A stretch of DNA of 64,000 nucleotides from Deltaproteobacteria bacterium (GTDB taxonomy: Bacteria; Myxococcota; Myxococcia; Myxococcales; SZAS-1), in NCBI GenBank assembly GCA_018266075.1, contig JAFEBB010000030.1, forward strand, positions 1 through 64,000, in the 5' to 3' direction. The stretch's first letter is position 1; every line of letters starts with the position of its first letter. Both the position numbers and the translations under genes were made by a program. Positions 1 to 64,000 of the stretch are shown here, piece by piece. The notes under the pieces are model-generated. The model had not been told where the DNA came from, did not search any database, and saw only the letters and a program-made list of their open reading frames with translations.

Positions 1-122
1 TGCTTCGGGGCACCGCAGTCGGTGCCGAGACATTCGGGGTTGTCCGAGCCGGCGTGGGAGACCCGGGGAACCATCGTGAGGGCCACAGCGAGCGCGGCGG
101 CCAGACAAACTTGAGTTTTCAT
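1..122 (-). CDS. Secreted protein, N-terminal part only
   Basis: Only the first 40 codons lie in the window; the gene runs off the left edge. It starts with ATG at 122 behind a GAGGTGG ribosome site five bases away. A basic start, a hydrophobic Ala/Leu/Val stretch and a VSHA signal-peptidase-I-like site predict a cleaved signal peptide. The mature part begins GSDNPE and already has two cysteines, so it may be disulfide-bonded in the periplasm or outside. Function cannot be told. Confidence 0.6.
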   Translation of the reverse strand, partial: MKTQVCLAAALAVALTMVPRVSHAGSDNPECLGTDCGAPK

Positions 123-178
123 TTTATCCACCTCGGCAGGGGGCCGTGTGGATGGCTTTAGCAATCGCGGGGCCAGGC

Positions 179-208
179 AAAAAACCCTGAGATTTCTGCG
201 CAGAAGGG
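179..208 (-). terminator. Possible intrinsic terminator after egtD
   Basis: On the minus strand a short hairpin (outer CCCT/AGGG, inner TCTGC/GCAGA) is followed directly by six T. It lies about 110 bases past the egtD stop and before the next minus-strand gene. The stem is short, so this is tentative. Confidence 0.35.
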
Positions 209-315
209 TGTGGTGGGCGGTCTACACCCCTCAGATCTGGGGGGTCGAGACCACGGCGCCGCGAGACCAGGCGCACGACGTCATCTTCATTGACGACGGA
301 CGACAACGATCGCCG

Positions 316-1314
316 TTACTGCGGCGCCACCGACGATGGCTGCAACGCGCTCGGCTCCGGCACGCGCGCCACCGCGATCGCGAAGCGCGAGTCCTCTGAT
401 GTGAACCAGCCCGTGGGCACGAGCGCGCTCTCCACGAGGAGCGACTCCAGCTCCGCGCGCGCGAAGCGTCGCGAGATCTCCGTGCGCAGTCCCTCGCCGC
501 GGCCCAGCCTCAGCGTCCCGCCGAGCTCGCCGAGCGGAATCTCCACGGCTCGCTGCGCGCGCAGCCACATCTCGATGCGCCGCCGCGGCGCGTTCCAGAA
601 CGCGTGGTGCACGAAGTCGTCTTCATCGAAGCGGCTGCCGCATACCGCGTTCACGTTGCGGAGCGCGTTCTTGTTGAACTCGGCGGTCACGCCGGCGGCG
701 TCGTTGTACGCGGCCTCGAGCGACGGGTGGTCCGTGGGCAAGTTCGCGCCGACCAACAGCGCGTCACCGGGAACGAGCTCGGCGCGCACGCGAAGAAAGA
801 GAGCGCGCGCCTCCGAGTCCTCCATGTTTCCGAGCGTGCCGCCGAGGAAGATCACCAGCCGCTGCCCCGAGTCGCTCCGCGCTGGGAGCGCGAGCGCGTG
901 CTCGTAGTCGCCACGCACCAGCGTCACTGCAACACCGGGCTCATCGGCGAGCAGCTCGCGCGTTCGCTTGAGCGCGTGCTCGCTGATGTCCACGGCCACG
1001 TAGCGCGGCGCGTGACCGGAACCGAGGATCGCATGCAGCAAGGGAGCGGTCTTGTGCGCCGCGCCGCTGCCGAGCTCCACCACCTCGGACACGTCGCCGC
1101 CCGCTGCATCGAGGATGGGCGCGGCCTCGGTCCGCAACAGCTCGCGCTCGCAGCGCGACGGGAAGTACTCGGGCAGGGTGGTGATCTGCTCGAAGAGCCA
1201 CGAGCCCCGGTCATCGTAGAGGTACTTGCAGGGGATCTCCGGCGGCTGCCGATTCAACGCCGCGCGCAGCTCCTCGATCGCCGCTTCGCGCACGTTGGCG
1301 CGCACCCGTCCCAT
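316..1314 (-). CDS. egtD: L-histidine N-alpha-methyltransferase (ergothioneine synthesis)
   Basis: 332 residues, close to the usual size of EgtD (DUF2260) proteins. The family transfers three methyl groups from S-adenosylmethionine to histidine to make hercynine, the first step to ergothioneine. Visible marks are the KYLYDDRGS N-terminal signature, the SAM-binding VELGSG, LGGTLGN, and the substrate-side YNDAAGVTAEFNKN block. The frame is open further upstream, but ATG 1314 is chosen because a GGGGAGGTGG ribosome site sits just before it. No EgtB-like partner is next to it, so the rest of the pathway must be elsewhere. Confidence in the family is high. Confidence 0.9.
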   Translation of the reverse strand: MGRVRANVREAAIEELRAALNRQPPEIPCKYLYDDRGSWLFEQITTLPEYFPSRCERELLRTEAAPILDAAGGDVSEVVELGSGAAHKTAPLLHAILGSGHAPRYVAVDISEHALKRTRELLADEPGVAVTLVRGDYEHALALPARSDSGQRLVIFLGGTLGNMEDSEARALFLRVRAELVPGDALLVGANLPTDHPSLEAAYNDAAGVTAEFNKNALRNVNAVCGSRFDEDDFVHHAFWNAPRRRIEMWLRAQRAVEIPLGELGGTLRLGRGEGLRTEISRRFARAELESLLVESALVPTGWFTSEDSRFAIAVARVPEPSALQPSSVAPQ

Positions 1315-1524
1315 GGCCACCTCCCCGCCCGAACGGAACGGTAGGCACGGCCCTGCCCGCGTGCGTGACGCATGGAGACGCGCGCGACCCTTGAGCGCGC
1401 TCAATTGGTGATTTCCCCAGGGATTTATCGATGAGCGCAGCTACTACCGGCCATTCCCAGCACTTTTCGATTCAGGACAGCACTGCAGTGGTCACGCAGG
1501 TTTGGCCCTGTTGAAAGAAACCCG

Positions 1525-1553
1525 TTGCGACATTTCGCCGCAGGTCGTATGAG
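1525..1553 (+). promoter_or_regulatory. Candidate sigma-70 promoter for the act-cox cluster
   Basis: TTGCGA and TATGAG are separated by 17 bases, each matching 4 of 6 consensus positions. Transcription would begin near 1560, about 40 bases before the actA ATG. This is the only reasonable pair I found in the 283-base gap between egtD and actA; the rest of the gap shows nothing recognisable. Confidence 0.35.
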
Positions 1554-1597
1554 GCCACCGCGAATCATTCCGGGTGGTTCCCGACCTAGCGAGACAA

Positions 1598-2332
1598 ATG
1601 CGGCTCATCTTCCGGCCTTGGACGAATACCTTCGCGCGCACGAGCCTGGTCATTGGCCTGGCTTTGCCCGGGGTGATCATCGGTGGGTTGATGCTGTACG
1701 TCCGTTCGCCCCACTTCACGCAGGCGATGAACGAGGTGGTGCAGCCCGTTCAGTTCGACCACCGGCACCACGTGGCCGACGTCGGCATCGACTGCCGCTA
1801 CTGCCACCAGAGCGTCGAGAAGGCGGCTAGCGCGGGCTACCCGCCCACCCAGCTCTGCCTCAACTGCCACTCGCAGGTGTGGAACAAGAGCCCCCTCCTC
1901 GACATCGTCCGCAAGAGCTACTTCGGCAATGAGCCGCTCCCCTGGAAGCGCGTTCACCGCCTGCCCGACTTCGCCTACTTCAACCACAGCATCCACGTGA
2001 ACAAGGGCGTGGGCTGCGAGAGCTGCCACGGCCGCGTCGACGAGATGCCGGCGGTGGAAGAGAACGGCGGCCTGGTGACGCAGAAGAGCGGCTTCGCTCC
2101 GCTCACCATGGGCTGGTGCCTCGAGTGCCACCGCAACCCCCAGAACTACGTCCGCCCGAAGGACCAGGTCATCACCATGGGCTACAAGCCGGAGAACGAT
2201 CCGGGCGCCCAGGCGATGCTCGACACCTTCCACAAACAGCACCCTGACCAGGCGGGCGCCACGCTGGGCGAGGCGCTGATTCACGAGAACGCCGTCCGCA
2301 CGCGCGTCGCGTGCACCGCCTGCCACCGGTAG
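1598..2332 (+). CDS. actA: Alternative complex III subunit ActA, pentahaem cytochrome c
   Basis: 244 residues with one N-terminal membrane anchor (about residues 15-35) and five CXXCH haem sites (CRYCH, CLNCH, CESCH, CLECH, CTACH), the haem count of ActA. In alternative complex III (ACIII) it carries electrons from the iron-sulfur subunit toward cytochrome c or oxidase in the periplasm. The frame could start at GTG 1574, but neither start has a strong ribosome site; ATG 1598 gives the compact basic start before the anchor and is preferred. First gene of the respiratory cluster, 16 bases before actB. Confidence 0.93.
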   Translation: MRLIFRPWTNTFARTSLVIGLALPGVIIGGLMLYVRSPHFTQAMNEVVQPVQFDHRHHVADVGIDCRYCHQSVEKAASAGYPPTQLCLNCHSQVWNKSPLLDIVRKSYFGNEPLPWKRVHRLPDFAYFNHSIHVNKGVGCESCHGRVDEMPAVEENGGLVTQKSGFAPLTMGWCLECHRNPQNYVRPKDQVITMGYKPENDPGAQAMLDTFHKQHPDQAGATLGEALIHENAVRTRVACTACHR

Positions 2333-2348
2333 AGCCAGAGCGAGCTCC

Positions 2349-5345
2349 ATGAGCAACCCGACCTCGAACGGCATCAAGCTGCCCGTGCTGGGCAACGACG
2401 AGCCCATCATCCTCCCCACCCGCGCGGGCATGAGCCGCCGCGGCTTCTTGCAGGTGCTGGGCGCGACCTCGGTGGCCACCCTCGCCACCGCGTGCGGCCG
2501 CCCCACGCAGGACACGCTCACGCCCTACGTCTCGACGCCCGATGACGTGGTGCCCGGCAACGCGCTCCACTACGCCACCGCGATGTGCGTGAACGGCCTG
2601 GCCACCGGCCTCGTCGTCACCGCGTACGAGGGTCGCCCCACGAAGATCGAGGGCAACCCGCGGCACCCCTGGAGCCTGGGCGGGACGAGCGCGTGGCAGC
2701 AGGCGTCGATCCTGGAGCTGTACGACCCGGCGCGCGCGCGCGACGTGGTTCGCCGTGGCACGCCCACCTCGCACGAGGCGCTCATCGCGGCGCTCCGCGA
2801 GCAGGCCTCGCAGCTCGACAAGACCCAGGGCGAGGGCCTGCGCCTGTTGCTCGAGCCGTCGAGCTCGCCGCTCCTGGCCGCGCGCCTCGAGGAGCTCAAG
2901 AAGCGCTGGCCCAAGGCCGTGACGCGCTTCTACTCGGCGGGCGTGACGGATGCGACGACCGCGGGCGCGGCGCTCGCTTTCGGCAAGCCGCTCACTGCGC
3001 GCTACGACTTCAAAAAGGCCGACGTGGTGGTCTCGCTGGACTCGGACTTCCTCGCCTTCGACACCGGCCGCTACACCATGGACTTCGCCGAGCGGCGGAG
3101 TGACCCGGAGAACCTCTCGCGCGTGTACGCGCTCGAGTGCGATCACACCCTCACCGGCTCCAACGCGGACCACCGCTTCCCCATGAAGTCGGCCGACGTG
3201 GGCGTTGCGGCCCGCGCGCTCTACGCGCGTCTGGGCGGCTCCGGCGTGGACGGCACGCCCCCCGCGGCGCTGGGTGAGAAGGCGCTCACGGCGATCGTGA
3301 ACGACCTGCAGGCGCACAAGGGAAAGAGCCTCGTGGTCGTCGGCGAGCGTCAGCCGGCGGCGGTGCACGCCATTGGCCACGCGATCAACGCGCTCCTCGG
3401 CAACGCCGGCCAGACCGTGGTGTACGCGGCCTCCGCGCTCATCGATCCCGTGGCCGGTCCGGCGTCGCTCAAGGCGCTCGTCGACGAGGCCAATGCAGGC
3501 CAGGTAGAGCTGCTCATCACCAACGCGGGCAACCCGGCCTTCGCCAAGCCCGCCGACATCGACGTGGCCGGCGCCTTCGCCAAGGTGAAGACGCTGCTCT
3601 ACAGCTCGCTTCGCGAGGACCAGACCAGCAAGCTCGCGGCGTGGTTCGTTCCCGCGGCGCACTACCTCGAGTCGTGGGGCGATGCGCGCAGCGCCGACGG
3701 CACCATCAGCGTGGTGCAGCCGCTCATCTCGCCCATCTGGAACGGTCTCACCATCGACGAGATCCTCAGCGCCCTGATGGATCCGGCCATGCGCGCCTCG
3801 CACGACCAGATCCGCGCGCGCTACAGCAAGGCCTCGCCGAACCCGGACGCCGAGTGGGCGTCGCTGCTCAAGCTGGGCTTCGTGGAGAACACCGCCATCG
3901 CGCCGGAGAACGCCGACGTGAACCAGGCGGCCGTGGCCAACGCGGCCAAGGCGCTCACGGGCGCGGGTGGCTTCGAGCTGAACCTGCGCTACGACTACAA
4001 GGTCCTCGACGGCCGCTTCGGGCACAACCCGTGGCTGCTTGAGCTGCCGGATCCCGTCACCAAGCTCTGCTGGGACAACGCCGCGCTGCTCTCGCCGAAG
4101 ACCGCCGAGAAGCTGAACGTGGACCGCGAGTTCGTGATCAGCGTGACCGCCGCGGGCAAGACCGTGGAGATGCCGGTGTACGTGGTGCCCGGCCACGCCG
4201 ACGACTCGGTCACCCTCGCGCTCGGCTGGGGCCTGCCCGACGCCAAAGACGTCACCATCAACGAAGACCCGGTGCTCCTCGGCTACGACGAGGACCACAT
4301 CGGCGTGGACGGCTGGCAGCTCTCCACGGTCGCGGCGCCGTTCATCATCGGCGACGCGAAGGTGGCGGCCGTCGACAAGCGCTACCCGCTCGCGGTGACC
4401 CAGGGCAGCTTCGATCAGCATGGCCGCTTCATCGCCATGGAGCTCGACGTCAACGAGTCCAACGAGAAGCTCAAGAAGGAGCGCGAAGAGAAGCTCGAGC
4501 TCCTCGGCGAGCTGCGCGGCGAGAAGCTCCCCACCCTCTACGACCCGTACCCGTACGAGGGCTTCAAGTGGGGCATGGCCGTGGACCTCTCGCGCTGCAC
4601 GGGCTGCAGCGCGTGCGTGGTCGCGTGCGTGTCCGAGAACAACATCCCCATGGTGGGCAAGGACGGCGTGCGCCGCGGCCGCGAGATGCACTGGCTGCGC
4701 ATCGACCGCTACTACGAGGGCAGCGACGCGAACCCGCGCACCGTCAACCAGCCCATGGCCTGCGTGCACTGCGAGAACGCGCCGTGCGAGTACGTCTGCC
4801 CCGTGAACGCCACCGTCCACAGCGACGAGGGCCTGAACGAGATGGTCTACAACCGGTGCATCGGCACCCGGTACTGCTCGAACAACTGCCCGTACAAGGT
4901 CCGCCGCTTCAACTTCTTCGCGTACAACAACGACATCGCGCCGGTGCAGCAGCTGGCCAAGAACCCGGACGTCACCGTCCGCGCGCGCGGCGTGATGGAG
5001 AAGTGCACCTACTGCGTGCAGCGCATCGAGAGCGCGCGCATCAAGAGTGAGATCAACGGCGTCACCGACGACGCGGGCAAGCCGATGATCCGCGTGCTCG
5101 GCACCGAGCCGCCCAAGAACCCGAAGCTCCTCGAGCGCGCCGAGCGCGTGCCCATGCTGCAGAGCGCCTGCCAGCAGGCGTGTCCCACGGGCGCCATCGT
5201 CTTCGGCAACCTGAACGACAAGGGAGCGCTGGTGGCCAAGATGCACGTCGACGGCCGCCGCTTCGACGCCCTCAACAGCCTCGGCACCCGGCCGCGCACC
5301 GGCTACCTCGCGCGGCTCACCAACCGCAACCCGGAGCTCGCCTAG
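2349..5345 (+). CDS. actB: Alternative complex III subunit ActB, molybdopterin-like plus iron-sulfur fusion
   Basis: 998 residues. A twin-arginine signal ([10 protein letters not shown]) is followed by a molybdopterin-oxidoreductase-like domain (about 40-690) and a ferredoxin-type domain (about 730-960). The latter shows [39 protein letters not shown] and CQQACP cysteine sets, enough for several 4Fe-4S/3Fe-4S clusters. In characterised ACIII the large domain has lost its molybdenum cofactor and the clusters wire quinol electrons to ActA. The fused B1-B2 form is as in Bacteroidota and myxobacteria. Export by Tat is inferred. Three bases separate it from actC. Confidence 0.95.
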
Positions 5346-5348
5346 CCC

Positions 5349-6730
<1,382 letters not shown>

Positions 6731-6731
<1 letters not shown>

Positions 6732-7267
6732 TGGATACGCACGCTTCCAAGCGCTGGGTGCTCGCCCGCTTCGACCAGGAGAAGGACTTCGTGGCCGCCG
6801 CTGCCAAAGTCCGGAGCCAGGGCTACGACAACCTCGACGGCTTCATGCCCTACCCGAGCCACGAGGCGCTGGCCGCGGTGAAGCCCAAGCCCTCGCCCAT
6901 CCCGTGGATGGTGTTCGGCGCGGCGCTCTGCGGGTTCACATTCGCGTTCTCGCTGATGTACTTCTGCAACGCGTTCGACTGGCCCATCAACATCGGCGGC
7001 CGGCCCGCGTTCAGCCCCACCGTGTACATCCCCATCTGCTTCGAGTGCGTGGTGCTGTTCTCGGTGCTGACGTCGTTCCTGGGCACGATTCTCCTGGGCG
7101 GCATGCCCATGCCGTACCACCCCTTCTTCACCAGCGAGGGGTTCAACAAGGCGTCCACCGACAGCTTCATCCTCGCGGTGCACACGCCCGACACGAGCAA
7201 GGCCACCGGCGTGGGCGACGAGCTCAAGGGCCTGGGCGCCTTCAGCGTCGAGCAGGTGGACGAGTGA
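6731..7267 (+). CDS. actD: Alternative complex III subunit ActD (DUF3341)
   Basis: 178 residues with two membrane helices (about 55-75 and 98-120) joined by a short loop and a soluble N-terminal domain, the DUF3341 layout. The KVRSQGYDNLDGFMPYP stretch is the family signature. In solved ACIII structures ActD packs against the membrane core and carries no cofactor. The ATG overlaps the actC stop (TGATG); I chose it over the longer open frame upstream, which lies inside actC. Confidence 0.93.
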
Positions 7268-7272
7268 CGACC

Positions 7273-7899
7273 ATGCGCAAGCTCAGCCTCGCAATCTTGC
7301 CGCTGGCGTGGGCCCTCACCGGGTGCCCCACCACCGACATGATCGACCACATGGAGCACCAGCCCAAGGGCAAGCCCTACCGCGCGAGCGAGGTCTTCCC
7401 CGACGGCCAGCTCATGCGGCGGCCGCCCGCGGACACCGTCGCGCTCGAGCACGACGAGAACAACGCGCTCGGCTCCATCCCGGACGGCGGCATCGCCCCG
7501 GCCACCACCAACATCCCCGTGCCGGTGGACGACGAGCTGCTCACGCTCGGCCACGCCAAGTTCAACCAGGTGTGCGCGGTGTGCCATGGCGTCCTCGCCG
7601 ACGGCAACTCGGTGGTGGCGCGCAAGATGGATCTGCGGCCACCGCCCAACATCACCACCGACGTGTACCGCAACCGCAGCGACGCCAACATCTTCATGAC
7701 CATCACCAACGGCTTCGGGTACATGAACCCGTACCGCGACCAGCTCTCCAGCCGCGAGCGCTGGGCGGTGGTGGCATACGTCCGCGCGCTGCAGGTCTCG
7801 CAAAACGCAGGCCGCGACGTGCTGGCCGCCGAAGACATCCAGAAGCTCAACGCCCCGCCCGCTCCGAGCGGCGAGGGCACCGAGACGCGCCATGAGTGA
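7273..7899 (+). CDS. actE: Alternative complex III subunit ActE, mono-haem cytochrome c lipoprotein
   Basis: 208 residues. The signal ends in the lipobox LTGC (cysteine near residue 18), so it is lipid-anchored facing the periplasm. One CXXCH site (CAVCH) and a distal Met (FGYMNPY) give a class I cytochrome c fold. ActE takes electrons within ACIII or hands them to the oxidase. ATG 7273 is used; a GTG at 7264 would overlap the actD stop. Its end overlaps actF by eight bases. Confidence 0.93.
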   Translation: MRKLSLAILPLAWALTGCPTTDMIDHMEHQPKGKPYRASEVFPDGQLMRRPPADTVALEHDENNALGSIPDGGIAPATTNIPVPVDDELLTLGHAKFNQVCAVCHGVLADGNSVVARKMDLRPPPNITTDVYRNRSDANIFMTITNGFGYMNPYRDQLSSRERWAVVAYVRALQVSQNAGRDVLAAEDIQKLNAPPAPSGEGTETRHE

Positions 7900-9094
7900 C
7901 GACCACGGCCACGCGGCCGCTCCGCCCGCGGAGCTCCCCAAGTTCACCTCCTCGCCCGCGATGATGGGCGGCGCGGCAGTGCTCGGCGTGATCGGGCTCG
8001 TGGTGGCCTGGGCCACGGCCGGCAGCCCCGCGCGCTTCTGGGCCAGCTACCTCACCGGCATGCTGTATTGGATGGTGCTGGCGCTGGGCTCGATGTTCAT
8101 GCTGCTCACCTTCCACGCCGCGGCGGCCAAGTGGGTCACCGGCTTCCGGCGCATCATGGAAGTCTGCGCGCAGGGCGTTTGGCTGCAGTCGATTCTGGGA
8201 TTGATCTTCGTCTTCTTCGGCGCGAGCTCCATCTACAAGTGGATGAAGCCGGGCTTCGTGTACGGCGAAGAGGGCGACATCCTCGACTTCAAGATGTGGT
8301 GGCTGAACTCGAGCCGCTTCACGGTGCGCTCGGTGATCTACGTGGTGGTCTTCAGCGTCACCGTGTACCTGCTCAAGACGTGGTCGGAGAAGCAGGACAC
8401 CAGCAACGACCAGAAATGGTTCACCAACCTGGTCCGTCTGGGCTCGGGTGGCGTTCCCCTGGTCGGCCTCACCGCGACGGCGATGTGCTTCGACTGGATC
8501 ATGACCCTCGATCCAGACTGGGCCTCGACCATCTACGGCGCGTACGTGCTCGCCGGCGGCTACCTCTGCGCGCTCGCGTTCACCGCGCTGCTCGCGCACC
8601 AGCGGCGCGAGGGCGTGCTCAAGGGCGTGGCCGGTACTTTTGAATTCCACAACCTGGGCAAGCTGCTCTTCGCCCTGGTGTGCTTCTGGGCCTACCTCGG
8701 CTACGCGCAGTACATGCTGATGTGGATCGCCAACCTGCCCGAGGAGATCAAGTGGTGGCTCCGCCGCTTCGACGGCGAGTGGCGCATTGTCTTCTGGATC
8801 TTGATCTTCGGGCACTTCGTGGCGCCGTTCTTCATGCTGCTGCGCAAGAAGTTCAAGCTCATCAGCGGGTGGATGAAGTTCGTGGCCGTCTACATCATGG
8901 CTGTATGCTTCGTGGACATCGCGTTCCTCGTGCTCCCGAGCGACAGCATCCACGGCCAGTTCCAGCTCAGCGACCTGTGCGCCGTCATCGGCATCGGCGG
9001 CTTGCACCTGGCCTTCATCTCCTGGCGGTTCAACGGCGTGGTCGTGGCGCCCAAGGGTGATCCGAACTTCGGCGCGCCCGTGGCCGTGCACTAA
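7892..9094 (+). CDS. actF: Alternative complex III subunit ActF, NrfD-like membrane protein
   Basis: 400 residues with about ten predicted helices, the second quinol-side membrane subunit of ACIII and a distant paralogue of ActC. A His/Ala/Pro-rich cytoplasmic N-terminus precedes the first helix. Length fits ActF (about 400). Its start lies inside actE (8-base overlap). Together with ActC it forms the transmembrane core, whose proton-translocating role is still debated. Confidence 0.93.
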   Translation: MSDDHGHAAAPPAELPKFTSSPAMMGGAAVLGVIGLVVAWATAGSPARFWASYLTGMLYWMVLALGSMFMLLTFHAAAAKWVTGFRRIMEVCAQGVWLQSILGLIFVFFGASSIYKWMKPGFVYGEEGDILDFKMWWLNSSRFTVRSVIYVVVFSVTVYLLKTWSEKQDTSNDQKWFTNLVRLGSGGVPLVGLTATAMCFDWIMTLDPDWASTIYGAYVLAGGYLCALAFTALLAHQRREGVLKGVAGTFEFHNLGKLLFALVCFWAYLGYAQYMLMWIANLPEEIKWWLRRFDGEWRIVFWILIFGHFVAPFFMLLRKKFKLISGWMKFVAVYIMAVCFVDIAFLVLPSDSIHGQFQLSDLCAVIGIGGLHLAFISWRFNGVVVAPKGDPNFGAPVAVH

Positions 9095-9120
9095 ACACTG
9101 ACTCAGGGAAACCCAAACCC

Positions 9121-9558
9121 ATGTCTCACTCGCTCTGGGCCGGTAAACAGGAAGAAGACAAGCTCCAGGTGGGGCCGGCGTTCGTCGTGCTCGCCATCAC
9201 CGTGGCGATCATGATCTTCACGTACGAAGGCGTGCGCCACTACACCAACGGCATCACCGCCCATCACCCGCGCGTGGCCGAGGCCGAGACGCGGCACGTG
9301 AGCATCCAGACCAACGGTGAGCCCGCCGAGAACTCGCCCGTTCCGCAGTTCGGCATGCTCCACCAGACGCTCTTCGAGACCGTGAGCGACGCCAAGGATC
9401 TGAACGCGCTCTCGAATGCGCGGCTCAACTCGTACGGCTGGGTCGATGAGCAGAAGACCGTCGCCCACATTCCCATCGCTCGCGCGATGGAGATCGTGGT
9501 CAAGCAGCGGGCGGCGCAGGCCCAGCAGCAGCAGCCCCAGCAGGCTCCCACGCCGTAG
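9121..9558 (+). CDS. Single-pass membrane protein between ACIII and oxidase genes
   Basis: 145 residues: a short cytoplasmic start, one helix (about residues 18-38), then a periplasmic segment with LNSYGWVDEQKTVAHIPI near residue 105, a stretch often found in a small conserved protein beside SCO and oxidase genes. It ends in a Gln/Pro-rich tail. A GGGAAAC ribosome site precedes ATG. No metal-binding motif is seen. Position between actF and the SCO gene suggests a role in assembling or linking the two complexes; this is inference. Confidence 0.8.
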   Translation: MSHSLWAGKQEEDKLQVGPAFVVLAITVAIMIFTYEGVRHYTNGITAHHPRVAEAETRHVSIQTNGEPAENSPVPQFGMLHQTLFETVSDAKDLNALSNARLNSYGWVDEQKTVAHIPIARAMEIVVKQRAAQAQQQQPQQAPTP

Positions 9559-9596
9559 TCGAAAACGCCCAAGGGAAACGGAGAAGGCGCAGCGTC

Positions 9597-10427
9597 ATGG
9601 TGCAGCGGGTTCACATGGGGGTTCTGGTCGCGGCGCTCGCGGTAGCGGGCGTGGCGCGTGCCGACTTGCCCCAGCCCCAGGCCATGAAGGCCGTGGACAT
9701 CGAGGAGCACCTCGGTGAGAAGCTGCCGCTGGACGCGTCGTTCCTGGACCAGAACGGCAAGCCGGTGAAGCTCGCCGACTACTTCCACGGCAAGCCCGTG
9801 GTGCTCAGCCTGGTGTACTTCCGCTGCCCGATGCTCTGCTCGCTCATCCTCAGCGGCCAGACCAAGGTGATGCGCGAGCTGGGCCTTTCGCTGGGCCAGG
9901 ACTACGAGGCGGTCACGGTCAGCTTTGACCCGCACGACTCGCCCAAAGACGCCGAGGCCAAGCAGCACAACTACCTTCAGTCGCTGGGCCGGCCCGAGGC
10001 GGGCGAGCACTGGAGCTTCCTCACCGGCCAGGCCGACGCCATCCAGCCGCTCACCCAGGCCCTGGGCTTCAAGTACTACTTCGACGAATCGATTCAACAG
10101 TTCGCGCACCCGGCGGCCATCTTCATCATCACGCCGGACGGCAAGATCTCGCGCTACCTGTACCAGCTCAGCTTCGAGCCCAAGCAGCTCAAGCTCGCGC
10201 TGGTGGAGGCGGGTCAGGGCAAGGCGGGCACCACGCTCGACCGCAGCCTGCTCACCTGCTACCGCTACGACACTGCTTCTAAAAAGTATCAATTCTACGT
10301 CTGGGGCTTCATCCGCGGCACGGCGCTGCTGGCGTTCTTCGCGCTCGCAACGTTCTTGGGGCGGTTGTGGTACCTGGAGCTCAAGAAGAAGAAGAACGTC
10401 GCCACGCGACGAAAGTGGGCGTCATGA
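9597..10427 (+). CDS. SCO1/SenC-type copper chaperone for cytochrome oxidase
   Basis: 276 residues: signal peptide, thioredoxin-like SCO domain (about 35-215) with the copper-binding pair in FRCPMLC and a later His (FAHPAA), then a C-terminal membrane helix (about 245-262). SCO proteins load copper into the CuA site of subunit II, whose gene follows at once; the ATGA overlap at 10424-10427 couples the two. The C-terminal anchor differs from the usual N-terminal one but is common in this branch. Confidence 0.9.
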   Translation: MVQRVHMGVLVAALAVAGVARADLPQPQAMKAVDIEEHLGEKLPLDASFLDQNGKPVKLADYFHGKPVVLSLVYFRCPMLCSLILSGQTKVMRELGLSLGQDYEAVTVSFDPHDSPKDAEAKQHNYLQSLGRPEAGEHWSFLTGQADAIQPLTQALGFKYYFDESIQQFAHPAAIFIITPDGKISRYLYQLSFEPKQLKLALVEAGQGKAGTTLDRSLLTCYRYDTASKKYQFYVWGFIRGTALLAFFALATFLGRLWYLELKKKKNVATRRKWAS

Positions 10428-11477
10428 TCCTGGCCGCTGCCTTCTACAACGAGTGGATGCGGAAGCTGCTCAACCTTCCGCCTCAGGCGTCTTCGGTCGC
10501 CGAGGGTGTCGACAACCTCCACTACTTCGTCATCGCCGTGACCACCCTGGTCAGCATTGGCATCGCCCTGGCGGCGCTGGTGCTCTGGGCCACCTACCGC
10601 AACAAGGGCAAGGGCACGGTGGGCCAGGTGGTGCACCCGGGCCTGAGCTTCGAGGTCTTCGCCATCAGCGGGCCGCTCTTCTTCTTCCTGCTCTGGTTCT
10701 TCATCGGCTTTCGCCAGTACGTGGAGATGGAGTCGCCGCCCGACGACGCCATGGAAGTCTACGTGATGGGCAAGAAGTGGATGTGGAAGTTCGCCTATCC
10801 CGACGGCCCCAACGCCGTGGGCGTGCTGCACGTGCCCGTGGGCCGGCCGGTCAAGCTGCTCATGACCAGCCGCGACGTCATCCACTCCTTCTTCATCCCC
10901 GCCTTCCGCATGAAGAAGGACGTGGTGCCCGGCCGCTACAGCGAGCTCTGGTTCACCGCCACGGAACCTGGAAGTTATGAAGTGTTCTGCGCGGAGTACT
11001 GTGGAACCGGCCACTCCATGATGCGCGCCGAAGTGGTGGCCATGAAGCCCGACGAGTTCGACACCTGGCTCGCGCAGCAGCGCAACGGCTTCGCCTCGCG
11101 CCAGCAGGACTCCGCAGCCGCCACGGAGGAGTCGCCGCGCGTGGAGGCCAACATGGTCCTCCAGGGCCAGCGGTTGGCGAGCGAGAAGGGCTGCTTCAAG
11201 TGCCACTCCGTCGATGGCGCGCCGCACATCGGGCCCACCTGGCTCGGCATGTACCACCGCCGCGAGCACCTCTCGACGGGCGAGACCATCAACATCGACG
11301 AGGCGTACATCACGGAGTCCATGATGGAACCCACCGCGAAGCTGGTGGCGGGCTACGGCCCGGTGATGCCCACGTACATGGGCAAGCTGACAGCGCCGGA
11401 GACGGCGGCCATCGTCGAGTACATCAAGAGCCTGCGCAACCCTGAGCTGCAGGCCCAGCCTTCGGAGGCCGCTACCT

Positions 11478-11497
<20 letters not shown>
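10424..11497 (+). CDS. coxB: Cytochrome c oxidase subunit II with fused cytochrome c (caa3 type)
   Basis: 357 residues: two membrane helices (about 25-50 and 75-97), a cupredoxin domain with the CuA ligands His in VIHSFFIP and C-X3-C-X3-H-X2-M in EVFCAEYCGTGHSMM, and a C-terminal cytochrome c domain with CFKCH and a distal Met in MPTYMG. The fused haem receives electrons from ACIII directly. ATG 10424 is chosen because it overlaps the SCO stop (ATGA) and leaves a normal N-terminus. Confidence 0.95.
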
Positions 11498-13113
<1,616 letters not shown>

Positions 13114-13124
<11 letters not shown>

Positions 13125-13785
13125 AACCATCGACCACGGCAACGCGGAGAAGCCTCCGCACCTCCGGTTCCAGTTCTCGGACTCGGCGCGGCAGTTCCAC
13201 GCCGCCAAGTTCGGGATGTGGCTCTTCCTCGGCCAGGAGGTGATGTTCTTCTCGGCCTTGCTCTGCGCCTACGCCTACTACCGGAACCAGTTCCCGGTAG
13301 CGTGGTCGATGGCCAGCCACCACCTGAACACCACCTTCGGGCTGCTCGAGACCATCAACCTGCTCTTCAGCTCGTTCACGGTGGCGCTCGCCATTCACTT
13401 CGTGCGCCTGGGCAAGCGGACCATCACCAGCGTGCTGCTCTTCGTGACGCTGGCCTGCGGCATCCTCTTCCTGGTGATGCACTCGTACGAGTACTACACC
13501 GAGTACCACGAGGGCCTTCTCCCGGGCCGGTTCTTCCATCCGGAAGCCGGGTGGCACATGCCCATGGAGAGCGCCATGTTCATGAGCTGCTACTTCTTCA
13601 CCACCGTGCTGCACTCCATCCACGTGCTCATCGGCGTGGGCGTGCTCGGCGTGATCATGGTCTTCAACATGAAGGGCAAGTACTCGCCGGCGTACTACAC
13701 GCACGTGGAGATCGGCGGCCTGTACTGGCACCTCGTCGACCTCATCTGGATCTTCCTCTTCCCGCTGTACTACCTCGTCGCCTGA
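13114..13785 (+). CDS. coxC: Cytochrome c oxidase subunit III
   Basis: 223 residues, about five to seven hydrophobic helices, subunit III family (stabilises subunit I and proton uptake). Family marks are KFGMWLFLGQEVMFF near residue 30 and GGLYWHLVDLIWIFLFPLYY at the end. Overlaps coxA by 11 bases. Confidence 0.94.
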
Positions 13786-13795
13786 GAGGTCTTCC

Positions 13796-14170
13796 GTGTC
13801 CGCGACCGCAGACTCCCACGACAACGGCGAACACAAGCACCACGGGCTCTCCGTGGGCGGCTACTCGGTGGTGTTCCTGATTCTCATCGGGTTCACCGGC
13901 CTCACCTACTGGACCGCGCACCAGGATCTGGGCGACTGGAACCTGCCTGTGGCCCTCGCCATCGCCACCGCGAAGAGCACCATCGTGTGCCTCTTCTTCA
14001 TGCACCTCTGGGGCGACACCCGGGTGAACCAGTTCATCCTCATCCTGTCGGTGCTCTTCGTGATCCTGATGTGCTCGCTCACGATCGCCGACGTGAACAC
14101 CCGCTTCCCGCTCACGGCGCCGCCCAACTCCGAGCGCTTCAAGGTGCCCGCGAACGGCCAGCTCGACTAG
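13796..14170 (+). CDS. coxD: Cytochrome c oxidase subunit IV, prokaryotic type
   Basis: 124 residues with three membrane helices, matching the small fourth subunit (COX4_pro/CtaF-like) that ends many caa3 operons. It starts with GTG 13796 seven bases after a GAGAGG site that directly follows the coxC stop. FFMHLWGDTRVN between helices two and three is typical. Last gene of the respiratory cluster. Confidence 0.88.
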   Translation: MSATADSHDNGEHKHHGLSVGGYSVVFLILIGFTGLTYWTAHQDLGDWNLPVALAIATAKSTIVCLFFMHLWGDTRVNQFILILSVLFVILMCSLTIADVNTRFPLTAPPNSERFKVPANGQLD

Positions 14171-14191
14171 CGCGAGCGAATCTGCAGGACC

Positions 14192-14232
14192 CACGGGCCG
14201 TCGGCGCGCGAGCGCTGGCGGCCTTCGTGTTT
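14192..14232 (+). terminator. Possible terminator after coxD
   Basis: Arms CACGGGCCG and CGGCC-TT-CGTG can form a nine-pair stem with a two-base bulge, followed by TTTCC. It sits 22 bases past coxD. The T run is short. A second small hairpin (GTTGCG/CGCAAC, 14238-14256) follows. Confidence 0.35.
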
Positions 14233-14327
14233 CCGGCGTTGCGTGGGTGTCGCAACGGGTAGACAGATTCCTTGCACGTGAGATCGACATGTTGCGTTGA
14301 GGGTGCAGACCGACCCGAGAGGCAACC

Positions 14328-15677
14328 GTGTCCCGCTCTTTCTCCTTCATCGCTGCCGCCGCGCTGGCCCTCGCGACCGCCCTGTCCGGCTGCGGCCAGG
14401 CCGCTTGCGGCCCCGAGAACTGCGCCGGCTGCTGCGGCGCCGACGGCATCTGCCACACCGCCGACAACGACAACTGCGGCGCCAACGGCAGTGTCTGCGA
14501 GACCTGCCCCGGCTTGCAGACCTGTGAGCAGGGCGTCTGCGCCTTCGCCGGCCAGGGCAGCAACGGCAACGGCACCTCGGGCAGCGGCACCACGGCGACC
14601 AGCACCACGGGCTCGACGGCGGGCACGGGCAACACCACCGCGGAGACGGCCGTCACTTCGGGCAGCAGCGGCGGCACCACGGGCTCGGGCCACCACGATC
14701 AGGTCATCTGCGGCGACTGCGTCTCCAACGACGATTGCGAGAGCGGCTTCTGCGACTTCCTCAACCAGAACGGCCACCATGGCTTCTGCGACTCGGCCCA
14801 GCCGTGCGCGAGCAACGATGTCTGCGGCAACTCCCAGTGCGATCCCACGGGCGGCGGCTACTGCCTCTGCCCTCAGCTCGGCTCGACCACGACGACGGCC
14901 GCGAGCACGGGCACCGCGGGGACGACCGGCACCTCGGGCACGACGTCCTCCACGACCGCGGCGTCGACCAGCACCGGCGGCACCACCGCGACCACCGAGA
15001 CCGGCACCGTGGGCAGCACCTCCACGGGCGGCACGACGTCCACCACGGGCGAGACCAGCGGCTCCACGTCGAGCGGGACCACGACGTCGGGGGCCTCCAC
15101 GACGACCGGGACCTCCAGCACGTCGACCTCAGGGACGTCGGGCAGCTCGGGCACCACCGGCACGGCCGATCAGTGCGGCGTGGTGATGCCCGTCGAGGCG
15201 TCGTGCACCTCCACCTGCACCACGGGCTACACCTGCACCAACGGCCTCTGCGAGCTCGACGGCGCCGATGGTCCGCTGGAGATCACCCTTCGCTGGAACT
15301 CGAGCGACGACCTCGATCTGCACCTCGTCGGCCCGAACGGCTGCGAGGTCTTCTACGGCAACACGAACAAGCCCGGCTTCGGCTCCTCGTGCAGCGCGCA
15401 GGGACAGCTCGACCTGGACTCGAACGCAGCCTGCAGCGTCACGGGCTCGGGGCCGGTGGAGAACATCATCTTCCCCGCGGGCACCGTGCTCGACCCGGGC
15501 AGCTACTCGGTGCGCGTGGATCTCTACGAGACCTGCGGCAGCACCGCGGCCATCCCCTACGAGATCACGGTGCGCAACGGCTCGAGCACGGCGGTCACCT
15601 GCGGCAGCGTGCTGCCCAGCCAGGCGGACAGCGGCAGCGCCGGCTCCGGCGTCGTGGCCACGAGCTTCACGCTCTAG
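14328..15677 (+). CDS. Tethered lipoprotein with cysteine-rich modules and DUF2135-like domain
   Basis: 449 residues from GTG 14328 (GAGAGG site upstream). The signal ends in lipobox LSGC. Then come a Cys-rich module (about 25-75), a Gly/Ser/Thr linker, a second Cys-rich module (about 125-185), a long Thr/Ser/Gly linker (about 190-275), and a C-terminal domain starting LEITLRWNSSDDLDLHLVGP. That domain resembles the DUF2135/YfaP beta-sandwich, which keeps an Asp-rich WxxxxDLDLH motif. Probably an outer-membrane surface lipoprotein; ligand unknown. Confidence 0.8.
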   Translation: MSRSFSFIAAAALALATALSGCGQAACGPENCAGCCGADGICHTADNDNCGANGSVCETCPGLQTCEQGVCAFAGQGSNGNGTSGSGTTATSTTGSTAGTGNTTAETAVTSGSSGGTTGSGHHDQVICGDCVSNDDCESGFCDFLNQNGHHGFCDSAQPCASNDVCGNSQCDPTGGGYCLCPQLGSTTTTAASTGTAGTTGTSGTTSSTTAASTSTGGTTATTETGTVGSTSTGGTTSTTGETSGSTSSGTTTSGASTTTGTSSTSTSGTSGSSGTTGTADQCGVVMPVEASCTSTCTTGYTCTNGLCELDGADGPLEITLRWNSSDDLDLHLVGPNGCEVFYGNTNKPGFGSSCSAQGQLDLDSNAACSVTGSGPVENIIFPAGTVLDPGSYSVRVDLYETCGSTAAIPYEITVRNGSSTAVTCGSVLPSQADSGSAGSGVVATSFTL

Positions 15678-15696
15678 GTTCAACGCTGGTTGAACC
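15677..15696. terminator. Hairpin between convergent genes
   Basis: GGTTCAA and TTGAACC form a perfect seven-pair stem with a six-base loop, overlapping both stop regions of the lipoprotein gene and the convergent SDR gene. There is no T run on either side, so termination is only possible. Confidence 0.25.
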
Positions 15697-16450
15697 ACGG
15701 CTCCATCTTCTTGCGGGCCATGGCCACCACCACCGACCGCGGCGCGAGCCGGGTGCTCCACGCCAGCAGCGCGTTCGCCATCCCGTGGACGGCCACGCGC
15801 TTCTTCGCATCGAGCGCGGCCATGGCGTACTCGGCGACTTGATCCGAGGTGGCCACGCTCCCCTGCGCCGTCACGTTCGCGCGCGCCTGGAAGCCGGTCT
15901 CCGTCACGCCCGGACAGAGCGCGAGCACGTGGATCCCGTCCGGCGCGAGCTCGTTGGCCAGCGCCTCAGAGAGCGAGAGCACGAACGCCTTGGTCGCCGA
16001 GTAGGTGGCGAAGAGCGGCACCGGCTGGAACGCGGCCGTCGAGGCCACGTTGATGATGAACGCGTCCTTCTGGCCGCGGAGCTTGGGGAGCAGCGCGTGG
16101 GTGAGGTCGGTGAGGGCCTCGATGTTCAGGCGGATCATGCCGCGCTCTTGCGCGCGGTCGCAGTTGGCGAAGAGCCCCGCGGTGCCGAAGCCGGCGTTGT
16201 TCACCAGGCCCTGGACCTCGAGGTTCGCGCACGCCTTCTCGATGTCGGCCACGCCCTGCTCGCTGCCCAGATCCGACGCGACGATCACCGACGCCCGGCC
16301 GTGCTTCTGCTGGATCTCTGCGGCGAGCGCCTCGAGCTCGGCCTGGCTGCGCGCGGTGAGCACGAGCGGATTTCCGCGCGCCGCGAAGCGCAGGGCCAGC
16401 GCGCGACCAATGCCGCGACTCGCGCCGGTGATGACCACGTGTCCAGGCAT
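15680..16450 (-). CDS. Short-chain dehydrogenase/reductase
   Basis: 256 residues, classical SDR fold. The NAD(P)-binding TGASRGIG is at residues 7-14, with the NNAG motif and the catalytic YSATKAF (Tyr-X3-Lys) near residue 150. Arg after the glycine motif (TARSQ) suggests NADP. Substrate unknown; the C-terminal basic tail is like DltE/YqjQ-type SDRs. ATG 16450 is chosen over the longer frame because of a GGAGGGG site just upstream. Confidence 0.9.
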   Translation of the reverse strand: MPGHVVITGASRGIGRALALRFAARGNPLVLTARSQAELEALAAEIQQKHGRASVIVASDLGSEQGVADIEKACANLEVQGLVNNAGFGTAGLFANCDRAQERGMIRLNIEALTDLTHALLPKLRGQKDAFIINVASTAAFQPVPLFATYSATKAFVLSLSEALANELAPDGIHVLALCPGVTETGFQARANVTAQGSVATSDQVAEYAMAALDAKKRVAVHGMANALLAWSTRLAPRSVVVAMARKKMEPWFNQR

Positions 16451-16547
16451 GTCCCCTCCGGGGAAGGCGAGCTTTCCTACCACGCAGCGCGCTTGACAGC
16501 TCGCTTTGGACGGGCGTCTGCTGACGACCTTTTCGAGGGAGCGTCGC

Positions 16548-17513
16548 ATGCGTCGCGCGGTGTTCGTGCTGGCCATTGCCGGACTCTGGGGCTGCTCGAG
16601 CCCGACCACCGAGGGCGCCTCCGGCTCGACCACGGCGGCCACGGCCACGGGCGGCTCCGGCGCCAGCTCCGGATCGACCGGCGGCAGCGGCAGCGGCTCC
16701 ACCGGTGGCAGCTCGGGCTCGACGACGGGCAGCAGCGGGGGCAGCACCACGGGAAATCCGAGCGCGCGGTATGCGGGGTACGTGCTCTTCACCTCGCTGA
16801 GCGCGGGCAATGTTCTCACCCGCGACACGATCACCGTCGCCTTCACCACCGCCGATGCGGGCGCGACGCTCGATCCGGCGAACTGCATCGACGGCATCCT
16901 CGACACCAACGGCTGCTGCTACCGCGAGGCCGGCGGCATCAACCGCGACGGCGGCTTCAACCTCGGCGACGGCGGCTTCTCCGCAGGCGACGGCGGCGGG
17001 CAGATCACGGCCGGCGAGGTGGACACCACGTCCAACGGCCACGCGCTGGCGACGTTCCAGCCGGCAGGCGGCCTCTACGCGCCGAACGCGCTCACCACCT
17101 GGAACCCGGGCGACGACCTGGGCGTGACCGCCGTCGGCGCGGAGGTCCACGCGTTCTCGGGCAGTGTGGTCGCGCCGACGAGCGCCACCATCAACAGCCC
17201 GGCCGTTGGAGGCTTGCCGCCCCCGCAGATCAGCACCTCCACCGCGCTCCTGGTGAGCTGGACGGGCTCCGGCAACAAGGCCGCGGTGGTGCTCGCCAAC
17301 GCCACGTTCACGAAGTACCTGACCTGCTACGGCGCCAACAACGGGCAGCGCACCATCTCCTCGGCCACGCTGCAGCAGTACTTCAGCCCGCTCTCGGGTC
17401 AGTTCGGCGTGCTCGGCGTGGGCGTGGGCAACGTGACCACCGCCACCGCGGACAACGCGAACGTGACCATCGCCGCGGACACCGTGATCGGCGGCGCGAT
17501 CCAGTTCCAGTGA
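16548..17513 (+). CDS. Tethered lipoprotein of unknown function
   Basis: 321 residues. The signal ends LWGCSS, a plausible lipobox-like site (Cys about residue 16). A Gly/Ser/Thr tether (about 20-75) precedes a globular part beginning RYAGYVLFTSL. Near residues 125-150 lies a Gly/Asp-rich stretch (NRDGGFNLGDGGFSAGDGGG) that could bind calcium, though this is only a look-alike. ATG 16548 follows a GAGGGAG site. No family recognised. Its TGA overlaps the GTG of the next gene. Confidence 0.75.
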   Translation: MRRAVFVLAIAGLWGCSSPTTEGASGSTTAATATGGSGASSGSTGGSGSGSTGGSSGSTTGSSGGSTTGNPSARYAGYVLFTSLSAGNVLTRDTITVAFTTADAGATLDPANCIDGILDTNGCCYREAGGINRDGGFNLGDGGFSAGDGGGQITAGEVDTTSNGHALATFQPAGGLYAPNALTTWNPGDDLGVTAVGAEVHAFSGSVVAPTSATINSPAVGGLPPPQISTSTALLVSWTGSGNKAAVVLANATFTKYLTCYGANNGQRTISSATLQQYFSPLSGQFGVLGVGVGNVTTATADNANVTIAADTVIGGAIQFQ

Positions 17514-18307
17514 GCGAAGCGCGGCCCGTTCCTGCAGGGCTGCCCAAGCGGCTCGGGCATGGGCTGGGGTTGCCGTTCCGCGCGCTCGGACACCTGGCCT
17601 CGACCCCTTCGCTCTGGCCGCTCGCGGCAGCGCCGGCGCTGCTTGCGGGCGCGGGGCTCGCGCTGGGGATGATCTTCGGCTGGGGCGCGTCGCACGCACT
17701 GCTGGCGCATCTCTGGGCTGAGCCCGGGACGACGCTCGCACACCGCGCGTGGGAGGCGGTGCACGTCACGCTGTTCGCGACGCTGGTGCTGCTGGCCGCG
17801 CTGATCCCGCCGATGGTGCTGGCCGCGCCGTTTCTGGATCTGCTGAGCACGCTCGTCGAAGCGGGCGTGCTGGGCACGACGGAGGAGCCGTGGACGCTGC
17901 GTCGCTTCGCGCGAGGGACTCTCACCAGCGTGGTGAACGCGCTCGCGCGGCTGCTGCGCTTCGGGATCGTGCAGGCGCTGCTCTTTCTGCTCGGGTTCAT
18001 TCCGCCGCTCGCGCCGGTGATTCCGATCTTGTCGTTCGTGTGGAGCGCGATCTGGCTGTCTGAGCAGGCGCTGGATCAGACCGCTGCGCGCCACCTCTTC
18101 ACCTGGCGCGACACCCGCGACGCCGTGCGCTCCGTGCGTCCGACGGGCTTCGGGATGGGGCTCGTGCTCGGCGGCGTGTTCCTGGTGCCGCTGGCGAACT
18201 TGTTCCTGGTGCCGCTGGCGACGGTCTCGGGCGCGCTGCTGTACGGCGACCTGGTTGCCTCGGGGCGCTTCAATCGAAGTGCGCGTTCGCCACCGGCAGC
18301 ACCTTGA
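17510..18307 (+). CDS. EI24/CysZ-like integral membrane protein
   Basis: 265 residues from GTG 17510, overlapping the previous stop (GTGA). Four to six hydrophobic helices with the motif LLFLLGFIPPLAPVIPI near residue 165 fit the EI24 domain family, which includes the sulfate transporter CysZ. No sulfate genes are near, so substrate is open. The 3' end overlaps the convergent solenoid gene by 38 bases. Confidence 0.75.
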   Translation: MSEARPVPAGLPKRLGHGLGLPFRALGHLASTPSLWPLAAAPALLAGAGLALGMIFGWGASHALLAHLWAEPGTTLAHRAWEAVHVTLFATLVLLAALIPPMVLAAPFLDLLSTLVEAGVLGTTEEPWTLRRFARGTLTSVVNALARLLRFGIVQALLFLLGFIPPLAPVIPILSFVWSAIWLSEQALDQTAARHLFTWRDTRDAVRSVRPTGFGMGLVLGGVFLVPLANLFLVPLATVSGALLYGDLVASGRFNRSARSPPAAP

Positions 18308-19439
18308 GGCCGAGCGGGTTGTTGCCAGCCCAGTTCACGAGCCCGACTTGCACGCCGTGGAGCTCGGACGCGTAGTTCACCACGCCGATCGCGAGTCCGC
18401 GCTGCACGCCCGAGATGCGATTGACGGCGCTCACGGAGAGGCCGGTCATGTGTCCGCCCTCGGCGTCGTGGAAGTAGGCGGGCGCGATCACCGCGCCGGT
18501 GACGTCCTTGCCGCCTGCCGCGAGCGCCACGAGGGCACCCCGCACGCGCGGTGAACCCGCGGCCAGCGCCGCCAGCGCGACGCCGTCGATGCCGCCTCCG
18601 GCACCCACGCCGAGGCCGCCGATCGCCAGGCCTCGAATCGAACCACCCGCGCCGATGCCGCCGAGGCTCAACACCAGGCCCTCGATGTCGCTGCCCGCGC
18701 CGATGCCCAGGCCGCCGAGGGCGATTCCGCGAACGCTCCCGCCGGCGCCCATGCCGATTCCGCCGAGCATGATTCCGTTCAGGTCACCGCCAGCGCCGAT
18801 GCCCGCGAGCCCGGCCGTGAAGCCCGTCAGGCTGCCGCCGACGCCCGCCCCCAGGCCGCTCAGCAGGATTCCGGTCGCGTCGCCGCCGACGCCGAAGCCG
18901 AGCCCCGCCAAGCCGAAGCCCGTGAAGTCATCGCCGCAGCCTGCGCCGAGACCGGCAATGAAGAGTCCGCGCAACTTCTGGCCTGCGCCGATGCCAAGCC
19001 CTCCGAAGCCGAAGCCGGTGATGTCGTTGCCCGCGCCGGCGCCGAGCCCGGCGAGCAGCACGCCGTGGACCACGTTGCCCGCGCCGGCGCCGAGGGGCGC
19101 GATGGCCACGCCGTCGAGGTCGTCCATGGCCTCGATTCCCAGGCCGATCGCGAGCCCGCGGAGGTCGTTGGCGCCGGTGAGCGGCAGCCCGAGCGCGAGG
19201 CCATCGACCGTGCCCTTGCCGGTTTCCGCCGGCGTCCAGAGGGTGAGGCTCACGCCGTGCACCAGGAACGGCGCGGTGTCGCGGACGTTCATGCGCAGGC
19301 CATCGATGTGCCGCGAGCCACCGATCCCCAGGCCCACGTCGTGGACGGTGAGATCCAGGCTCCACGGCTGGGGCGCGGGCTCGTCGGCGCGCGCGGGCGT
19401 CGCCGTGACCAGCACCGAGAGGGCGAGCAGCGCGCGCAT
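18270..19439 (-). CDS. Secreted protein made of 16-residue glycine-rich repeats
   Basis: 389 residues. After a signal peptide ending around PARA, residues from about 75 to 360 form roughly sixteen repeats of 16 residues with consensus hydrophobic-x-G-L-x-L-x-G-L-G-x-G-A-G-x-D/S. The regular spacing predicts a beta-solenoid with inward Leu/Ile and Gly/Asp turns. The last coils (GLAIGVVNYAS, GVQVGLVNWAG) look like the surface repeat called LA_2272 in Leptospira. ATG 19439 has a GAGGA site. Likely periplasmic or surface; role unknown. Confidence 0.8.
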   Translation of the reverse strand: MRALLALSVLVTATPARADEPAPQPWSLDLTVHDVGLGIGGSRHIDGLRMNVRDTAPFLVHGVSLTLWTPAETGKGTVDGLALGLPLTGANDLRGLAIGLGIEAMDDLDGVAIAPLGAGAGNVVHGVLLAGLGAGAGNDITGFGFGGLGIGAGQKLRGLFIAGLGAGCGDDFTGFGLAGLGFGVGGDATGILLSGLGAGVGGSLTGFTAGLAGIGAGGDLNGIMLGGIGMGAGGSVRGIALGGLGIGAGSDIEGLVLSLGGIGAGGSIRGLAIGGLGVGAGGGIDGVALAALAAGSPRVRGALVALAAGGKDVTGAVIAPAYFHDAEGGHMTGLSVSAVNRISGVQRGLAIGVVNYASELHGVQVGLVNWAGNNPLGLKVLPVANAHFD

Positions 19440-19503
19440 GGATCCGTCCTCGAGCACACCGGCCCGTGGTCATCCTACGGGGCAGCGGCAGGGGTATTTC
19501 CGT

Positions 19504-20211
19504 TCACTTCGAGCCGGTGCAATCGTCGGGCGTCGTCATGGAAAACACCGGTTGGATCCGGGCGATGGAGCCCTTGCTCCAATCGGTGATGGTGAAGCTC
19601 CACGCGCGCGTGCCATCGGTCCGGGTGGAGAGATCGAGGTCGGCCAGGGCCGCCGCGGGTGCGCCTTGTGCGATCGCGCGCGCCCAGACCTGCGCCAAGG
19701 TGCAGCGCGGCGGCGTGGGCAACGAGCGCCCGCAGCTCGAGGGGTTTGCCCGTGAACGGACGCGAAACCCTCCGGTTGCCCAGCGCGCTCCCGAGGGCCG
19801 CGTCTCCACCTCGATGACGCAGTCGGCCTGCGGGTTCGGCTGATTCGGCCGACCGAGGCTGGCGGCCGAGGCTTGCGCGCCAGCCGCGTCGTGGCTCGGG
19901 GAGCGGAAGCGAAAGGAGATGCCATCGTCCGGCACGTCCAGCGGTCGATCTGGATCGTGCAAGGTGCTGGAGATGGGCAACTCCACGTGCCCCGTCGACG
20001 CCACGTAGCTGACGTGCGCGCTCGAGAGCTCGGCGTCCGGCTCACGCTCCCGGGCCGCGTCCGCGGCCGCCCGCAGCCGCTCCTCGAAATCCAGGCCCAG
20101 GCGATTGACGTGCAGGTTGTAGCCCAGGAACCCGGCAGTCACCGCCGCGAGCACGATCGCCGCGCCCACGGCGTTGCGCACAGCCTCTCGGGACGACGCG
20201 TCCGCAGCCAT
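19504..20211 (-). CDS. Membrane-anchored periplasmic protein, unknown function
   Basis: 235 residues with one N-terminal helix (about 13-33), then a periplasmic part. The first section is rich in acidic residues and alanine (about 40-62); four cysteines spread later (CVIE, SSCG, RCTL, DDCT) may pair. The C-terminal [21 protein letters not shown] segment reads as a beta-rich domain. I recognise no family. Divergent from ahcY. Confidence 0.65.
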
Positions 20212-20336
20212 GGGCCGATCCTAGCTCGCTCCCGGGTTGGAGTTTGGCCGTCTCCGGAGGTTACGGCCGCCGCGGGACCGCCTTGAAGTGCGGCAATCGA
20301 ACGGGTATCAAGCCGCTCCGAACCGCAGAGGAACCC

Positions 20337-21857
<1,521 letters not shown>

Positions 21858-21876
21858 CAATTCGGTGACATCGCGT

Positions 21877-21905
21877 CCGCCGGCGCCCGCGAGGGTGGCC
21901 GGCGG
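21877..21905. terminator. GC-rich hairpin between ahcY and the HxlR gene
   Basis: CCGCCGGC and GCCGGCGG form a perfect eight-pair stem with a 13-base loop, placed between the two convergent stops. On the plus strand it is followed by TCGTGTCTTC, a weak T-rich run. Confidence 0.4.
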
Positions 21906-21913
21906 TCGTGTCT

Positions 21914-22282
21914 TCAGGGCTTGCTTGGGAAGCGGGGGACAGCAGCGCGCTTGCGCTGGCCCTTGAGCTCGCACCACGCGTTGCCCCAATCGCGGATCGC
22001 GGCGAGCACGGGCTTGAGCGCCTTGCCCTTCGCGGTGAGCACGTACTCGCTGTGCCCCGTGCCATCGCCCAAGGCCACGGGCTCGAGGATCCCGGCGTCG
22101 ACCAGCATCTTCAGCCGCGCCGAGAGGATATTCTTGGCTACCCCCAGGCTCTCCTGAAACTCGCCGAAGCGCGTCTTGCCGAAGAAGGCGTCGCGAATGA
22201 TGAGGAGCGACCAGCCGTCGCCGAAGACGTTCAGCGAGCGGGCGATCGGGCAGACGTTCTGGCTCTGGTCGACGCGGCGCAT
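21914..22282 (-). CDS. HxlR-family winged-helix regulator
   Basis: 122 residues. Family hallmarks: a single N-terminal Cys (NVCPIARSLNVFGDGWSLLI), then FGKTRFGEFQESLGVAKNILSARLKMLVDAGIL as the winged helix. HxlR proteins often sense reactive aldehydes or oxidants through that Cys. It is divergent from an SDR-efflux pair with operator-like palindromes in the 100-base gap, so it most likely represses both directions. ATG 22282 is used; the frame is open upstream, but the family starts here. Confidence 0.9.
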   Translation of the reverse strand: MRRVDQSQNVCPIARSLNVFGDGWSLLIIRDAFFGKTRFGEFQESLGVAKNILSARLKMLVDAGILEPVALGDGTGHSEYVLTAKGKALKPVLAAIRDWGNAWCELKGQRKRAAVPRFPSKP

Positions 22283-22307
22283 GCCCCAATCGTAACCCCA
22301 TCGAATG

Positions 22308-22326
22308 TGGTTGCAACTTGAAACCC
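22308..22326. promoter_or_regulatory. Second, imperfect HxlR-type operator
   Basis: TGGTTGCAA-C-TTGAAACCC is an imperfect version of the 22348-22366 palindrome; seven of nine arm positions pair. It lies 26 bases upstream of the HxlR start, where it could block its own promoter. Confidence 0.45.
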
Positions 22327-22347
22327 CGTTGTTACCTTGGCGGCTCA

Positions 22348-22366
22348 TGGTTGCATCATGCAACCA
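22348..22366. promoter_or_regulatory. HxlR-type operator palindrome
   Basis: TGGTTGCAT-C-ATGCAACCA is a perfect 9+1+9 palindrome ending 16 bases before the SDR start codon, between the divergent HxlR and SDR genes. Position and symmetry fit a dimeric winged-helix repressor. Confidence 0.6.
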
Positions 22367-22382
22367 ACCGAAGGAGTCGGCC

Positions 22383-23153
22383 ATGAAGCTCGCAGGCACG
22401 GTGGCGGTGGTGACGGGCGGTTCGAGTGGCATCGGGTTGGCGACGGCCAAGGTGTTCCTGGCCGAGGGCGCGCGGGTGGTCATCACGGGCCGCGACACGA
22501 AGAAGCTGGAGGCCGCGCGGCGCGAGCTGGGCGACGGCGTGCTCGCGTTTGCAGCGGACGCGTCGGACCTCCCGGCGACGCAGGCAGCGTTCGACCAGGT
22601 GGCGGCGAAGCTCGGCGGCATCGACGTGCTCTTCGCGAATGCGGGCATCGGCGGCCAGACGCCGCTGGGCGGCACGTCGGTCGAGGCCTTCGAGCAGATC
22701 CTGCGCACCAACGTGACCGGCGTGTTCTTCACGGTGCAGGCCGCCCTGCCCTACCTGCGCGAAGGCGGCGCGGTGGTCCTGAACGGCTCGGTGCACGCGG
22801 TGATGGGCATGCCGGGCTACGCGGCATATGCGGCGAGCAAGGCCGCCGTGCGCGCGCTCGCGCGCAACCTCGCCTCGGACCTCGCGCCCAAGAAGGTCCG
22901 CGTGAACGTCGTCGTTCCCGGCGGCACGCGCACGCCCATCTGGGATCGTGCGGCGCCGACGCCCGAAGCAAAGCAGGCGCTCGAAGCGCGCCTGGGCAAG
23001 GTCGCGCTGCTGGGCCGGATGATGGAGGCCGAGGAGATCGCGCGCGCGGTGGCGTTCCTGGCATCGCCCGACGCGTCGATGATCACCGGCGCCGAGCTGC
23101 CCGTCGACGGCGGGACCACGCAGGCCACCTTCGGCGCTCCGGCTTTCCGCTAG
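22383..23153 (+). CDS. Short-chain dehydrogenase/reductase controlled by HxlR
   Basis: 256 residues, classical SDR. TGGSSGIG near residue 12, NAGIGG, YAASKAA active site (Tyr-X3-Lys) and a C-terminal GAELPVDGGTTQ typical of the family. TGRDTKK after strand two suggests NADP. ATG 22383 has an AAGGAG site. Three bases from the efflux gene; the pair plus HxlR looks like a detoxify-and-export unit for a reactive carbonyl or drug. Substrate is inference. Confidence 0.92.
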   Translation: MKLAGTVAVVTGGSSGIGLATAKVFLAEGARVVITGRDTKKLEAARRELGDGVLAFAADASDLPATQAAFDQVAAKLGGIDVLFANAGIGGQTPLGGTSVEAFEQILRTNVTGVFFTVQAALPYLREGGAVVLNGSVHAVMGMPGYAAYAASKAAVRALARNLASDLAPKKVRVNVVVPGGTRTPIWDRAAPTPEAKQALEARLGKVALLGRMMEAEEIARAVAFLASPDASMITGAELPVDGGTTQATFGAPAFR

Positions 23154-23156
23154 GCC

Positions 23157-24782
23157 ATGTCCACCGCTACCCCGCTCGAGGCCACGCAGGCGACGCAGCC
23201 GGCGCTGAGGGCCGTCACGCCGCCGTCGACGGTGCTGCCGCCGCGGATGCGCTTGTTGGTCACCGTGACGCTGCTCGCGGCCACGTTCATGGAGGTCGTG
23301 GACACGTCCATCGTGAACGTGGCCTTGCCGAGCATGCAGGGAAAGCTCGGCGTCACCCTCGACGAGGCGAGCTGGGTGTCCACGGGCTACATCATCTCGA
23401 ACGTGATCGTGCTGCCGCTCACGGCGTGGCTCTCCGACGCGCTGGGACGGCGGCGCTTCCTGGCCGCGTGCCTCATCCTCTTCACGGCCGCGAGCGTGGG
23501 CTGCGGCTTGAGCTCGACGCTCCCCGAGCTGGTGCTCTTCCGCGTGCTGCAGGGCGCGGGCGGGGCGGCGTTCCTCTCGACGTCGCAGTCGACCATGCTC
23601 GAAATCTTCCCCACGGAGCAGCGCGGCGCGGCGCAGGCGCTCTTCGGCGTGGGCGTGATGATGGCACCCACGCTCGGGCCGAGCATCGGCGGCTACCTCA
23701 CCGACCACTACAGCTGGCCGTGGATCTTCTTCGTGAACGTGCCGGTGGGCATCGTCGCCACCGGGCTGACGCTCGCGGTCGTCCCGGACTCCGCGAACGC
23801 CGGCGCGCGGCGCGCGGCGGACTTCCTCGGCATCGGGCTGCTCGCAATGGGCCTGGGGAGCTTGCAGTTCGTGCTCGAGCGCGGCGAACACTACGACTGG
23901 TGGGACGCGCCGCTCATCCGCGCGCTCGCGGCCTCGGCGGTGCTGGGGCTCGCGCTCTTCCTCGCCTGGGAGCTGCATCCGCGGAACAAGGCCCCCGCGG
24001 TGGACGTGAAGCTCGCGCTCGATCGGAACCTGGCCCTTGGTTCGCTCTACGGCGCCTTGCTGGGATTCTTGATGTACGGCTCCATCTTCGCGGTGCCCCA
24101 GTTGCTGCAGTCCGTGCAAGCCCACACTGCCCAGCAGACCGGAGCGCTGCTCATTCCGGGCGGCCTCGCGACCGCGGTTGGAATGGCGGTCGTGGGCAGG
24201 CTGAGCGGCAAGCTCGACGCGCGCTTGCTGGTTGGGCTGGGAATGCTCTCGTTCGGCGCATCGTCGTGCGCGTTCGCGACGCGGCTCACGCTCGAAACAC
24301 CCGATGTCGACTACTTCGCGCCGCTCATTTTGCGCGGGCTGGGATTCGGCCTGTCCTTTGTCCCGCTCTCGCTGATCGCGCTGGGGACGCTGAGGCCACA
24401 AGCCGTCGCGCAAGGTGCGGGGCTCTACAACCTGTTCCGCCAGCTCGGTGGCTCGTTCGGCATTGCCACGCTGACCACCCTGCTCGACCGGCGCGCGCAC
24501 CTGCATGCCGCGCGGCTCGCGGATCACGTGGGCGTGACCGACACCGCCACGCAGCTTCGACTCGACGCGATCGCGCGAACCCTCGTGGCACATGGCTCCA
24601 ACGAGGTCTCGGCTCGGCAAGGCGCGGTGCAGCTCCTCGCCGCGACGGTGCGACGCCACGCCGTCCTCAGTGCGTTCATCGACGTGTTCTGTGTGCTCGC
24701 CGCGGCGGCCGCGGTGGGCGTGGTGGGCGCCTTGCTCTTCCGAAAGCCGCGCAATCCAGGTGCCGCGAGCGCCGCCCACTGA
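23157..24782 (+). CDS. DHA2-family (EmrB/QacA-like) drug efflux transporter
   Basis: 541 residues, fourteen predicted helices. The helix-1 motif FMEVVDTSIVNVALPSM, the loop WLSDALGRRR (motif A) and the motif C-like GVMMAPTLGPSIGGYL mark the DHA2 antiporters, which export drugs using the proton gradient. Co-transcribed with the SDR gene and presumably HxlR-controlled. The best-supported alternative is another MFS exporter with the same topology. Confidence 0.92.
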   Translation: MSTATPLEATQATQPALRAVTPPSTVLPPRMRLLVTVTLLAATFMEVVDTSIVNVALPSMQGKLGVTLDEASWVSTGYIISNVIVLPLTAWLSDALGRRRFLAACLILFTAASVGCGLSSTLPELVLFRVLQGAGGAAFLSTSQSTMLEIFPTEQRGAAQALFGVGVMMAPTLGPSIGGYLTDHYSWPWIFFVNVPVGIVATGLTLAVVPDSANAGARRAADFLGIGLLAMGLGSLQFVLERGEHYDWWDAPLIRALAASAVLGLALFLAWELHPRNKAPAVDVKLALDRNLALGSLYGALLGFLMYGSIFAVPQLLQSVQAHTAQQTGALLIPGGLATAVGMAVVGRLSGKLDARLLVGLGMLSFGASSCAFATRLTLETPDVDYFAPLILRGLGFGLSFVPLSLIALGTLRPQAVAQGAGLYNLFRQLGGSFGIATLTTLLDRRAHLHAARLADHVGVTDTATQLRLDAIARTLVAHGSNEVSARQGAVQLLAATVRRHAVLSAFIDVFCVLAAAAAVGVVGALLFRKPRNPGAASAAH

Positions 24783-24830
24783 TCCCGCAACCGCCATCGC
24801 CGCTTCCTGTATCGAAGGCAGGAGGCGACG

Positions 24831-25724
24831 ATGGATACGGGAACCGTCCGATATGACCTGCGGAAGTCCGCTTGGTTCGGGTCGATCACGCTGGTGGCGC
24901 TCATCGCCGGGCCGCTGACGCTGACGCCAAGCGCGCTCGCGCTCTTTGCGCTGGCGTCGGCGTTCACGCTCTGCGCCGGCCACTCGGTCGGCATTCATCG
25001 CGGGCTGATTCACCGGAGCTATCGCGTGCCGCTGTGGCTCGAGCGCACGCTCGCGTACCTGGGCACGCTCGTGGGGCTCGGTGATCCCATCGGGCTGCTG
25101 CGCATGCACAACACGCGCGACGCGCAGCAGAATCGCCCTGCGTGCCACGACTACTTCGCGCACCGGCAAGTCTGGTGGCGCGACTGCTTCTGGAACCTGC
25201 ACTGCCGCTTCGACTTCGACGGCAACTTCACTCCGCGTGAAGACGCGCGCGTCGAGAGCGACGCGTTCTATCGCTTCCTCGCGCGCACCTGGCGCTGGCA
25301 GCAACTGCCGTGGGCGCTCGCGTTCTATGCGCTCGGCGGTGTGAGCTGGCTGGTCTGGGGCGCGTTCGTGCGCGTGGCCGTGTCGACGACGGGCCACTGG
25401 CTCGTCGGCCACGTGGCGCACCGCGCGGGCGAGCAGCGCTTCGTGAACGCGGGCGCGGCGGTGCAAGGCTTCAACTCGAAGCTCTTCGGCGCGCTCAGCA
25501 TGGGCGAGGGCTGGCACAACAACCACCACACCCATCCGCGCTCGGCGCAGATGGGCATCGAGCCCGGCCAGCTCGACCTCGGCTGGCTCTTCGTTCGCGC
25601 GCTGGAGAAGCTCGGCCTGGCCACAGACGTGCACACCGCAAACATCGAGACGCGCGCGCCCGCCGCGCTTCGCGTCAGCCGGCCTTCTTTCGCGCCTTGG
25701 CCAGCGGCGCCAGCTCGGCCGTGA
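24831..25724 (+). CDS. Membrane fatty acid desaturase with variant second His box
   Basis: 297 residues, AGGAGG site before ATG. Box 1 is HRGLIH, box 3 EGWHNNHH, as in acyl-CoA/acyl-lipid delta-9 desaturases with a di-iron centre. Box 2 reads RMHNTRDAQQ rather than HRxHH; a related MH-D/N-x-RD form occurs in a branch of bacterial desaturases. Four helices flank the boxes. Last 50 bases overlap the convergent gene. Substrate chain position cannot be told. Confidence 0.85.
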   Translation: MDTGTVRYDLRKSAWFGSITLVALIAGPLTLTPSALALFALASAFTLCAGHSVGIHRGLIHRSYRVPLWLERTLAYLGTLVGLGDPIGLLRMHNTRDAQQNRPACHDYFAHRQVWWRDCFWNLHCRFDFDGNFTPREDARVESDAFYRFLARTWRWQQLPWALAFYALGGVSWLVWGAFVRVAVSTTGHWLVGHVAHRAGEQRFVNAGAAVQGFNSKLFGALSMGEGWHNNHHTHPRSAQMGIEPGQLDLGWLFVRALEKLGLATDVHTANIETRAPAALRVSRPSFAPWPAAPARP

Positions 25725-26634
25725 GCGCGGTCTCGAGATCGAGGATTCGCTCGTAGAGGATGGCGCGGTGGCCGCGGATGTCGAAGCGCAGCTCGTCGAC
25801 GGTGCGCGCGAGCAAGAGCGTGTTGCGGTTGCAGCCCCAGGCGTAGCCGATTTCCAGGTACACGTTCGGGTTCGCGCCGGTGCACTCGGCGATCACCAGC
25901 TCGGCCGTGGAGATCTGCTTGAGGATGCGATCGACGATGTCGCCGGTGAACTTGGCGTGGTCGATGCGCTCGCAGAGGAAGCCGGCGGCGTGAATCGGCT
26001 TCTGGATGCCGTAATAGAAGACGTCCTCCATCTCCTTGCTGAACGGCATGGCCACGAAGATGTGCGGGGTGGCGTCGGGGTCGTCGCTCGGCGGCGGTCG
26101 ATCGCCCGGCGACTTCATCGCCGGCTGCGGCGCCACCTCGAGCAGCTCGCGCATGCGCCGCGCGCGCCCAGGATGCTTCTCCACGAAGGTGACCTTCTCG
26201 AGGCCGCTCGGCGCTCTGCCATCGGCGAGGGCGGCGTAGAGCGCCTTGAGCTCGGAGAGAAATGCCTGGCTCTCGTCGAGGCCGATGCCGGGGCCGTGCA
26301 GCGTGAGCGCGATGTGACGCACGTCGGGCGTGCGCTTGGCGAGCTCGGACATCCCGATGCGGACGATCTCACCGACCTCGCGGTAGTTCAGCGACACCAG
26401 CCGCGGCGTGCCCACGAAGACCACGTGCTGCGCGCCGCTCCCCTTGCCCGGCACGAACACGCAGTCGCCGGCCGCGGGATTCACCTGCGCGAGCGCGAGG
26501 CCGGCATTGCGGAGCGCCGCCGCGACCGCCTCGTCGGCGCCGTGAAAGCTGCGCGAGTACTTGAGGATGATCGCGTCGGCCGCGAACGTGGTGATCTCGG
26601 CGTTCGCGATCTCGATGCGCACCTGGGGAGCCAT
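25675..26634 (-). CDS. Macro-like plus deoxyribosyltransferase/TIR-like two-domain protein
   Basis: 319 residues. Residues about 1-140 resemble the macro-like N-terminal fold of leucyl aminopeptidases (DAIILKYSRSFHGADEAV, HVVFVGTPRL, HGPGIGLDE). After a Pro/Asp-rich linker, residues about 180-310 form a nucleoside 2-deoxyribosyltransferase/TIR-like Rossmann domain: HIFVAMPFSKEM, FLCERIDHAKFTGDI, and NPNVYLEIGYAWG with the expected catalytic Glu. Such domains cleave N-glycosidic bonds of nucleotides and occur in antiviral effectors. ATG 26634 (GCGAGG site) is preferred to GTG 26640. Domain calls are moderate; biological role is inference. Confidence 0.7.
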   Translation of the reverse strand: MAPQVRIEIANAEITTFAADAIILKYSRSFHGADEAVAAALRNAGLALAQVNPAAGDCVFVPGKGSGAQHVVFVGTPRLVSLNYREVGEIVRIGMSELAKRTPDVRHIALTLHGPGIGLDESQAFLSELKALYAALADGRAPSGLEKVTFVEKHPGRARRMRELLEVAPQPAMKSPGDRPPPSDDPDATPHIFVAMPFSKEMEDVFYYGIQKPIHAAGFLCERIDHAKFTGDIVDRILKQISTAELVIAECTGANPNVYLEIGYAWGCNRNTLLLARTVDELRFDIRGHRAILYERILDLETALTAELAPLAKARKKAG

Positions 26635-26691
26635 GGGCACCTCGCCTGGGCCCCGACGTTACCGCAGCCGCGTCGAGAAATTCCGGCGGAG

Positions 26692-26859
26692 CTACGCCGC
26701 GCGCCGGCGCCCGCCGAACCCCGCCACGGCCCAGGCCACGAGCAGCACGCTGGCGAGCACGAAGAGCGTCCAGGAGGTGCCGGCCGTCCACGCCGAGCCC
26801 AGCCCGATGATCCAGAGCACGAACAACGCCAGCGCCGCGATCAGCAACGCATGCACCAC
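26692..26859 (-). CDS. Tiny two-helix membrane protein (lmo0937/DUF5670-like)
   Basis: 55 residues from GTG 26859, six bases after a GGAGG site. Two hydrophobic helices (ALLIAALALFVLWIIGLGSA and TLFVLASVLLVAWAVAGF) and a basic tail GGRRRAA. The LFVLWIIGL stretch matches the lmo0937 family of small membrane proteins, whose function is unknown. It lies 57 bases upstream of the macro-like gene and could be co-transcribed with it. Confidence 0.7.
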   Translation of the reverse strand: MVHALLIAALALFVLWIIGLGSAWTAGTSWTLFVLASVLLVAWAVAGFGGRRRAA

Positions 26860-26903
26860 GGCACACCTCCGGCGAAGAATCTGTGCACGCGCGCGTCGAG
26901 CGG

Positions 26904-27941
26904 CTACGCGAGCTTCTCCTTCGCGGCGGCCGCGCGGAAGATCTTCGGCGTCTTACCGGTCCAGCGCTTGAAGGCCCGGATGAACGTCGCCAGGTCGGCG
27001 TACCCGAGCACGAACGCCACCTCGGCCAGCGCCAGGTTCGAGTGCGCGAGGTAGTCCTCGGCGAGCTCGCGGCGCGTCTCTTCCACCAGGCCGGTGAAGC
27101 TCAAGCCGAGGCCGCTCAGCCGCCGCTGCAGCGTCCGCGCGCTCATCTTCAGGCCCTGGGCCACGCGCTCCAGCTGCGGCGAGCCGTCTTGCAGGTCGTG
27201 TCGGATGCGCTCGCGCACGCGGGCCAGCTCATCGCCCGGACCCGTGCTCGCGCCCAGCTTGCGGTGCGCCTGATCGTCGAGCACCTCGAGCAGCGTGGCG
27301 TTCGCCGTGGCCACCGGCATGTTCAGCGTCTCGGCGCCGAAGTGCAGCGCGTTGTGCCCCAGCCCGAAGGTGATGGCCGTGGTGCCGAAGAACTCCTCCA
27401 GCGGCTTGCGGTCCGCGGGCGCCGGGTGCGCGAAGCTCACGCGCTTGGGCGCCCAATGCGGCTTCTGCACGATCTCGCGACACACGCGCGTGATGAGCGC
27501 GAGCAGCTGCTCGTTGCCGTGTCGGCCGAGCGCGAGCGGCACGCCCGGAATTCGATGATCGATGGCCGCTTCGCCATCGGCCGTCGACTCGAGCGTGAAG
27601 ACCTCGAAGTCGTTGAGCAGCCCGATGTAGCGCACCAGCCGCTGGGCCGCGGCCTGGAACGAGGGCGCGCTTCGGGCCGAGAGCTCCACCACGCCAAACG
27701 CCGCCGGCGGGATCGACTTCGCCAGGTTCAAGCCCATCAGCGGATCACTCAGCCGCAGCGAGAGCTCGTCAGCGAGGGCCTGGAAGAGCTCGAGCGGAAC
27801 GTCGATGCCGGCGAGGTCCGGCGCGTCCGGCGGCAGGCCGTAGCGGGTGAGGAGGCCGTTCACCTCGCCGCCTGACGCTTTGAAGCGCGCCAGGTACCGC
27901 GGCAGGGTCGCGGAGTGCAGGAGGTGGCGGTTCCCCGACAT
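26904..27941 (-). CDS. AraC-family transcriptional regulator (OruR/arabinose-binding type)
   Basis: 345 residues. The N-terminal ligand domain (about 20-205, AraC_binding/'arabinose_bd' type seen in OruR and ArgR-like regulators) is followed by a double helix-turn-helix (about 250-335) with the typical ending LGYADLATFIRAFKRWTGKTPKIFR. It would sense a small metabolite. The divergent 163-base gap to 28105 has several GGCGC-containing repeats that may hold its site. Target not known. Confidence 0.9.
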   Translation of the reverse strand: MSGNRHLLHSATLPRYLARFKASGGEVNGLLTRYGLPPDAPDLAGIDVPLELFQALADELSLRLSDPLMGLNLAKSIPPAAFGVVELSARSAPSFQAAAQRLVRYIGLLNDFEVFTLESTADGEAAIDHRIPGVPLALGRHGNEQLLALITRVCREIVQKPHWAPKRVSFAHPAPADRKPLEEFFGTTAITFGLGHNALHFGAETLNMPVATANATLLEVLDDQAHRKLGASTGPGDELARVRERIRHDLQDGSPQLERVAQGLKMSARTLQRRLSGLGLSFTGLVEETRRELAEDYLAHSNLALAEVAFVLGYADLATFIRAFKRWTGKTPKIFRAAAAKEKLA

Positions 27942-28104
27942 CGAGACCGAGGCTAGCCGTTGACGCGCCGCTTCTCAAACTGGCGCGCGCTGCATGCCCG
28001 GTTGGCGCATGGCGCTCATTGCATGTCGATGTGGCGCGATCTGCAAATACCCCGAATGCGCGTTTGGACACGATGCGTCCATGGCCCGGACCAGGAGAAC
28101 CGCG

Positions 28105-28275
28105 ATGGAGCCCAAAGCCCGCAAGCGAGGCGCCAAGGTGATCGCCCTGTCGCGCGCCGCGAGCAGCCGCCGCGACCGCGCCCGCCAGGAGCCCACGCCG
28201 ACCGAGGAAGGCATGGCCGCGCTCTCGCGCCTGCTCGAGCCGGCCGCGTACATCCTGCCCCGGAGGAGCGCGTGA
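28105..28275 (+). CDS. Small basic protein, start of a coupled operon
   Basis: 56 residues, not recognised. Nearly every codon ends in G or C, the window's coding signature, and ATG 28105 has a GGAG site seven bases away. The first half is rich in Lys/Arg (KARKRGAKV, SSRRDRARQ), the second is a short predicted helix (EEGMAALSRLLEPAAYIL). Its TGA overlaps the GTG of the next gene. Confidence 0.55.
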   Translation: MEPKARKRGAKVIALSRAASSRRDRARQEPTPTEEGMAALSRLLEPAAYILPRRSA

Positions 28276-28523
28276 GGTCCGCCGCCCGGAAGCGCGCCGT
28301 TCAGAATCCCTTCGAAGGGCTGGCGCCCGAGTCGCTGCCGGCCACGCTGCCGCGCGAGTCGCGGCTGGCGCCGCCGTGGGAGGGGCTCGAGGCCCCCGAC
28401 CTCGAGGCTTTGCGGGCGAGCGCGGGCTTTGGCGGCGCAGTGTCGGCCGGTGAGCCTGGCAAAATCCACCGCGCGCGAAGACCCTCCCCAGCCAGGGCAA
28501 GGCCTGTCATCATGCGCGGGTGA
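28272..28523 (+). CDS. Small proline-rich protein, coupled to both neighbours
   Basis: 83 residues from GTG 28272 (GTGA overlap upstream and again downstream at 28520). Codon bias is strong for the first two thirds and fades near the C-terminus. Contains PFEGLAPESLPATLP and PPWEGLEAPDLEAL, two similar Pro-containing segments. No family recognised. Confidence 0.5.
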   Translation: MRSAARKRAVQNPFEGLAPESLPATLPRESRLAPPWEGLEAPDLEALRASAGFGGAVSAGEPGKIHRARRPSPARARPVIMRG

Positions 28524-29548
28524 CGGCCAAGCCTTCACCAACGAAAAGCGCCGACGAGCTCGCGCGCGACCAGCTGGTCCGCGAGCTGCGCGCGCTGGAG
28601 ACGCCGGAGCTTCTGGCGCTCTGCTTGCGTGGGCGCAATCGGCTCGATCGCCTGCGCCTGTATCTCTCGCTGCTGCGCGGCCGCGCAGGCGCGCGGGCCC
28701 AGCTCGCCTCGTGCCTGGTGTGCTTCGACCTGGCCCGGCAGGGCGACGACGTGGCGCAGAAGGAGTTCTTCGCGCTCGCGCCCACGATTGAGGAGCTCGC
28801 CCGCGACGGCAAGATGGTGAGCGACCTGGTGGCGCACGACGCCTACCTGGAGCGCACCTGGAACGAGTGCCTCACCGCGCTCGAGAACAGCGATCAGCGC
28901 GAGCTCGACGCGCCGCTCTCCATCGACGAGTCCGCGCCCATTGGCGAGCTCGATCTGCTCTCCGACGTCGAGCTCGAGCTCGATCTGGAGCTCGAGGTCC
29001 TGCCGCAGGCCGAGGACCCGATCCACGTGGAGCGGGCGAAGTTCGAGTTCGCCAACATCCTCGCGCGGCAGCTCGGCCAGGACTCGGAGCACGGCATCTT
29101 CGGCGGCACCGGCTTCGAGACCGGCTCCAGCCGCGAGCTCGATCGCCTCCAGGGCTTTCTGGATCAGGCCATCTCCTACTCGGACATGGTCACCACCGCG
29201 CGGGGCATGGCCAGCCTGGGGCACCTGTTCCTGGCCACCAGCCTCCGCATGAAGTCGCTCTTCGGCAAGCGCAACCCCCGCCGCGCCCAGGCGCTGCGCA
29301 CCGGGCTCTTGCGCCTGCCCGCCGACGTCACCTCCATCGAGCACGCGGCCGCCATCTTCGAGCTCGAGGGCGGCAACGCCATGGTCGCGTTCGAGAAGGT
29401 GGTCGAGCTGGTGCTCGACTACCTGGCCTACTGCCACCAGCAGCGCAAGGATCCACGCGCCGCGGTGACCGTGGACTCCTACGTGGAGTCCGAGCGCACG
29501 CCGCAGCCGGTGCTGCTCACGGGCGAGAGCCGTCGCCGTCGAGGCTAG
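28520..29548 (+). CDS. Acidic cytoplasmic protein of unknown function
   Basis: 342 residues from GTG 28520, overlapping the previous stop. No signal or helices for membrane. Mostly alpha-helical; a strongly acidic leucine-rich stretch (LDLLSDVELELDLELEVL) lies around residues 150-170, then ERAKFEFANILARQLGQ and a helical C-terminal half. I see no catalytic motif. Two bases separate its stop from the large lipoprotein gene, so the four genes likely act together. Confidence 0.7.
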   Translation: MTAKPSPTKSADELARDQLVRELRALETPELLALCLRGRNRLDRLRLYLSLLRGRAGARAQLASCLVCFDLARQGDDVAQKEFFALAPTIEELARDGKMVSDLVAHDAYLERTWNECLTALENSDQRELDAPLSIDESAPIGELDLLSDVELELDLELEVLPQAEDPIHVERAKFEFANILARQLGQDSEHGIFGGTGFETGSSRELDRLQGFLDQAISYSDMVTTARGMASLGHLFLATSLRMKSLFGKRNPRRAQALRTGLLRLPADVTSIEHAAAIFELEGGNAMVAFEKVVELVLDYLAYCHQQRKDPRAAVTVDSYVESERTPQPVLLTGESRRRRG

Positions 29549-29550
29549 CG

Positions 29551-32406
29551 ATGTGGCGGGCGTGGGTGTTGCCGGCGCTGCTCTGCGCGGGCTGTGCGTC
29601 GGCGACGAGCGTCCGCTTCCCTCAGGACATCGCGGCCTCGTTTGCCAAGCAGCCCATGCGGTATCTCGAGACGCCGGAGCTCGAGCTCTACTACCCGGCC
29701 GACGCCCAGTCCGACGCGATGCGCATCGCCGGGCGGCTCACGCACTGCCTGGAGACGCTGCGCCAGTTGCCGCTCTCGCAGACGCCGCGGCCGCGGCTGC
29801 TGCTCTATTTGACGAGCGCCAACTTCAACAACGCGTACGTGCAGCCGATGTTTCTCGGCAACCCGCAGCAGATGGTGGTGCCGCTCCACGAGACCGACGA
29901 GCTCTTCAACCTGCTCATCGCGCCGGGCGCCGAGATCGGCGACGTGACCTGTCACGAGGCCGTGCACTATGTGCAGCTGCAGCAGGTCGAGGGCCTGTGG
30001 TGGTGGGTGAACCACTTCGGCGGGGAGATCCTCTCGCCCAACATCTTCACCGAGTCGTGGTTCCTCGAAGGGCTCGCGGTGCACTACGAGGGCCGCCTCG
30101 ACAAGGACGTCGGCCGGCCGTGGAACCCCATCTGGCGCGGCCTGTTTCCCTCGGGCGTGGCGAGCCGCGGCGGCAAGCTCAACCCCGGCTACCTCCAGCC
30201 CGACCAGCGCGACACCACGCCGTTCGGCGGCAACTACCTGGTCGGCGAACAGTTCGTGGACTACCTCGCGACCACGTACGGCGAGCAGAAGCTGTGGGAG
30301 CTCGTCGATCGCGAGGCCAACAGCCCCGCGCCGCAGCTCGCGGTGGCCGTTCAGTTCATGCGCGTGTACGGCAAGACCCTGGGCGGGCTCTTCAAAGAAT
30401 TCAGCGAGCACCTCGAGAAAGAAGGGCTGCAGCGGCCGCGTCCTCCGAACCAGCGCGTGCTCGTGGATGACCTCGGCTTCTACGCGCGCATGACCGCCGC
30501 GCCCGATGGGACGCTCGCCGTCATCTTCGCGCCGCGCGATCGGCCGGTGGAGCTCGGGCTCTATGGGCCCGACGATCACGAGATATATCGCGTGAGCCTC
30601 GCCCCGCTCTTGCCCGAACGGCCGTTCATCACCACCAGCCCCACGGCGATCAGCGGCTTGTGCTTCTCGAGCGATGGGAAGCGGCTCTATTTCGTGGTGC
30701 AGGACGTCGCGCTCGACGGCGACGACGAGAGCAAGCTGGTGGAGCTCGACGCCGCCTCGGGCGAGCCGCTCCGCACCTGGCGCTGGCTCGAGGGCATGGG
30801 CGGCGGACTGATGCCCGACGGGAAGAGCTACGTCTTCACGCACCTCGAAAAGGACGTCGCCAACCTCGTGGCCATCGACCTCGAGAGCGGCAAGCGGCGC
30901 GCGCTCACGTTCTTCACCACGCACCAGAGCCTGGGCGTCTCCGCGATCTCGCCGAGCGGCAAGCGCATCGTCTTCCCCAAGTGGATGGGCCAGGGCTTCG
31001 ACCTGTTCGTGCTCGAGGACGGCGTCGAGCGCGCGGTCACGCACGATCAGCACTTCAACCAATCGCCGCGCTTCCTCGACGAGGACCACGTGGTGCTGCT
31101 CCGCGACGTGGACGGCCGCGCGCAGGCGTCGATCGTGGACCTCGCGTCGGGCGCCGTGAGCCAGGCCACGGACGCGCCGTTCACCGCGTTCGACCCCGCG
31201 CCGCGACCCGGCGGTCGGCTCGCGTTCGTGAACCGCGATGCCTGGAGCTGGACGCTGGACGAGGTCCCGCTCGACGCGCAAACGCCCGCGACCATCCCCG
31301 AGCCGGTGCCGCCCGCGAACCTGGAGGCCGCGTCGTCCGAGGTTCAGGTGGTTCGCGACGAGCCGTATCACGCGACCGATCACCTGCTGGCGCCGACGTA
31401 CCACCTGCCGCTCGTCGTGCTCGGGAGCGCGTCGCCGACTTCGATCACCGCGGGCATCGAGGTCGCGGGCAGCGATCGACTCGGCTTTCACAACTACGAC
31501 CTGCAAGCGTCGTACGGCTATCCCGGCGGGCTCATCAGCTTTGCCGGCGACTACGTGAACATGCAGCTCGCGCCCTGGCAGCTCGGCATCAGCGCCAGCC
31601 GCCTCGAGGACAGCGAGCACACCATCGAGTACGACCTCGATCTGGGCATCTCGCGCACCTTCTGGACCACGCCGGTCACGCTCGACGTCCCCTTCATCCG
31701 CCGCGAGTCCGCAGGGTTCACGGGCGATCTCGTGGGGCCGCGGCTCACGGTGCTGCTCGCGCCGGTGACGGGCTCCGTCTACGGCGGCACGCAGCGCGGC
31801 TTCAGCTTGAACCTCTCCGGCCAGGGCTTCCCACGCGGCCTGGGGAACGACTTCGACTTCGCGGACGTCCGCAGCGCGCTGCGAATCTGGCTCCCGCAGC
31901 CGATCCCGCGCGCGAGCCTGAGCGTGCTCGGCGTGGCGCGCGCGCTCCCCGGTGCGCCCGAGACCTTGCTGACGGTGGGCGGCCTCCAGCCCGCTGGCCT
32001 CATCTTCCAAAGCAGCAACACCGGCGCAGATGGATTGCAGGGCGTGATCCTGCCCACCCAGGTGAGCTTCAACGAGCCGCTGCGCGGCTACGAGGACTTC
32101 ACGCTCCACGGGAACGCGGTGCTCATCGGCGGCGCCGACTTCCACGTGCCGCTGGTCATCGACTACGGCTGGGCGTCGTTCTTCTACATCCTGCCTTCGT
32201 TCTTCGTGCGCGAGGTGGACCTCGACGCCTTCGGACGGCTGGCACAGCTCGACGGACCGGTGCCGGGAACGCACCGCGTCGTGGGCGCGCAGCTCTCCCT
32301 CCAGACCCGCATCGGCAGCCTCTATGCGCCCGTCTTGTATGTGCAATTCGCCAATCGCTTCGACGACGGACTGGGCCCGCTGACCTTCTTTGGGCTCTCG
32401 CTGTAA
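29551..32406 (+). CDS. Outer-membrane lipoprotein: zinc-peptidase-like, beta-propeller and barrel fusion
   Basis: 951 residues. Lipobox LLCAGC puts the lipidated Cys at residue 15. Residues about 40-300 form a peptidase-MA-like domain with HEAVH (135-139) and the third zinc ligand Glu173 in WFLEG. Residues about 310-600 carry TolB-like propeller strands (FSSDGKRLYFV, LMPDGKSYVF, ISPSGKRIVF). The last 320 or so alternate polar/hydrophobic with many Tyr/Phe and end in Leu, like a BamA/D15-type barrel. Related all-in-one proteins exist, but the lipid anchor with a barrel is odd. Probably surface proteolysis or transport. Confidence 0.8.
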   Translation: MWRAWVLPALLCAGCASATSVRFPQDIAASFAKQPMRYLETPELELYYPADAQSDAMRIAGRLTHCLETLRQLPLSQTPRPRLLLYLTSANFNNAYVQPMFLGNPQQMVVPLHETDELFNLLIAPGAEIGDVTCHEAVHYVQLQQVEGLWWWVNHFGGEILSPNIFTESWFLEGLAVHYEGRLDKDVGRPWNPIWRGLFPSGVASRGGKLNPGYLQPDQRDTTPFGGNYLVGEQFVDYLATTYGEQKLWELVDREANSPAPQLAVAVQFMRVYGKTLGGLFKEFSEHLEKEGLQRPRPPNQRVLVDDLGFYARMTAAPDGTLAVIFAPRDRPVELGLYGPDDHEIYRVSLAPLLPERPFITTSPTAISGLCFSSDGKRLYFVVQDVALDGDDESKLVELDAASGEPLRTWRWLEGMGGGLMPDGKSYVFTHLEKDVANLVAIDLESGKRRALTFFTTHQSLGVSAISPSGKRIVFPKWMGQGFDLFVLEDGVERAVTHDQHFNQSPRFLDEDHVVLLRDVDGRAQASIVDLASGAVSQATDAPFTAFDPAPRPGGRLAFVNRDAWSWTLDEVPLDAQTPATIPEPVPPANLEAASSEVQVVRDEPYHATDHLLAPTYHLPLVVLGSASPTSITAGIEVAGSDRLGFHNYDLQASYGYPGGLISFAGDYVNMQLAPWQLGISASRLEDSEHTIEYDLDLGISRTFWTTPVTLDVPFIRRESAGFTGDLVGPRLTVLLAPVTGSVYGGTQRGFSLNLSGQGFPRGLGNDFDFADVRSALRIWLPQPIPRASLSVLGVARALPGAPETLLTVGGLQPAGLIFQSSNTGADGLQGVILPTQVSFNEPLRGYEDFTLHGNAVLIGGADFHVPLVIDYGWASFFYILPSFFVREVDLDAFGRLAQLDGPVPGTHRVVGAQLSLQTRIGSLYAPVLYVQFANRFDDGLGPLTFFGLSL

Positions 32407-32472
32407 CCGGCTCAACGGAGTTCCGTCCAGGCTATATATTTGCACCCGTCGATCGGGAATCTTCGCCTCGGC

Positions 32473-32673
32473 ATGCACCGGCCATCGACCCTCGCGTTGA
32501 AGTGCCCGGTCTGCCACCGGGATGTGGCGCCGATGCCCATCGAGGGCATCGCGGAGCAGGCGCTGCAGGCGCGCGATCTCTTCATCCGCCACGCCGACCG
32601 GCAGCACGGCGTGGGCGAGCTCGACGCGCTGATGTTCTACGCCGAGGCGCTGCGTCGCCGCGCGAAGCTCTGA
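32473..32673 (+). CDS. CCHH micro-protein A
   Basis: 66 residues with C-X2-C-X25-H-X4-H (CPVC near the start, HADRQH after a helix). The spacing is longer than a classic C2H2 finger but shared with two neighbours. Codons end in G/C almost without exception, confirming that it is real. ATG 32473 is the best start; the ribosome site is weak. 15 bases before the methyltransferase gene, same strand. Confidence 0.65.
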   Translation: MHRPSTLALKCPVCHRDVAPMPIEGIAEQALQARDLFIRHADRQHGVGELDALMFYAEALRRRAKL

Positions 32674-32688
32674 TATCCAGCGGCCGGA

Positions 32689-33348
32689 ATGGACCGCGCC
32701 GCCCGACGACAAGCGATTCGCGCGAGCACGCGCTTGCAGTCGCCCAGGCTCTGTCCGGAGCTGACGCTGGCGCTCGGCGATCGGCTCATGGACGTGTGGC
32801 AGGCCGCCGAGGACGCGGAGGGCAAAGGCCAGCTGCCCTCGCCGTTCTGGGCGTTCGCCTGGCCTGGCGGGCAGGCCCTCGCGCGGTTCGTGCTCGATCA
32901 TCCGGACGTCGTCCGCGACAAGCGCGTGCTCGACTTCGCCTCGGGCTGCGGGGTGAGCGCCGTGGCCGCGGCGCGCGCAGGTGCGGCCCGCGTCATCGCC
33001 GCCGACATCGATCCCTGGGCCGCCGCGGCCATCGAGGAGAACGCCCGCGCCGCGGGCGTCGAGGTCGACATCCGCGAGGACGATCTCGTCGGCCGCGACG
33101 AGGGCTGGGACGTGGTGCTCGCGGGCGACGTCTGCTACCGGCAGGAGTGGTCACCGGGCATCGTGCGCTGGCTGCGGACCCTCGCCGCGCGCGGCGCCCA
33201 CGTGCTGCTCGGCGATCCCGGCCGTGGCTTCACGCCGACCCAGGGCCTCAACGAGCGCGCGCGGTACGTGCTCGCGACCACGGTCGATGTGGAAGGCGCC
33301 GCCCAGCGGGAGCCGCGCGTCTGGGACGTGCTGCCCGACGAGCGCTGA
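32689..33348 (+). CDS. ETFB-lysine-methyltransferase-like (METTL20 family) methyltransferase
   Basis: 219 residues, class I SAM fold. PFWAFAWPGGQALARF, VLDFASGCGVSAVAAARAGA (motif I) and AADIDPWA (motif II) are typical of the METTL20/ETFB lysine methyltransferases and of the nearby METTL21-like group. These methylate lysines on folded proteins such as electron-transfer flavoprotein beta. No ETF genes are in the window. Between CCHH micro-proteins A and B. Confidence 0.85.
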   Translation: MDRAARRQAIRASTRLQSPRLCPELTLALGDRLMDVWQAAEDAEGKGQLPSPFWAFAWPGGQALARFVLDHPDVVRDKRVLDFASGCGVSAVAAARAGAARVIAADIDPWAAAAIEENARAAGVEVDIREDDLVGRDEGWDVVLAGDVCYRQEWSPGIVRWLRTLAARGAHVLLGDPGRGFTPTQGLNERARYVLATTVDVEGAAQREPRVWDVLPDER

Positions 33349-33349
33349 A

Positions 33350-33571
33350 TCACTGAACCGGTTCGCTCGGTCCCGACTTGAGCGCGCTGCGTGCGGCCGC
33401 GGCCCGGAGCTGCGCCAGCGCGCGCGCGTCCGTGGGCTTGGCGCCGTGCACCCGCTGCAGGTGCGTGGTCAGCTCTTGCTCCAGCCAACCCAGGGTTCGA
33501 TCCAGCTCGTCGCTCACTCCGGTCGCGGCCCAGTCGCACTGGGCACACCGGAGCTCCACCAACCTCGCCAT
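33350..33571 (-). CDS. CCHH micro-protein B
   Basis: 73 residues on the minus strand. The motif is CAQC-X24-H-X4-H (ending HLQRVH), then an Ala-rich helix. ATG 33571 follows a GGGAG site eight bases away. Its end is one base from the convergent methyltransferase gene. Same motif as A and C. Confidence 0.65.
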   Translation of the reverse strand: MARLVELRCAQCDWAATGVSDELDRTLGWLEQELTTHLQRVHGAKPTDARALAQLRAAAARSALKSGPSEPVQ

Positions 33572-33707
33572 CGCAAGCGCTCCCGCTCGCCACCCCGCCC
33601 CGAGCGTCGACAAAATAACATCATTGGCCTGCAGGGGAAGATGGCGGCGCATCCATCTGGGGCGTCGGCCGTTGAGGCAGGAGGGCCGAAAACCAAGCCG
33701 AGGCACC

Positions 33708-33839
33708 ATGTTGGTCATCCCTTGCTTCCTCTGCGGTTGGTGGGGCTTCGCCCACGACGACGAGCTGGGCTCGCGCGACCTCCTTCGCGCGCTGCGGGCG
33801 CACCTGCGCAAGGCACACCAGCAGCAAAGCGTGTCCTGA
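33708..33839 (+). CDS. CCHH micro-protein C
   Basis: 43 residues: CFLC-X22-H-X4-H (ending HLRKAH) with a helix rich in Arg/Leu between. ATG 33708 has GAGG just upstream. Divergent from B across a 136-base gap in which no other gene is seen. The tiny size leaves almost only the motif itself. Confidence 0.6.
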   Translation: MLVIPCFLCGWWGFAHDDELGSRDLLRALRAHLRKAHQQQSVS

Positions 33840-33929
33840 GCGCTGGACAACGCCGTTCACCTTCCATCAGATCCTTTTGCTTCCCGGTGCGTGCCTTCAG
33901 GCGCGGTGCCGTGAGAGATGGAGGATTCG

Positions 33930-35882
33930 ATGGTGGCTTCGTACCTGGCCGCGCTGATCTTGGCCGCGGCCGTCGATGCGCCGGTGACGTCGGTGGAGGT
34001 CTTCAGCGATCGCGCGCGCGTGACGCGGCTCGCGAACGTGACCCTCGGCGCGAGCGAGAAGGTCGAGCTCCCGCTGCTCCTGGACACCGTGGATCCCGCG
34101 ACGGTCCGGCTCACGGCGAAGAACGCCGAGGTGCGCCGCGTAGAGCTCGCGCGCGTGGAGGCGCAGGACTTCCCAAAGACCGAGGCCAAGAAGCTCCTCG
34201 ACGCGCTCGACGCGCTCGACGACGCCATCCGCCAGACCGAAGGCGAGCGCGGCGCCGCGCAAGCCGTGCTCGAGGTGCTCAATCGCGTCCGGCCGACGCT
34301 GCCGCCGAGCGAGCCTGGCAAGCCGCAGCCGCACCTCACGCCCGCGAGCTGGACGAGCTCGCTGAACTTCGGGCGCACCTATCGCGAGAAGCTGCAGACG
34401 CGGATCCGGGCCGCGTCAATCAAGCTCGAGGATCAGAATCGCGAGCGGCAGAAGCTGCTCGCCGAGGCCGCCAAGCTCCAGGCCGAGCGGCACGGTGGCT
34501 GGCGGGTGACGGCGACGGTCGCGGGGAGCGGGCCCGCGCAGCTCGCGCTCACGTACATGGTCTCCAACGCGCGCTGGTACCCGAGCTACGACCTCACGCT
34601 CTTGCCGGATCGCGCGCAGGTGATGGTCTCGTTCGCGGCGCTGGTGAGCCAGGAGTCGGGCGAGGACTGGGACAACGCGCGGCTCACGGTGAGCACGGCT
34701 GTCCCCGCGAGCGCGACCACGTTCCCCAAGCTGCGCACCTGGAAGATCGGCGAGAAGGAGCGCTTCATTCCCACGCCCTCGCCCGCCGCGGAGTTCATCC
34801 CGCCCGCGCCGCCCGCCGTGCCGCCCCTCGCCATGGCCGACACCGACACAAACCTGCTCTTGCGTCGGCTCGCACAGCGCGCGGGCACGGCCGACTACCG
34901 CTTCAAGGACAACGGCAAGAACGGCGCCATCGGTCAGACCCGCGGCGGCGAGACCGGCATTGAGCTCGACCGCGACGGCGATGGAATCCTCGACCAGGAG
35001 GACGACCTCAAGAAGGCCGCACCTGCCGAGAAGCCGAAGCCGCCGCCTCCGCCGCCGGCGATGACCGCGCGCCCGCCCGAGAGCGCGCCGGCAGCGCCTT
35101 CGCCGGTGATGATGGATGAGGTGATGGAGGAGCGCGAAGCCACCGTGTCAGGCGGCTTCGCTCGCGGCGAATCCGCAGACAAGTACGTGCCCACCGTGCA
35201 GTTCGGGCTCGCGCCGCCGCCGGGCTACGTGGCTCCGAGCTACGCCGCCAACCTGCCCGCCGCGCTCGCCGGTGGCTATGACCTCGCGTTCGACTCGGTG
35301 CAGCCCGAGACCGTCCCCAGCGGCAAGGGCGCGCGGCACGTGGCGCTCTTCGCGGTGGCCTGGCCGGTGACCGTGGAGCGCAAGCTCTACCCCGCGCTCG
35401 CGCCCGAGGCGTTCCTGGTGGCCGAGCTGAAGAACCCGCAGTCCAACGCGCTTCCTGGCGGGGAGGCGAACCTCTACGTCGGCGCGGATCCCGCGGGCAC
35501 CGCGCACCTGGGCTTCGTGGCCCCGGGCGAGGAGTTCACCCTGCCGCTCGGGCTCGATCGCGCGATCAAGCCGGTGCGCAACGTGAAGCTGGTGCAGGCC
35601 GAGAAGGGGATCATCGGCAAGGACGAGGTGAACCAGTACGACGTGACCATCGAGGTCGCGAATCCGTACGGCGTGCCCGTGTCCGTCAAGACGTTCGACC
35701 AGTGGCCGGTCACCGACGACGAGCACGTGGAGGTGAAGCTGCTCTCCACCGCGCCGTACGCGAAGCAGGATCCGGTCAAGGGCTCACTGGAGTGGGACGT
35801 GGTCCTGCCGCCGCACGGCAAGACCACCCTCGCCTTCAGCTACTCGCTGCGCCACCCGAAGGACACGAGGCTCCACCAGTGA
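33930..35882 (+). CDS. Secreted DUF4139 protein (mucoidy inhibitor A-like), copy 1
   Basis: 650 residues with a short signal. The N-terminal DUF4140 signature (VTSVEVFSDRARVTR) and a coiled-coil section (about 80-180) precede the DUF4139 beta domain (about 185-650). Within it is a Pro/Ala-rich insert (about 350-400) and an Asp-rich ELDRDGDGILDQEDD that looks like an EF-hand/thrombospondin-3 calcium loop. ATG 33930 is picked for the GGAGG five bases ahead. Fold only is known; function open. Confidence 0.8.
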   Translation: MVASYLAALILAAAVDAPVTSVEVFSDRARVTRLANVTLGASEKVELPLLLDTVDPATVRLTAKNAEVRRVELARVEAQDFPKTEAKKLLDALDALDDAIRQTEGERGAAQAVLEVLNRVRPTLPPSEPGKPQPHLTPASWTSSLNFGRTYREKLQTRIRAASIKLEDQNRERQKLLAEAAKLQAERHGGWRVTATVAGSGPAQLALTYMVSNARWYPSYDLTLLPDRAQVMVSFAALVSQESGEDWDNARLTVSTAVPASATTFPKLRTWKIGEKERFIPTPSPAAEFIPPAPPAVPPLAMADTDTNLLLRRLAQRAGTADYRFKDNGKNGAIGQTRGGETGIELDRDGDGILDQEDDLKKAAPAEKPKPPPPPPAMTARPPESAPAAPSPVMMDEVMEEREATVSGGFARGESADKYVPTVQFGLAPPPGYVAPSYAANLPAALAGGYDLAFDSVQPETVPSGKGARHVALFAVAWPVTVERKLYPALAPEAFLVAELKNPQSNALPGGEANLYVGADPAGTAHLGFVAPGEEFTLPLGLDRAIKPVRNVKLVQAEKGIIGKDEVNQYDVTIEVANPYGVPVSVKTFDQWPVTDDEHVEVKLLSTAPYAKQDPVKGSLEWDVVLPPHGKTTLAFSYSLRHPKDTRLHQ

Positions 35883-37468
35883 ACGCCATGCTCAGCCTCG
35901 TCTCCGTCCTCGTCCTCGCTGCGGCACCGGCCACGCCCGTGGTGCGCGCCACCGTCTATCCCGATCGAGCGCAGGTCGTTCGTCGCGGTGAGCTCCCCTG
36001 CGGTCCGCGCGCCATGCTGCGCTTCGAGAACCTGCCGCCCTCTGCCGAGGCGACGTCGTTCCGCGCCGCGACCGATACGGGGACCGTCGAGGGCCTGCGC
36101 GTGGAGGCGCATCCGCAGCTCGACGCGTATTCCAAGCCGGTGGTCGACGCCGAGAAGGAGCTGCACGACCTGCGTCAGAAGCAGGCCGCGCTGCAGGACG
36201 ATCGGAGCCGCGCGGAGCAGGAGGCGGCGCAGTCGGCTTCGTACGGCGAGGTGACGGCCACGCTCCTCTCGCGCGAGATGGTCGAAGACAAGCCGAACAC
36301 CAACGCCTGGAACGGCGCCCTCGACGCCCAACTCGACGGGCAGCTCCGCGCGAACCAGGCCGTGGTGAAGGTCGACGCGCAGCTTCGTGACGTGGAGCTG
36401 AAGATGGCGAGCGTCAACGCGCGGCTCGCTCAGATGCAGGCCGCCGCAGCGCGGAGCACAACGACTGCGGAGGTCCTCGTCTCCTGTCCGGCCGGGAAGA
36501 CGGCGCAGGTGGAGCTGACCTACCTCGTGGGCGGCGCGGGCTGGCAGCCGGCCTACGAAGCGCGCGCCGACGAGGGCGCGGGCGCGGTGGAGCTCACGAC
36601 CTTCGCGACGGTGCGTCAGGCGACGGGAGAGCCCTGGAACCACGCGCAGCTGATCCTGTCGACGGCGGTGCCCCGCCAGAGCGCGACGCCGCCGGAGATC
36701 CAACCGCTGCGCGTGGGCGCGTCGGAGAAGTCCGAGGAGCGCAAGGTGCTCGTGCGGCGCGACGAGGAGACCAAGCACGCCGAGGTCTCCACCGCCGACG
36801 CGACCGCGACCACGCCCGCCGCCGGCAAGCCGCTGCGCGCCGCAGATCAAGGGCTCTCGGTGCAGCTCTCGGCGCCGGAGCCGTCGGACGTGCCTGGAGA
36901 CGGCACGCCCTCGCGCGTCTTCGTGGCGCGCAACAAGCTGCCCGCGAAGTTCGCGCTGCGCACGGCGCCCAAGCTCGCGCCGTTCGTGTTCCGCGTGGCC
37001 GACCTCACCAACAGCGCGCCCTTCCCCCTCCTGGCCGGGCCCATCGACGCGTTCCGCGGCGCTGGCTTTCTGGGTCGCACCGCGCTCGAGCGCGTGGCCG
37101 TGGGCGCGCCGTTCCATGTGACGTTCGGCATCGACGAAGCGGTGAAGGTGAAGCGCACCGTGCTCCAGGAGATCCAGCGGCAGACCGGCGTCTTCGGTGG
37201 GAACCAGCGCTTCAGCTTCGCGTACCAGTTCGAGGTGGCGAACTACCAATCGGGCGCGCGGCACATCGAGCTGGCGGAGCACGTGCCCGTGAGCGAGCTC
37301 GACGACGTGAAGGTGGAGCTCGAGACCAAGACCACCGCCGGCTTCGACCTCCAGCGCGACGACGGCATCGTCACCTGGAAGCTCGACCTGCCCGCGGGCA
37401 GCACGAAGAAGGTGAACCTCGCCTTCCACGTCGACGTGCCCAGCAGCTACGACACCTCGGGCCTCTGA
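35879..37468 (+). CDS. Secreted DUF4139 protein, copy 2
   Basis: 529 residues from GTG 35879 (GTGA overlap with copy 1; GAGG site eight bases ahead), with ATG 35888 as the alternative. Same layout: signal, DUF4140-like VRATVYPDRAQVVRRG, coiled coil (about 95-195), DUF4139 with WQPAYEARAD and GEPWNHAQLILSTAVP. It lacks the calcium-like loop. Paralogues in tandem suggest a heteromeric envelope complex; inference. Confidence 0.8.
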   Translation: MNAMLSLVSVLVLAAAPATPVVRATVYPDRAQVVRRGELPCGPRAMLRFENLPPSAEATSFRAATDTGTVEGLRVEAHPQLDAYSKPVVDAEKELHDLRQKQAALQDDRSRAEQEAAQSASYGEVTATLLSREMVEDKPNTNAWNGALDAQLDGQLRANQAVVKVDAQLRDVELKMASVNARLAQMQAAAARSTTTAEVLVSCPAGKTAQVELTYLVGGAGWQPAYEARADEGAGAVELTTFATVRQATGEPWNHAQLILSTAVPRQSATPPEIQPLRVGASEKSEERKVLVRRDEETKHAEVSTADATATTPAAGKPLRAADQGLSVQLSAPEPSDVPGDGTPSRVFVARNKLPAKFALRTAPKLAPFVFRVADLTNSAPFPLLAGPIDAFRGAGFLGRTALERVAVGAPFHVTFGIDEAVKVKRTVLQEIQRQTGVFGGNQRFSFAYQFEVANYQSGARHIELAEHVPVSELDDVKVELETKTTAGFDLQRDDGIVTWKLDLPAGSTKKVNLAFHVDVPSSYDTSGL

Positions 37469-37576
37469 CGCACCTCAGCGGCCCATCTGTCCATCAATTA
37501 ACCAATTCTTCAGACGTTCACGAATGCGCCATCTACCCGTGCAAAACGCGCCAGGCATCGCCTAGAATGCTCCGTT

Positions 37577-38149
37577 ATGAGCGCAAATCCGAACCGACTC
37601 CTGACCTCGCACGAAGCTGGCGCCCTGCTGCAGATGGACCCGAGCTCCATCGTGAAGTGGGTGAACGACGGCCTGCTGCCCGCGTTCCGCACGCCTGGCA
37701 AGCACCGCCGCATCAAGGCCAGCGACCTGCTCGCCTTCCTGCGCACGCACGGCATGTACATCCCGGCGGAGCTGGCCGAGGGTGCGGTGCAGGTGCTGGT
37801 GGTCGATGACGACGAGCACTTCTTGAAGGCGCTCGGCCGCTCGATGAAGAGCTACAAGGACTTCGAGTTCAACGCCTGCACGAGCGGCATCGAGGCGCTG
37901 GTGCACGTGGGCGCGCGCAAGCCCGACGTGCTGGTCATCGACGTGCACATGCCCGAGGTCGACGGCCTCGACGTGCTGCGCGTGCTCAAGTCGAGCCCCG
38001 CCACGCGCGACGTGCAGGTGGTGATGGTCACCGGCAAGCCGAGCGCGGAGCTGGAGAAGCGCGCGCTCGCCATGGGCGCCAAGGCGCTCGTGGAGAAGCC
38101 GCTCACCGCGGCCCGGCTGGTGGAAGCGCTGCAGGCCCGCGCGGCCTGA
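37577..38149 (+). CDS. Regulator with N-terminal excisionase-type HTH and C-terminal receiver
   Basis: 190 residues. Residues about 8-58 form an excisionase/MerR-like HTH_17 (TSHEAGALLQMDPSSIVKWV, PGKHRRIKASDLLAFL). Residues about 70-188 are a receiver with acidic VVDDDE, phospho-acceptor Asp in VLVIDVHMP, Thr in VMVTG and Lys in VEKPL, all complete. The order is reversed relative to OmpR types. TAGAAT at 37563 just upstream could be a -10, giving a nearly leaderless message. No kinase adjoins. Confidence 0.88.
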   Translation: MSANPNRLLTSHEAGALLQMDPSSIVKWVNDGLLPAFRTPGKHRRIKASDLLAFLRTHGMYIPAELAEGAVQVLVVDDDEHFLKALGRSMKSYKDFEFNACTSGIEALVHVGARKPDVLVIDVHMPEVDGLDVLRVLKSSPATRDVQVVMVTGKPSAELEKRALAMGAKALVEKPLTAARLVEALQARAA

Positions 38150-38174
38150 GTCGTCGCGACATCGCCACGCTGAA

Positions 38175-38224
38175 AATCGAAACCGCCTGAGCGGCCCGAG
38201 GGCTGCGTCAGGCGGTGTCGATTT
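38175..38224. terminator. Bidirectional hairpin terminator between the regulator gene and ssrA
   Basis: Arms ACCGCCTGA (38182-38190) and TCAGGCGGT (38208-38216) pair perfectly and extend inward with GCAGCCC/GGGCCGC (one mismatch). Read on the minus strand the stem is followed by TTTCGATTTTC, ending tmRNA transcription; on the plus strand by GTCGATTTGC. Confidence 0.7.
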
Positions 38225-38235
38225 GCTTCCTGCGA

Positions 38236-38595
<360 letters not shown>

Positions 38596-38639
38596 AAAGT
38601 TGGGGCCTGCTCGAGCGCGGCCTATCCGCGCCCACCTCA

Positions 38640-38668
38640 ACCGTAAGAGGGCCAACCGGACCCGTCAA
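38640..38668 (-). promoter_or_regulatory. Candidate ssrA promoter
   Basis: On the minus strand TTGACG (38663-38668) and TACGGT (38640-38645) are 17 bases apart. Transcription near 38633 would give a leader of about 38 bases, removed by RNase P to leave the mature 5' end at 38595. A CCCCAA-CT-TTGGGG palindrome overlaps the mature end. The rest of the 275-base gap to the MFS gene shows nothing clear. Confidence 0.4.
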
Positions 38669-38870
38669 GCAGCCCGGCAGGCAGCTGACGACGCCGGCCG
38701 GCCTGAAGGCCTGACGAATGGGGGCGCCCGGCTTTCCCTGCTTGGCCCACGGCGCGCGCGTGGCGGGTCGCAGTGTGCGTCAGGGAGCGAGCAGCCGCTC
38801 GTCGGAGCAGCGGCTCTCGGGATCTTGAACTCTCCCGAAGGGCGCGCTACCCACGACCCCGAGCCCGCCC

Positions 38871-40172
38871 GTGAGCCAAGCCTCAGCCACCAACCTGGCC
38901 CGCCTCTGGGGCGTGGTCCGCGACAACAAGGCCTACCGCAGGCTCTTCGCGGCGAACCTGGTCTCGCAGCTCGGCGACTGGTTCAGCACCGTGGCGCTCT
39001 TCTCGCTGATGCTCGAGCTCACGGGCCGCGGCGAGTCGGTGGCGCTCGTCCTGGTCTGCCACCTGATGCCGATGTTCTTCGCGGGGCCCATTGCGGGCGT
39101 GGTGGCGGATCGCTTCGACCGGCGCTTCATCCTCGTGGCCGCCGATCTCTCTCGTGCGCTCGTGGTGCTCGGCTTCCTCCTCATCCGAAAACCGGAGCAT
39201 GCGGTCATCGCCTACGCGCTGGTCGCCACGCGCTCGGTGTTCACCGCGTTCTTCGAGCCCGCGCAGCAGGCCACGTTCCCGAACCTCGTCGACGCGAAGG
39301 ACCTCGTGGTCGCGAGCGCGCTCGAGAACTCGGTCTGGGCCACCACGCTGGCGCTGGGCTCGGCGCTCGGCGGCATCTTGATGCTCTACGCGGGCCGGCC
39401 GGCCATCTTCGTCATCAACGCCGGGACCTACCTCTGCTCCGCCCTGCTCTTGCGCGGGCTGCCCGATCGCGTCGCGCGCGCGAAGGTCGAAGAGAAGACC
39501 GTGCGCCCGCCGGGCTGGAGATCGGCGCTGGGCATCACCGACTTCCTCGAGGGGCTCCGCTACCTGGGCGAGAACGCGCGGGTGCGCGCGCTGGTGCTCG
39601 CCAAGGGCGGCTTCGGGCTGACGCTGGGTGGCGTGCTGGTGCTGCTCGCGTTCTTCGGCGAGAAGGTCTTCGTCGAGGCGGGGCAGATGGGCATCCCCAT
39701 GCTCTGGACGGCCCGCGGTATCGGCAGCTTCGTCGGCCCGTTCATCGCCTGGCGGCTCGGCGGCGACAGCCCGCCGGCGCTTCGACGCGGCGTGACCATC
39801 GCGTTCGGCCTGGTGTGCCTGTCGTACCTGCTCTTCGCCCGCGCGCCGACGCTGCTGCTGGCCGCGCCGGTGCTGATGATCGCCAACTCGGGCGGCTCGA
39901 TTCTCTGGACCTACGCCTCGAGCATCCAGGCGCTCATCGTCCCCGATGCCCTGCGCGGACGCGTGGCCGCCGCGGACATGGGCTGGATGACGCTCACCAT
40001 GGCCTCGTCGGACCTGCTCACCGGACACCTCGTCGACGCCGGCGTCCCGCCGCGCTGGCTGATGGCCGGCTGCGGCCTGGTGGCCATCGTGCCCATCACC
40101 TATTGGATCATGGCGCAGCGGCACTTCCGCGATCCGCTGCTCACGACGGCGCAGGCCCAAGCCCAGGCGTGA
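38871..40172 (+). CDS. MFS transporter (MFS_3/enterobactin-exporter-like)
   Basis: 433 residues from GTG 38871, about twelve helices. The opening NKAYRRLFAANLVSQLGDWFSTVAL and the motif A-like VVADRFDRRFIL mark the family of exporters that includes EntS and macrolide pumps. Substrate unknown. No clear ribosome site; no better in-frame start nearby. Ends one base before a convergent gene. Confidence 0.85.
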   Translation: MSQASATNLARLWGVVRDNKAYRRLFAANLVSQLGDWFSTVALFSLMLELTGRGESVALVLVCHLMPMFFAGPIAGVVADRFDRRFILVAADLSRALVVLGFLLIRKPEHAVIAYALVATRSVFTAFFEPAQQATFPNLVDAKDLVVASALENSVWATTLALGSALGGILMLYAGRPAIFVINAGTYLCSALLLRGLPDRVARAKVEEKTVRPPGWRSALGITDFLEGLRYLGENARVRALVLAKGGFGLTLGGVLVLLAFFGEKVFVEAGQMGIPMLWTARGIGSFVGPFIAWRLGGDSPPALRRGVTIAFGLVCLSYLLFARAPTLLLAAPVLMIANSGGSILWTYASSIQALIVPDALRGRVAAADMGWMTLTMASSDLLTGHLVDAGVPPRWLMAGCGLVAIVPITYWIMAQRHFRDPLLTTAQAQAQA

Positions 40173-41783
40173 TCAAGCGGAGCTGCGCGGCTCCTCGGCC
40201 AGGCCGAAGAAGCGCTCGATCTCGTTGAGCAGGCGCTTGCGCTCCTTCTCCTGCGTGTTGCGCATCTGCTCGGCGGTGAGGTTCTCGCGGATCATGGCCA
40301 GTTGCGCGCCGCGGGTGGCCATCACCTCGCTCAGCCGCTCCGCGAGCTCGGGCCGGCGGGTAATGATCTCCTGGAACGCGGCCTTGTCGAGGCGCAGGCA
40401 CTCGCTGGGGCACGTGGCGGTGACCGTGGCCTCGCGGGCGTTGCCGGTCATCACGCCGAACTCGCCGAAGACGTCCGGCGCGCGGAGCGTGTTCACCTCG
40501 CGCTCCGGTGTCCCGCCCACGTGCACGGTCACCCGCGCTTCGCCGTGCGCCAGGATGTACAGGTAGTGCGCGGTGCGGCCCTGCTCGGTCATCACCTCGC
40601 CGCGCGCGAACGGCGCGGGCACACAGTGCGTGGCGAGCTGGTCGAGCTCCTCGCGGGTGAAGTCCTTGAAGAGCGCCACCTCGGCGAGCAGCTCGATGCG
40701 CCTCGCGTGCTCGCGCTCCACCTTGCGACGCTTGTGCTCCTCGTCGTCATTCGAGACGAAGACCGTCGCCGCGGGGACCGCCAGCGGAATCCCGGCGCGG
40801 TGCAGCGCCGCGTAGAGGCGCTCGCGGACGGCCGAGTTGGTGCCGTCGTCCTGGGCGAGGTCGGTGAGCCAGTAGCGCGCGGCGTAGTAGGCGAAGCTGT
40901 CGCGGCCGTCGCGGGCGAAGTCGAAGCAGATGCAGTGCGGCTTCGGGTCGTGGGCCACGTTGGGGATGGGGCTGCTCTGGAGCGCGGTGTTCACCACGGC
41001 GATGACGTCGCTCGGCGCATAGCGGAAGTCCACGTTGAAGTAGACCCAGTAGCGCCGCTGCACCGGCTGCTCGCTGCGCTTGCCGAGGATCATGATGTTC
41101 CCGGCCAGCAGCACCGAGTTGGGCACGATCACCGTGTCCCAGTTGCGCGTCTCGACGACCGTGTGCCGCCAGCGGATCTCCTTCACCTTGCCCTGGGTGT
41201 TGGCGTCGAGCTGCACCCAGTCGCCGACGTGGATGGAGTTGTCGAGCTGCAGCGCCACGCCGCCGAGGATGTTGCCAATGGTGGGCGCGAGCGAGAGGCC
41301 GAGCACGCCGGAGATGACGGCGCTGGTGGCGATGAGGCTGGAGAGGTTCACCTCCGCCTCGTGCAGCGCGTGGAACGCGGCCACCAGGTAGCCCGCGCCG
41401 ATGACCAGGTCGGCCACGATGCTGGGCACGTCGGCGGTGACAGCGGGCACGAGCAGATCGAAGACCAGCACCACGCCCAGGTTGAGGATGGTCACCGTGG
41501 CGAAGAACTCGGAGAGCGAGCTGGCGATGGCGCTCCAGTGCGTCGCGCCGAGTCGATCCAGCAGCACGGCGATGAGCCCGTGGACGAGGTTCAGCCCGAA
41601 GAGGATGAGGGTGTGCTTGATGCGCCGCCGCCGCCGCGGCTGAAAGCGCCGAAGCAGCGCGGCAAGCAGCACCAGCCCCACGGCCGTGGCCAGCGCACGC
41701 ACCGGGAGTGCGTGGCCGGCGAGCTGGAGGTCGCCGTCAGCGCCTGGGAAGGCGCCGAGCGCCACCGCGAGCCAGCGGTTCAT
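40173..41783 (-). CDS. MscS-type channel with C-terminal cyclic-nucleotide-binding domain
   Basis: 536 residues. Several N-terminal helices, then the MscS pore/vestibule (about 150-350) with GVLGLSLAPTIGNILGGVALQLDNSIHVGDWVQL and VIVPNSVLL. Residues about 395-515 form a cNMP-binding domain with FGEFGVMTGNAREATVTA, whose Arg fits the phosphate cassette. Members of this bCNG group gate poorly by tension and are thought to respond to cyclic nucleotides. ATG 41783 is chosen because the longer frame has no signal and runs into another gene's start. Confidence 0.9.
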   Translation of the reverse strand: MNRWLAVALGAFPGADGDLQLAGHALPVRALATAVGLVLLAALLRRFQPRRRRRIKHTLILFGLNLVHGLIAVLLDRLGATHWSAIASSLSEFFATVTILNLGVVLVFDLLVPAVTADVPSIVADLVIGAGYLVAAFHALHEAEVNLSSLIATSAVISGVLGLSLAPTIGNILGGVALQLDNSIHVGDWVQLDANTQGKVKEIRWRHTVVETRNWDTVIVPNSVLLAGNIMILGKRSEQPVQRRYWVYFNVDFRYAPSDVIAVVNTALQSSPIPNVAHDPKPHCICFDFARDGRDSFAYYAARYWLTDLAQDDGTNSAVRERLYAALHRAGIPLAVPAATVFVSNDDEEHKRRKVEREHARRIELLAEVALFKDFTREELDQLATHCVPAPFARGEVMTEQGRTAHYLYILAHGEARVTVHVGGTPEREVNTLRAPDVFGEFGVMTGNAREATVTATCPSECLRLDKAAFQEIITRRPELAERLSEVMATRGAQLAMIRENLTAEQMRNTQEKERKRLLNEIERFFGLAEEPRSSA

Positions 41784-41845
41784 CCCGCCATCATCCGGCT
41801 GGTGGGCAGCGCGCTCAAGTTCGTGTCGGGCTAGCATCGGCGGCC

Positions 41846-42319
41846 ATGGTCCAGCCCGAGCCCTCCCTCCGCCCGACCGACGTGCCCGCAAGCCCGCCCT
41901 CCGTGCTCCCGGCCGCGCGGTTGCTCGTGCAGGCCGCAGCGTGGCTGATGGTGATTGGCCTGGCCACCGGCGGGCTCGCGTCGTCGGCGATGACGGGCCA
42001 GCTCCCCGCGGATCCTCATGCGGCGCTCGCGAGCCACCTGAATGGGCTCCTCGGCGCGCTGTGGATGGTGGCGGTGTCCTGGAGCATGCCCATGCTGCGC
42101 TACGGGCCGGTCGGGCAGCGGCGGCTGGCGCTGGGGCTCATCGTGGCCAACTACGCCAACTGGCTGGTGACGGCGGTGAAGGCGTTCTTGCACGTGGCGG
42201 GCGTGGGCCCGAGCGCGGACCTGGCCAACAACGCGGTCTTCGGAGCCCTCACCGTCTTCGTGGTCACGCCGGCGCTGGCGAGCGCGCTGGCGTGGGCGCT
42301 GGGCTTCCGCAAGGCCTGA
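41846..42319 (+). CDS. Four-helix membrane protein, HabA-like
   Basis: 157 residues, four hydrophobic helices. ASHLNGLLGALWMVAVSW and ANYANWLVTAVKAFLHV recall hydroxylaminobenzene mutase (HabA), which rearranges aryl hydroxylamines, but the match is by eye and partial. ATG 46 bases in from the previous frame; no strong ribosome site. Could equally be an unrelated small membrane protein. Confidence 0.6.
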   Translation: MVQPEPSLRPTDVPASPPSVLPAARLLVQAAAWLMVIGLATGGLASSAMTGQLPADPHAALASHLNGLLGALWMVAVSWSMPMLRYGPVGQRRLALGLIVANYANWLVTAVKAFLHVAGVGPSADLANNAVFGALTVFVVTPALASALAWALGFRKA

Positions 42320-42333
42320 CCTTGCACTTCTTC
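42309..42333 (+). terminator. Weak hairpin across the HabA-like stop
   Basis: GCAAGG-CCTGA-CCTTGC spans the stop codon and is followed by ACTTCTTC. Six pairs and a broken T run make it weak. Confidence 0.25.
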
Positions 42334-42370
42334 ACGGGGCACGAGGCCGAGCTTGGGTGAGACTCGAGTC

Positions 42371-42607
42371 ATGCCCACCGTGACCGTCGACCCGCGCCGC
42401 TGCGAAGGCAAGAAGGACTGCATCGAGGTCTGTCCGGAGCGCGTGTTCGCCATGCGCCCGGTGGATCCGGCGATGCCCTGGTACATCCGGCTCAAGGTCG
42501 CGGCGCACGGCGGGCGCCAGGCCTACCCGCGCGATCCCGAGAAGTGCACCGCGTGCATGAAGTGCGTCGAGGCGTGCCCCGAGGACGCGATCCGCGTCGT
42601 GCCGTAG
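42371..42607 (+). CDS. Two-cluster ferredoxin
   Basis: 78 residues. CEGKKDCIEVCP near the start and CTACMKCVEACP near the end give two cysteine sets for 4Fe-4S (or one 3Fe-4S) clusters, with an insert of about 25 residues between them. A soluble electron carrier; its partner enzyme is not in the window. ATG 42371 is used, since a six-residue-longer start (42353) has no better ribosome site. Confidence 0.88.
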   Translation: MPTVTVDPRRCEGKKDCIEVCPERVFAMRPVDPAMPWYIRLKVAAHGGRQAYPRDPEKCTACMKCVEACPEDAIRVVP

Positions 42608-42675
42608 CGCGCGTCACGCCGGCGTCGGCCGAACGACCCACGACCCACGTCCCGCGATCGGGCTGACCCGCTGAT

Positions 42676-43326
42676 TTAGCGCTTCTTGCCGGCCTTCTTC
42701 TTGGCCTTCTTGGCGGCCTTGGCGGGCTTCTTCTTCGCCACCTTCTTGGCCGGCTTCTTCTTGGCAACGGCCTTCTTGGCGGCGTTCTTGGGCGCAGCCT
42801 TCTTGGCCACCTTCTTCGCGGCCTTCTTGGCCGGCTTGGCCTTCTTCGCGGGCTTCTTGGGCGCGGCCTTCTTCGCGGGCGCCGGGAGCTCTTCGATGAT
42901 GTCGTCGGGCACCACCGAGAGGTGCCGCGCGTTCTTGCCGAAGTGCTTCTTCATCGGCTCGAAGTAGTACTCCACCCAGCCCTGCTCGTAGGCGTGGCCC
43001 TGGCCCTCGGGGATGTCGAGGTGCTCGAGGAGGAGCTCGGTGCCGCCGTCGACGGGCGTGAGGGTGAGCGCGAGCCGCGAGTCGCCGGCCTCGGCGGGGA
43101 ACTCCGTGGTGCGCCACGACTGCACGATGCGCTTGCCCGGCTCCAGCTCGACGATCTTGCCGGTGATGTAGCCGTCCCAGGCGCTGTGGGCGCCGCCGAC
43201 CACGGCCTCGACCTCCGCCGGACTGCCCGTGAATGCGCCGTGCTGCGTGGGATCGAGCCAGGCGTTGTAGACCTCGTCGGGCGAGGCCGCCAGGAGCACC
43301 GTCATCCGCAAAGCGTCGTTGGGCAT
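42676..43326 (-). CDS. SRPBCC (AHSA1) protein with histone-H1-like Lys/Ala tail
   Basis: 216 residues. Residues 1-145 are an SRPBCC/AHSA1 ligand-pocket domain (TVLLAASPDEVYNAWLDP, LALTLTPVDGGTELLLEH, GWVEYYFEPMKKHF). The last 65 or so are almost only Lys, Ala and Pro in KKAAPKKPAKK-type repeats, as in eukaryotic H1 and bacterial H1-like proteins. The tail should bind DNA or other polyanions. ATG 43326 has a GGAGG site. Divergent from a methyltransferase. Confidence 0.85.
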   Translation of the reverse strand: MPNDALRMTVLLAASPDEVYNAWLDPTQHGAFTGSPAEVEAVVGGAHSAWDGYITGKIVELEPGKRIVQSWRTTEFPAEAGDSRLALTLTPVDGGTELLLEHLDIPEGQGHAYEQGWVEYYFEPMKKHFGKNARHLSVVPDDIIEELPAPAKKAAPKKPAKKAKPAKKAAKKVAKKAAPKNAAKKAVAKKKPAKKVAKKKPAKAAKKAKKKAGKKR

Positions 43327-43400
43327 GGTTCCCTCCGGGAGGGCGATTTTGAGCCTGCAGGCCCGGGGTGGATCAAGCGAATTTGGGACAGGATGCGGGC

Positions 43401-44201
43401 ATGATCGACGGCAGACCTTCCATGACCGCGCGCGCCGTGGCCGCCGTGCGTGCCAAGCTGGAGCGCCCCTCGGCGCCATCGGGCGATCCCGAGTCGGAGC
43501 TGCGGCTCTACCAGTCGTTGATCGCCGAGATTCCGCCCGATGCGCCGCGCGAACGCGTCCGCGAGCTGGCGACGATGATCGCCATCCGCACCCGCTTCTT
43601 CGACCAGGCGGTGCTGGACGCGCTCGCGAACCATGTTAACCAGATTGTTATTCTTGCCGCTGGCTACGACGGCCGCGCGCTGCGCTTTCGTACCCCGGGC
43701 GTGCGCTTCTTCGAGGTCGACTTCCCAGCGACCCAGGCCGACAAGCGCGCCCGGCTCGCGAGCGTGAACGCGCGCACCGACGACATCGCCTTCATCACCG
43801 CGGATCTCACGCAGCCTGGCCTCGAGGCCGCCCTCGCCCACGCAGGTCACGACGCGCGTGCGCCCACGCAATGGCTCTGTGAGGGACTGCTGCGCTACCT
43901 GCCCGAAGATGCGGTGCGTTCGCTCTTCGCGAGGACCGCCTCGCTCTCGGCGCCCGGCAGCGTGTTCTCGGCCAGCATCGCCGCACGCGTCCCCGGCTGG
44001 GAAGACCCGAATCCCGCGCGTCGCGCCGAGCGCGCCGAAGAGCTCGAGCGCATCGGCGAGCCGGTGCTCACCGTGGTGCCGCCCGAGGTCGCGAAGGCGT
44101 GGCTCGAGGCCGCGGGCTGGCAGGTCGAGCGCATGGCGGACATGGCCGCCGAGGCGCCCGGGATGCGGCCCGGAACGATGATCGCGACGGCGATTCGCTA
44201 G
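43401..44201 (+). CDS. SAM-dependent methyltransferase, leucine-carboxyl-methyltransferase type
   Basis: 266 residues. Starts with [12 protein letters not shown], then [13 protein letters not shown] (SAM motif) and [17 protein letters not shown], the pattern of the TIGR00027 family that is large in mycobacteria. Small-molecule or lipid targets are suspected there; none is clear here. [11 protein letters not shown] is the post-motif. Ends four bases into the convergent yebC stop. Confidence 0.85.
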
Positions 44202-44893
44202 GCGAGGCCCACGAAGAGCGTCTGCACGTCGTCATCGGCGTCGAGCTCTTCGAGAAAGGCTTCCACGTCGGCGCGCTTGGCGTCATCGACCGAAACGGGA
44301 TTCTTGGCGCGCCAGATGAGGGCCGCGGAGCTCACCTTCCAGCCTGCGGTCGCGAGCGCCTTGCTCACGGTGTCGAGGTCCGTGGGCTCGGTGAAGAAGC
44401 GCGTGGCGCCCTCCTCCGCCGCTTCCAGATCCTGCGCGCCCGCTTCGATGGCGGCTGTCTCGGCGTCGGCGCCGGCGGGCGGACTGGCTTCGATGGCGCC
44501 CAGGCGCGTGAAGTCCCAGCTCACCGCACCCGTCGCTGCGAGCTGGCCCTTGCGGAACGCAATGCGGATGTTGCTCGCGGTGCGCGTGCGGTTCTCGGTG
44601 AGGCACTCCACGATCACCGGCACCTGGTGCGGCGCGAAGCCCTCGTACGTCACGAGCTCGTAGTTCACGACCTCATCGAGCAGGCCCGCGCCCTTCTTGA
44701 TGGCGCGCTCGAGCGTGTCGCGCGGCATCGACGCCTTTTTTGCCGCGTCCACGCAGAGCCGCAGCTTGGGGTTCATCTCGGGATCCGGCCCGGCCTTGGC
44801 GGCCACCATGATCTCTTTGACCAGCTTGCTGAACACGCGCCCCTTGGCAGCGGCGTTCTCGGTGCGGCCCTTGTGCTTCCACTGTGCGCCCAT
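44198..44893 (-). CDS. yebC: YebC/PmpR/TACO1-family protein
   Basis: 231 residues. [24 protein letters not shown] is close to the family's GRGHSKW-type opening (first Trp kept), followed by [33 protein letters not shown]-like and the acidic third domain. These act in translation (helping ribosomes through difficult stretches) or as regulators. It sits last in a minus-strand run with 44903 and 45761, not beside ruvC. Confidence 0.93.
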
Positions 44894-44902
44894 GCGCGGC
44901 TT

Positions 44903-45745
44903 CTACCGCAACGGCGCGGTCCAGCCCAGCCTGCGAATCAACTTCGGCTGAACACCCGTCTCCGCGAGCAACGCGTCGAGCTCCGCGCGGGCCTTGGGAT
45001 TCGTGGCCTGCACCTTCCTCGCGAGGATGAGCTCGTTCTTCAACGAGTGCTCCCAGCCCGTGAGCTCGGTGACGGTCACCGCGTAGCCGCTCGCCTCCAG
45101 CGCCAGCGCGCGGATGACGTTGGTCAGGTGCGAGCCGAACTCGCGCCGGTGCCACGGGTGCGCGAAGAGGCTGACCATGGTCGGGCGGGCGGCGCTCTTG
45201 TGCTCTTTGAGTTGGGCCGCGACTTCGGCTTGGCAGCACGGCACCGCCGCGACGTGGTCCGCGTTGTGGGTGATGGCCGCGTAGAGCGCGTCGTCGGTGG
45301 CGGTGTCGCAGGCGTGCAGCGCGGTGAGCAGGTGGATGCGCTCGGGATACGGCGCGTCCTCGAGCTGCGCGGTCACGAAGCCCATGCGCCCGAAGTGGAG
45401 CCGGTCGGCGCGCTCCTTCGCGCGCGCGGTGAGCTCGGGGCGCCCTTCGATGCTCACGAGCTGGCCCTTGTCCGCTTTGGAGAAGAAGAGCTCGTAGAGG
45501 ATGAAGCCGAGGTAGGCGTTGCCGCTGCCCACGTCGACCACGCGCGGATCACCGAAGCGCTCGAACACGTCGCCCAGCGCCGGCGTGAGCAGTCCCACCA
45601 GGTGGTTCACCTGCTTGAGCTTGCGGAGCGCGTCGGCGTTGAGCTGGCCCTCGCGCGTCAGCAGATGCAGCTCGCGCAAGAGCTCCTTGGACTGATCGGG
45701 GAGCAGCTCGCGGCGCACGTTCTCGGCGCTGACCTTGCGACGCAT
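44903..45745 (-). CDS. SAM-dependent methyltransferase, METTL25/RRNAD1-like
   Basis: 280 residues. VVDVGSGNAYLGFILYELFF (motif I) and LHACDTATDDALYAAI plus AAVPCCQ are the marks of the Methyltransf_32 group (METTL25, GSTCD, RRNAD1), thought to act on RNA or protein. Nine bases upstream of yebC, so co-expressed with a translation factor, which fits an RNA or ribosomal target; inference. Confidence 0.82.
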   Translation of the reverse strand: MRRKVSAENVRRELLPDQSKELLRELHLLTREGQLNADALRKLKQVNHLVGLLTPALGDVFERFGDPRVVDVGSGNAYLGFILYELFFSKADKGQLVSIEGRPELTARAKERADRLHFGRMGFVTAQLEDAPYPERIHLLTALHACDTATDDALYAAITHNADHVAAVPCCQAEVAAQLKEHKSAARPTMVSLFAHPWHRREFGSHLTNVIRALALEASGYAVTVTELTGWEHSLKNELILARKVQATNPKARAELDALLAETGVQPKLIRRLGWTAPLR

Positions 45746-45760
45746 GACACCACCCTAACG

Positions 45761-46126
45761 TCAGCTCGCGGCCGTGACCACGCGAACGAAGACCTCGCGC
45801 TCGGCGCCGCAGGACGTGCACGAGACGCGGACCACGCGGAGCCGCTCGCCGTCCACCTCACGCGCCGAGTGCTCCTCCACCTTGAGCGCCACCTCGCCGC
45901 AGACGTGGCACGGAAGCGCGGTCGCTCGGCCTTCGACCACGGCCGTCGACGGAACCTCGAGCGCGCTCCCGGGCGTGCCACCAGGCGCCACACGACCGAG
46001 CGCTTCGACGTCCGCTTCGAGGGCGTACTCCGCCTTGCGCAGCCGCGTCCGGTGCCGCGCCGCGAAGGCGCCCACCACCGCGGCGGCCAGCACGAGCAGG
46101 AGCTTGTAGCCGAAGAAGAAGAACAC
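45761..46126 (-). CDS. Single-pass membrane protein with zinc ribbon
   Basis: 121 residues. One N-terminal helix (FFFFGYKLLLVLAAAVVGAF), a middle linker, and a cytoplasm-facing ribbon with CHVC and CTSC about 28 apart, suited to one zinc. First gene of the three-gene minus run. No family recognised. Confidence 0.7.
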   Translation of the reverse strand: MFFFFGYKLLLVLAAAVVGAFAARHRTRLRKAEYALEADVEALGRVAPGGTPGSALEVPSTAVVEGRATALPCHVCGEVALKVEEHSAREVDGERLRVVRVSCTSCGAEREVFVRVVTAAS

Positions 46127-46185
46127 GCGCGCACGCTACCCGTGCGGACGCCCCTCGGAAAGCCTGAGTTCGATACCATGCAGAG

Positions 46186-48774
46186 ATGGCCCCGCTCGTG
46201 CTCGCCGTGCTGCTCGCGGCCGCGCCCGCCACCACGTCGCTGCACCTGAAGGAGCCGCCTGTCCCGGCCGGCGCCGCGCTGCGTCCGACGTCGCCCGATG
46301 CGCACGTGCACCTCGACGTCCAGCTCCGGCTGCGCAACCGCGACGCGCTCGACGCCACCATCGCCGCCCAGCACGATCCGCGCTCGCCGACGTTCCGGCG
46401 CTACTTCACTCCCAGTGAATTCGCCGAGCGGTTTGGGCGCAGCGAAGTCGAGTACGCGTCGCTCGTGGATGCGTTCGAGCGCGCGGGTCTGCACGTCACG
46501 CGCTGGCCGAACCGCGCGTCGCTCACCGTCGACGGCAGCGCGGGCCAGGTGCAGAAGCTGCTCGGCGTCACGCTGCTCGATGGCCCGGGCTTTCACACCT
46601 TCCGCGGCGAGGGACGCTTGCCAGCGAACGTCGCGCCGCTCGTTCAGTCCGTGTTCGGGCTCGACGATGAGCTCAAGCCGCACCGGCACATGGCGGCCTA
46701 CGCGTGCGCGTTCGGGGGCTTCGCGACCTCGCCGCAAGACGCCGTCGGCCCCGATGACTTGCGGCTCTACTACGACATCAACCCGATCCTCTCCGCCGGC
46801 GACGCCGGGCCCGGTCCCGAGGTGGCCGTGCTCGGGACGCTGGTGTCGGGGCAGGCCGCGCTCGATCCCACGCAGATGCAGGCTTTCTACGGCCTCGTCG
46901 GCTCGGGCGCGCAGCTCGAGCTCGATCGCCTCGGTCCCGCCGACGCGGGCACGCAGACCGATCCACTCTACGACCTCGAAGAGACGATGGACTCGGAGCT
47001 GCCAACCGTCGCCGCGCCGGGGATCTCGCGCGTGCACCTGGTGCTCGGGCCGCTGCCCACCATGTTCACCGACGACATGACCTACGTGGTGAACACCCTG
47101 CCCCAGCTCTCGGCGGTGACCAGCTCGTTCGGCTTCTGCGAGCCGGAGTTCTCGGTGTGGTTCAGCGGCGACGACGTGCAGAGCCTGGCGGACCTCGTCG
47201 CGCAAGGCGCCGCAGAAGGCCAGTCCTGGTTCTCCGCCGCGGGCGACTACGGTGCCGACGACTGCGGCGACCAGAGCGGAGCGACGGTGGACCTGCCCGC
47301 GTCGCTGCCCTACGTCATCGCCGTGGGCGGCACCATGTGGACCGGCTCGTTCAGCAACCACGTGCTCGCCGGCTACGGCCAGGAGACCACCTGGAACGAG
47401 GGCAGCTACGCCGGCGGTGGCGGCGAGAGCACGCTCTTCACGCGGCCCGCATGGCAAACCGGCCCAGGCACGCACGGCACCCAGCGCGAGCTCCCGGACC
47501 TCTCGCTGATGGCAGCCACCACGCCCGGCATCACCATCGTCGTCGACGCCACCCACCAGCTCGAGGCCTGCGGCGACGGCACCAGCGACGCCTCGCCGCT
47601 CGCTGCCGGCATCTTCACCGCCGTCGGCAGCAAGCTCGGATGCCGTCTGGGCCCGCCGGCGCTGGAGCTCTATCGCTTCGCCGAGGCGCAGGCCTCGGGC
47701 ACCGGTCCGGCCGCCTTCCACGACATCACCACCGGCAACATCACCACCGACAACATCACCGGGGCGAGCGCAGCCGTGGGCTACGACGAGGCCACCGGCT
47801 TGGGCTCGCTCGATGTGGCCCAGCTCTACCAGGCGTACCTGGCCGCGGGCGGCTGCGGCGCGTTCGACGGCGGCTACGGCCTCCTCGACGGCGGCAACGG
47901 GGTCCTCGACGCGGGCCCGGCACCGGACGCGGGCATCCCCTGCCATCCGCTGGACTCGCCGTCGGGCTGCCCGCCTGGCCTCACCTGCCAACCGGTGGAT
48001 CAGTTCCGTCCGGACATCGCGGGCTTCTGCGTGCCCGGCTGCTCGAGCGATGGCGACTGCGCGCCCGGATCCTCGTGTTCGATATGTCAGCACACGTGCA
48101 TGGCGACCACGAACCTCACGCTCGGCGGTCCCTGTCAGACCATCGCGGATTGCAGCCCGGGGAGCTTCTGTCTCAACGAGGAGAACTACCTCGTCTCGGG
48201 CGGAGTCTGCGTCGTGCCTTGCAATATGGATCGTGCGTGCGGATGCCCGAGCAACAGCCAGTGTGCGCCGGGCAGCGAGAGCTACTGCGGCCGCGACTGC
48301 GACGTCGCAGCGCAGTCGGGATGTCGCGCGGGCTTCGGCTGCTACGACCTCGGCAACGGGGACACAGGCGCGTGCTACCCCACGTGTTCGAGCACCACCG
48401 TGTGCCCCGTCGCGGGCGACGTGTGCTTGCCCACCGGCGGCTGCGCTCCGCCGGGCACGCTCACCAGCGCCTCGAGCTCCGGCTCGACGTCGGCTTCGGG
48501 CAGCGCGACCGGCTCGACCTCGGGATCGGGCACCAGCAGCGGGAGCACCAGCGAAGGCACCACGGGCACCCACGGCAGCACGACCGGCGGGACGACGACG
48601 TCCGGCCACGGCACGATCAGCTCCGGCTCGACGGGAGCCAGCGGCACCCGCGGCTCGTCCGGCTGCGGCTGCGCTTCGGGCGGCGGCTTCGATCTCGCGT
48701 GGATGTTCGCGCTCGGCGCGCTCGCCAAAAGAAAACGGGCGCGACTCCTCGCGCCCGTCGTTCACGCCGGGTGA
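46186..48774 (+). CDS. Sedolisin (S53) peptidase with MYXO-CTERM-like anchor
   Basis: 862 residues. Signal, activation pro-domain (about 30-175), then the S53 catalytic domain (about 185-555) with Glu265, Asp269, oxyanion Asp354 (SAAGDYG) and Ser467 in GTSDASP. After it come Cys-rich modules (about 570-755), a Ser/Gly/Thr stalk (about 765-830) and a GCGCASGG motif, a hydrophobic helix and KRKRAR: the MYXO-CTERM layout cut by myxosortase to anchor proteins at the surface. An acid-acting secreted protease, probably for predation or nutrition. Confidence 0.92.
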   Translation: MAPLVLAVLLAAAPATTSLHLKEPPVPAGAALRPTSPDAHVHLDVQLRLRNRDALDATIAAQHDPRSPTFRRYFTPSEFAERFGRSEVEYASLVDAFERAGLHVTRWPNRASLTVDGSAGQVQKLLGVTLLDGPGFHTFRGEGRLPANVAPLVQSVFGLDDELKPHRHMAAYACAFGGFATSPQDAVGPDDLRLYYDINPILSAGDAGPGPEVAVLGTLVSGQAALDPTQMQAFYGLVGSGAQLELDRLGPADAGTQTDPLYDLEETMDSELPTVAAPGISRVHLVLGPLPTMFTDDMTYVVNTLPQLSAVTSSFGFCEPEFSVWFSGDDVQSLADLVAQGAAEGQSWFSAAGDYGADDCGDQSGATVDLPASLPYVIAVGGTMWTGSFSNHVLAGYGQETTWNEGSYAGGGGESTLFTRPAWQTGPGTHGTQRELPDLSLMAATTPGITIVVDATHQLEACGDGTSDASPLAAGIFTAVGSKLGCRLGPPALELYRFAEAQASGTGPAAFHDITTGNITTDNITGASAAVGYDEATGLGSLDVAQLYQAYLAAGGCGAFDGGYGLLDGGNGVLDAGPAPDAGIPCHPLDSPSGCPPGLTCQPVDQFRPDIAGFCVPGCSSDGDCAPGSSCSICQHTCMATTNLTLGGPCQTIADCSPGSFCLNEENYLVSGGVCVVPCNMDRACGCPSNSQCAPGSESYCGRDCDVAAQSGCRAGFGCYDLGNGDTGACYPTCSSTTVCPVAGDVCLPTGGCAPPGTLTSASSSGSTSASGSATGSTSGSGTSSGSTSEGTTGTHGSTTGGTTTSGHGTISSGSTGASGTRGSSGCGCASGGGFDLAWMFALGALAKRKRARLLAPVVHAG
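48727..48758 (-). terminator. Strong intrinsic terminator for nfu, inside the sedolisin 3' end
   Basis: Minus strand: ACGGGCGCGA-GGAG-TCGCGCCCGT, a perfect ten-pair stem, followed by TTTCTTTT. It lies 23 bases past the nfu stop and encodes the last KRKRARLLAPV of the sedolisin on the other strand. Confidence 0.85.
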
Positions 48775-48781
48775 AGTCGGC

Positions 48782-49348
48782 TCAGACCGCCACCACCTCG
48801 GTGACCTCGGGGATCACCTCGCGCAGCCGCGACTCGATGCCCATCTTCAGCGTCATCGTCGAGCTGGGGCAGCCGGCGCACGAGCCCTGCAGGTGCAGGT
48901 AGGCGATGCCGCTCTCGTAGCGCTCCAGGGTGATGTCGCCGCCGTCGTTCGCGACCGCCGGGCGAATCTCGTCGTCGAGGATCTGGCGGATCTTCTGCTC
49001 GATCTCGCCTGCGGCTCCGGTCGCAGCAGGCGTGGCCTGCGTCGCGAGCGCCTCACCGGTGAGCACCGGCAGGCCCGCGCCCACGTGCGTCTCGATCGTG
49101 GCCATCACGCCGTCGTTGAGCTCGTCCCACTCGCCCTGATCGCCCTTGGTCACGGTGACGAAGTTGGTGCCGACCATGATGCCCACCACACCGGGCACGT
49201 CGAAGAGCTTGGCCGCGAGCGGGGAGCGGTCGGCCGTCGACTCCTTGCTGGTGAAGTTCACGGCGCCCGATGGGATGAGCCGCACGTCCACCACGTACTT
49301 GAGCGTGTTGGGGTTGGGCGTCCACTCGAGCTGGATGTTCACCGACAT
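48782..49348 (-). CDS. Nfu-type iron-sulfur cluster carrier
   Basis: 188 residues. An N-terminal Nfu_N domain (QLEWTPNPNTLKYVVD, SPLAAKLFDVPGV) is joined by an Ala/Thr linker to a NifU C-terminal-like domain with GGDITLERYE and the cluster-binding CAGC. Holds and delivers 4Fe-4S clusters; the ferredoxin and ACIII here are possible clients. ATG 49348 follows CGGAGGACCCC. Confidence 0.93.
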   Translation of the reverse strand: MSVNIQLEWTPNPNTLKYVVDVRLIPSGAVNFTSKESTADRSPLAAKLFDVPGVVGIMVGTNFVTVTKGDQGEWDELNDGVMATIETHVGAGLPVLTGEALATQATPAATGAAGEIEQKIRQILDDEIRPAVANDGGDITLERYESGIAYLHLQGSCAGCPSSTMTLKMGIESRLREVIPEVTEVVAV

Positions 49349-49451
49349 GGGGTCCTCCGAAAGTTCCGGACTGGATCGGTCTCCTTTTAATCGGCCCGGA
49401 GAAAAAGCGCCACTGGGCCCTGCTCCGCTCGCTCGGCCGATCGGACGTCGC

Positions 49452-49481
49452 TTGACATGCAACCTTTAGGTTGCCTATTAC
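49452..49481 (+). promoter_or_regulatory. ArsR-operon promoter with operator in the spacer
   Basis: TTGACA (49452-49457) and TATTAC (49476-49481) are 18 bases apart. Between them lies GCAACCT-TT-AGGTTGC (49459-49474), a perfect 7+2+7 palindrome. Bound ArsR would cover both elements. Predicted start near 49488 is three bases before ATG. Confidence 0.75.
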
Positions 49482-49490
49482 TGACCGCGG

Positions 49491-49823
49491 ATGGATGCCG
49501 TCTTCAAGGCGCTGGCGGATGCGAGCCGTCGCGAGCTGCTCGACCGGCTCCGCGAGCGGAACGGGCAGACGCTCGGCGAGCTGTGCGAGGGGCTGTCGAT
49601 GACGCGGCAGGCGGTGAGCAAGCACCTGGCAGTGCTCGAAGAGGCGAACCTGGTGGTGGCGCAGAAGGTGGGCCGCGAGAAGCTGCACTACCTGAACCCG
49701 GTGCCCATCCACGAGATCGCCGATCGCTGGATCGGCAAGTACGAGCACGCGCGGCTGCGCCTGCTCGCGGAGCTGAAGCTCAACCTGGAGGAGGACAAAC
49801 ATGGCACTGGCAAAGGCAAGTAG
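49491..49823 (+). CDS. ArsR-family repressor, SRPBCC-linked type
   Basis: 110 residues, winged helix (MDAVFKALADASRRELLDRL, LSMTRQAVSKHLAVLEEANLV). No ArsR metal-site cysteines, as in the branch paired with AHSA1/SRPBCC genes. It likely represses its own operon from the palindrome upstream. No ribosome site precedes the ATG and the predicted leader is about three bases, so translation may be leaderless. Overlaps the next gene by 23 bases. Confidence 0.9.
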   Translation: MDAVFKALADASRRELLDRLRERNGQTLGELCEGLSMTRQAVSKHLAVLEEANLVVAQKVGREKLHYLNPVPIHEIADRWIGKYEHARLRLLAELKLNLEEDKHGTGKGK

Positions 49824-50268
49824 CGCTGCACGCGATCGCTTCGTGTACGTCACGTACATCCGCACCACCGCGGACAAGCTCTGGAACGCGCTCACCGACC
49901 CGGAGTTCACTCGCAAGTACTGGTTCGGGATGAAGTCGGACTCGACGTTCAAGAAGGGCGCGCCCTGGAAGCTGCAGTCCAGCGACGGCACCATCTGGGA
50001 CGCGGGCGAGGTGCTCGAGGCGAAGCGGCCCAAGAAGCTCGTGCTCGCGTGGCAGCACCAGATGAAGGCCGCGATGAAGAAGGAGGGCTTCTCGCGCTGC
50101 ACCTTCGAGCTCGAGCCCGCAGGCGGTGTGGTGAAGCTCACCGTCACCCACGAGATCAAGGGCACGCGGACCAAGTTCATCAGCGCGGTCTCCGGCGGCT
50201 GGCCGATGGTGCTCTCCGGCCTCAAGACCGTGCTCGAGACCGACCAGGTGCTGCAGATCCCGCGTTAG
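49801..50268 (+). CDS. SRPBCC (AHSA1) domain protein
   Basis: 155 residues, START-like pocket fold: TYIRTTADKLWNALTDPEFTRKYWFG and the closing GGWPMVLSGLKTVLETD. It binds a hydrophobic small molecule or acts as an enzyme; the paired ArsR suggests the ligand is sensed. Starts inside the arsR gene with a GGAGGA site. Confidence 0.88.
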   Translation: MALAKASSAARDRFVYVTYIRTTADKLWNALTDPEFTRKYWFGMKSDSTFKKGAPWKLQSSDGTIWDAGEVLEAKRPKKLVLAWQHQMKAAMKKEGFSRCTFELEPAGGVVKLTVTHEIKGTRTKFISAVSGGWPMVLSGLKTVLETDQVLQIPR

Positions 50269-50277
50269 GCTGGGCGC

Positions 50278-50643
50278 ATGGCCGACCCGAACCGGAACCT
50301 CGACATCGCCCGCAAGTGGCTCGCCTGCTTCGCCAGCAAGGACGTGGACGCGCTGGTGGCGCTCTACCACCCCGACGCGAAGCACACCTCGCCCAAGCTG
50401 CGCGTGCAGCGTCCGGAGACGGGCGGCTACATCGTGGGCCGCTCGGCGATGCGCGACTGGTGGGCCGACGCGTTTCGGCGACTGCCGCAGCTCGCGTACC
50501 TGGAGCAGAGCCTCACCGCGAACGGCGACCGGGTGTTCATGGAGTACCTGCGGCGCAATCCGGGCGACGCCGACTTGCCCGTGGCCGAGGTGCTCGAGGT
50601 GCGCGACGGGCTCATCGTCGCGAGCCGCGTGTACCACGGCTGA
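50278..50643 (+). CDS. NTF2/SnoaL-like small protein
   Basis: 121 residues, NTF2 cone fold: NRNLDIARKWLACFASKDVDALVALYHPDA is the classic start. Asp, His and Tyr residues could line a pocket, as in SnoaL-like cyclases or isomerases. Nine bases after the SRPBCC gene; third gene of the operon. Reaction unknown. Confidence 0.82.
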   Translation: MADPNRNLDIARKWLACFASKDVDALVALYHPDAKHTSPKLRVQRPETGGYIVGRSAMRDWWADAFRRLPQLAYLEQSLTANGDRVFMEYLRRNPGDADLPVAEVLEVRDGLIVASRVYHG

Positions 50644-50690
50644 GCCGCGGCCGAGCAAGCGAGCGCGAGGAGAGGCGCGGACCTAACGTT

Positions 50691-50706
50691 CCTCCAAATA
50701 AGGAGG
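50691..50706 (+). promoter_or_regulatory. Hairpin hiding the Shine-Dalgarno of 50712
   Basis: CCTCC-AAATAA-GGAGG: the ribosome site GGAGG is the right arm of a five-pair stem six bases before ATG. This could limit translation until melted. TAACGT at 50684-50689 could be a -10 element. Confidence 0.5.
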
Positions 50707-50711
50707 GCCAC

Positions 50712-50876
50712 ATGGGCATCCTGCTCTTCCTCGGTGCCATCCTGATCGCGTTCTGGATCGTGGGCCTGGCGCTCAAGATCACGGCGTGGGTCGTGTGGGC
50801 TGCGCTGGCCGTCGGCGTGGCGCTCTTCGCCATGGGGTTCGTGCGCAACAAGCAGCAGCAGGGGCCGATCCCCTGA
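50712..50876 (+). CDS. Tiny two-helix membrane protein
   Basis: 54 residues: GILLFLGAILIAFWIVGLALK and AWVVWAALAVGVALFAMGF helices, then a short RNKQQQ tail. Similar in size and plan to the protein at 26692-26859. Strong AGGAGG site, though in a hairpin. Function unknown. Confidence 0.7.
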   Translation: MGILLFLGAILIAFWIVGLALKITAWVVWAALAVGVALFAMGFVRNKQQQGPIP

Positions 50877-50911
50877 ACCCGCGGCAGTCGCCTGGTCGCC
50901 GCGCGAGGGCT

Positions 50912-50949
50912 ACGCGGCTCCTCCTCGTCGAGGCGAGCAGGAGCCGCGT
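50912..50949. terminator. Hairpin between convergent genes 50712 and 50979
   Basis: ACGCGGCTCCT and AGGAGCCGCGT form a perfect eleven-pair stem with a 16-base loop, and the loop can pair again (CCTCG/CGAGG). No T run on either side, so it could end transcription with a factor or protect 3' ends. Confidence 0.5.
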
Positions 50950-50978
50950 CGCGCCGGTGGCCGAGCTGGCCTGGCGTC

Positions 50979-51971
50979 TCAGTGCATGACCGTGCAGGAC
51001 GCCTTCGGGGCGCTGGCGGTCGCGAGCTGCTTGGTGTCGATGCAGATCAGCGCAGCCGGCGCGCCGTTCTGCACGATGGCAAAGGCCGTCGCCAGCGTGC
51101 CGGCCGGGAGGTTGAGCCCGTTGAGCACGAGCCCGTCGGTGGTCGTGCCATGCGGACGCACGCTGATGGTGGCGTTGGTGAGCGGCGCGGTGATCGCGTA
51201 GCCGTTGGCGTCGATGGCACCGCCCGCCGCGGCGATGTGGGTGTAGCTCACGTCGCTGAACACGGGCGTGAAGTTCGTGCCGGTCCCCAAGCCGACGTCG
51301 ACGGCCGTGTTCGACGCCGTGGGCACATTGGGCGCCGCGTGGATGAAGCGCACGGCGATCTTGCCGTTCTGCACGGCGGTATCGTCGGCGTAGGCCTGCA
51401 ACGAGAGCGGGGGCGAGCCGGTGGCGAGGCCCTCGGCCGCGACGGTCATGTAGTCACCGGCCTTCACGGTCGCCGCGGCGGGCAGGTCGAGGATGCGGTT
51501 CGCATCAGTGCAGGTGGTGCTCGTGCCGTTGACGATCCGGACGTCGTAGTTGCCCGCCGGAACAGGCAAATAGTTGGTCACCGTGGGGAACACGAAGCCG
51601 TTGTCCACGTTGGCCACCCCGCGCACCACGGGCCCGATGAAGGTGTTCGTTCCCACCGCGCGGATGCACACGTCGACGGCGGGCGCGTCCGGCGAGAGGT
51701 GCGCGATGCGCACGAAGCCGTTGTTCCCGGTCGAGCCCGAGGTGCCGGTCGACCCCGACGTCGAGGGCGAGGACGTCGTCCCGGTGGAACCTGAGGTGGT
51801 CAGCCCCGTCGAGCCCGAAGCGCCGGTGGTCCCGGTCGCCCCCGTGGATCCCGTGGTGGTCGCGGCCGTCCCACCGGTCGACGATGAGCTCGATGATTCC
51901 GTGCCGCTGCAGCCCACCCCACAACCCACGACCAACCCCACCAACACAAGCATCAGACGTTTGATCCCCAT
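50979..51971 (-). CDS. Tethered lipoprotein with DUF4397 domains
   Basis: 330 residues. Signal with lipobox-like VGCGVGCSG (two candidate Cys), a Ser/Thr/Gly tether (about 28-85), then tandem beta domains: FVRIAHLSPDAPAVDVCI is the DUF4397 hallmark, repeated as IAVRFIHAAPNVPTASNTAVDVGL. Such proteins sit on the cell surface; role unknown. ATG 51971 follows GAGAGGGGTGGGG. Confidence 0.85.
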   Translation of the reverse strand: MGIKRLMLVLVGLVVGCGVGCSGTESSSSSSTGGTAATTTGSTGATGTTGASGSTGLTTSGSTGTTSSPSTSGSTGTSGSTGNNGFVRIAHLSPDAPAVDVCIRAVGTNTFIGPVVRGVANVDNGFVFPTVTNYLPVPAGNYDVRIVNGTSTTCTDANRILDLPAAATVKAGDYMTVAAEGLATGSPPLSLQAYADDTAVQNGKIAVRFIHAAPNVPTASNTAVDVGLGTGTNFTPVFSDVSYTHIAAAGGAIDANGYAITAPLTNATISVRPHGTTTDGLVLNGLNLPAGTLATAFAIVQNGAPAALICIDTKQLATASAPKASCTVMH

Positions 51972-52163
51972 CCCCCACCCCTCTCGCATTCGGGTCCGGA
52001 TTGACCCTCGATCCGAAAAGCTGGGGCCGGCGTTCGCTCGGTTCAACGCCTTGCGCCTTCGTGCCCCCTCGCCGACACAGGGGGCCGGCGGCTGGAAGAG
52101 GGACGGGCCGCAAAACGTGCAGCAAGCAAACTCTTCGCCGCGTCTCGCGTCCGACGGGAAAGC

Positions 52164-52415
52164 CTACGGGCGAACTTCGCTCCGCCGCTCGATGGGATGC
52201 TCGCCCAGCCGCGGCAACCAACCCAGCAAGGCCAGGCCCGACACGCCCACCAAGACGTAGATGATCCGGCTGATGACGCTGGCGTCGGTGTGCACCGCCC
52301 CGCCGAAGATCGCGGCGACCAGGTTCCAGTTGAACAGGCCCACCAGCCCCCAGTTGATTGCGCCGATGATCACCAGCGCGAGAAGCACCACGCTCAATCC
52401 ACTCAATCGCTTCAT
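52164..52415 (-). CDS. DUF378-family membrane protein
   Basis: 83 residues, two helices. LALVIIGAINWGLVGLFNWNLVAAIFG and RIIYVLVGVSGLALL are the defining DUF378 features. Basic C-terminus. Function unknown; often in stress loci. The upstream 52416-52538 stretch shows no gene. Confidence 0.88.
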   Translation of the reverse strand: MKRLSGLSVVLLALVIIGAINWGLVGLFNWNLVAAIFGGAVHTDASVISRIIYVLVGVSGLALLGWLPRLGEHPIERRSEVRP

Positions 52416-52538
52416 GGCTGCACCCCGGGAAAAGTTGCCGTGAGGCACCAGTCGACACCGCGACCGATCGCGACAAGAGGCGAGCGGCCAGCGCAGCGAC
52501 AGGCAACCAGGCGAGCGCGTCTGCGCCGGCGTCGTGGA

Positions 52539-53117
52539 CTACTGCGGGCCGGGGCGGCCGCGAGGGTCGACCATGGAGTCGGTTCGATAGCCCGCGACGG
52601 GCAAGTGCGACATGTCTCCGCACTCGACCGGGTGCGCTTCCATGAACGACCGGATTCCCGACGGCGCCCGGAAATCGGGGTCGACGAAGTTCGGCTTGAG
52701 GCTCTCGGCCCACTGGCGCACGCGCGCGTTCGACTCCGGCCGCCCGAGGTGGAACAGGCCGAGCTTCACCGGCCGCAGCTCGTTGTACCAATTGAGCACG
52801 AAGCCCAGGCCACGCTCGAGGCTGCGCAGCTTGTCGGTGACCGGGAAGTCATCGGGCACCGCCACGAGGTAGGCCACGCTCAGCGGCGCCAGCGCGTGTC
52901 GATGCGCGCCGAGAAAATCGACGACGGCGTCGCGCCACCCGCGCGCGCCCAGCCGCCCGCAGACCACCACCGAGTCGTACGCGGCCACGTCGGTCACGGC
53001 GCTCGCCGCACGCACCGCCGCGTCCGCGCCCGCACCTTCGAAGACCGACGCCACCTCGCCCGCTGCCCGCTCGAGCTCCGATTCGGGACTGTGCACCACC
53101 AGAATCCGCGCGCGCAT
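52539..53117 (-). CDS. Flavodoxin-domain protein (HemG/protoporphyrinogen-oxidase-like fold)
   Basis: 192 residues. Rossmann-like start RARILVVHSPES and YDSVVVCGRLG, then VAYLVAVPDDFP and LGLFHLGRPES fit flavodoxin_5-type proteins. The phosphate-binding T-x-T-G-N of true flavodoxins is replaced by SPESE, so FMN binding is doubtful. GAGGAGG site before ATG 53117. Divergent from the HAD gene with mirrored promoter elements. Confidence 0.7.
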   Translation of the reverse strand: MRARILVVHSPESELERAAGEVASVFEGAGADAAVRAASAVTDVAAYDSVVVCGRLGARGWRDAVVDFLGAHRHALAPLSVAYLVAVPDDFPVTDKLRSLERGLGFVLNWYNELRPVKLGLFHLGRPESNARVRQWAESLKPNFVDPDFRAPSGIRSFMEAHPVECGDMSHLPVAGYRTDSMVDPRGRPGPQ

Positions 53118-53136
53118 GGCCGCCTCCTCGGCCAAC

Positions 53137-53194
53137 GTTAGGCACTCACGCCTGGCCGTCGTGGGTATGCCGCAGTGCGCCGCGAGTGCCTAAC
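53137..53194. promoter_or_regulatory. Mirrored promoter-like elements between flavodoxin and HAD genes
   Basis: GTTAGGCACTC (53137-53147) and GAGTGCCTAAC (53184-53194) are perfect inverted copies 36 bases apart, each reading GAGTGCCTAAC toward its own gene. TAACGT and TAACTT in them fit -10 boxes. A CCTAACGTT also precedes 50712. Confidence 0.5.
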
Positions 53195-53263
53195 TTGCCA
53201 GACATGACGCAGCGCGCCGCGTTGACCGCCGGACGGTCGACCAAGCGCCGCAGGAGGAGCGCC

Positions 53264-53950
53264 ATGGTGGACGCGGTGATCTTCGACGTCGACGGCACGC
53301 TGGTGGACTCGCTCGATCTGCTCGCGCAAGCGTGGGGAGAAGCGCTCGCTCGAGTCGGTCGCTTGGTGAGCCTGCACGCGATTCGGGCGCGGCTGGCCGA
53401 GGAAGGCGTCGAGCCCGCGGCGGCTTTCCTGGACGCGCCGGAGCACGCGCGGCTCGCGGCCCACCTCGAGGCGCTGCGGGCGGAGCACTTTCGACGCGAG
53501 GGGCTCTCGCGGGTGCAGCCGTTTCCGCGCGTGCGGCCGCTCTTTCAAGCGCTGGCGGCGCGCGGCGTGCGCCGGGCGCTGGCGAGTCCCGGACGGCGCG
53601 ACGAGCTCGAGCACCACGTGCGGCTCTGCAACCTGACCGGCCTCGTGGACGCGCAGGTGGCACAGCCGGAGCACGGCGCGCGCGGCGGCGAGGGCGAGCA
53701 CTTCCGCGCGGCGCTGGATCACCTCGGCGGGCTCTCGCCGGAGCGCGTGGCGGTGGCCACAGGAGCGCTCGGCGACGTGGCCGCTGCGCATCGCGCGGGC
53801 CTGCGCTGCGTGGGCTTTACGTGTGGTGGCGCTTCGGAGGAAGCGCTCCGGAATGCGGGCGCCGACGCGGTGTATTCGGGCCCCGGCGACCTGCTCGATC
53901 ACCTGGAGACCTCGCCGCTCGTCGATGGCGCTCGCATTTCCAGCGGTTGA
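53264..53950 (+). CDS. HAD-superfamily phosphatase-like protein
   Basis: 228 residues. Motif I DVDGTLVDSL is intact, followed by a helical cap. Motif II Ser (LASPGRR) is present, but motif IV reads ATGALGDVAAAHRAG instead of GDSxxD, keeping only the second Asp. It may still hydrolyse small phosphates. ATG 53264 has AGGAGGAG; in-frame ATG 53204 is possible if transcription starts at the mirrored element. Confidence 0.8.
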   Translation: MVDAVIFDVDGTLVDSLDLLAQAWGEALARVGRLVSLHAIRARLAEEGVEPAAAFLDAPEHARLAAHLEALRAEHFRREGLSRVQPFPRVRPLFQALAARGVRRALASPGRRDELEHHVRLCNLTGLVDAQVAQPEHGARGGEGEHFRAALDHLGGLSPERVAVATGALGDVAAAHRAGLRCVGFTCGGASEEALRNAGADAVYSGPGDLLDHLETSPLVDGARISSG

Positions 53951-53992
53951 GTCGCGCGGTGGCAGGCCGAGGCGTACAATCGGCTTCCTCGC

Positions 53993-55210
53993 ATGGAACA
54001 CGGCCTCAACCTCATCGCGTTGGCGATTCCGTTCTTCCTCCTCTTCATCGGGCTGGAGCTGACGATCGCCTGGAAGCGGAAGCAGAAGATCTACCGAATC
54101 GCCGACGCGCTCGCCGACCTGGGCTGCGGCGTGGGCCAGCGGGTGGCGCTGGTGTTCTTCGGCTACCTGCTGGGCGCGGTCTACGTGTTCGTCTACGACG
54201 GCTTCCGCATCTTCACGCTCGAGGGCTGGAAGGCCTGGGTCGTGGCGATCCTCATCGTCGACTTCATCTACTACTGGTGGCACCGGGCTTCACACCGGGT
54301 GAACCTCATGTGGGCGGTGCACGCAGTGCACCACCAGAGCGAGGACTACAACCTGGCCGTGGCGCTGCGGCAGACGATCTTCTCGCCGGTGACGTCGCTG
54401 CCGTTCGAGCTGCCCATGGCGCTCATCGGCGTGCCGCCGCTGGTGTGGGGCGCAGCCGCGAGCATCAACACGCTGTACCAATTCTGGATTCACACCGAGC
54501 TCATCGGGAAGCTGCCGCGCCCCGTGGAACTGGTGATGAACACGCCCTCACACCACCGCGTGCACCACGCGATCAACGCGCAGTACCTCGACAGGAACTA
54601 CGCGGGGATGTTCATCGTCTTCGACCGTTGGTTCGGCACGTTCGTCGAGGAGCAGCTGCCGTGCACCTACGGCACGGTGAAGCGGCTCGACAGCTTCAAC
54701 GCCGTGTTCGCGCAGTTCGCCGAGTTCGGCGTGGTGTGGGCCAAGGCGCGCGGCGCGAGCGTCTGGGACAAGCTGCGCATCTGGTTCATGCCGCCCGAGT
54801 GGCTCCCGAGCGGGCCGAAGCAGTTCCCGCCGCTGCCCGAGCGCAAGCACGAGTCGCCCTGCCCGCCCGCGCTCCAGCGCTACGCCATGGCGCAGTTCGT
54901 GGGCATCGTGGGCGTGGGCTCGCTGATCATCCTCTACGACTGGATGGACAACGCGGTCCTCGCTGGCCCGGGCGCGCTGGTGTTCGCGGCGCTGTTCACC
55001 GTGGGCTTGATGCTCGACGGCCGGCGCCTGGGTGTGCCGCTCGAGTTCTTGCGGCTGGCGGTCACGGCCGCGGCGGCGTTCGTCTGGGTGCAGCCGCGCT
55101 ACGGGATGGCGGCGGCGGTTGGCGCGGTGGGTGTCGCGTTGGCCGCGGCGGTTTGGCTGCGGATGGCCACGCGGCAGACGCCGGCGTCGACGGAAGCCAT
55201 CGCGGCGTAA
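53993..55210 (+). CDS. Sterol-desaturase/alkylglycerol-monooxygenase-like membrane hydroxylase
   Basis: 405 residues. His boxes HRASHR, HAVHHQSED and HHRVHH in the FA_hydroxylase domain (about 80-220) bind two irons. The DRNYAGMFIVFDRWFGTF segment and length match the TMEM195-like branch that cleaves ether lipids, which myxobacteria make. C-terminal helices add a second membrane section. Ether-lipid role is inference. Confidence 0.88.
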   Translation: MEHGLNLIALAIPFFLLFIGLELTIAWKRKQKIYRIADALADLGCGVGQRVALVFFGYLLGAVYVFVYDGFRIFTLEGWKAWVVAILIVDFIYYWWHRASHRVNLMWAVHAVHHQSEDYNLAVALRQTIFSPVTSLPFELPMALIGVPPLVWGAAASINTLYQFWIHTELIGKLPRPVELVMNTPSHHRVHHAINAQYLDRNYAGMFIVFDRWFGTFVEEQLPCTYGTVKRLDSFNAVFAQFAEFGVVWAKARGASVWDKLRIWFMPPEWLPSGPKQFPPLPERKHESPCPPALQRYAMAQFVGIVGVGSLIILYDWMDNAVLAGPGALVFAALFTVGLMLDGRRLGVPLEFLRLAVTAAAAFVWVQPRYGMAAAVGAVGVALAAAVWLRMATRQTPASTEAIAA

Positions 55211-55228
55211 TCCGTCGCCTAATGCCGC

Positions 55229-55483
55229 CTAATGCTGTCGAGGCCGCATCACCATCTCGACTTCAGCTCGAGGCACCTCTTCGATAGTTGCGGCGATTGT
55301 TTCCGCAGCACCGCCGACTTCCACCCAAAGCTGCTCGCCTGCCCCCAGTCTTGCGAGAAACTCCGCGAGGATCGGCGCCCCTGCGGCTTCCCACTCCCCG
55401 TACAGGTGGAACCCGTCGAACTTCGGCTCGACGATCCGTCCGACCTCTTCGCTCTCCCAGAATATCGGCCAGGCGCGCTTCAT
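55229..55483 (-). CDS. Small acidic protein, unknown
   Basis: 84 residues, rich in Glu/Trp, with FDGFHLYGEWEAAGAPILAEFLARL as its clearest piece. Codon third positions are less G/C-biased than those around it, which could mean recent arrival or weak expression. Overlaps nothing; 21 bases downstream of 55505's stop. No family recognised. Confidence 0.5.
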   Translation of the reverse strand: MKRAWPIFWESEEVGRIVEPKFDGFHLYGEWEAAGAPILAEFLARLGAGEQLWVEVGGAAETIAATIEEVPRAEVEMVMRPRQH

Positions 55484-55504
55484 TGGTTGGTCGGCGTTGA
55501 TTCT

Positions 55505-57088
55505 CTACTTCGTCGTCGTCACCACGCACGACGGCGACGTGCCGCCCGCGCACCCGTAGACGAGCACGTCGAGCACGCAGAACACCTCGTCGGTGATGCC
55601 GTCCTCGAAGAGCGTCGCCACCTCGGGCGTGACCGCTTCGGCGTTGCACATGCACGCCTTGTCGGGCACCGAGTAGTTCACGCCCGCGCCGTTGGAGCAG
55701 TTGTCGAGGTGCGGCGCCGCGGAGCTCTGCGGCGGGAAGTAGTTCAGCGGCAGCGACGGACAATCGTCGCCCTTGCCGTCGTCGCAGGGCCGCTCGGTCT
55801 GGAACGCCACATGACACAAATTGGTTAAGGCCGAGAGCGCCTCGTCGTCGCGGTTCAGGGCGGCGGCGATGTCGTGGAGGATGCGCATCACCATGCCCGG
55901 CTCCTCGCTCTGGGCGTCGATGGTGATGAGCTCCTGCAGCGCCGCGAAGATCTCGTCGAGGCCGATGACCTTCGCCTCGAAGCCCAGGTGGTAGATCATC
56001 TGCACGAAGCCCGGACGAACGACCTTTCCGCAGAGGCTCGAACCGGGCACCGTCGCGCACTGCATGGTGGCCTGGAGCGGCTGCAGCACCGGCTCGCTCG
56101 CGTTGGGATCGAGCATCTGCTCGAGGTCGGCGGCCGCGTTCGCGATCTCCGTGTGCAGGTGCGAGTAGGCGACGCCGCCATCGGGCAGGTCGTACGCCGC
56201 GCCGTCGGGGAAGCTCGAGTCCACGAGCGGGTACAGCGTGCCGTTGAGCAGCTGATCGATGGGCGCGAACGGCCCGCCCTGATCGGCCGGCGCGTTGGGA
56301 TCGACCTCGCCGATGGCGCAGAGCAGAAGATCCGCCACCTCTTCGAAGCCTGCCTCGCCGAGATTGCCGCTCGAGCCGCCGTCGGCGCCCACGCTGCTGA
56401 AGAGCCCGCCGAGCGCGGGATCGTCGATGAGCGCCTGCGTGTCGGTGAGCAACTGCGACGCATGCGCTGGGCTCAGGTACGCGGTGATGCCCTGGACGAG
56501 ATCGAACGTGTCGTGCGCGTCGCACTCGCCGGTCTGGGTGCACATGATCTCCAGGTCGCGCGCGATCTCGTAGTGCGGCACATCCGAGCTGGGCTGGACG
56601 CCGATGATGTAGTCGAGCGTGCCCGCGATGACTGGGTCGAACGCGTGCAGCGACTGACTGGCCTTGCCCTCGTGGATGTAGATCTTGAGGATTCGCCGCA
56701 GGTCGCAGAGCCGGTTGGTCTGATCGAGCGGCGGCGGGGTGTCCTCGTTGCAGAGGCCGTCGGTGTTGCCCGACTCGGGCGGATCCTGCGCGAACTCGTT
56801 CAGCGCCACGAAGAGCGCCTCGAGCACCTGGTTGATGGGCGGCGCGCCACCCTCGGCCGGCGGCTGCGAGAGCTGCGTCACCAGGCTGCGCGCGCCGTCG
56901 AGGCCGTCGTTCTGCAGCGCGGAGTTGAGGCTGGGCGCGAGCTCGGAGAAGGTCTTGCACGCCTCCGGGTGCTGCGCCGCCTGGCTCTTGGTGGGCGAGT
57001 CCTTGTCTTCGGCGCCGCAAGGCGAGAAGCCCACCACTGCGAGGGCGAAGAAGCTCAGCACCAACCGGGAGCGCGCGCCGCGAGGCAT
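55505..57088 (-). CDS. Secreted protein of unknown function
   Basis: 527 residues, signal peptide then an acidic, helical body with twelve or more cysteines spread along it (LCDLRR, IMCTQTGEC, ATMQC, SLCGK, PCDD, DDCP, ACMCN) and GADGGSSGN, DLPDGGVAY loops. The Cys near residue 24 (FSPCG) is not a good lipobox. ATG 57088 is favoured over a longer upstream frame because the signal begins there. No domain recognised; probably a myxobacterial extracellular protein. Confidence 0.72.
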   Translation of the reverse strand: MPRGARSRLVLSFFALAVVGFSPCGAEDKDSPTKSQAAQHPEACKTFSELAPSLNSALQNDGLDGARSLVTQLSQPPAEGGAPPINQVLEALFVALNEFAQDPPESGNTDGLCNEDTPPPLDQTNRLCDLRRILKIYIHEGKASQSLHAFDPVIAGTLDYIIGVQPSSDVPHYEIARDLEIMCTQTGECDAHDTFDLVQGITAYLSPAHASQLLTDTQALIDDPALGGLFSSVGADGGSSGNLGEAGFEEVADLLLCAIGEVDPNAPADQGGPFAPIDQLLNGTLYPLVDSSFPDGAAYDLPDGGVAYSHLHTEIANAAADLEQMLDPNASEPVLQPLQATMQCATVPGSSLCGKVVRPGFVQMIYHLGFEAKVIGLDEIFAALQELITIDAQSEEPGMVMRILHDIAAALNRDDEALSALTNLCHVAFQTERPCDDGKGDDCPSLPLNYFPPQSSAAPHLDNCSNGAGVNYSVPDKACMCNAEAVTPEVATLFEDGITDEVFCVLDVLVYGCAGGTSPSCVVTTTK

Positions 57089-57176
57089 CGAGCGAGTGTA
57101 GCGCAACGCCCGCGACCCTGTCCGTTCGCCGACGCGCGCCTTGCACGGTGCGTCAGGCGTTCCCAACTTCGGCCGA

Positions 57177-57452
57177 ATGGCTCGGTTGGTCGCTGCTTCT
57201 TTGGTCTTCGCCCTCGGGTGCGCGCACGCGCCCGACCCGGCGGCGAGCCAATCCGCAACCCGCCCTCGTGGCCTCGCCTGCCGGACGCGCAAGGCGACCG
57301 CTGCCCGCTGCGCCCACGACGCCGCATGTCAGCTGCCGTCATCCTGCGTGGCCGGGGCGTGCCTCATGCCCGCGGGAGCGCCGTGCGAGGTCGCATCGCA
57401 GTGCGCCTCGCATCGGTGCTCCCTGGGCATCTGCAAGCTCGAGGGCCTCTGA
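57177..57452 (+). CDS. Small Cys-rich lipoprotein
   Basis: 91 residues. Lipobox FALGC, then a module with eight cysteines (ACRTR, RCAHDAACQ, SCVAGAC, PCEVASQCASHRCSLGIC). The QCASHRC-type spacing resembles the Cys-rich modules of the sedolisin and the 14328 lipoprotein. Likely a disulfide-held surface domain. Confidence 0.65.
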   Translation: MARLVAASLVFALGCAHAPDPAASQSATRPRGLACRTRKATAARCAHDAACQLPSSCVAGACLMPAGAPCEVASQCASHRCSLGICKLEGL

Positions 57453-57453
57453 G

Positions 57454-58134
57454 CTACTCCGTCTCGGGCAGCGCTGGGCAGCTCTCCGTGCCCTGGGTGC
57501 CCTTCTTCGACTTCGACGTGCCCTTCTCGCTTCCGCTCATGCCCTTCCCGGGCTCGATGGAGCTGGGCGAGCTGGCCTCGATGCGCGTGGCGTGCGGCAG
57601 GTCGAGGCCGGGCTTGTACGAGGCCTCGACCTTGGAGCCCTGCGGCAGGCTGGCCACGCTCGCGGGCCGGCCGTCGAGGGTGACCTCGGTGTTCGGCGTG
57701 ACCTTGAGCACCAGCGGATCCGCCTTGTGCCGCACGATGTAGACGCGGCCGCGGCCGAAGGTGGTGAGCTGTCCGCTCACGTGCGTGGGCTCGGTGGCGA
57801 GCGCCTTCTGCTCGGCCTTGAGCCCCGACGCGGCCTTGGCCTGCTGCTGCTTCACGTCCTTGAGCTGCTCCTCGCGCGCGCTGATCGCGTTCTTCTGCGC
57901 GTCCTGCGCGTTGGCGTTGGCGGTCGCGAACTGGCCCTGCGCTGCGCTCAGCTCCGACTGCTTCTGCGCCACCAACTGGTTCTCCTTCGCTGACTCGCTT
58001 TGCAGACTGGCCGCGCGCTTCTGCGCGTCATCTGCCTGGGCCTGTGCTGCCTCTGCGGGCGTCTGCGTGTGCGCACACCCCGCGCCCAGCGCCGCCGCCG
58101 CCGCCAACCCCAACCAAACCGACCTGGAACCCAT
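57454..58134 (-). CDS. Coiled-coil lipoprotein
   Basis: 226 residues. Lipobox ALGAGC, a long Ala/Gln/Lys coiled coil (about 28-112), a small beta domain (VYIVRHKADPLVLKVTPNT) and a Ser/Gly/Lys-rich tail. Resembles coiled-coil outer-membrane lipoproteins such as Lpp/Pal-associated ones only in plan. GGAGG site eight bases before ATG. Confidence 0.78.
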   Translation of the reverse strand: MGSRSVWLGLAAAAALGAGCAHTQTPAEAAQAQADDAQKRAASLQSESAKENQLVAQKQSELSAAQGQFATANANAQDAQKNAISAREEQLKDVKQQQAKAASGLKAEQKALATEPTHVSGQLTTFGRGRVYIVRHKADPLVLKVTPNTEVTLDGRPASVASLPQGSKVEASYKPGLDLPHATRIEASSPSSIEPGKGMSGSEKGTSKSKKGTQGTESCPALPETE

Positions 58135-58293
58135 CACCCGAGCCTCCTGCCCTCCCGTCGCCTCAGTGCCGAGTTGAAGTTGGTCCGAAGGCGGGCATTG
58201 CAACAGCCCCACCCGGGGAGTTTGCGGTGCGGGGCTGGCATGCAGGGTCGGCGGCAGCGAGGTGGCTCGACGAGCAGGCGAGCTCCAGAGCGC

Positions 58294-60825
58294 TCAATGC
58301 GTCCCTGGCCGCTCGACGTCGTCCAAGACCGGCACACGCAGCACCGACACCGCCGCCAGGAACTGCTCCAGCGTGAAGGGCTTGGCGAGCACGGGGATGC
58401 CTGTCGTCGCCAGGCGGCGCTCGGCGTTGGGCGTGAACGCGCCGCCGGTCATGAAGATGAGCCGACCGGCGGCCTCGGGGCGGGCGCGGTTCAGGGCCTC
58501 GTACAGGTCGAGCCCAGAGAGGCCGGGCATCATCACGTCGCAGATGACGACGTCGAACGCCGCGCCCGCTTCGAGCGCCGCCAGCGCCTCCCGCGGCTCC
58601 GACTGCAGCTCCACCTCGCACGGCGCCGAGAGGAGCCGCTTGAAGCCCGCGGCCACCAGCGGCTCGTCGTCGATGATGAGCACCCGCAAGCGCCGCCGCG
58701 GCCGAGGCGCGGAGGTCGTGGGCTCCCGTGCAGCCGCGGCCTCACCGGCGATGGGCAGCGACACGCGAAACGTGGTGCCCTGCCCGACCGTGGACTGCAC
58801 GGTGATCTCCCCGCCCAGCGCGGTGACGATGGACTGGCACACGCTCAAGCCGAGGCCCGTGCCCTTGCCCAGGGGCTTGGTGGTGAAGAAGGGATCGAAG
58901 ATGCGCGCGAGCACGGGCGCGGGGATCCCCACGCCGGTGTCCGAGATCTCCACCGCCACCGCCGCGCCGTCGACGCGCGCCGCCACCCGCACCAGCGCGT
59001 CGGGCGCCCCGTCCTCGGGCAGCGACTGGGCGGCGTTCACCAAAAGGTTGAGAAACACCTGACCCAGCCGCGCGGGATTTCCGGCCACGCGCGGGAGCGA
59101 CGGGAGGTGGCGCTCCACGCGGCCGCGGTGGCGCAGCTCGTTCGCGGCCATCTTCATCGCGAGGTCCAGCACCTCGTCGAGCGCGCTCGTGCCCTGGGCC
59201 ACGTCCTCGCGTGAGAAGGTGCGCAGCTCCTGCACGATCTCGCGCACGCGCTCGCTGCCCTGCCGCGCCTCGGTGAGCGCCGCGACGATCTCCGCAGCCT
59301 CGTCGCCCGGCCGCTCGCGCAGCAGATCGAGCGCGAACTCCACGTTGGCCGCAATGTAGGCGAGCGGGTTGTTGATCTCGTGGCCCACGCCCGAGGCGAG
59401 CACGCCCAGGGTGGCCATGCGATCGGCGAAGACCATCTTCGCCTCGAGCTGCCGCTGATCCGCGAGGTCGCGCACGACGACCAGCACCGCGTCTGCGTCC
59501 TCCCACTTCACGGGCATCGCCGTGACCTCGGCCTCGAGCACCGAGCCGTCCTTGCGCACCAGCCGCTCGGTGATGGGCTTGGCCACCACGCGCTTCTGCT
59601 GCACGAGGGTCATGCGCTCCAGGACCACGGCGCGGTCTTCGGTGTGCACCACCTCGAGCACGTTGTGGCCGAGCATCTCGCCCTGGGTGTAGCCGAGCAC
59701 CTTGCCCGTGGCGGTGTTGACGTACAGCACCTGTCCGGCGCGATGGACGACCACGCCCAGCGGCAGCGCGTCGATGAGGTGGCGGAACTCGGCCTCCACC
59801 CGCGCGCGATCGGTGATGTCGACCGCGTAGACCTGGAAGTCGCCTTCGGCGTTGGGCTGCGAGCGCGAGAGCCAGAGCAGCCGATCGCCCACGTCCTCGA
59901 GCACCGCCAGACCTTCGTCGAAGAACAGCGCCGACAGCCGCGACCACACCTCCGACGCGAGCTGCTCGCCCACCTTCACGTTCCAGCGCGCGAGCAGCGG
60001 CGCCGCGGCGGCGTTGGCGTGGATGATGCGCCCGTCGCTGCCCATGCGCAGCTCGGGATTCGGATTGTCGCGGAGCATGCGCGCGAGCGTGTCCACCTGG
60101 GCGCGCAGGTACTCGCGCTCCGTCGCGTCGGCGAGCACCACCACCGCGCCATCGAGGGTGCCGTCGAGCCGACGCAACGGCGCCGCGCTCGCCTCGAGGC
60201 GCCGCCGCACGCCGCCCGGCTGCTCCACGCGCACCGCGAACCCGCGCACCGGCTGGCCGGCGCGCATCGCCACCTGCTCGGGACGATGGCCATCGGCCCA
60301 TGCGCTCCCGTCGGCGCGGAGGCTCCGCCAACCGGCGGGGACGGCCGCGCCCCCGAGGAGCTGCTCGCGCGAGAGCCCCAGCAACGCCTGCGCGGCCGGG
60401 TTGCAGTCGCGCTCCCTCCCGTCGAGGCCGTAGACGATGACCCCCACCTCGACGGCTGCGAGCGCCCGCGACGCCGAGTCGTCGAGCGCCGCTGCGAGCA
60501 AGCGCAGGAGCGGCTCGAGCGGCGCATCCGGCCGGGTGACGTCGACCAGGAGCAGCGCCGCGTGAACCTCGGGCTGCGCGAGCGCAATCGCGTGCGTGGT
60601 GCACTGGCTCGGCCGCTCCCTCGGGTCGAGCGCACCGGGCGGCAGCGCTCCGTGCTGGGCGATGACCTCGAAGCCACTCGCGCGACGAAGGACGATGGCT
60701 GCCCCCGAAGCGCCGCTGAGCGCGGCCGCGAGGGACAGCAGATCCTCCACGGGGCGCACACTTGGCCCCGCTTGCGGGTCGGCCTCCACCTCGCGACCTC
60801 CCTCGGGTTCCCTACCCAGCTTCAT
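58294..60825 (-). CDS. Hybrid sensor histidine kinase with PAS domains and receiver
   Basis: 843 residues, cytosolic. A GAF-like start (about 25-110), PAS (about 115-235), PAS (about 245-345), PAS (about 345-460), HisKA with GHEINNPLAY, HATPase_c with NLLVNAAQSL, DTGVGIP, FDPFFTTK and GTGLGLSV, then a receiver (about 715-835) with IIDDEP, Asp in VICDVMMPG, Thr and AKPF Lys. NtrB-like H-box. Input unknown. ATG 60825 has a poor ribosome site. Confidence 0.92.
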   Translation of the reverse strand: MKLGREPEGGREVEADPQAGPSVRPVEDLLSLAAALSGASGAAIVLRRASGFEVIAQHGALPPGALDPRERPSQCTTHAIALAQPEVHAALLLVDVTRPDAPLEPLLRLLAAALDDSASRALAAVEVGVIVYGLDGRERDCNPAAQALLGLSREQLLGGAAVPAGWRSLRADGSAWADGHRPEQVAMRAGQPVRGFAVRVEQPGGVRRRLEASAAPLRRLDGTLDGAVVVLADATEREYLRAQVDTLARMLRDNPNPELRMGSDGRIIHANAAAAPLLARWNVKVGEQLASEVWSRLSALFFDEGLAVLEDVGDRLLWLSRSQPNAEGDFQVYAVDITDRARVEAEFRHLIDALPLGVVVHRAGQVLYVNTATGKVLGYTQGEMLGHNVLEVVHTEDRAVVLERMTLVQQKRVVAKPITERLVRKDGSVLEAEVTAMPVKWEDADAVLVVVRDLADQRQLEAKMVFADRMATLGVLASGVGHEINNPLAYIAANVEFALDLLRERPGDEAAEIVAALTEARQGSERVREIVQELRTFSREDVAQGTSALDEVLDLAMKMAANELRHRGRVERHLPSLPRVAGNPARLGQVFLNLLVNAAQSLPEDGAPDALVRVAARVDGAAVAVEISDTGVGIPAPVLARIFDPFFTTKPLGKGTGLGLSVCQSIVTALGGEITVQSTVGQGTTFRVSLPIAGEAAAAREPTTSAPRPRRRLRVLIIDDEPLVAAGFKRLLSAPCEVELQSEPREALAALEAGAAFDVVICDVMMPGLSGLDLYEALNRARPEAAGRLIFMTGGAFTPNAERRLATTGIPVLAKPFTLEQFLAAVSVLRVPVLDDVERPGTH

Positions 60826-60905
60826 GCTGCAGGAAAGCGGCGGCCCTGAGAAGTGACCCCCTCACCAGGCTCGACGCGCGCTGTTGAGCCGAATACAAAT
60901 CCCGG

Positions 60906-62828
60906 ATGTCCTTGAGCCAGAAGGCCGAGCAACACTTCGCCAAGTTGCGCCAGGCGCTCGAGGCCGAGCACACCGAGGAGCGCGCGCGGTTCGCGGAGGC
61001 GGCGGCGCGGCTCTCGCTGGAGGAGCTCGAGGAGCGGGGCTTCGCGCTCGTGGACGTGGTGGCCCGCGACGTGCGCGGCGGCGTGGGTGGGCGTCGCCTG
61101 ATCTCCTTCGAGCGCGAGAAGGGCGAGCTCGGCTCCACGCGGCTCACGAGCGGCGCACCGGTTCGCGCCACGCGCCGCAAGACGCGCCTCGAGGACGATC
61201 CCAAGGGCGTGGTCGCCAAGCTCTCGCGCAAGCAGATCACGGTAGCCTTCGACGCCGAGGCGCCCGACTGGCTCGACGACGGCAACATCTGCCTCCTGCT
61301 GCTCTCGGACGACACGACGTACCAGCGCGTGCGCGGCGGGCTGGAGCGCGTGGTGCGCGCGTCGACCGGGCGGCTGCCGGAGCTGCGCAAGGTGCTGCTG
61401 GGCGAGTCGCCGCCGCGCTTCGACAAGACGCTCGCTGCCAAGGACGCGGACGTTGAAGTGAAGTTCGACATCCCGCAGCGCGAGGCGGTGCAGCTCGCGC
61501 TCACCGCGCAGGACGTGGCGCTGATTCACGGGCCGCCGGGCACGGGCAAGACCACGGTGCTCGTGGATGTGGCGCGGCTCGCGGTGGCGCGCGGCGAGAA
61601 GGTGCTGGCCTGCGCGGCCTCGAACGCGGCGGTGGATCTGCTCGCGGGCCGCATCTCGGACCAGGGTTTGCGCGTGGTGCGCCTCGGTCATCCGGCGCGC
61701 GTGGAAGAGGCGGTGCAGCACCTCACGCTCGAGGCGCAGATTGAAGCGCACGATCGCTATCGCGTGGGTCGCGAGCTCGTCGCGGAAGCGATGAAGCTGC
61801 TCGAGACCGCGCGCAAGCTGCAGGCGCGCGGCCGCAGCGCAGACCGCTTCGCCGAGGCGCGCCAGGCCCGCGGTGACGCGTTCAAGCTCTTCAAAGAAGC
61901 GCGCGAGCACGAATCGATCGCCCAGAAGGATGTGCTCGAGCGCGCGCAGGTCATCGCCGCGACCGTCACCGGGCTCGACGGGCGCTTCCTCGGCGATCGC
62001 AAGTTCGACCGGGTGATCATGGACGAAGCCAGCCAGGCCACCGAGCCGCTCGCGTGGCTCGCCGCCGAGCGCGCCGAGCGCCTCATCCTCGCGGGCGATC
62101 CCTTCCAGCTCCCGCCGACGGTGCTCTCGCAGGACGCGGTGAAGCTCGGGCTGAACGTCTCGATGTTCGAGCGGCTGCTCGCGGATCACGGGCCGGGCCT
62201 GGAGCGCATGCTCGAGGTGCAGCACCGCATGCACGAGGACATCCAGGCGTTCTCGTCGGCGCGGTTCTACGGCGGCAAGCTCGTGCCGCACCCGAGCGTC
62301 GCGCACCACCTCCTGCGCGAGCTGCCGGGCGTCCGCGACGAGCCGCGCACGCGCGAGCCCTTCGTCTTCCTCGACACCGCCGGCGCAGGCCACGACGAGG
62401 AGACGCCCACCGGCAGCGAGAGCAAGCGCAACCCGGGCGAGGCCCAGCTCGTGCGCGACGAGGTGAACGCGCTGCTCGCCGCGGGACTTCAGCCGGACCA
62501 GATTGCGGTGATCGCGCCGTACGAAGCGCAGGTGCGGCTGCTGCGCGAGCTCTTGCCGCTGGACGAGCTGGAGATCGACACCGTCGATGCGTTCCAGGGC
62601 CGCGAGAAGGAAGCGGTGCTCGTCTCGCTCACGCGCTCGAACCCGGACGGCGACATCGGCTTCCTCGCCGACGTGCGGCGCATGAACGTGGCCATCACCC
62701 GCGCGCGCCGGCGGCTCTGGGTCGTCGGCGACTCGGCCACGATCGCCGGACATCCGTTCTACGCCGCGTTCCTCGAGGCGGTGGCCAAGCACGGCAAGCA
62801 CGTGAGCGTGTGGGAGCTGGCGTCGTAA
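60906..62828 (+). CDS. SF1B helicase, IGHMBP2/SMUBP-2-like
   Basis: 640 residues. An N-terminal beta-barrel domain, then Walker A GPPGTGKTT (about residue 205), CAASNAAVDLL (Ia), MDEASQATE (II), GDPFQLPPT (III), QHRMHEDI (IV), and DAFQGREKEAVLVSLTRSN with RRMNVAITRARRRL (V-VI). These unwind RNA or DNA 5'-3'. Bacterial members are poorly known; RNA or DNA repair roles are guesses. Confidence 0.92.
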   Translation: MSLSQKAEQHFAKLRQALEAEHTEERARFAEAAARLSLEELEERGFALVDVVARDVRGGVGGRRLISFEREKGELGSTRLTSGAPVRATRRKTRLEDDPKGVVAKLSRKQITVAFDAEAPDWLDDGNICLLLLSDDTTYQRVRGGLERVVRASTGRLPELRKVLLGESPPRFDKTLAAKDADVEVKFDIPQREAVQLALTAQDVALIHGPPGTGKTTVLVDVARLAVARGEKVLACAASNAAVDLLAGRISDQGLRVVRLGHPARVEEAVQHLTLEAQIEAHDRYRVGRELVAEAMKLLETARKLQARGRSADRFAEARQARGDAFKLFKEAREHESIAQKDVLERAQVIAATVTGLDGRFLGDRKFDRVIMDEASQATEPLAWLAAERAERLILAGDPFQLPPTVLSQDAVKLGLNVSMFERLLADHGPGLERMLEVQHRMHEDIQAFSSARFYGGKLVPHPSVAHHLLRELPGVRDEPRTREPFVFLDTAGAGHDEETPTGSESKRNPGEAQLVRDEVNALLAAGLQPDQIAVIAPYEAQVRLLRELLPLDELEIDTVDAFQGREKEAVLVSLTRSNPDGDIGFLADVRRMNVAITRARRRLWVVGDSATIAGHPFYAAFLEAVAKHGKHVSVWELAS

Positions 62829-62901
62829 ATCCGAGTCGAGCGGTGGCTGTTGATCGTGCGGCACTTTCGCGCGAGCGGGCCGCGAGGTAGAAACCGCGCC
62901 C

Positions 62902-63381
62902 ATGAACCGCGCTCTGCTCGCAACCCTCGCCGTGGCGCTGCTCGCCGGCTGTCCGGCGTCGAGCCCCAAGCTCGCCCAGCTCCACGTGGCCTGCGGCGGC
63001 AAGACCCTCGACTCCGGCACCGAGCCGCCCGACAAGGGCCAGGCCTGCGAGGCGGGCCAGCAGCTCACGCTCAGCTTCGACAACGACGGCAGCTACAGCT
63101 ACGTGGCCGTCTTCGCGGTCACGCGCGACAACATCGTGTTCCTCCTGCCCGACAGCGAGCAGGGTGACAGCGTGCCCATCCAGCAGAACGGCCACGGCAT
63201 CGCCCTGCCCGGCTCGTGGACGGTGCCGCCGAAGACGCGCGACATCATGGCCATCTTCTCGCGCGAGCCGCTGCACGCGAAGGACCTCGCCCAGCGCACG
63301 CGCGACGTGACCCTCGGCCAGCTGCAGAACGTGGGCGAGATTCGCGTGCGGATGTCGCGCGAAGTCGGCCCGATCGACTGA
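62902..63381 (+). CDS. Lipoprotein with DUF4384-like domain
   Basis: 159 residues. Lipobox LLAGC. The core LTLSFDNDGSYSYVAVFAVTRDN and VFLLPDS, then SWTVPPKTRDIMAIFSREPL fit the DUF4384 immunoglobulin-like family seen in secreted and kinase-linked proteins. Ligand unknown. Confidence 0.78.
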   Translation: MNRALLATLAVALLAGCPASSPKLAQLHVACGGKTLDSGTEPPDKGQACEAGQQLTLSFDNDGSYSYVAVFAVTRDNIVFLLPDSEQGDSVPIQQNGHGIALPGSWTVPPKTRDIMAIFSREPLHAKDLAQRTRDVTLGQLQNVGEIRVRMSREVGPID

Positions 63382-63384
63382 GGC

Positions 63385-63702
63385 TCAGAGCAGCCGCTTC
63401 AGGTCTTCGAACGAGTCGCCCTTGCGCACCACGGCCGCAACGCCCGGCGGCCTTGGCGCTTCCTCGCTCGCGCCCGTGAGCAAGAGCACCTTCGCGCCGC
63501 GCGTGTGCGGCACGAGCTGGAGGCCGTCGTCGCGGCCGAGGTGCCAGTCGACGATCACCACCGCGAACGGCTCGCTCCCGAGCTGCGTCACCGCGGCGGC
63601 GAGCGAGTCGGCCTCGACCACGGCGTGGCCCTCGAGCTCGAGCAGCGCACCGAGCGTCAAGCGCGCCGAGTCGTCGTCGTCGACGAGCAGGATGCGGCTC
63701 AT
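63385..63702 (-). CDS. Stand-alone receiver protein
   Basis: 105 residues, all receiver: LLVDDDDS acidic pocket, Asp in VVIVDWHLG, Thr in LLLTGAS and Lys in VVRKGDS. No output domain. Its ATG overlaps the kinase stop (ATGA), so it is its likely partner. Confidence 0.88.
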   Translation of the reverse strand: MSRILLVDDDDSARLTLGALLELEGHAVVEADSLAAAVTQLGSEPFAVVIVDWHLGRDDGLQLVPHTRGAKVLLLTGASEEAPRPPGVAAVVRKGDSFEDLKRLL

Positions 63703-64000
63703 GGCGCTGCCCCGGCGAACGCGACGCTGAGCACCACGCCCTCGCCTTCTGCGCGCGCGCTCAGCTCGGCGCCGTGTCGACGCGCGATGCGCCGCGCCAG
63801 TCGCAGCGCCGCGCCCGGCATCCCCGGCGGCGGCGACGAGGGATCCACCGGCGGACACGGCGTGGCGCGCAGCTCGAGCGTGGCGCCGTCGTTGGTGTCG
63901 CGCACGTTCGCCTCGAGGGTCGCAGCGGGGCTCAGGCCGCGAACCAGCTCCTGAAGCCAATGGATGAGCGCCGCCGCCTCGCCTGCGTCCGCGCTGACCT
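63699..64000 (-). CDS. Sensor histidine kinase, C-terminal part
   Basis: Open to the right edge; 99 residues visible. GMPGAALRLARRIARRHGAELSA and VVLSVAFAG fit the end of a HATPase_c domain. The expected G2 box is partly replaced by PPPGMPG. The rest is outside the window. Confidence 0.7.
   Translation of the reverse strand, partial: VSADAGEAAALIHWLQELVRGLSPAATLEANVRDTNDGATLELRATPCPPVDPSSPPPGMPGAALRLARRIARRHGAELSARAEGEGVVLSVAFAGAAP

Follow-up and report, generated by a model that had tools for sequence, protein, structure and literature searches.

The window (the whole stretch of DNA that was analysed, 64,000 nucleotides) contains, within 1.4 kb, three short reading frames whose translations carry two cysteines and two histidines (CCHH). 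P0001 (32473 to 32673, forward strand) encodes 66 amino acids with the arrangement C11-X2-C14-X25-H40-X4-H45, P0002 (33350 to 33571, reverse strand) encodes 73 amino acids with C9-X2-C12-X24-H37-X4-H42 and P0003 (33708 to 33839, forward strand) encodes 43 amino acids with C6-X2-C9-X22-H32-X4-H37; translation confirmed the lengths, the use of both strands and the spacer range of X22-25 given in a preliminary description of this DNA. Between the first two lies P0004 (32689 to 33348, forward strand; 219 amino acids), a class I methyltransferase outside the finger family, which matched PrmA (37.5 bits against a cut-off of 22) and the Methyltransf_16 lysine methyltransferase family (28.8 bits against 21) in Pfam, and METTL21C in the PDB (E 0.0012). 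P0004 starts 15 bases after the end of P0001 and is convergent with P0002, tail to tail and one base apart, while P0002 and P0003 are divergent. A consensus scan of positions 32350 to 33960 gave no promoters or terminators.

A six-frame search of the 64 kb window with the pattern CxxC-x18-30-HxxxxH returned P0001, P0002 and P0003 as its sole matches. In 30 simulations with a third-order Markov model of the window DNA, matches averaged 0.93 per 64 kb, and three matches would by count alone have a P of approximately 0.07; because of this random background the motif count is weak evidence, and the strength of the case comes from homology. For each of the three the codon score was highest, of all six frames, in the frame given above (0.61, 0.25 and 0.28 bits per codon for P0001, P0002 and P0003 respectively, the other five frames of each being negative), and their position-specific GC content resembles that of the local genes.

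As a single query against 60 genomes, P0002 found three additional places in its own genome and none in the 59 relatives, two of the three being proteins of 133 to 139 amino acids with two tandem fingers. Profiles built from seven fingers (A2) and 14 fingers (A3) gave 13 and 15 own-genome matches respectively, and a profile of 15 fingers (A9) gave 15 fingers at E 4e-13 or better with the next match at 0.068, a gap of about ten orders of magnitude; these 15 fingers belong to 12 host genes, P0002 and P0003 among them. Inspection of weak profile matches for the exact ligand pattern added two more genes, one on contig 9 at 21.6 kb (E 0.068, CPVC...HICDAH, 20.1 bits, with none of 2000 shuffles as good) and one on contig 6 at 139 kb (E 0.13, CPLC...HLDKAH, a 66-residue protein), bringing the family to at least 14 genes and 17 fingers on 11 contigs, P0001 excluded. 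As profiles A9 to A11 include most of these fingers, their E-values are partly self-matches, and the independent tests of the family are leave-one-out scoring and shuffles. When left out in turn, all 14 fingers scored 19 to 73 bits, each above all of its 500 shuffles, including P0002 (46.9 bits) and P0003 (19.1 bits), for which the top shuffles reached 6.9 bits each, and none of 2000 motif-keeping shuffles reached the score of either. P0002 and P0003 each also match a profile of paralogues built without them, and, where the preliminary description saw little else in common beyond the ligands, they have in common a Trp two positions past the second Cys and a Leu following the first His; the Trp is absent from P0001 and from the contig 9 protein.

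The DNA pattern CxxCxW...HLxxxH occurs at 18 places in the host genome (13 family fingers and 5 places in other sequence) and its backwards control at none, compared to 0 to 9 matches per genome, with controls of 0 to 6, in 78 other genomes. When 1.18 Mb of the host genome (overlaps and the window included) was searched exhaustively with a profile, 11 fingers from 9 genes were recovered at E < 1e-10, with no new finger and nothing else under E 0.5 (best reversed control 1.7); since the profile contains those fingers, this gauges completeness and not independence. Judged by their profile scores, P0002 and P0003 are clear members of a family of CCHH micro-proteins, and to that extent the preliminary description, which saw a local family of mini-proteins here, was borne out. 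The idea that the family is local was rejected, as members are spread over 11 contigs and P0002 and P0003 did not group in the tree (they were together in 10% of bootstrap trees, support being low throughout). The chance expectation for a pair among 12 genes to fall within 1.4 kb is 0.024, and some local duplication at the window is possible.

P0001 is harder to place. It scored 3.3 bits with profile A3 (65 of 2000 shuffles equally good) and 7.8 bits with A9 (5 of 2000). With A10, an enlarged profile, the score was 9.9 bits, and 2 of 2000 plain and 33 of 2000 ligand-fixed shuffles were equally good; the exhaustive search of 1.18 Mb missed it at E 5. Its start codon is uncertain, a simple gene caller having chosen 32524, a start that removes the Cys pair. 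The sequence score is weak but the predicted fold is that of P0002 (below), and P0001 is probably a divergent family member.

Outside the host the family was not found. At E 0.001, profile A3 matched the host alone among 195 genomes of the phylum (none of the 194 others), and although profile A2 gave 39 matches at E < 0.1 in a search of 146 genomes of the order, the best outside the host was 0.003 and the seven non-host matches checked were all partial or broken by stops. Narrower queries, each with a reach of close relatives, also found no match: the two-finger alignment was run on named genomes and viral contigs, P0002 on viral contigs and plasmids, a two-finger protein on phages and plasmids, and P0001 on plasmids. 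The host was the sole genome of its taxonomic family searched, and therefore absence is demonstrated for the other families of the order. Formally this goes against the preliminary description, which had looked to relatives for conservation: in those examined there was none, and the conservation seen is among paralogues. Among the genomes searched, the family thus appears to be spread genome-wide in the host and restricted to its lineage. In the excerpts returned by a literature search no description of such a CCHH family was found, and DUF1059, a family of small CCHH proteins considered below, was mentioned in passing only.

The preliminary description also had the fingers flanking a protein-lysine methyltransferase, which is true of the window and does not extend to a conserved link. 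Genes of the P0004 type are common (22 of 60 genomes of the order match at E 1e-15), and in a scan of 23 methyltransferase loci, one of them the window, no family member was found within approximately 1.5 kb at the 22 others, near which there were two chance-like CCHH strings in overlapping frames; a finger was likewise lacking near all 80 named methyltransferase loci (best profile match E 0.016). The methyltransferase was therefore rejected as a conserved partner. The host has a second methyltransferase of this type on contig 18 (108421 to 109044, 47% identical), with no adjoining finger gene. An operon partner was also rejected, as none was common among 10 neighbouring proteins, part of the total, which were scanned from ten non-window loci gene-called by a simple script; these neighbours were a patatin, a response regulator, a heme-binding barrel, a kinase, an HTTM protein, a DciA-like protein and four proteins that remained unmatched. 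The family genes are solitary and, because the neighbouring genes vary by locus, their surroundings give no functional clue. By eye, one member (host contig 46, 31.4 kb) lies between two Hsp20 chaperone-like genes. Around the window pair itself, a 951-residue protein with a lipoprotein-like start and, by eye, a HEAVH motif (29551 to 32406, forward strand) and a 342-residue protein (28520 to 29548, forward strand) had no Pfam match at E 0.001, and two DUF4140-DUF4139 proteins lie in tandem at 33930 to 37468 on the forward strand.

Across the family the C, C, H and H positions are invariant and the Trp and Leu nearly so (15-row alignment). The spacing from second Cys to first His is 22 to 26 residues in 17 fingers (P0001 counted, the contig 6 finger left out), 14 of which have 23 or 24; this upholds the remark that the spacing exceeds that of the classic C2H2 finger, where it is 12. 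Three genes, all outside the window, have two tandem fingers and the rest have one. Three one-finger members have a VARHLRxxHG core in common and are basic (pI 10.1, 11.4 and 11.8), while the two-finger proteins and the window pair P0002 and P0003 have pI values of 6.0 to 7.9. By sequence comparison the two-finger paralogues are under constraint at the protein level (dN/dS 0.30, 0.50 and 0.56, the upper two values coming from divergent pairs with dS near 0.8); in the closest pair 58 of the 105 differences fall at third codon positions.

AlphaFold2 models of P0002 (3-row alignment, mean pLDDT 86.3; strands 3-8 and 15-20, helices 23-42 and 46-65) and P0001 (single sequence, mean pLDDT 84.3; strands 6-10 and 17-22, helices 27-45 and 48-65) have a common predicted beta-beta-alpha-alpha fold, in which the Cys pair would lie at the turn of the hairpin and HxxxxH would end the first helix, in agreement with the helix noted earlier from sequence ahead of the His pair. 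P0003 is without the second helix. No structural match at E 0.001 or better was found for P0002 in the PDB or BFVD, or for P0001 in the PDB, and the best VIA-align Z scores (5.3 for P0002 and 4.6 for P0001) are in the range that the tool calls common.

Three other explanations for these proteins were weighed. That three unrelated proteins carry the motif by coincidence, the DNA being GC-rich, is very improbable: the loose pattern is indeed expected about once per 64 kb and P0001 is weak in sequence, but the matches that P0002 and P0003 have by profile among dispersed paralogues, the codon signal and the 18 to 0 excess of the DNA pattern argue against it, and it survives for P0001 only. It is also rather unlikely, in our view, that the family is a distant branch of DUF1059 (PF06348), a family widespread in the host's order and among archaea, and that its first knuckle has shrunk to C-X2-C from an original C-X6-C or longer. 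DUF1059 proteins are similarly small, with two Cys, a helix ending in HxxxxH and a second helix; three of seven fingers matched DUF1059 weakly (best E 0.0035), an hhalign comparison of the two families scored 18.4 where the best of 200 column shuffles scored 16.2, and the host has two true DUF1059 genes, of two subtypes (contig 69 at 39494 and contig 84 at 7012). However, the hhalign probability was 15.7%, the fingers reported fall below the DUF1059 gathering score of 21.1 bits (P0003 13.4 bits and the two-finger protein of locus L095 17.3 bits), and P0001 and P0002 gave no DUF1059 match at all. In the alignments compared, the Cys spacing of DUF1059 is C-X6-C or longer and not C-X2-C; DUF1059 also differs from the family in having approximately 17-18 residues to the first His, no Trp and only one or two copies per genome. 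In view of the hhalign comparison, there may be a remote common origin with DUF1059.

The remaining explanation, which we hold to be similarly doubtful, is that these are DNA-binding regulators like Ros: a Cys2His2 module whose additional helix reads DNA would have multiplied in this lineage to give dedicated regulators. Ros/MucR zinc fingers (PF05443) gave no reported match to the fingers, and Ros was missing among the matches listed by Foldseek and VIA-align, although its absence there does not exclude a Ros fold. According to the excerpted text of PMC9779718, the zinc ligands of Ros are C79, C82, H92 and H97 (HX4H) and a helix is added to the classic hairpin and helix, so that the layout of the family, with C-X2-C, H-X4-H, a hairpin, a helix and an extra helix, resembles it; the same text gives Ros a spacer of 9 residues against the 22-26 of the family. 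The pI values of 10 to 12 in three members and the tandem fingers of three genes would suit DNA binding, but P0002, P0003 and the two-finger proteins lie in the neutral to slightly acidic range, and Ros differs in having N-terminal oligomerisation and basic flanks. The family therefore resembles both Ros and DUF1059 in layout and fits the definition of neither. The classic C2H2 finger (PF00096) similarly has its Cys pair on a hairpin and its His pair on a helix, but has the shorter spacer and lacks the extra helix, and a two-finger protein scored 9.8 bits against it, below the cut-off of 25.2.

The reading that we favour, with moderate confidence, is that a dispersed family of paralogues has two clear members and a probable third in the window, and that its products are most likely zinc-stabilised binding modules. 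Each finger would be a compact module, with a beta hairpin carrying Cys-X2-Cys at its turn, then a long helix with His-X4-His in its final turns and usually a second helix after it, and the four ligands would most likely hold one zinc ion. As the proteins are too small for catalysis, we infer a binding, regulatory role for them. Protein docking would be the task of the neutral to acidic members, which include P0002, P0003 and the two-finger proteins, and nucleic acid binding that of the basic one-finger group, a split by pI that we favour with low confidence. A comparison may be drawn with the C(P)XCG micro-proteins of Haloferax, in which many small one-domain zinc-finger proteins likewise occur in one prokaryote, although these are archaeal, have four Cys in two C(P)XCG motifs and are, as far as tested, non-homologous to the family. 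Excerpts of PMC6562870 describe dozens of one-domain zinc-finger micro-proteins in Haloferax, with a phenotype in 12 of 16 deletions, and those of PMC11241148 report that only 9 of 14 purified C(P)XCG proteins bound zinc and that AlphaFold2 cannot discriminate the binders. This mixed precedent for zinc binding, together with the structural search that gave no significant match, counts against the zinc-module reading.

It may be, although we would put this forward only as speculation, that the lineage has expanded its own Cys2His2 finger with a long helix and HxxxxH to at least 14 genes, the copies specialising in their protein or nucleic acid partners. If true, this would be, on a small scale, a bacterial counterpart of the zinc-finger expansions seen in particular animal lineages, and the family would let one ask whether modules of this type expand in bacteria as they do in eukaryotes. 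Small one-domain zinc-finger proteins of bacteria are little studied, and constant ligands with variable surfaces, in one-finger and two-finger forms, would allow the origin of new binding specificities to be studied on a minimal scaffold. As a minor observation, a TACACT-like element was seen by eye six bases before the ATG of two of the two-finger genes (in L093 before 6975 and in L094 before 6878, both on the reverse strand), a position which fits the -10 box of a leaderless transcript.
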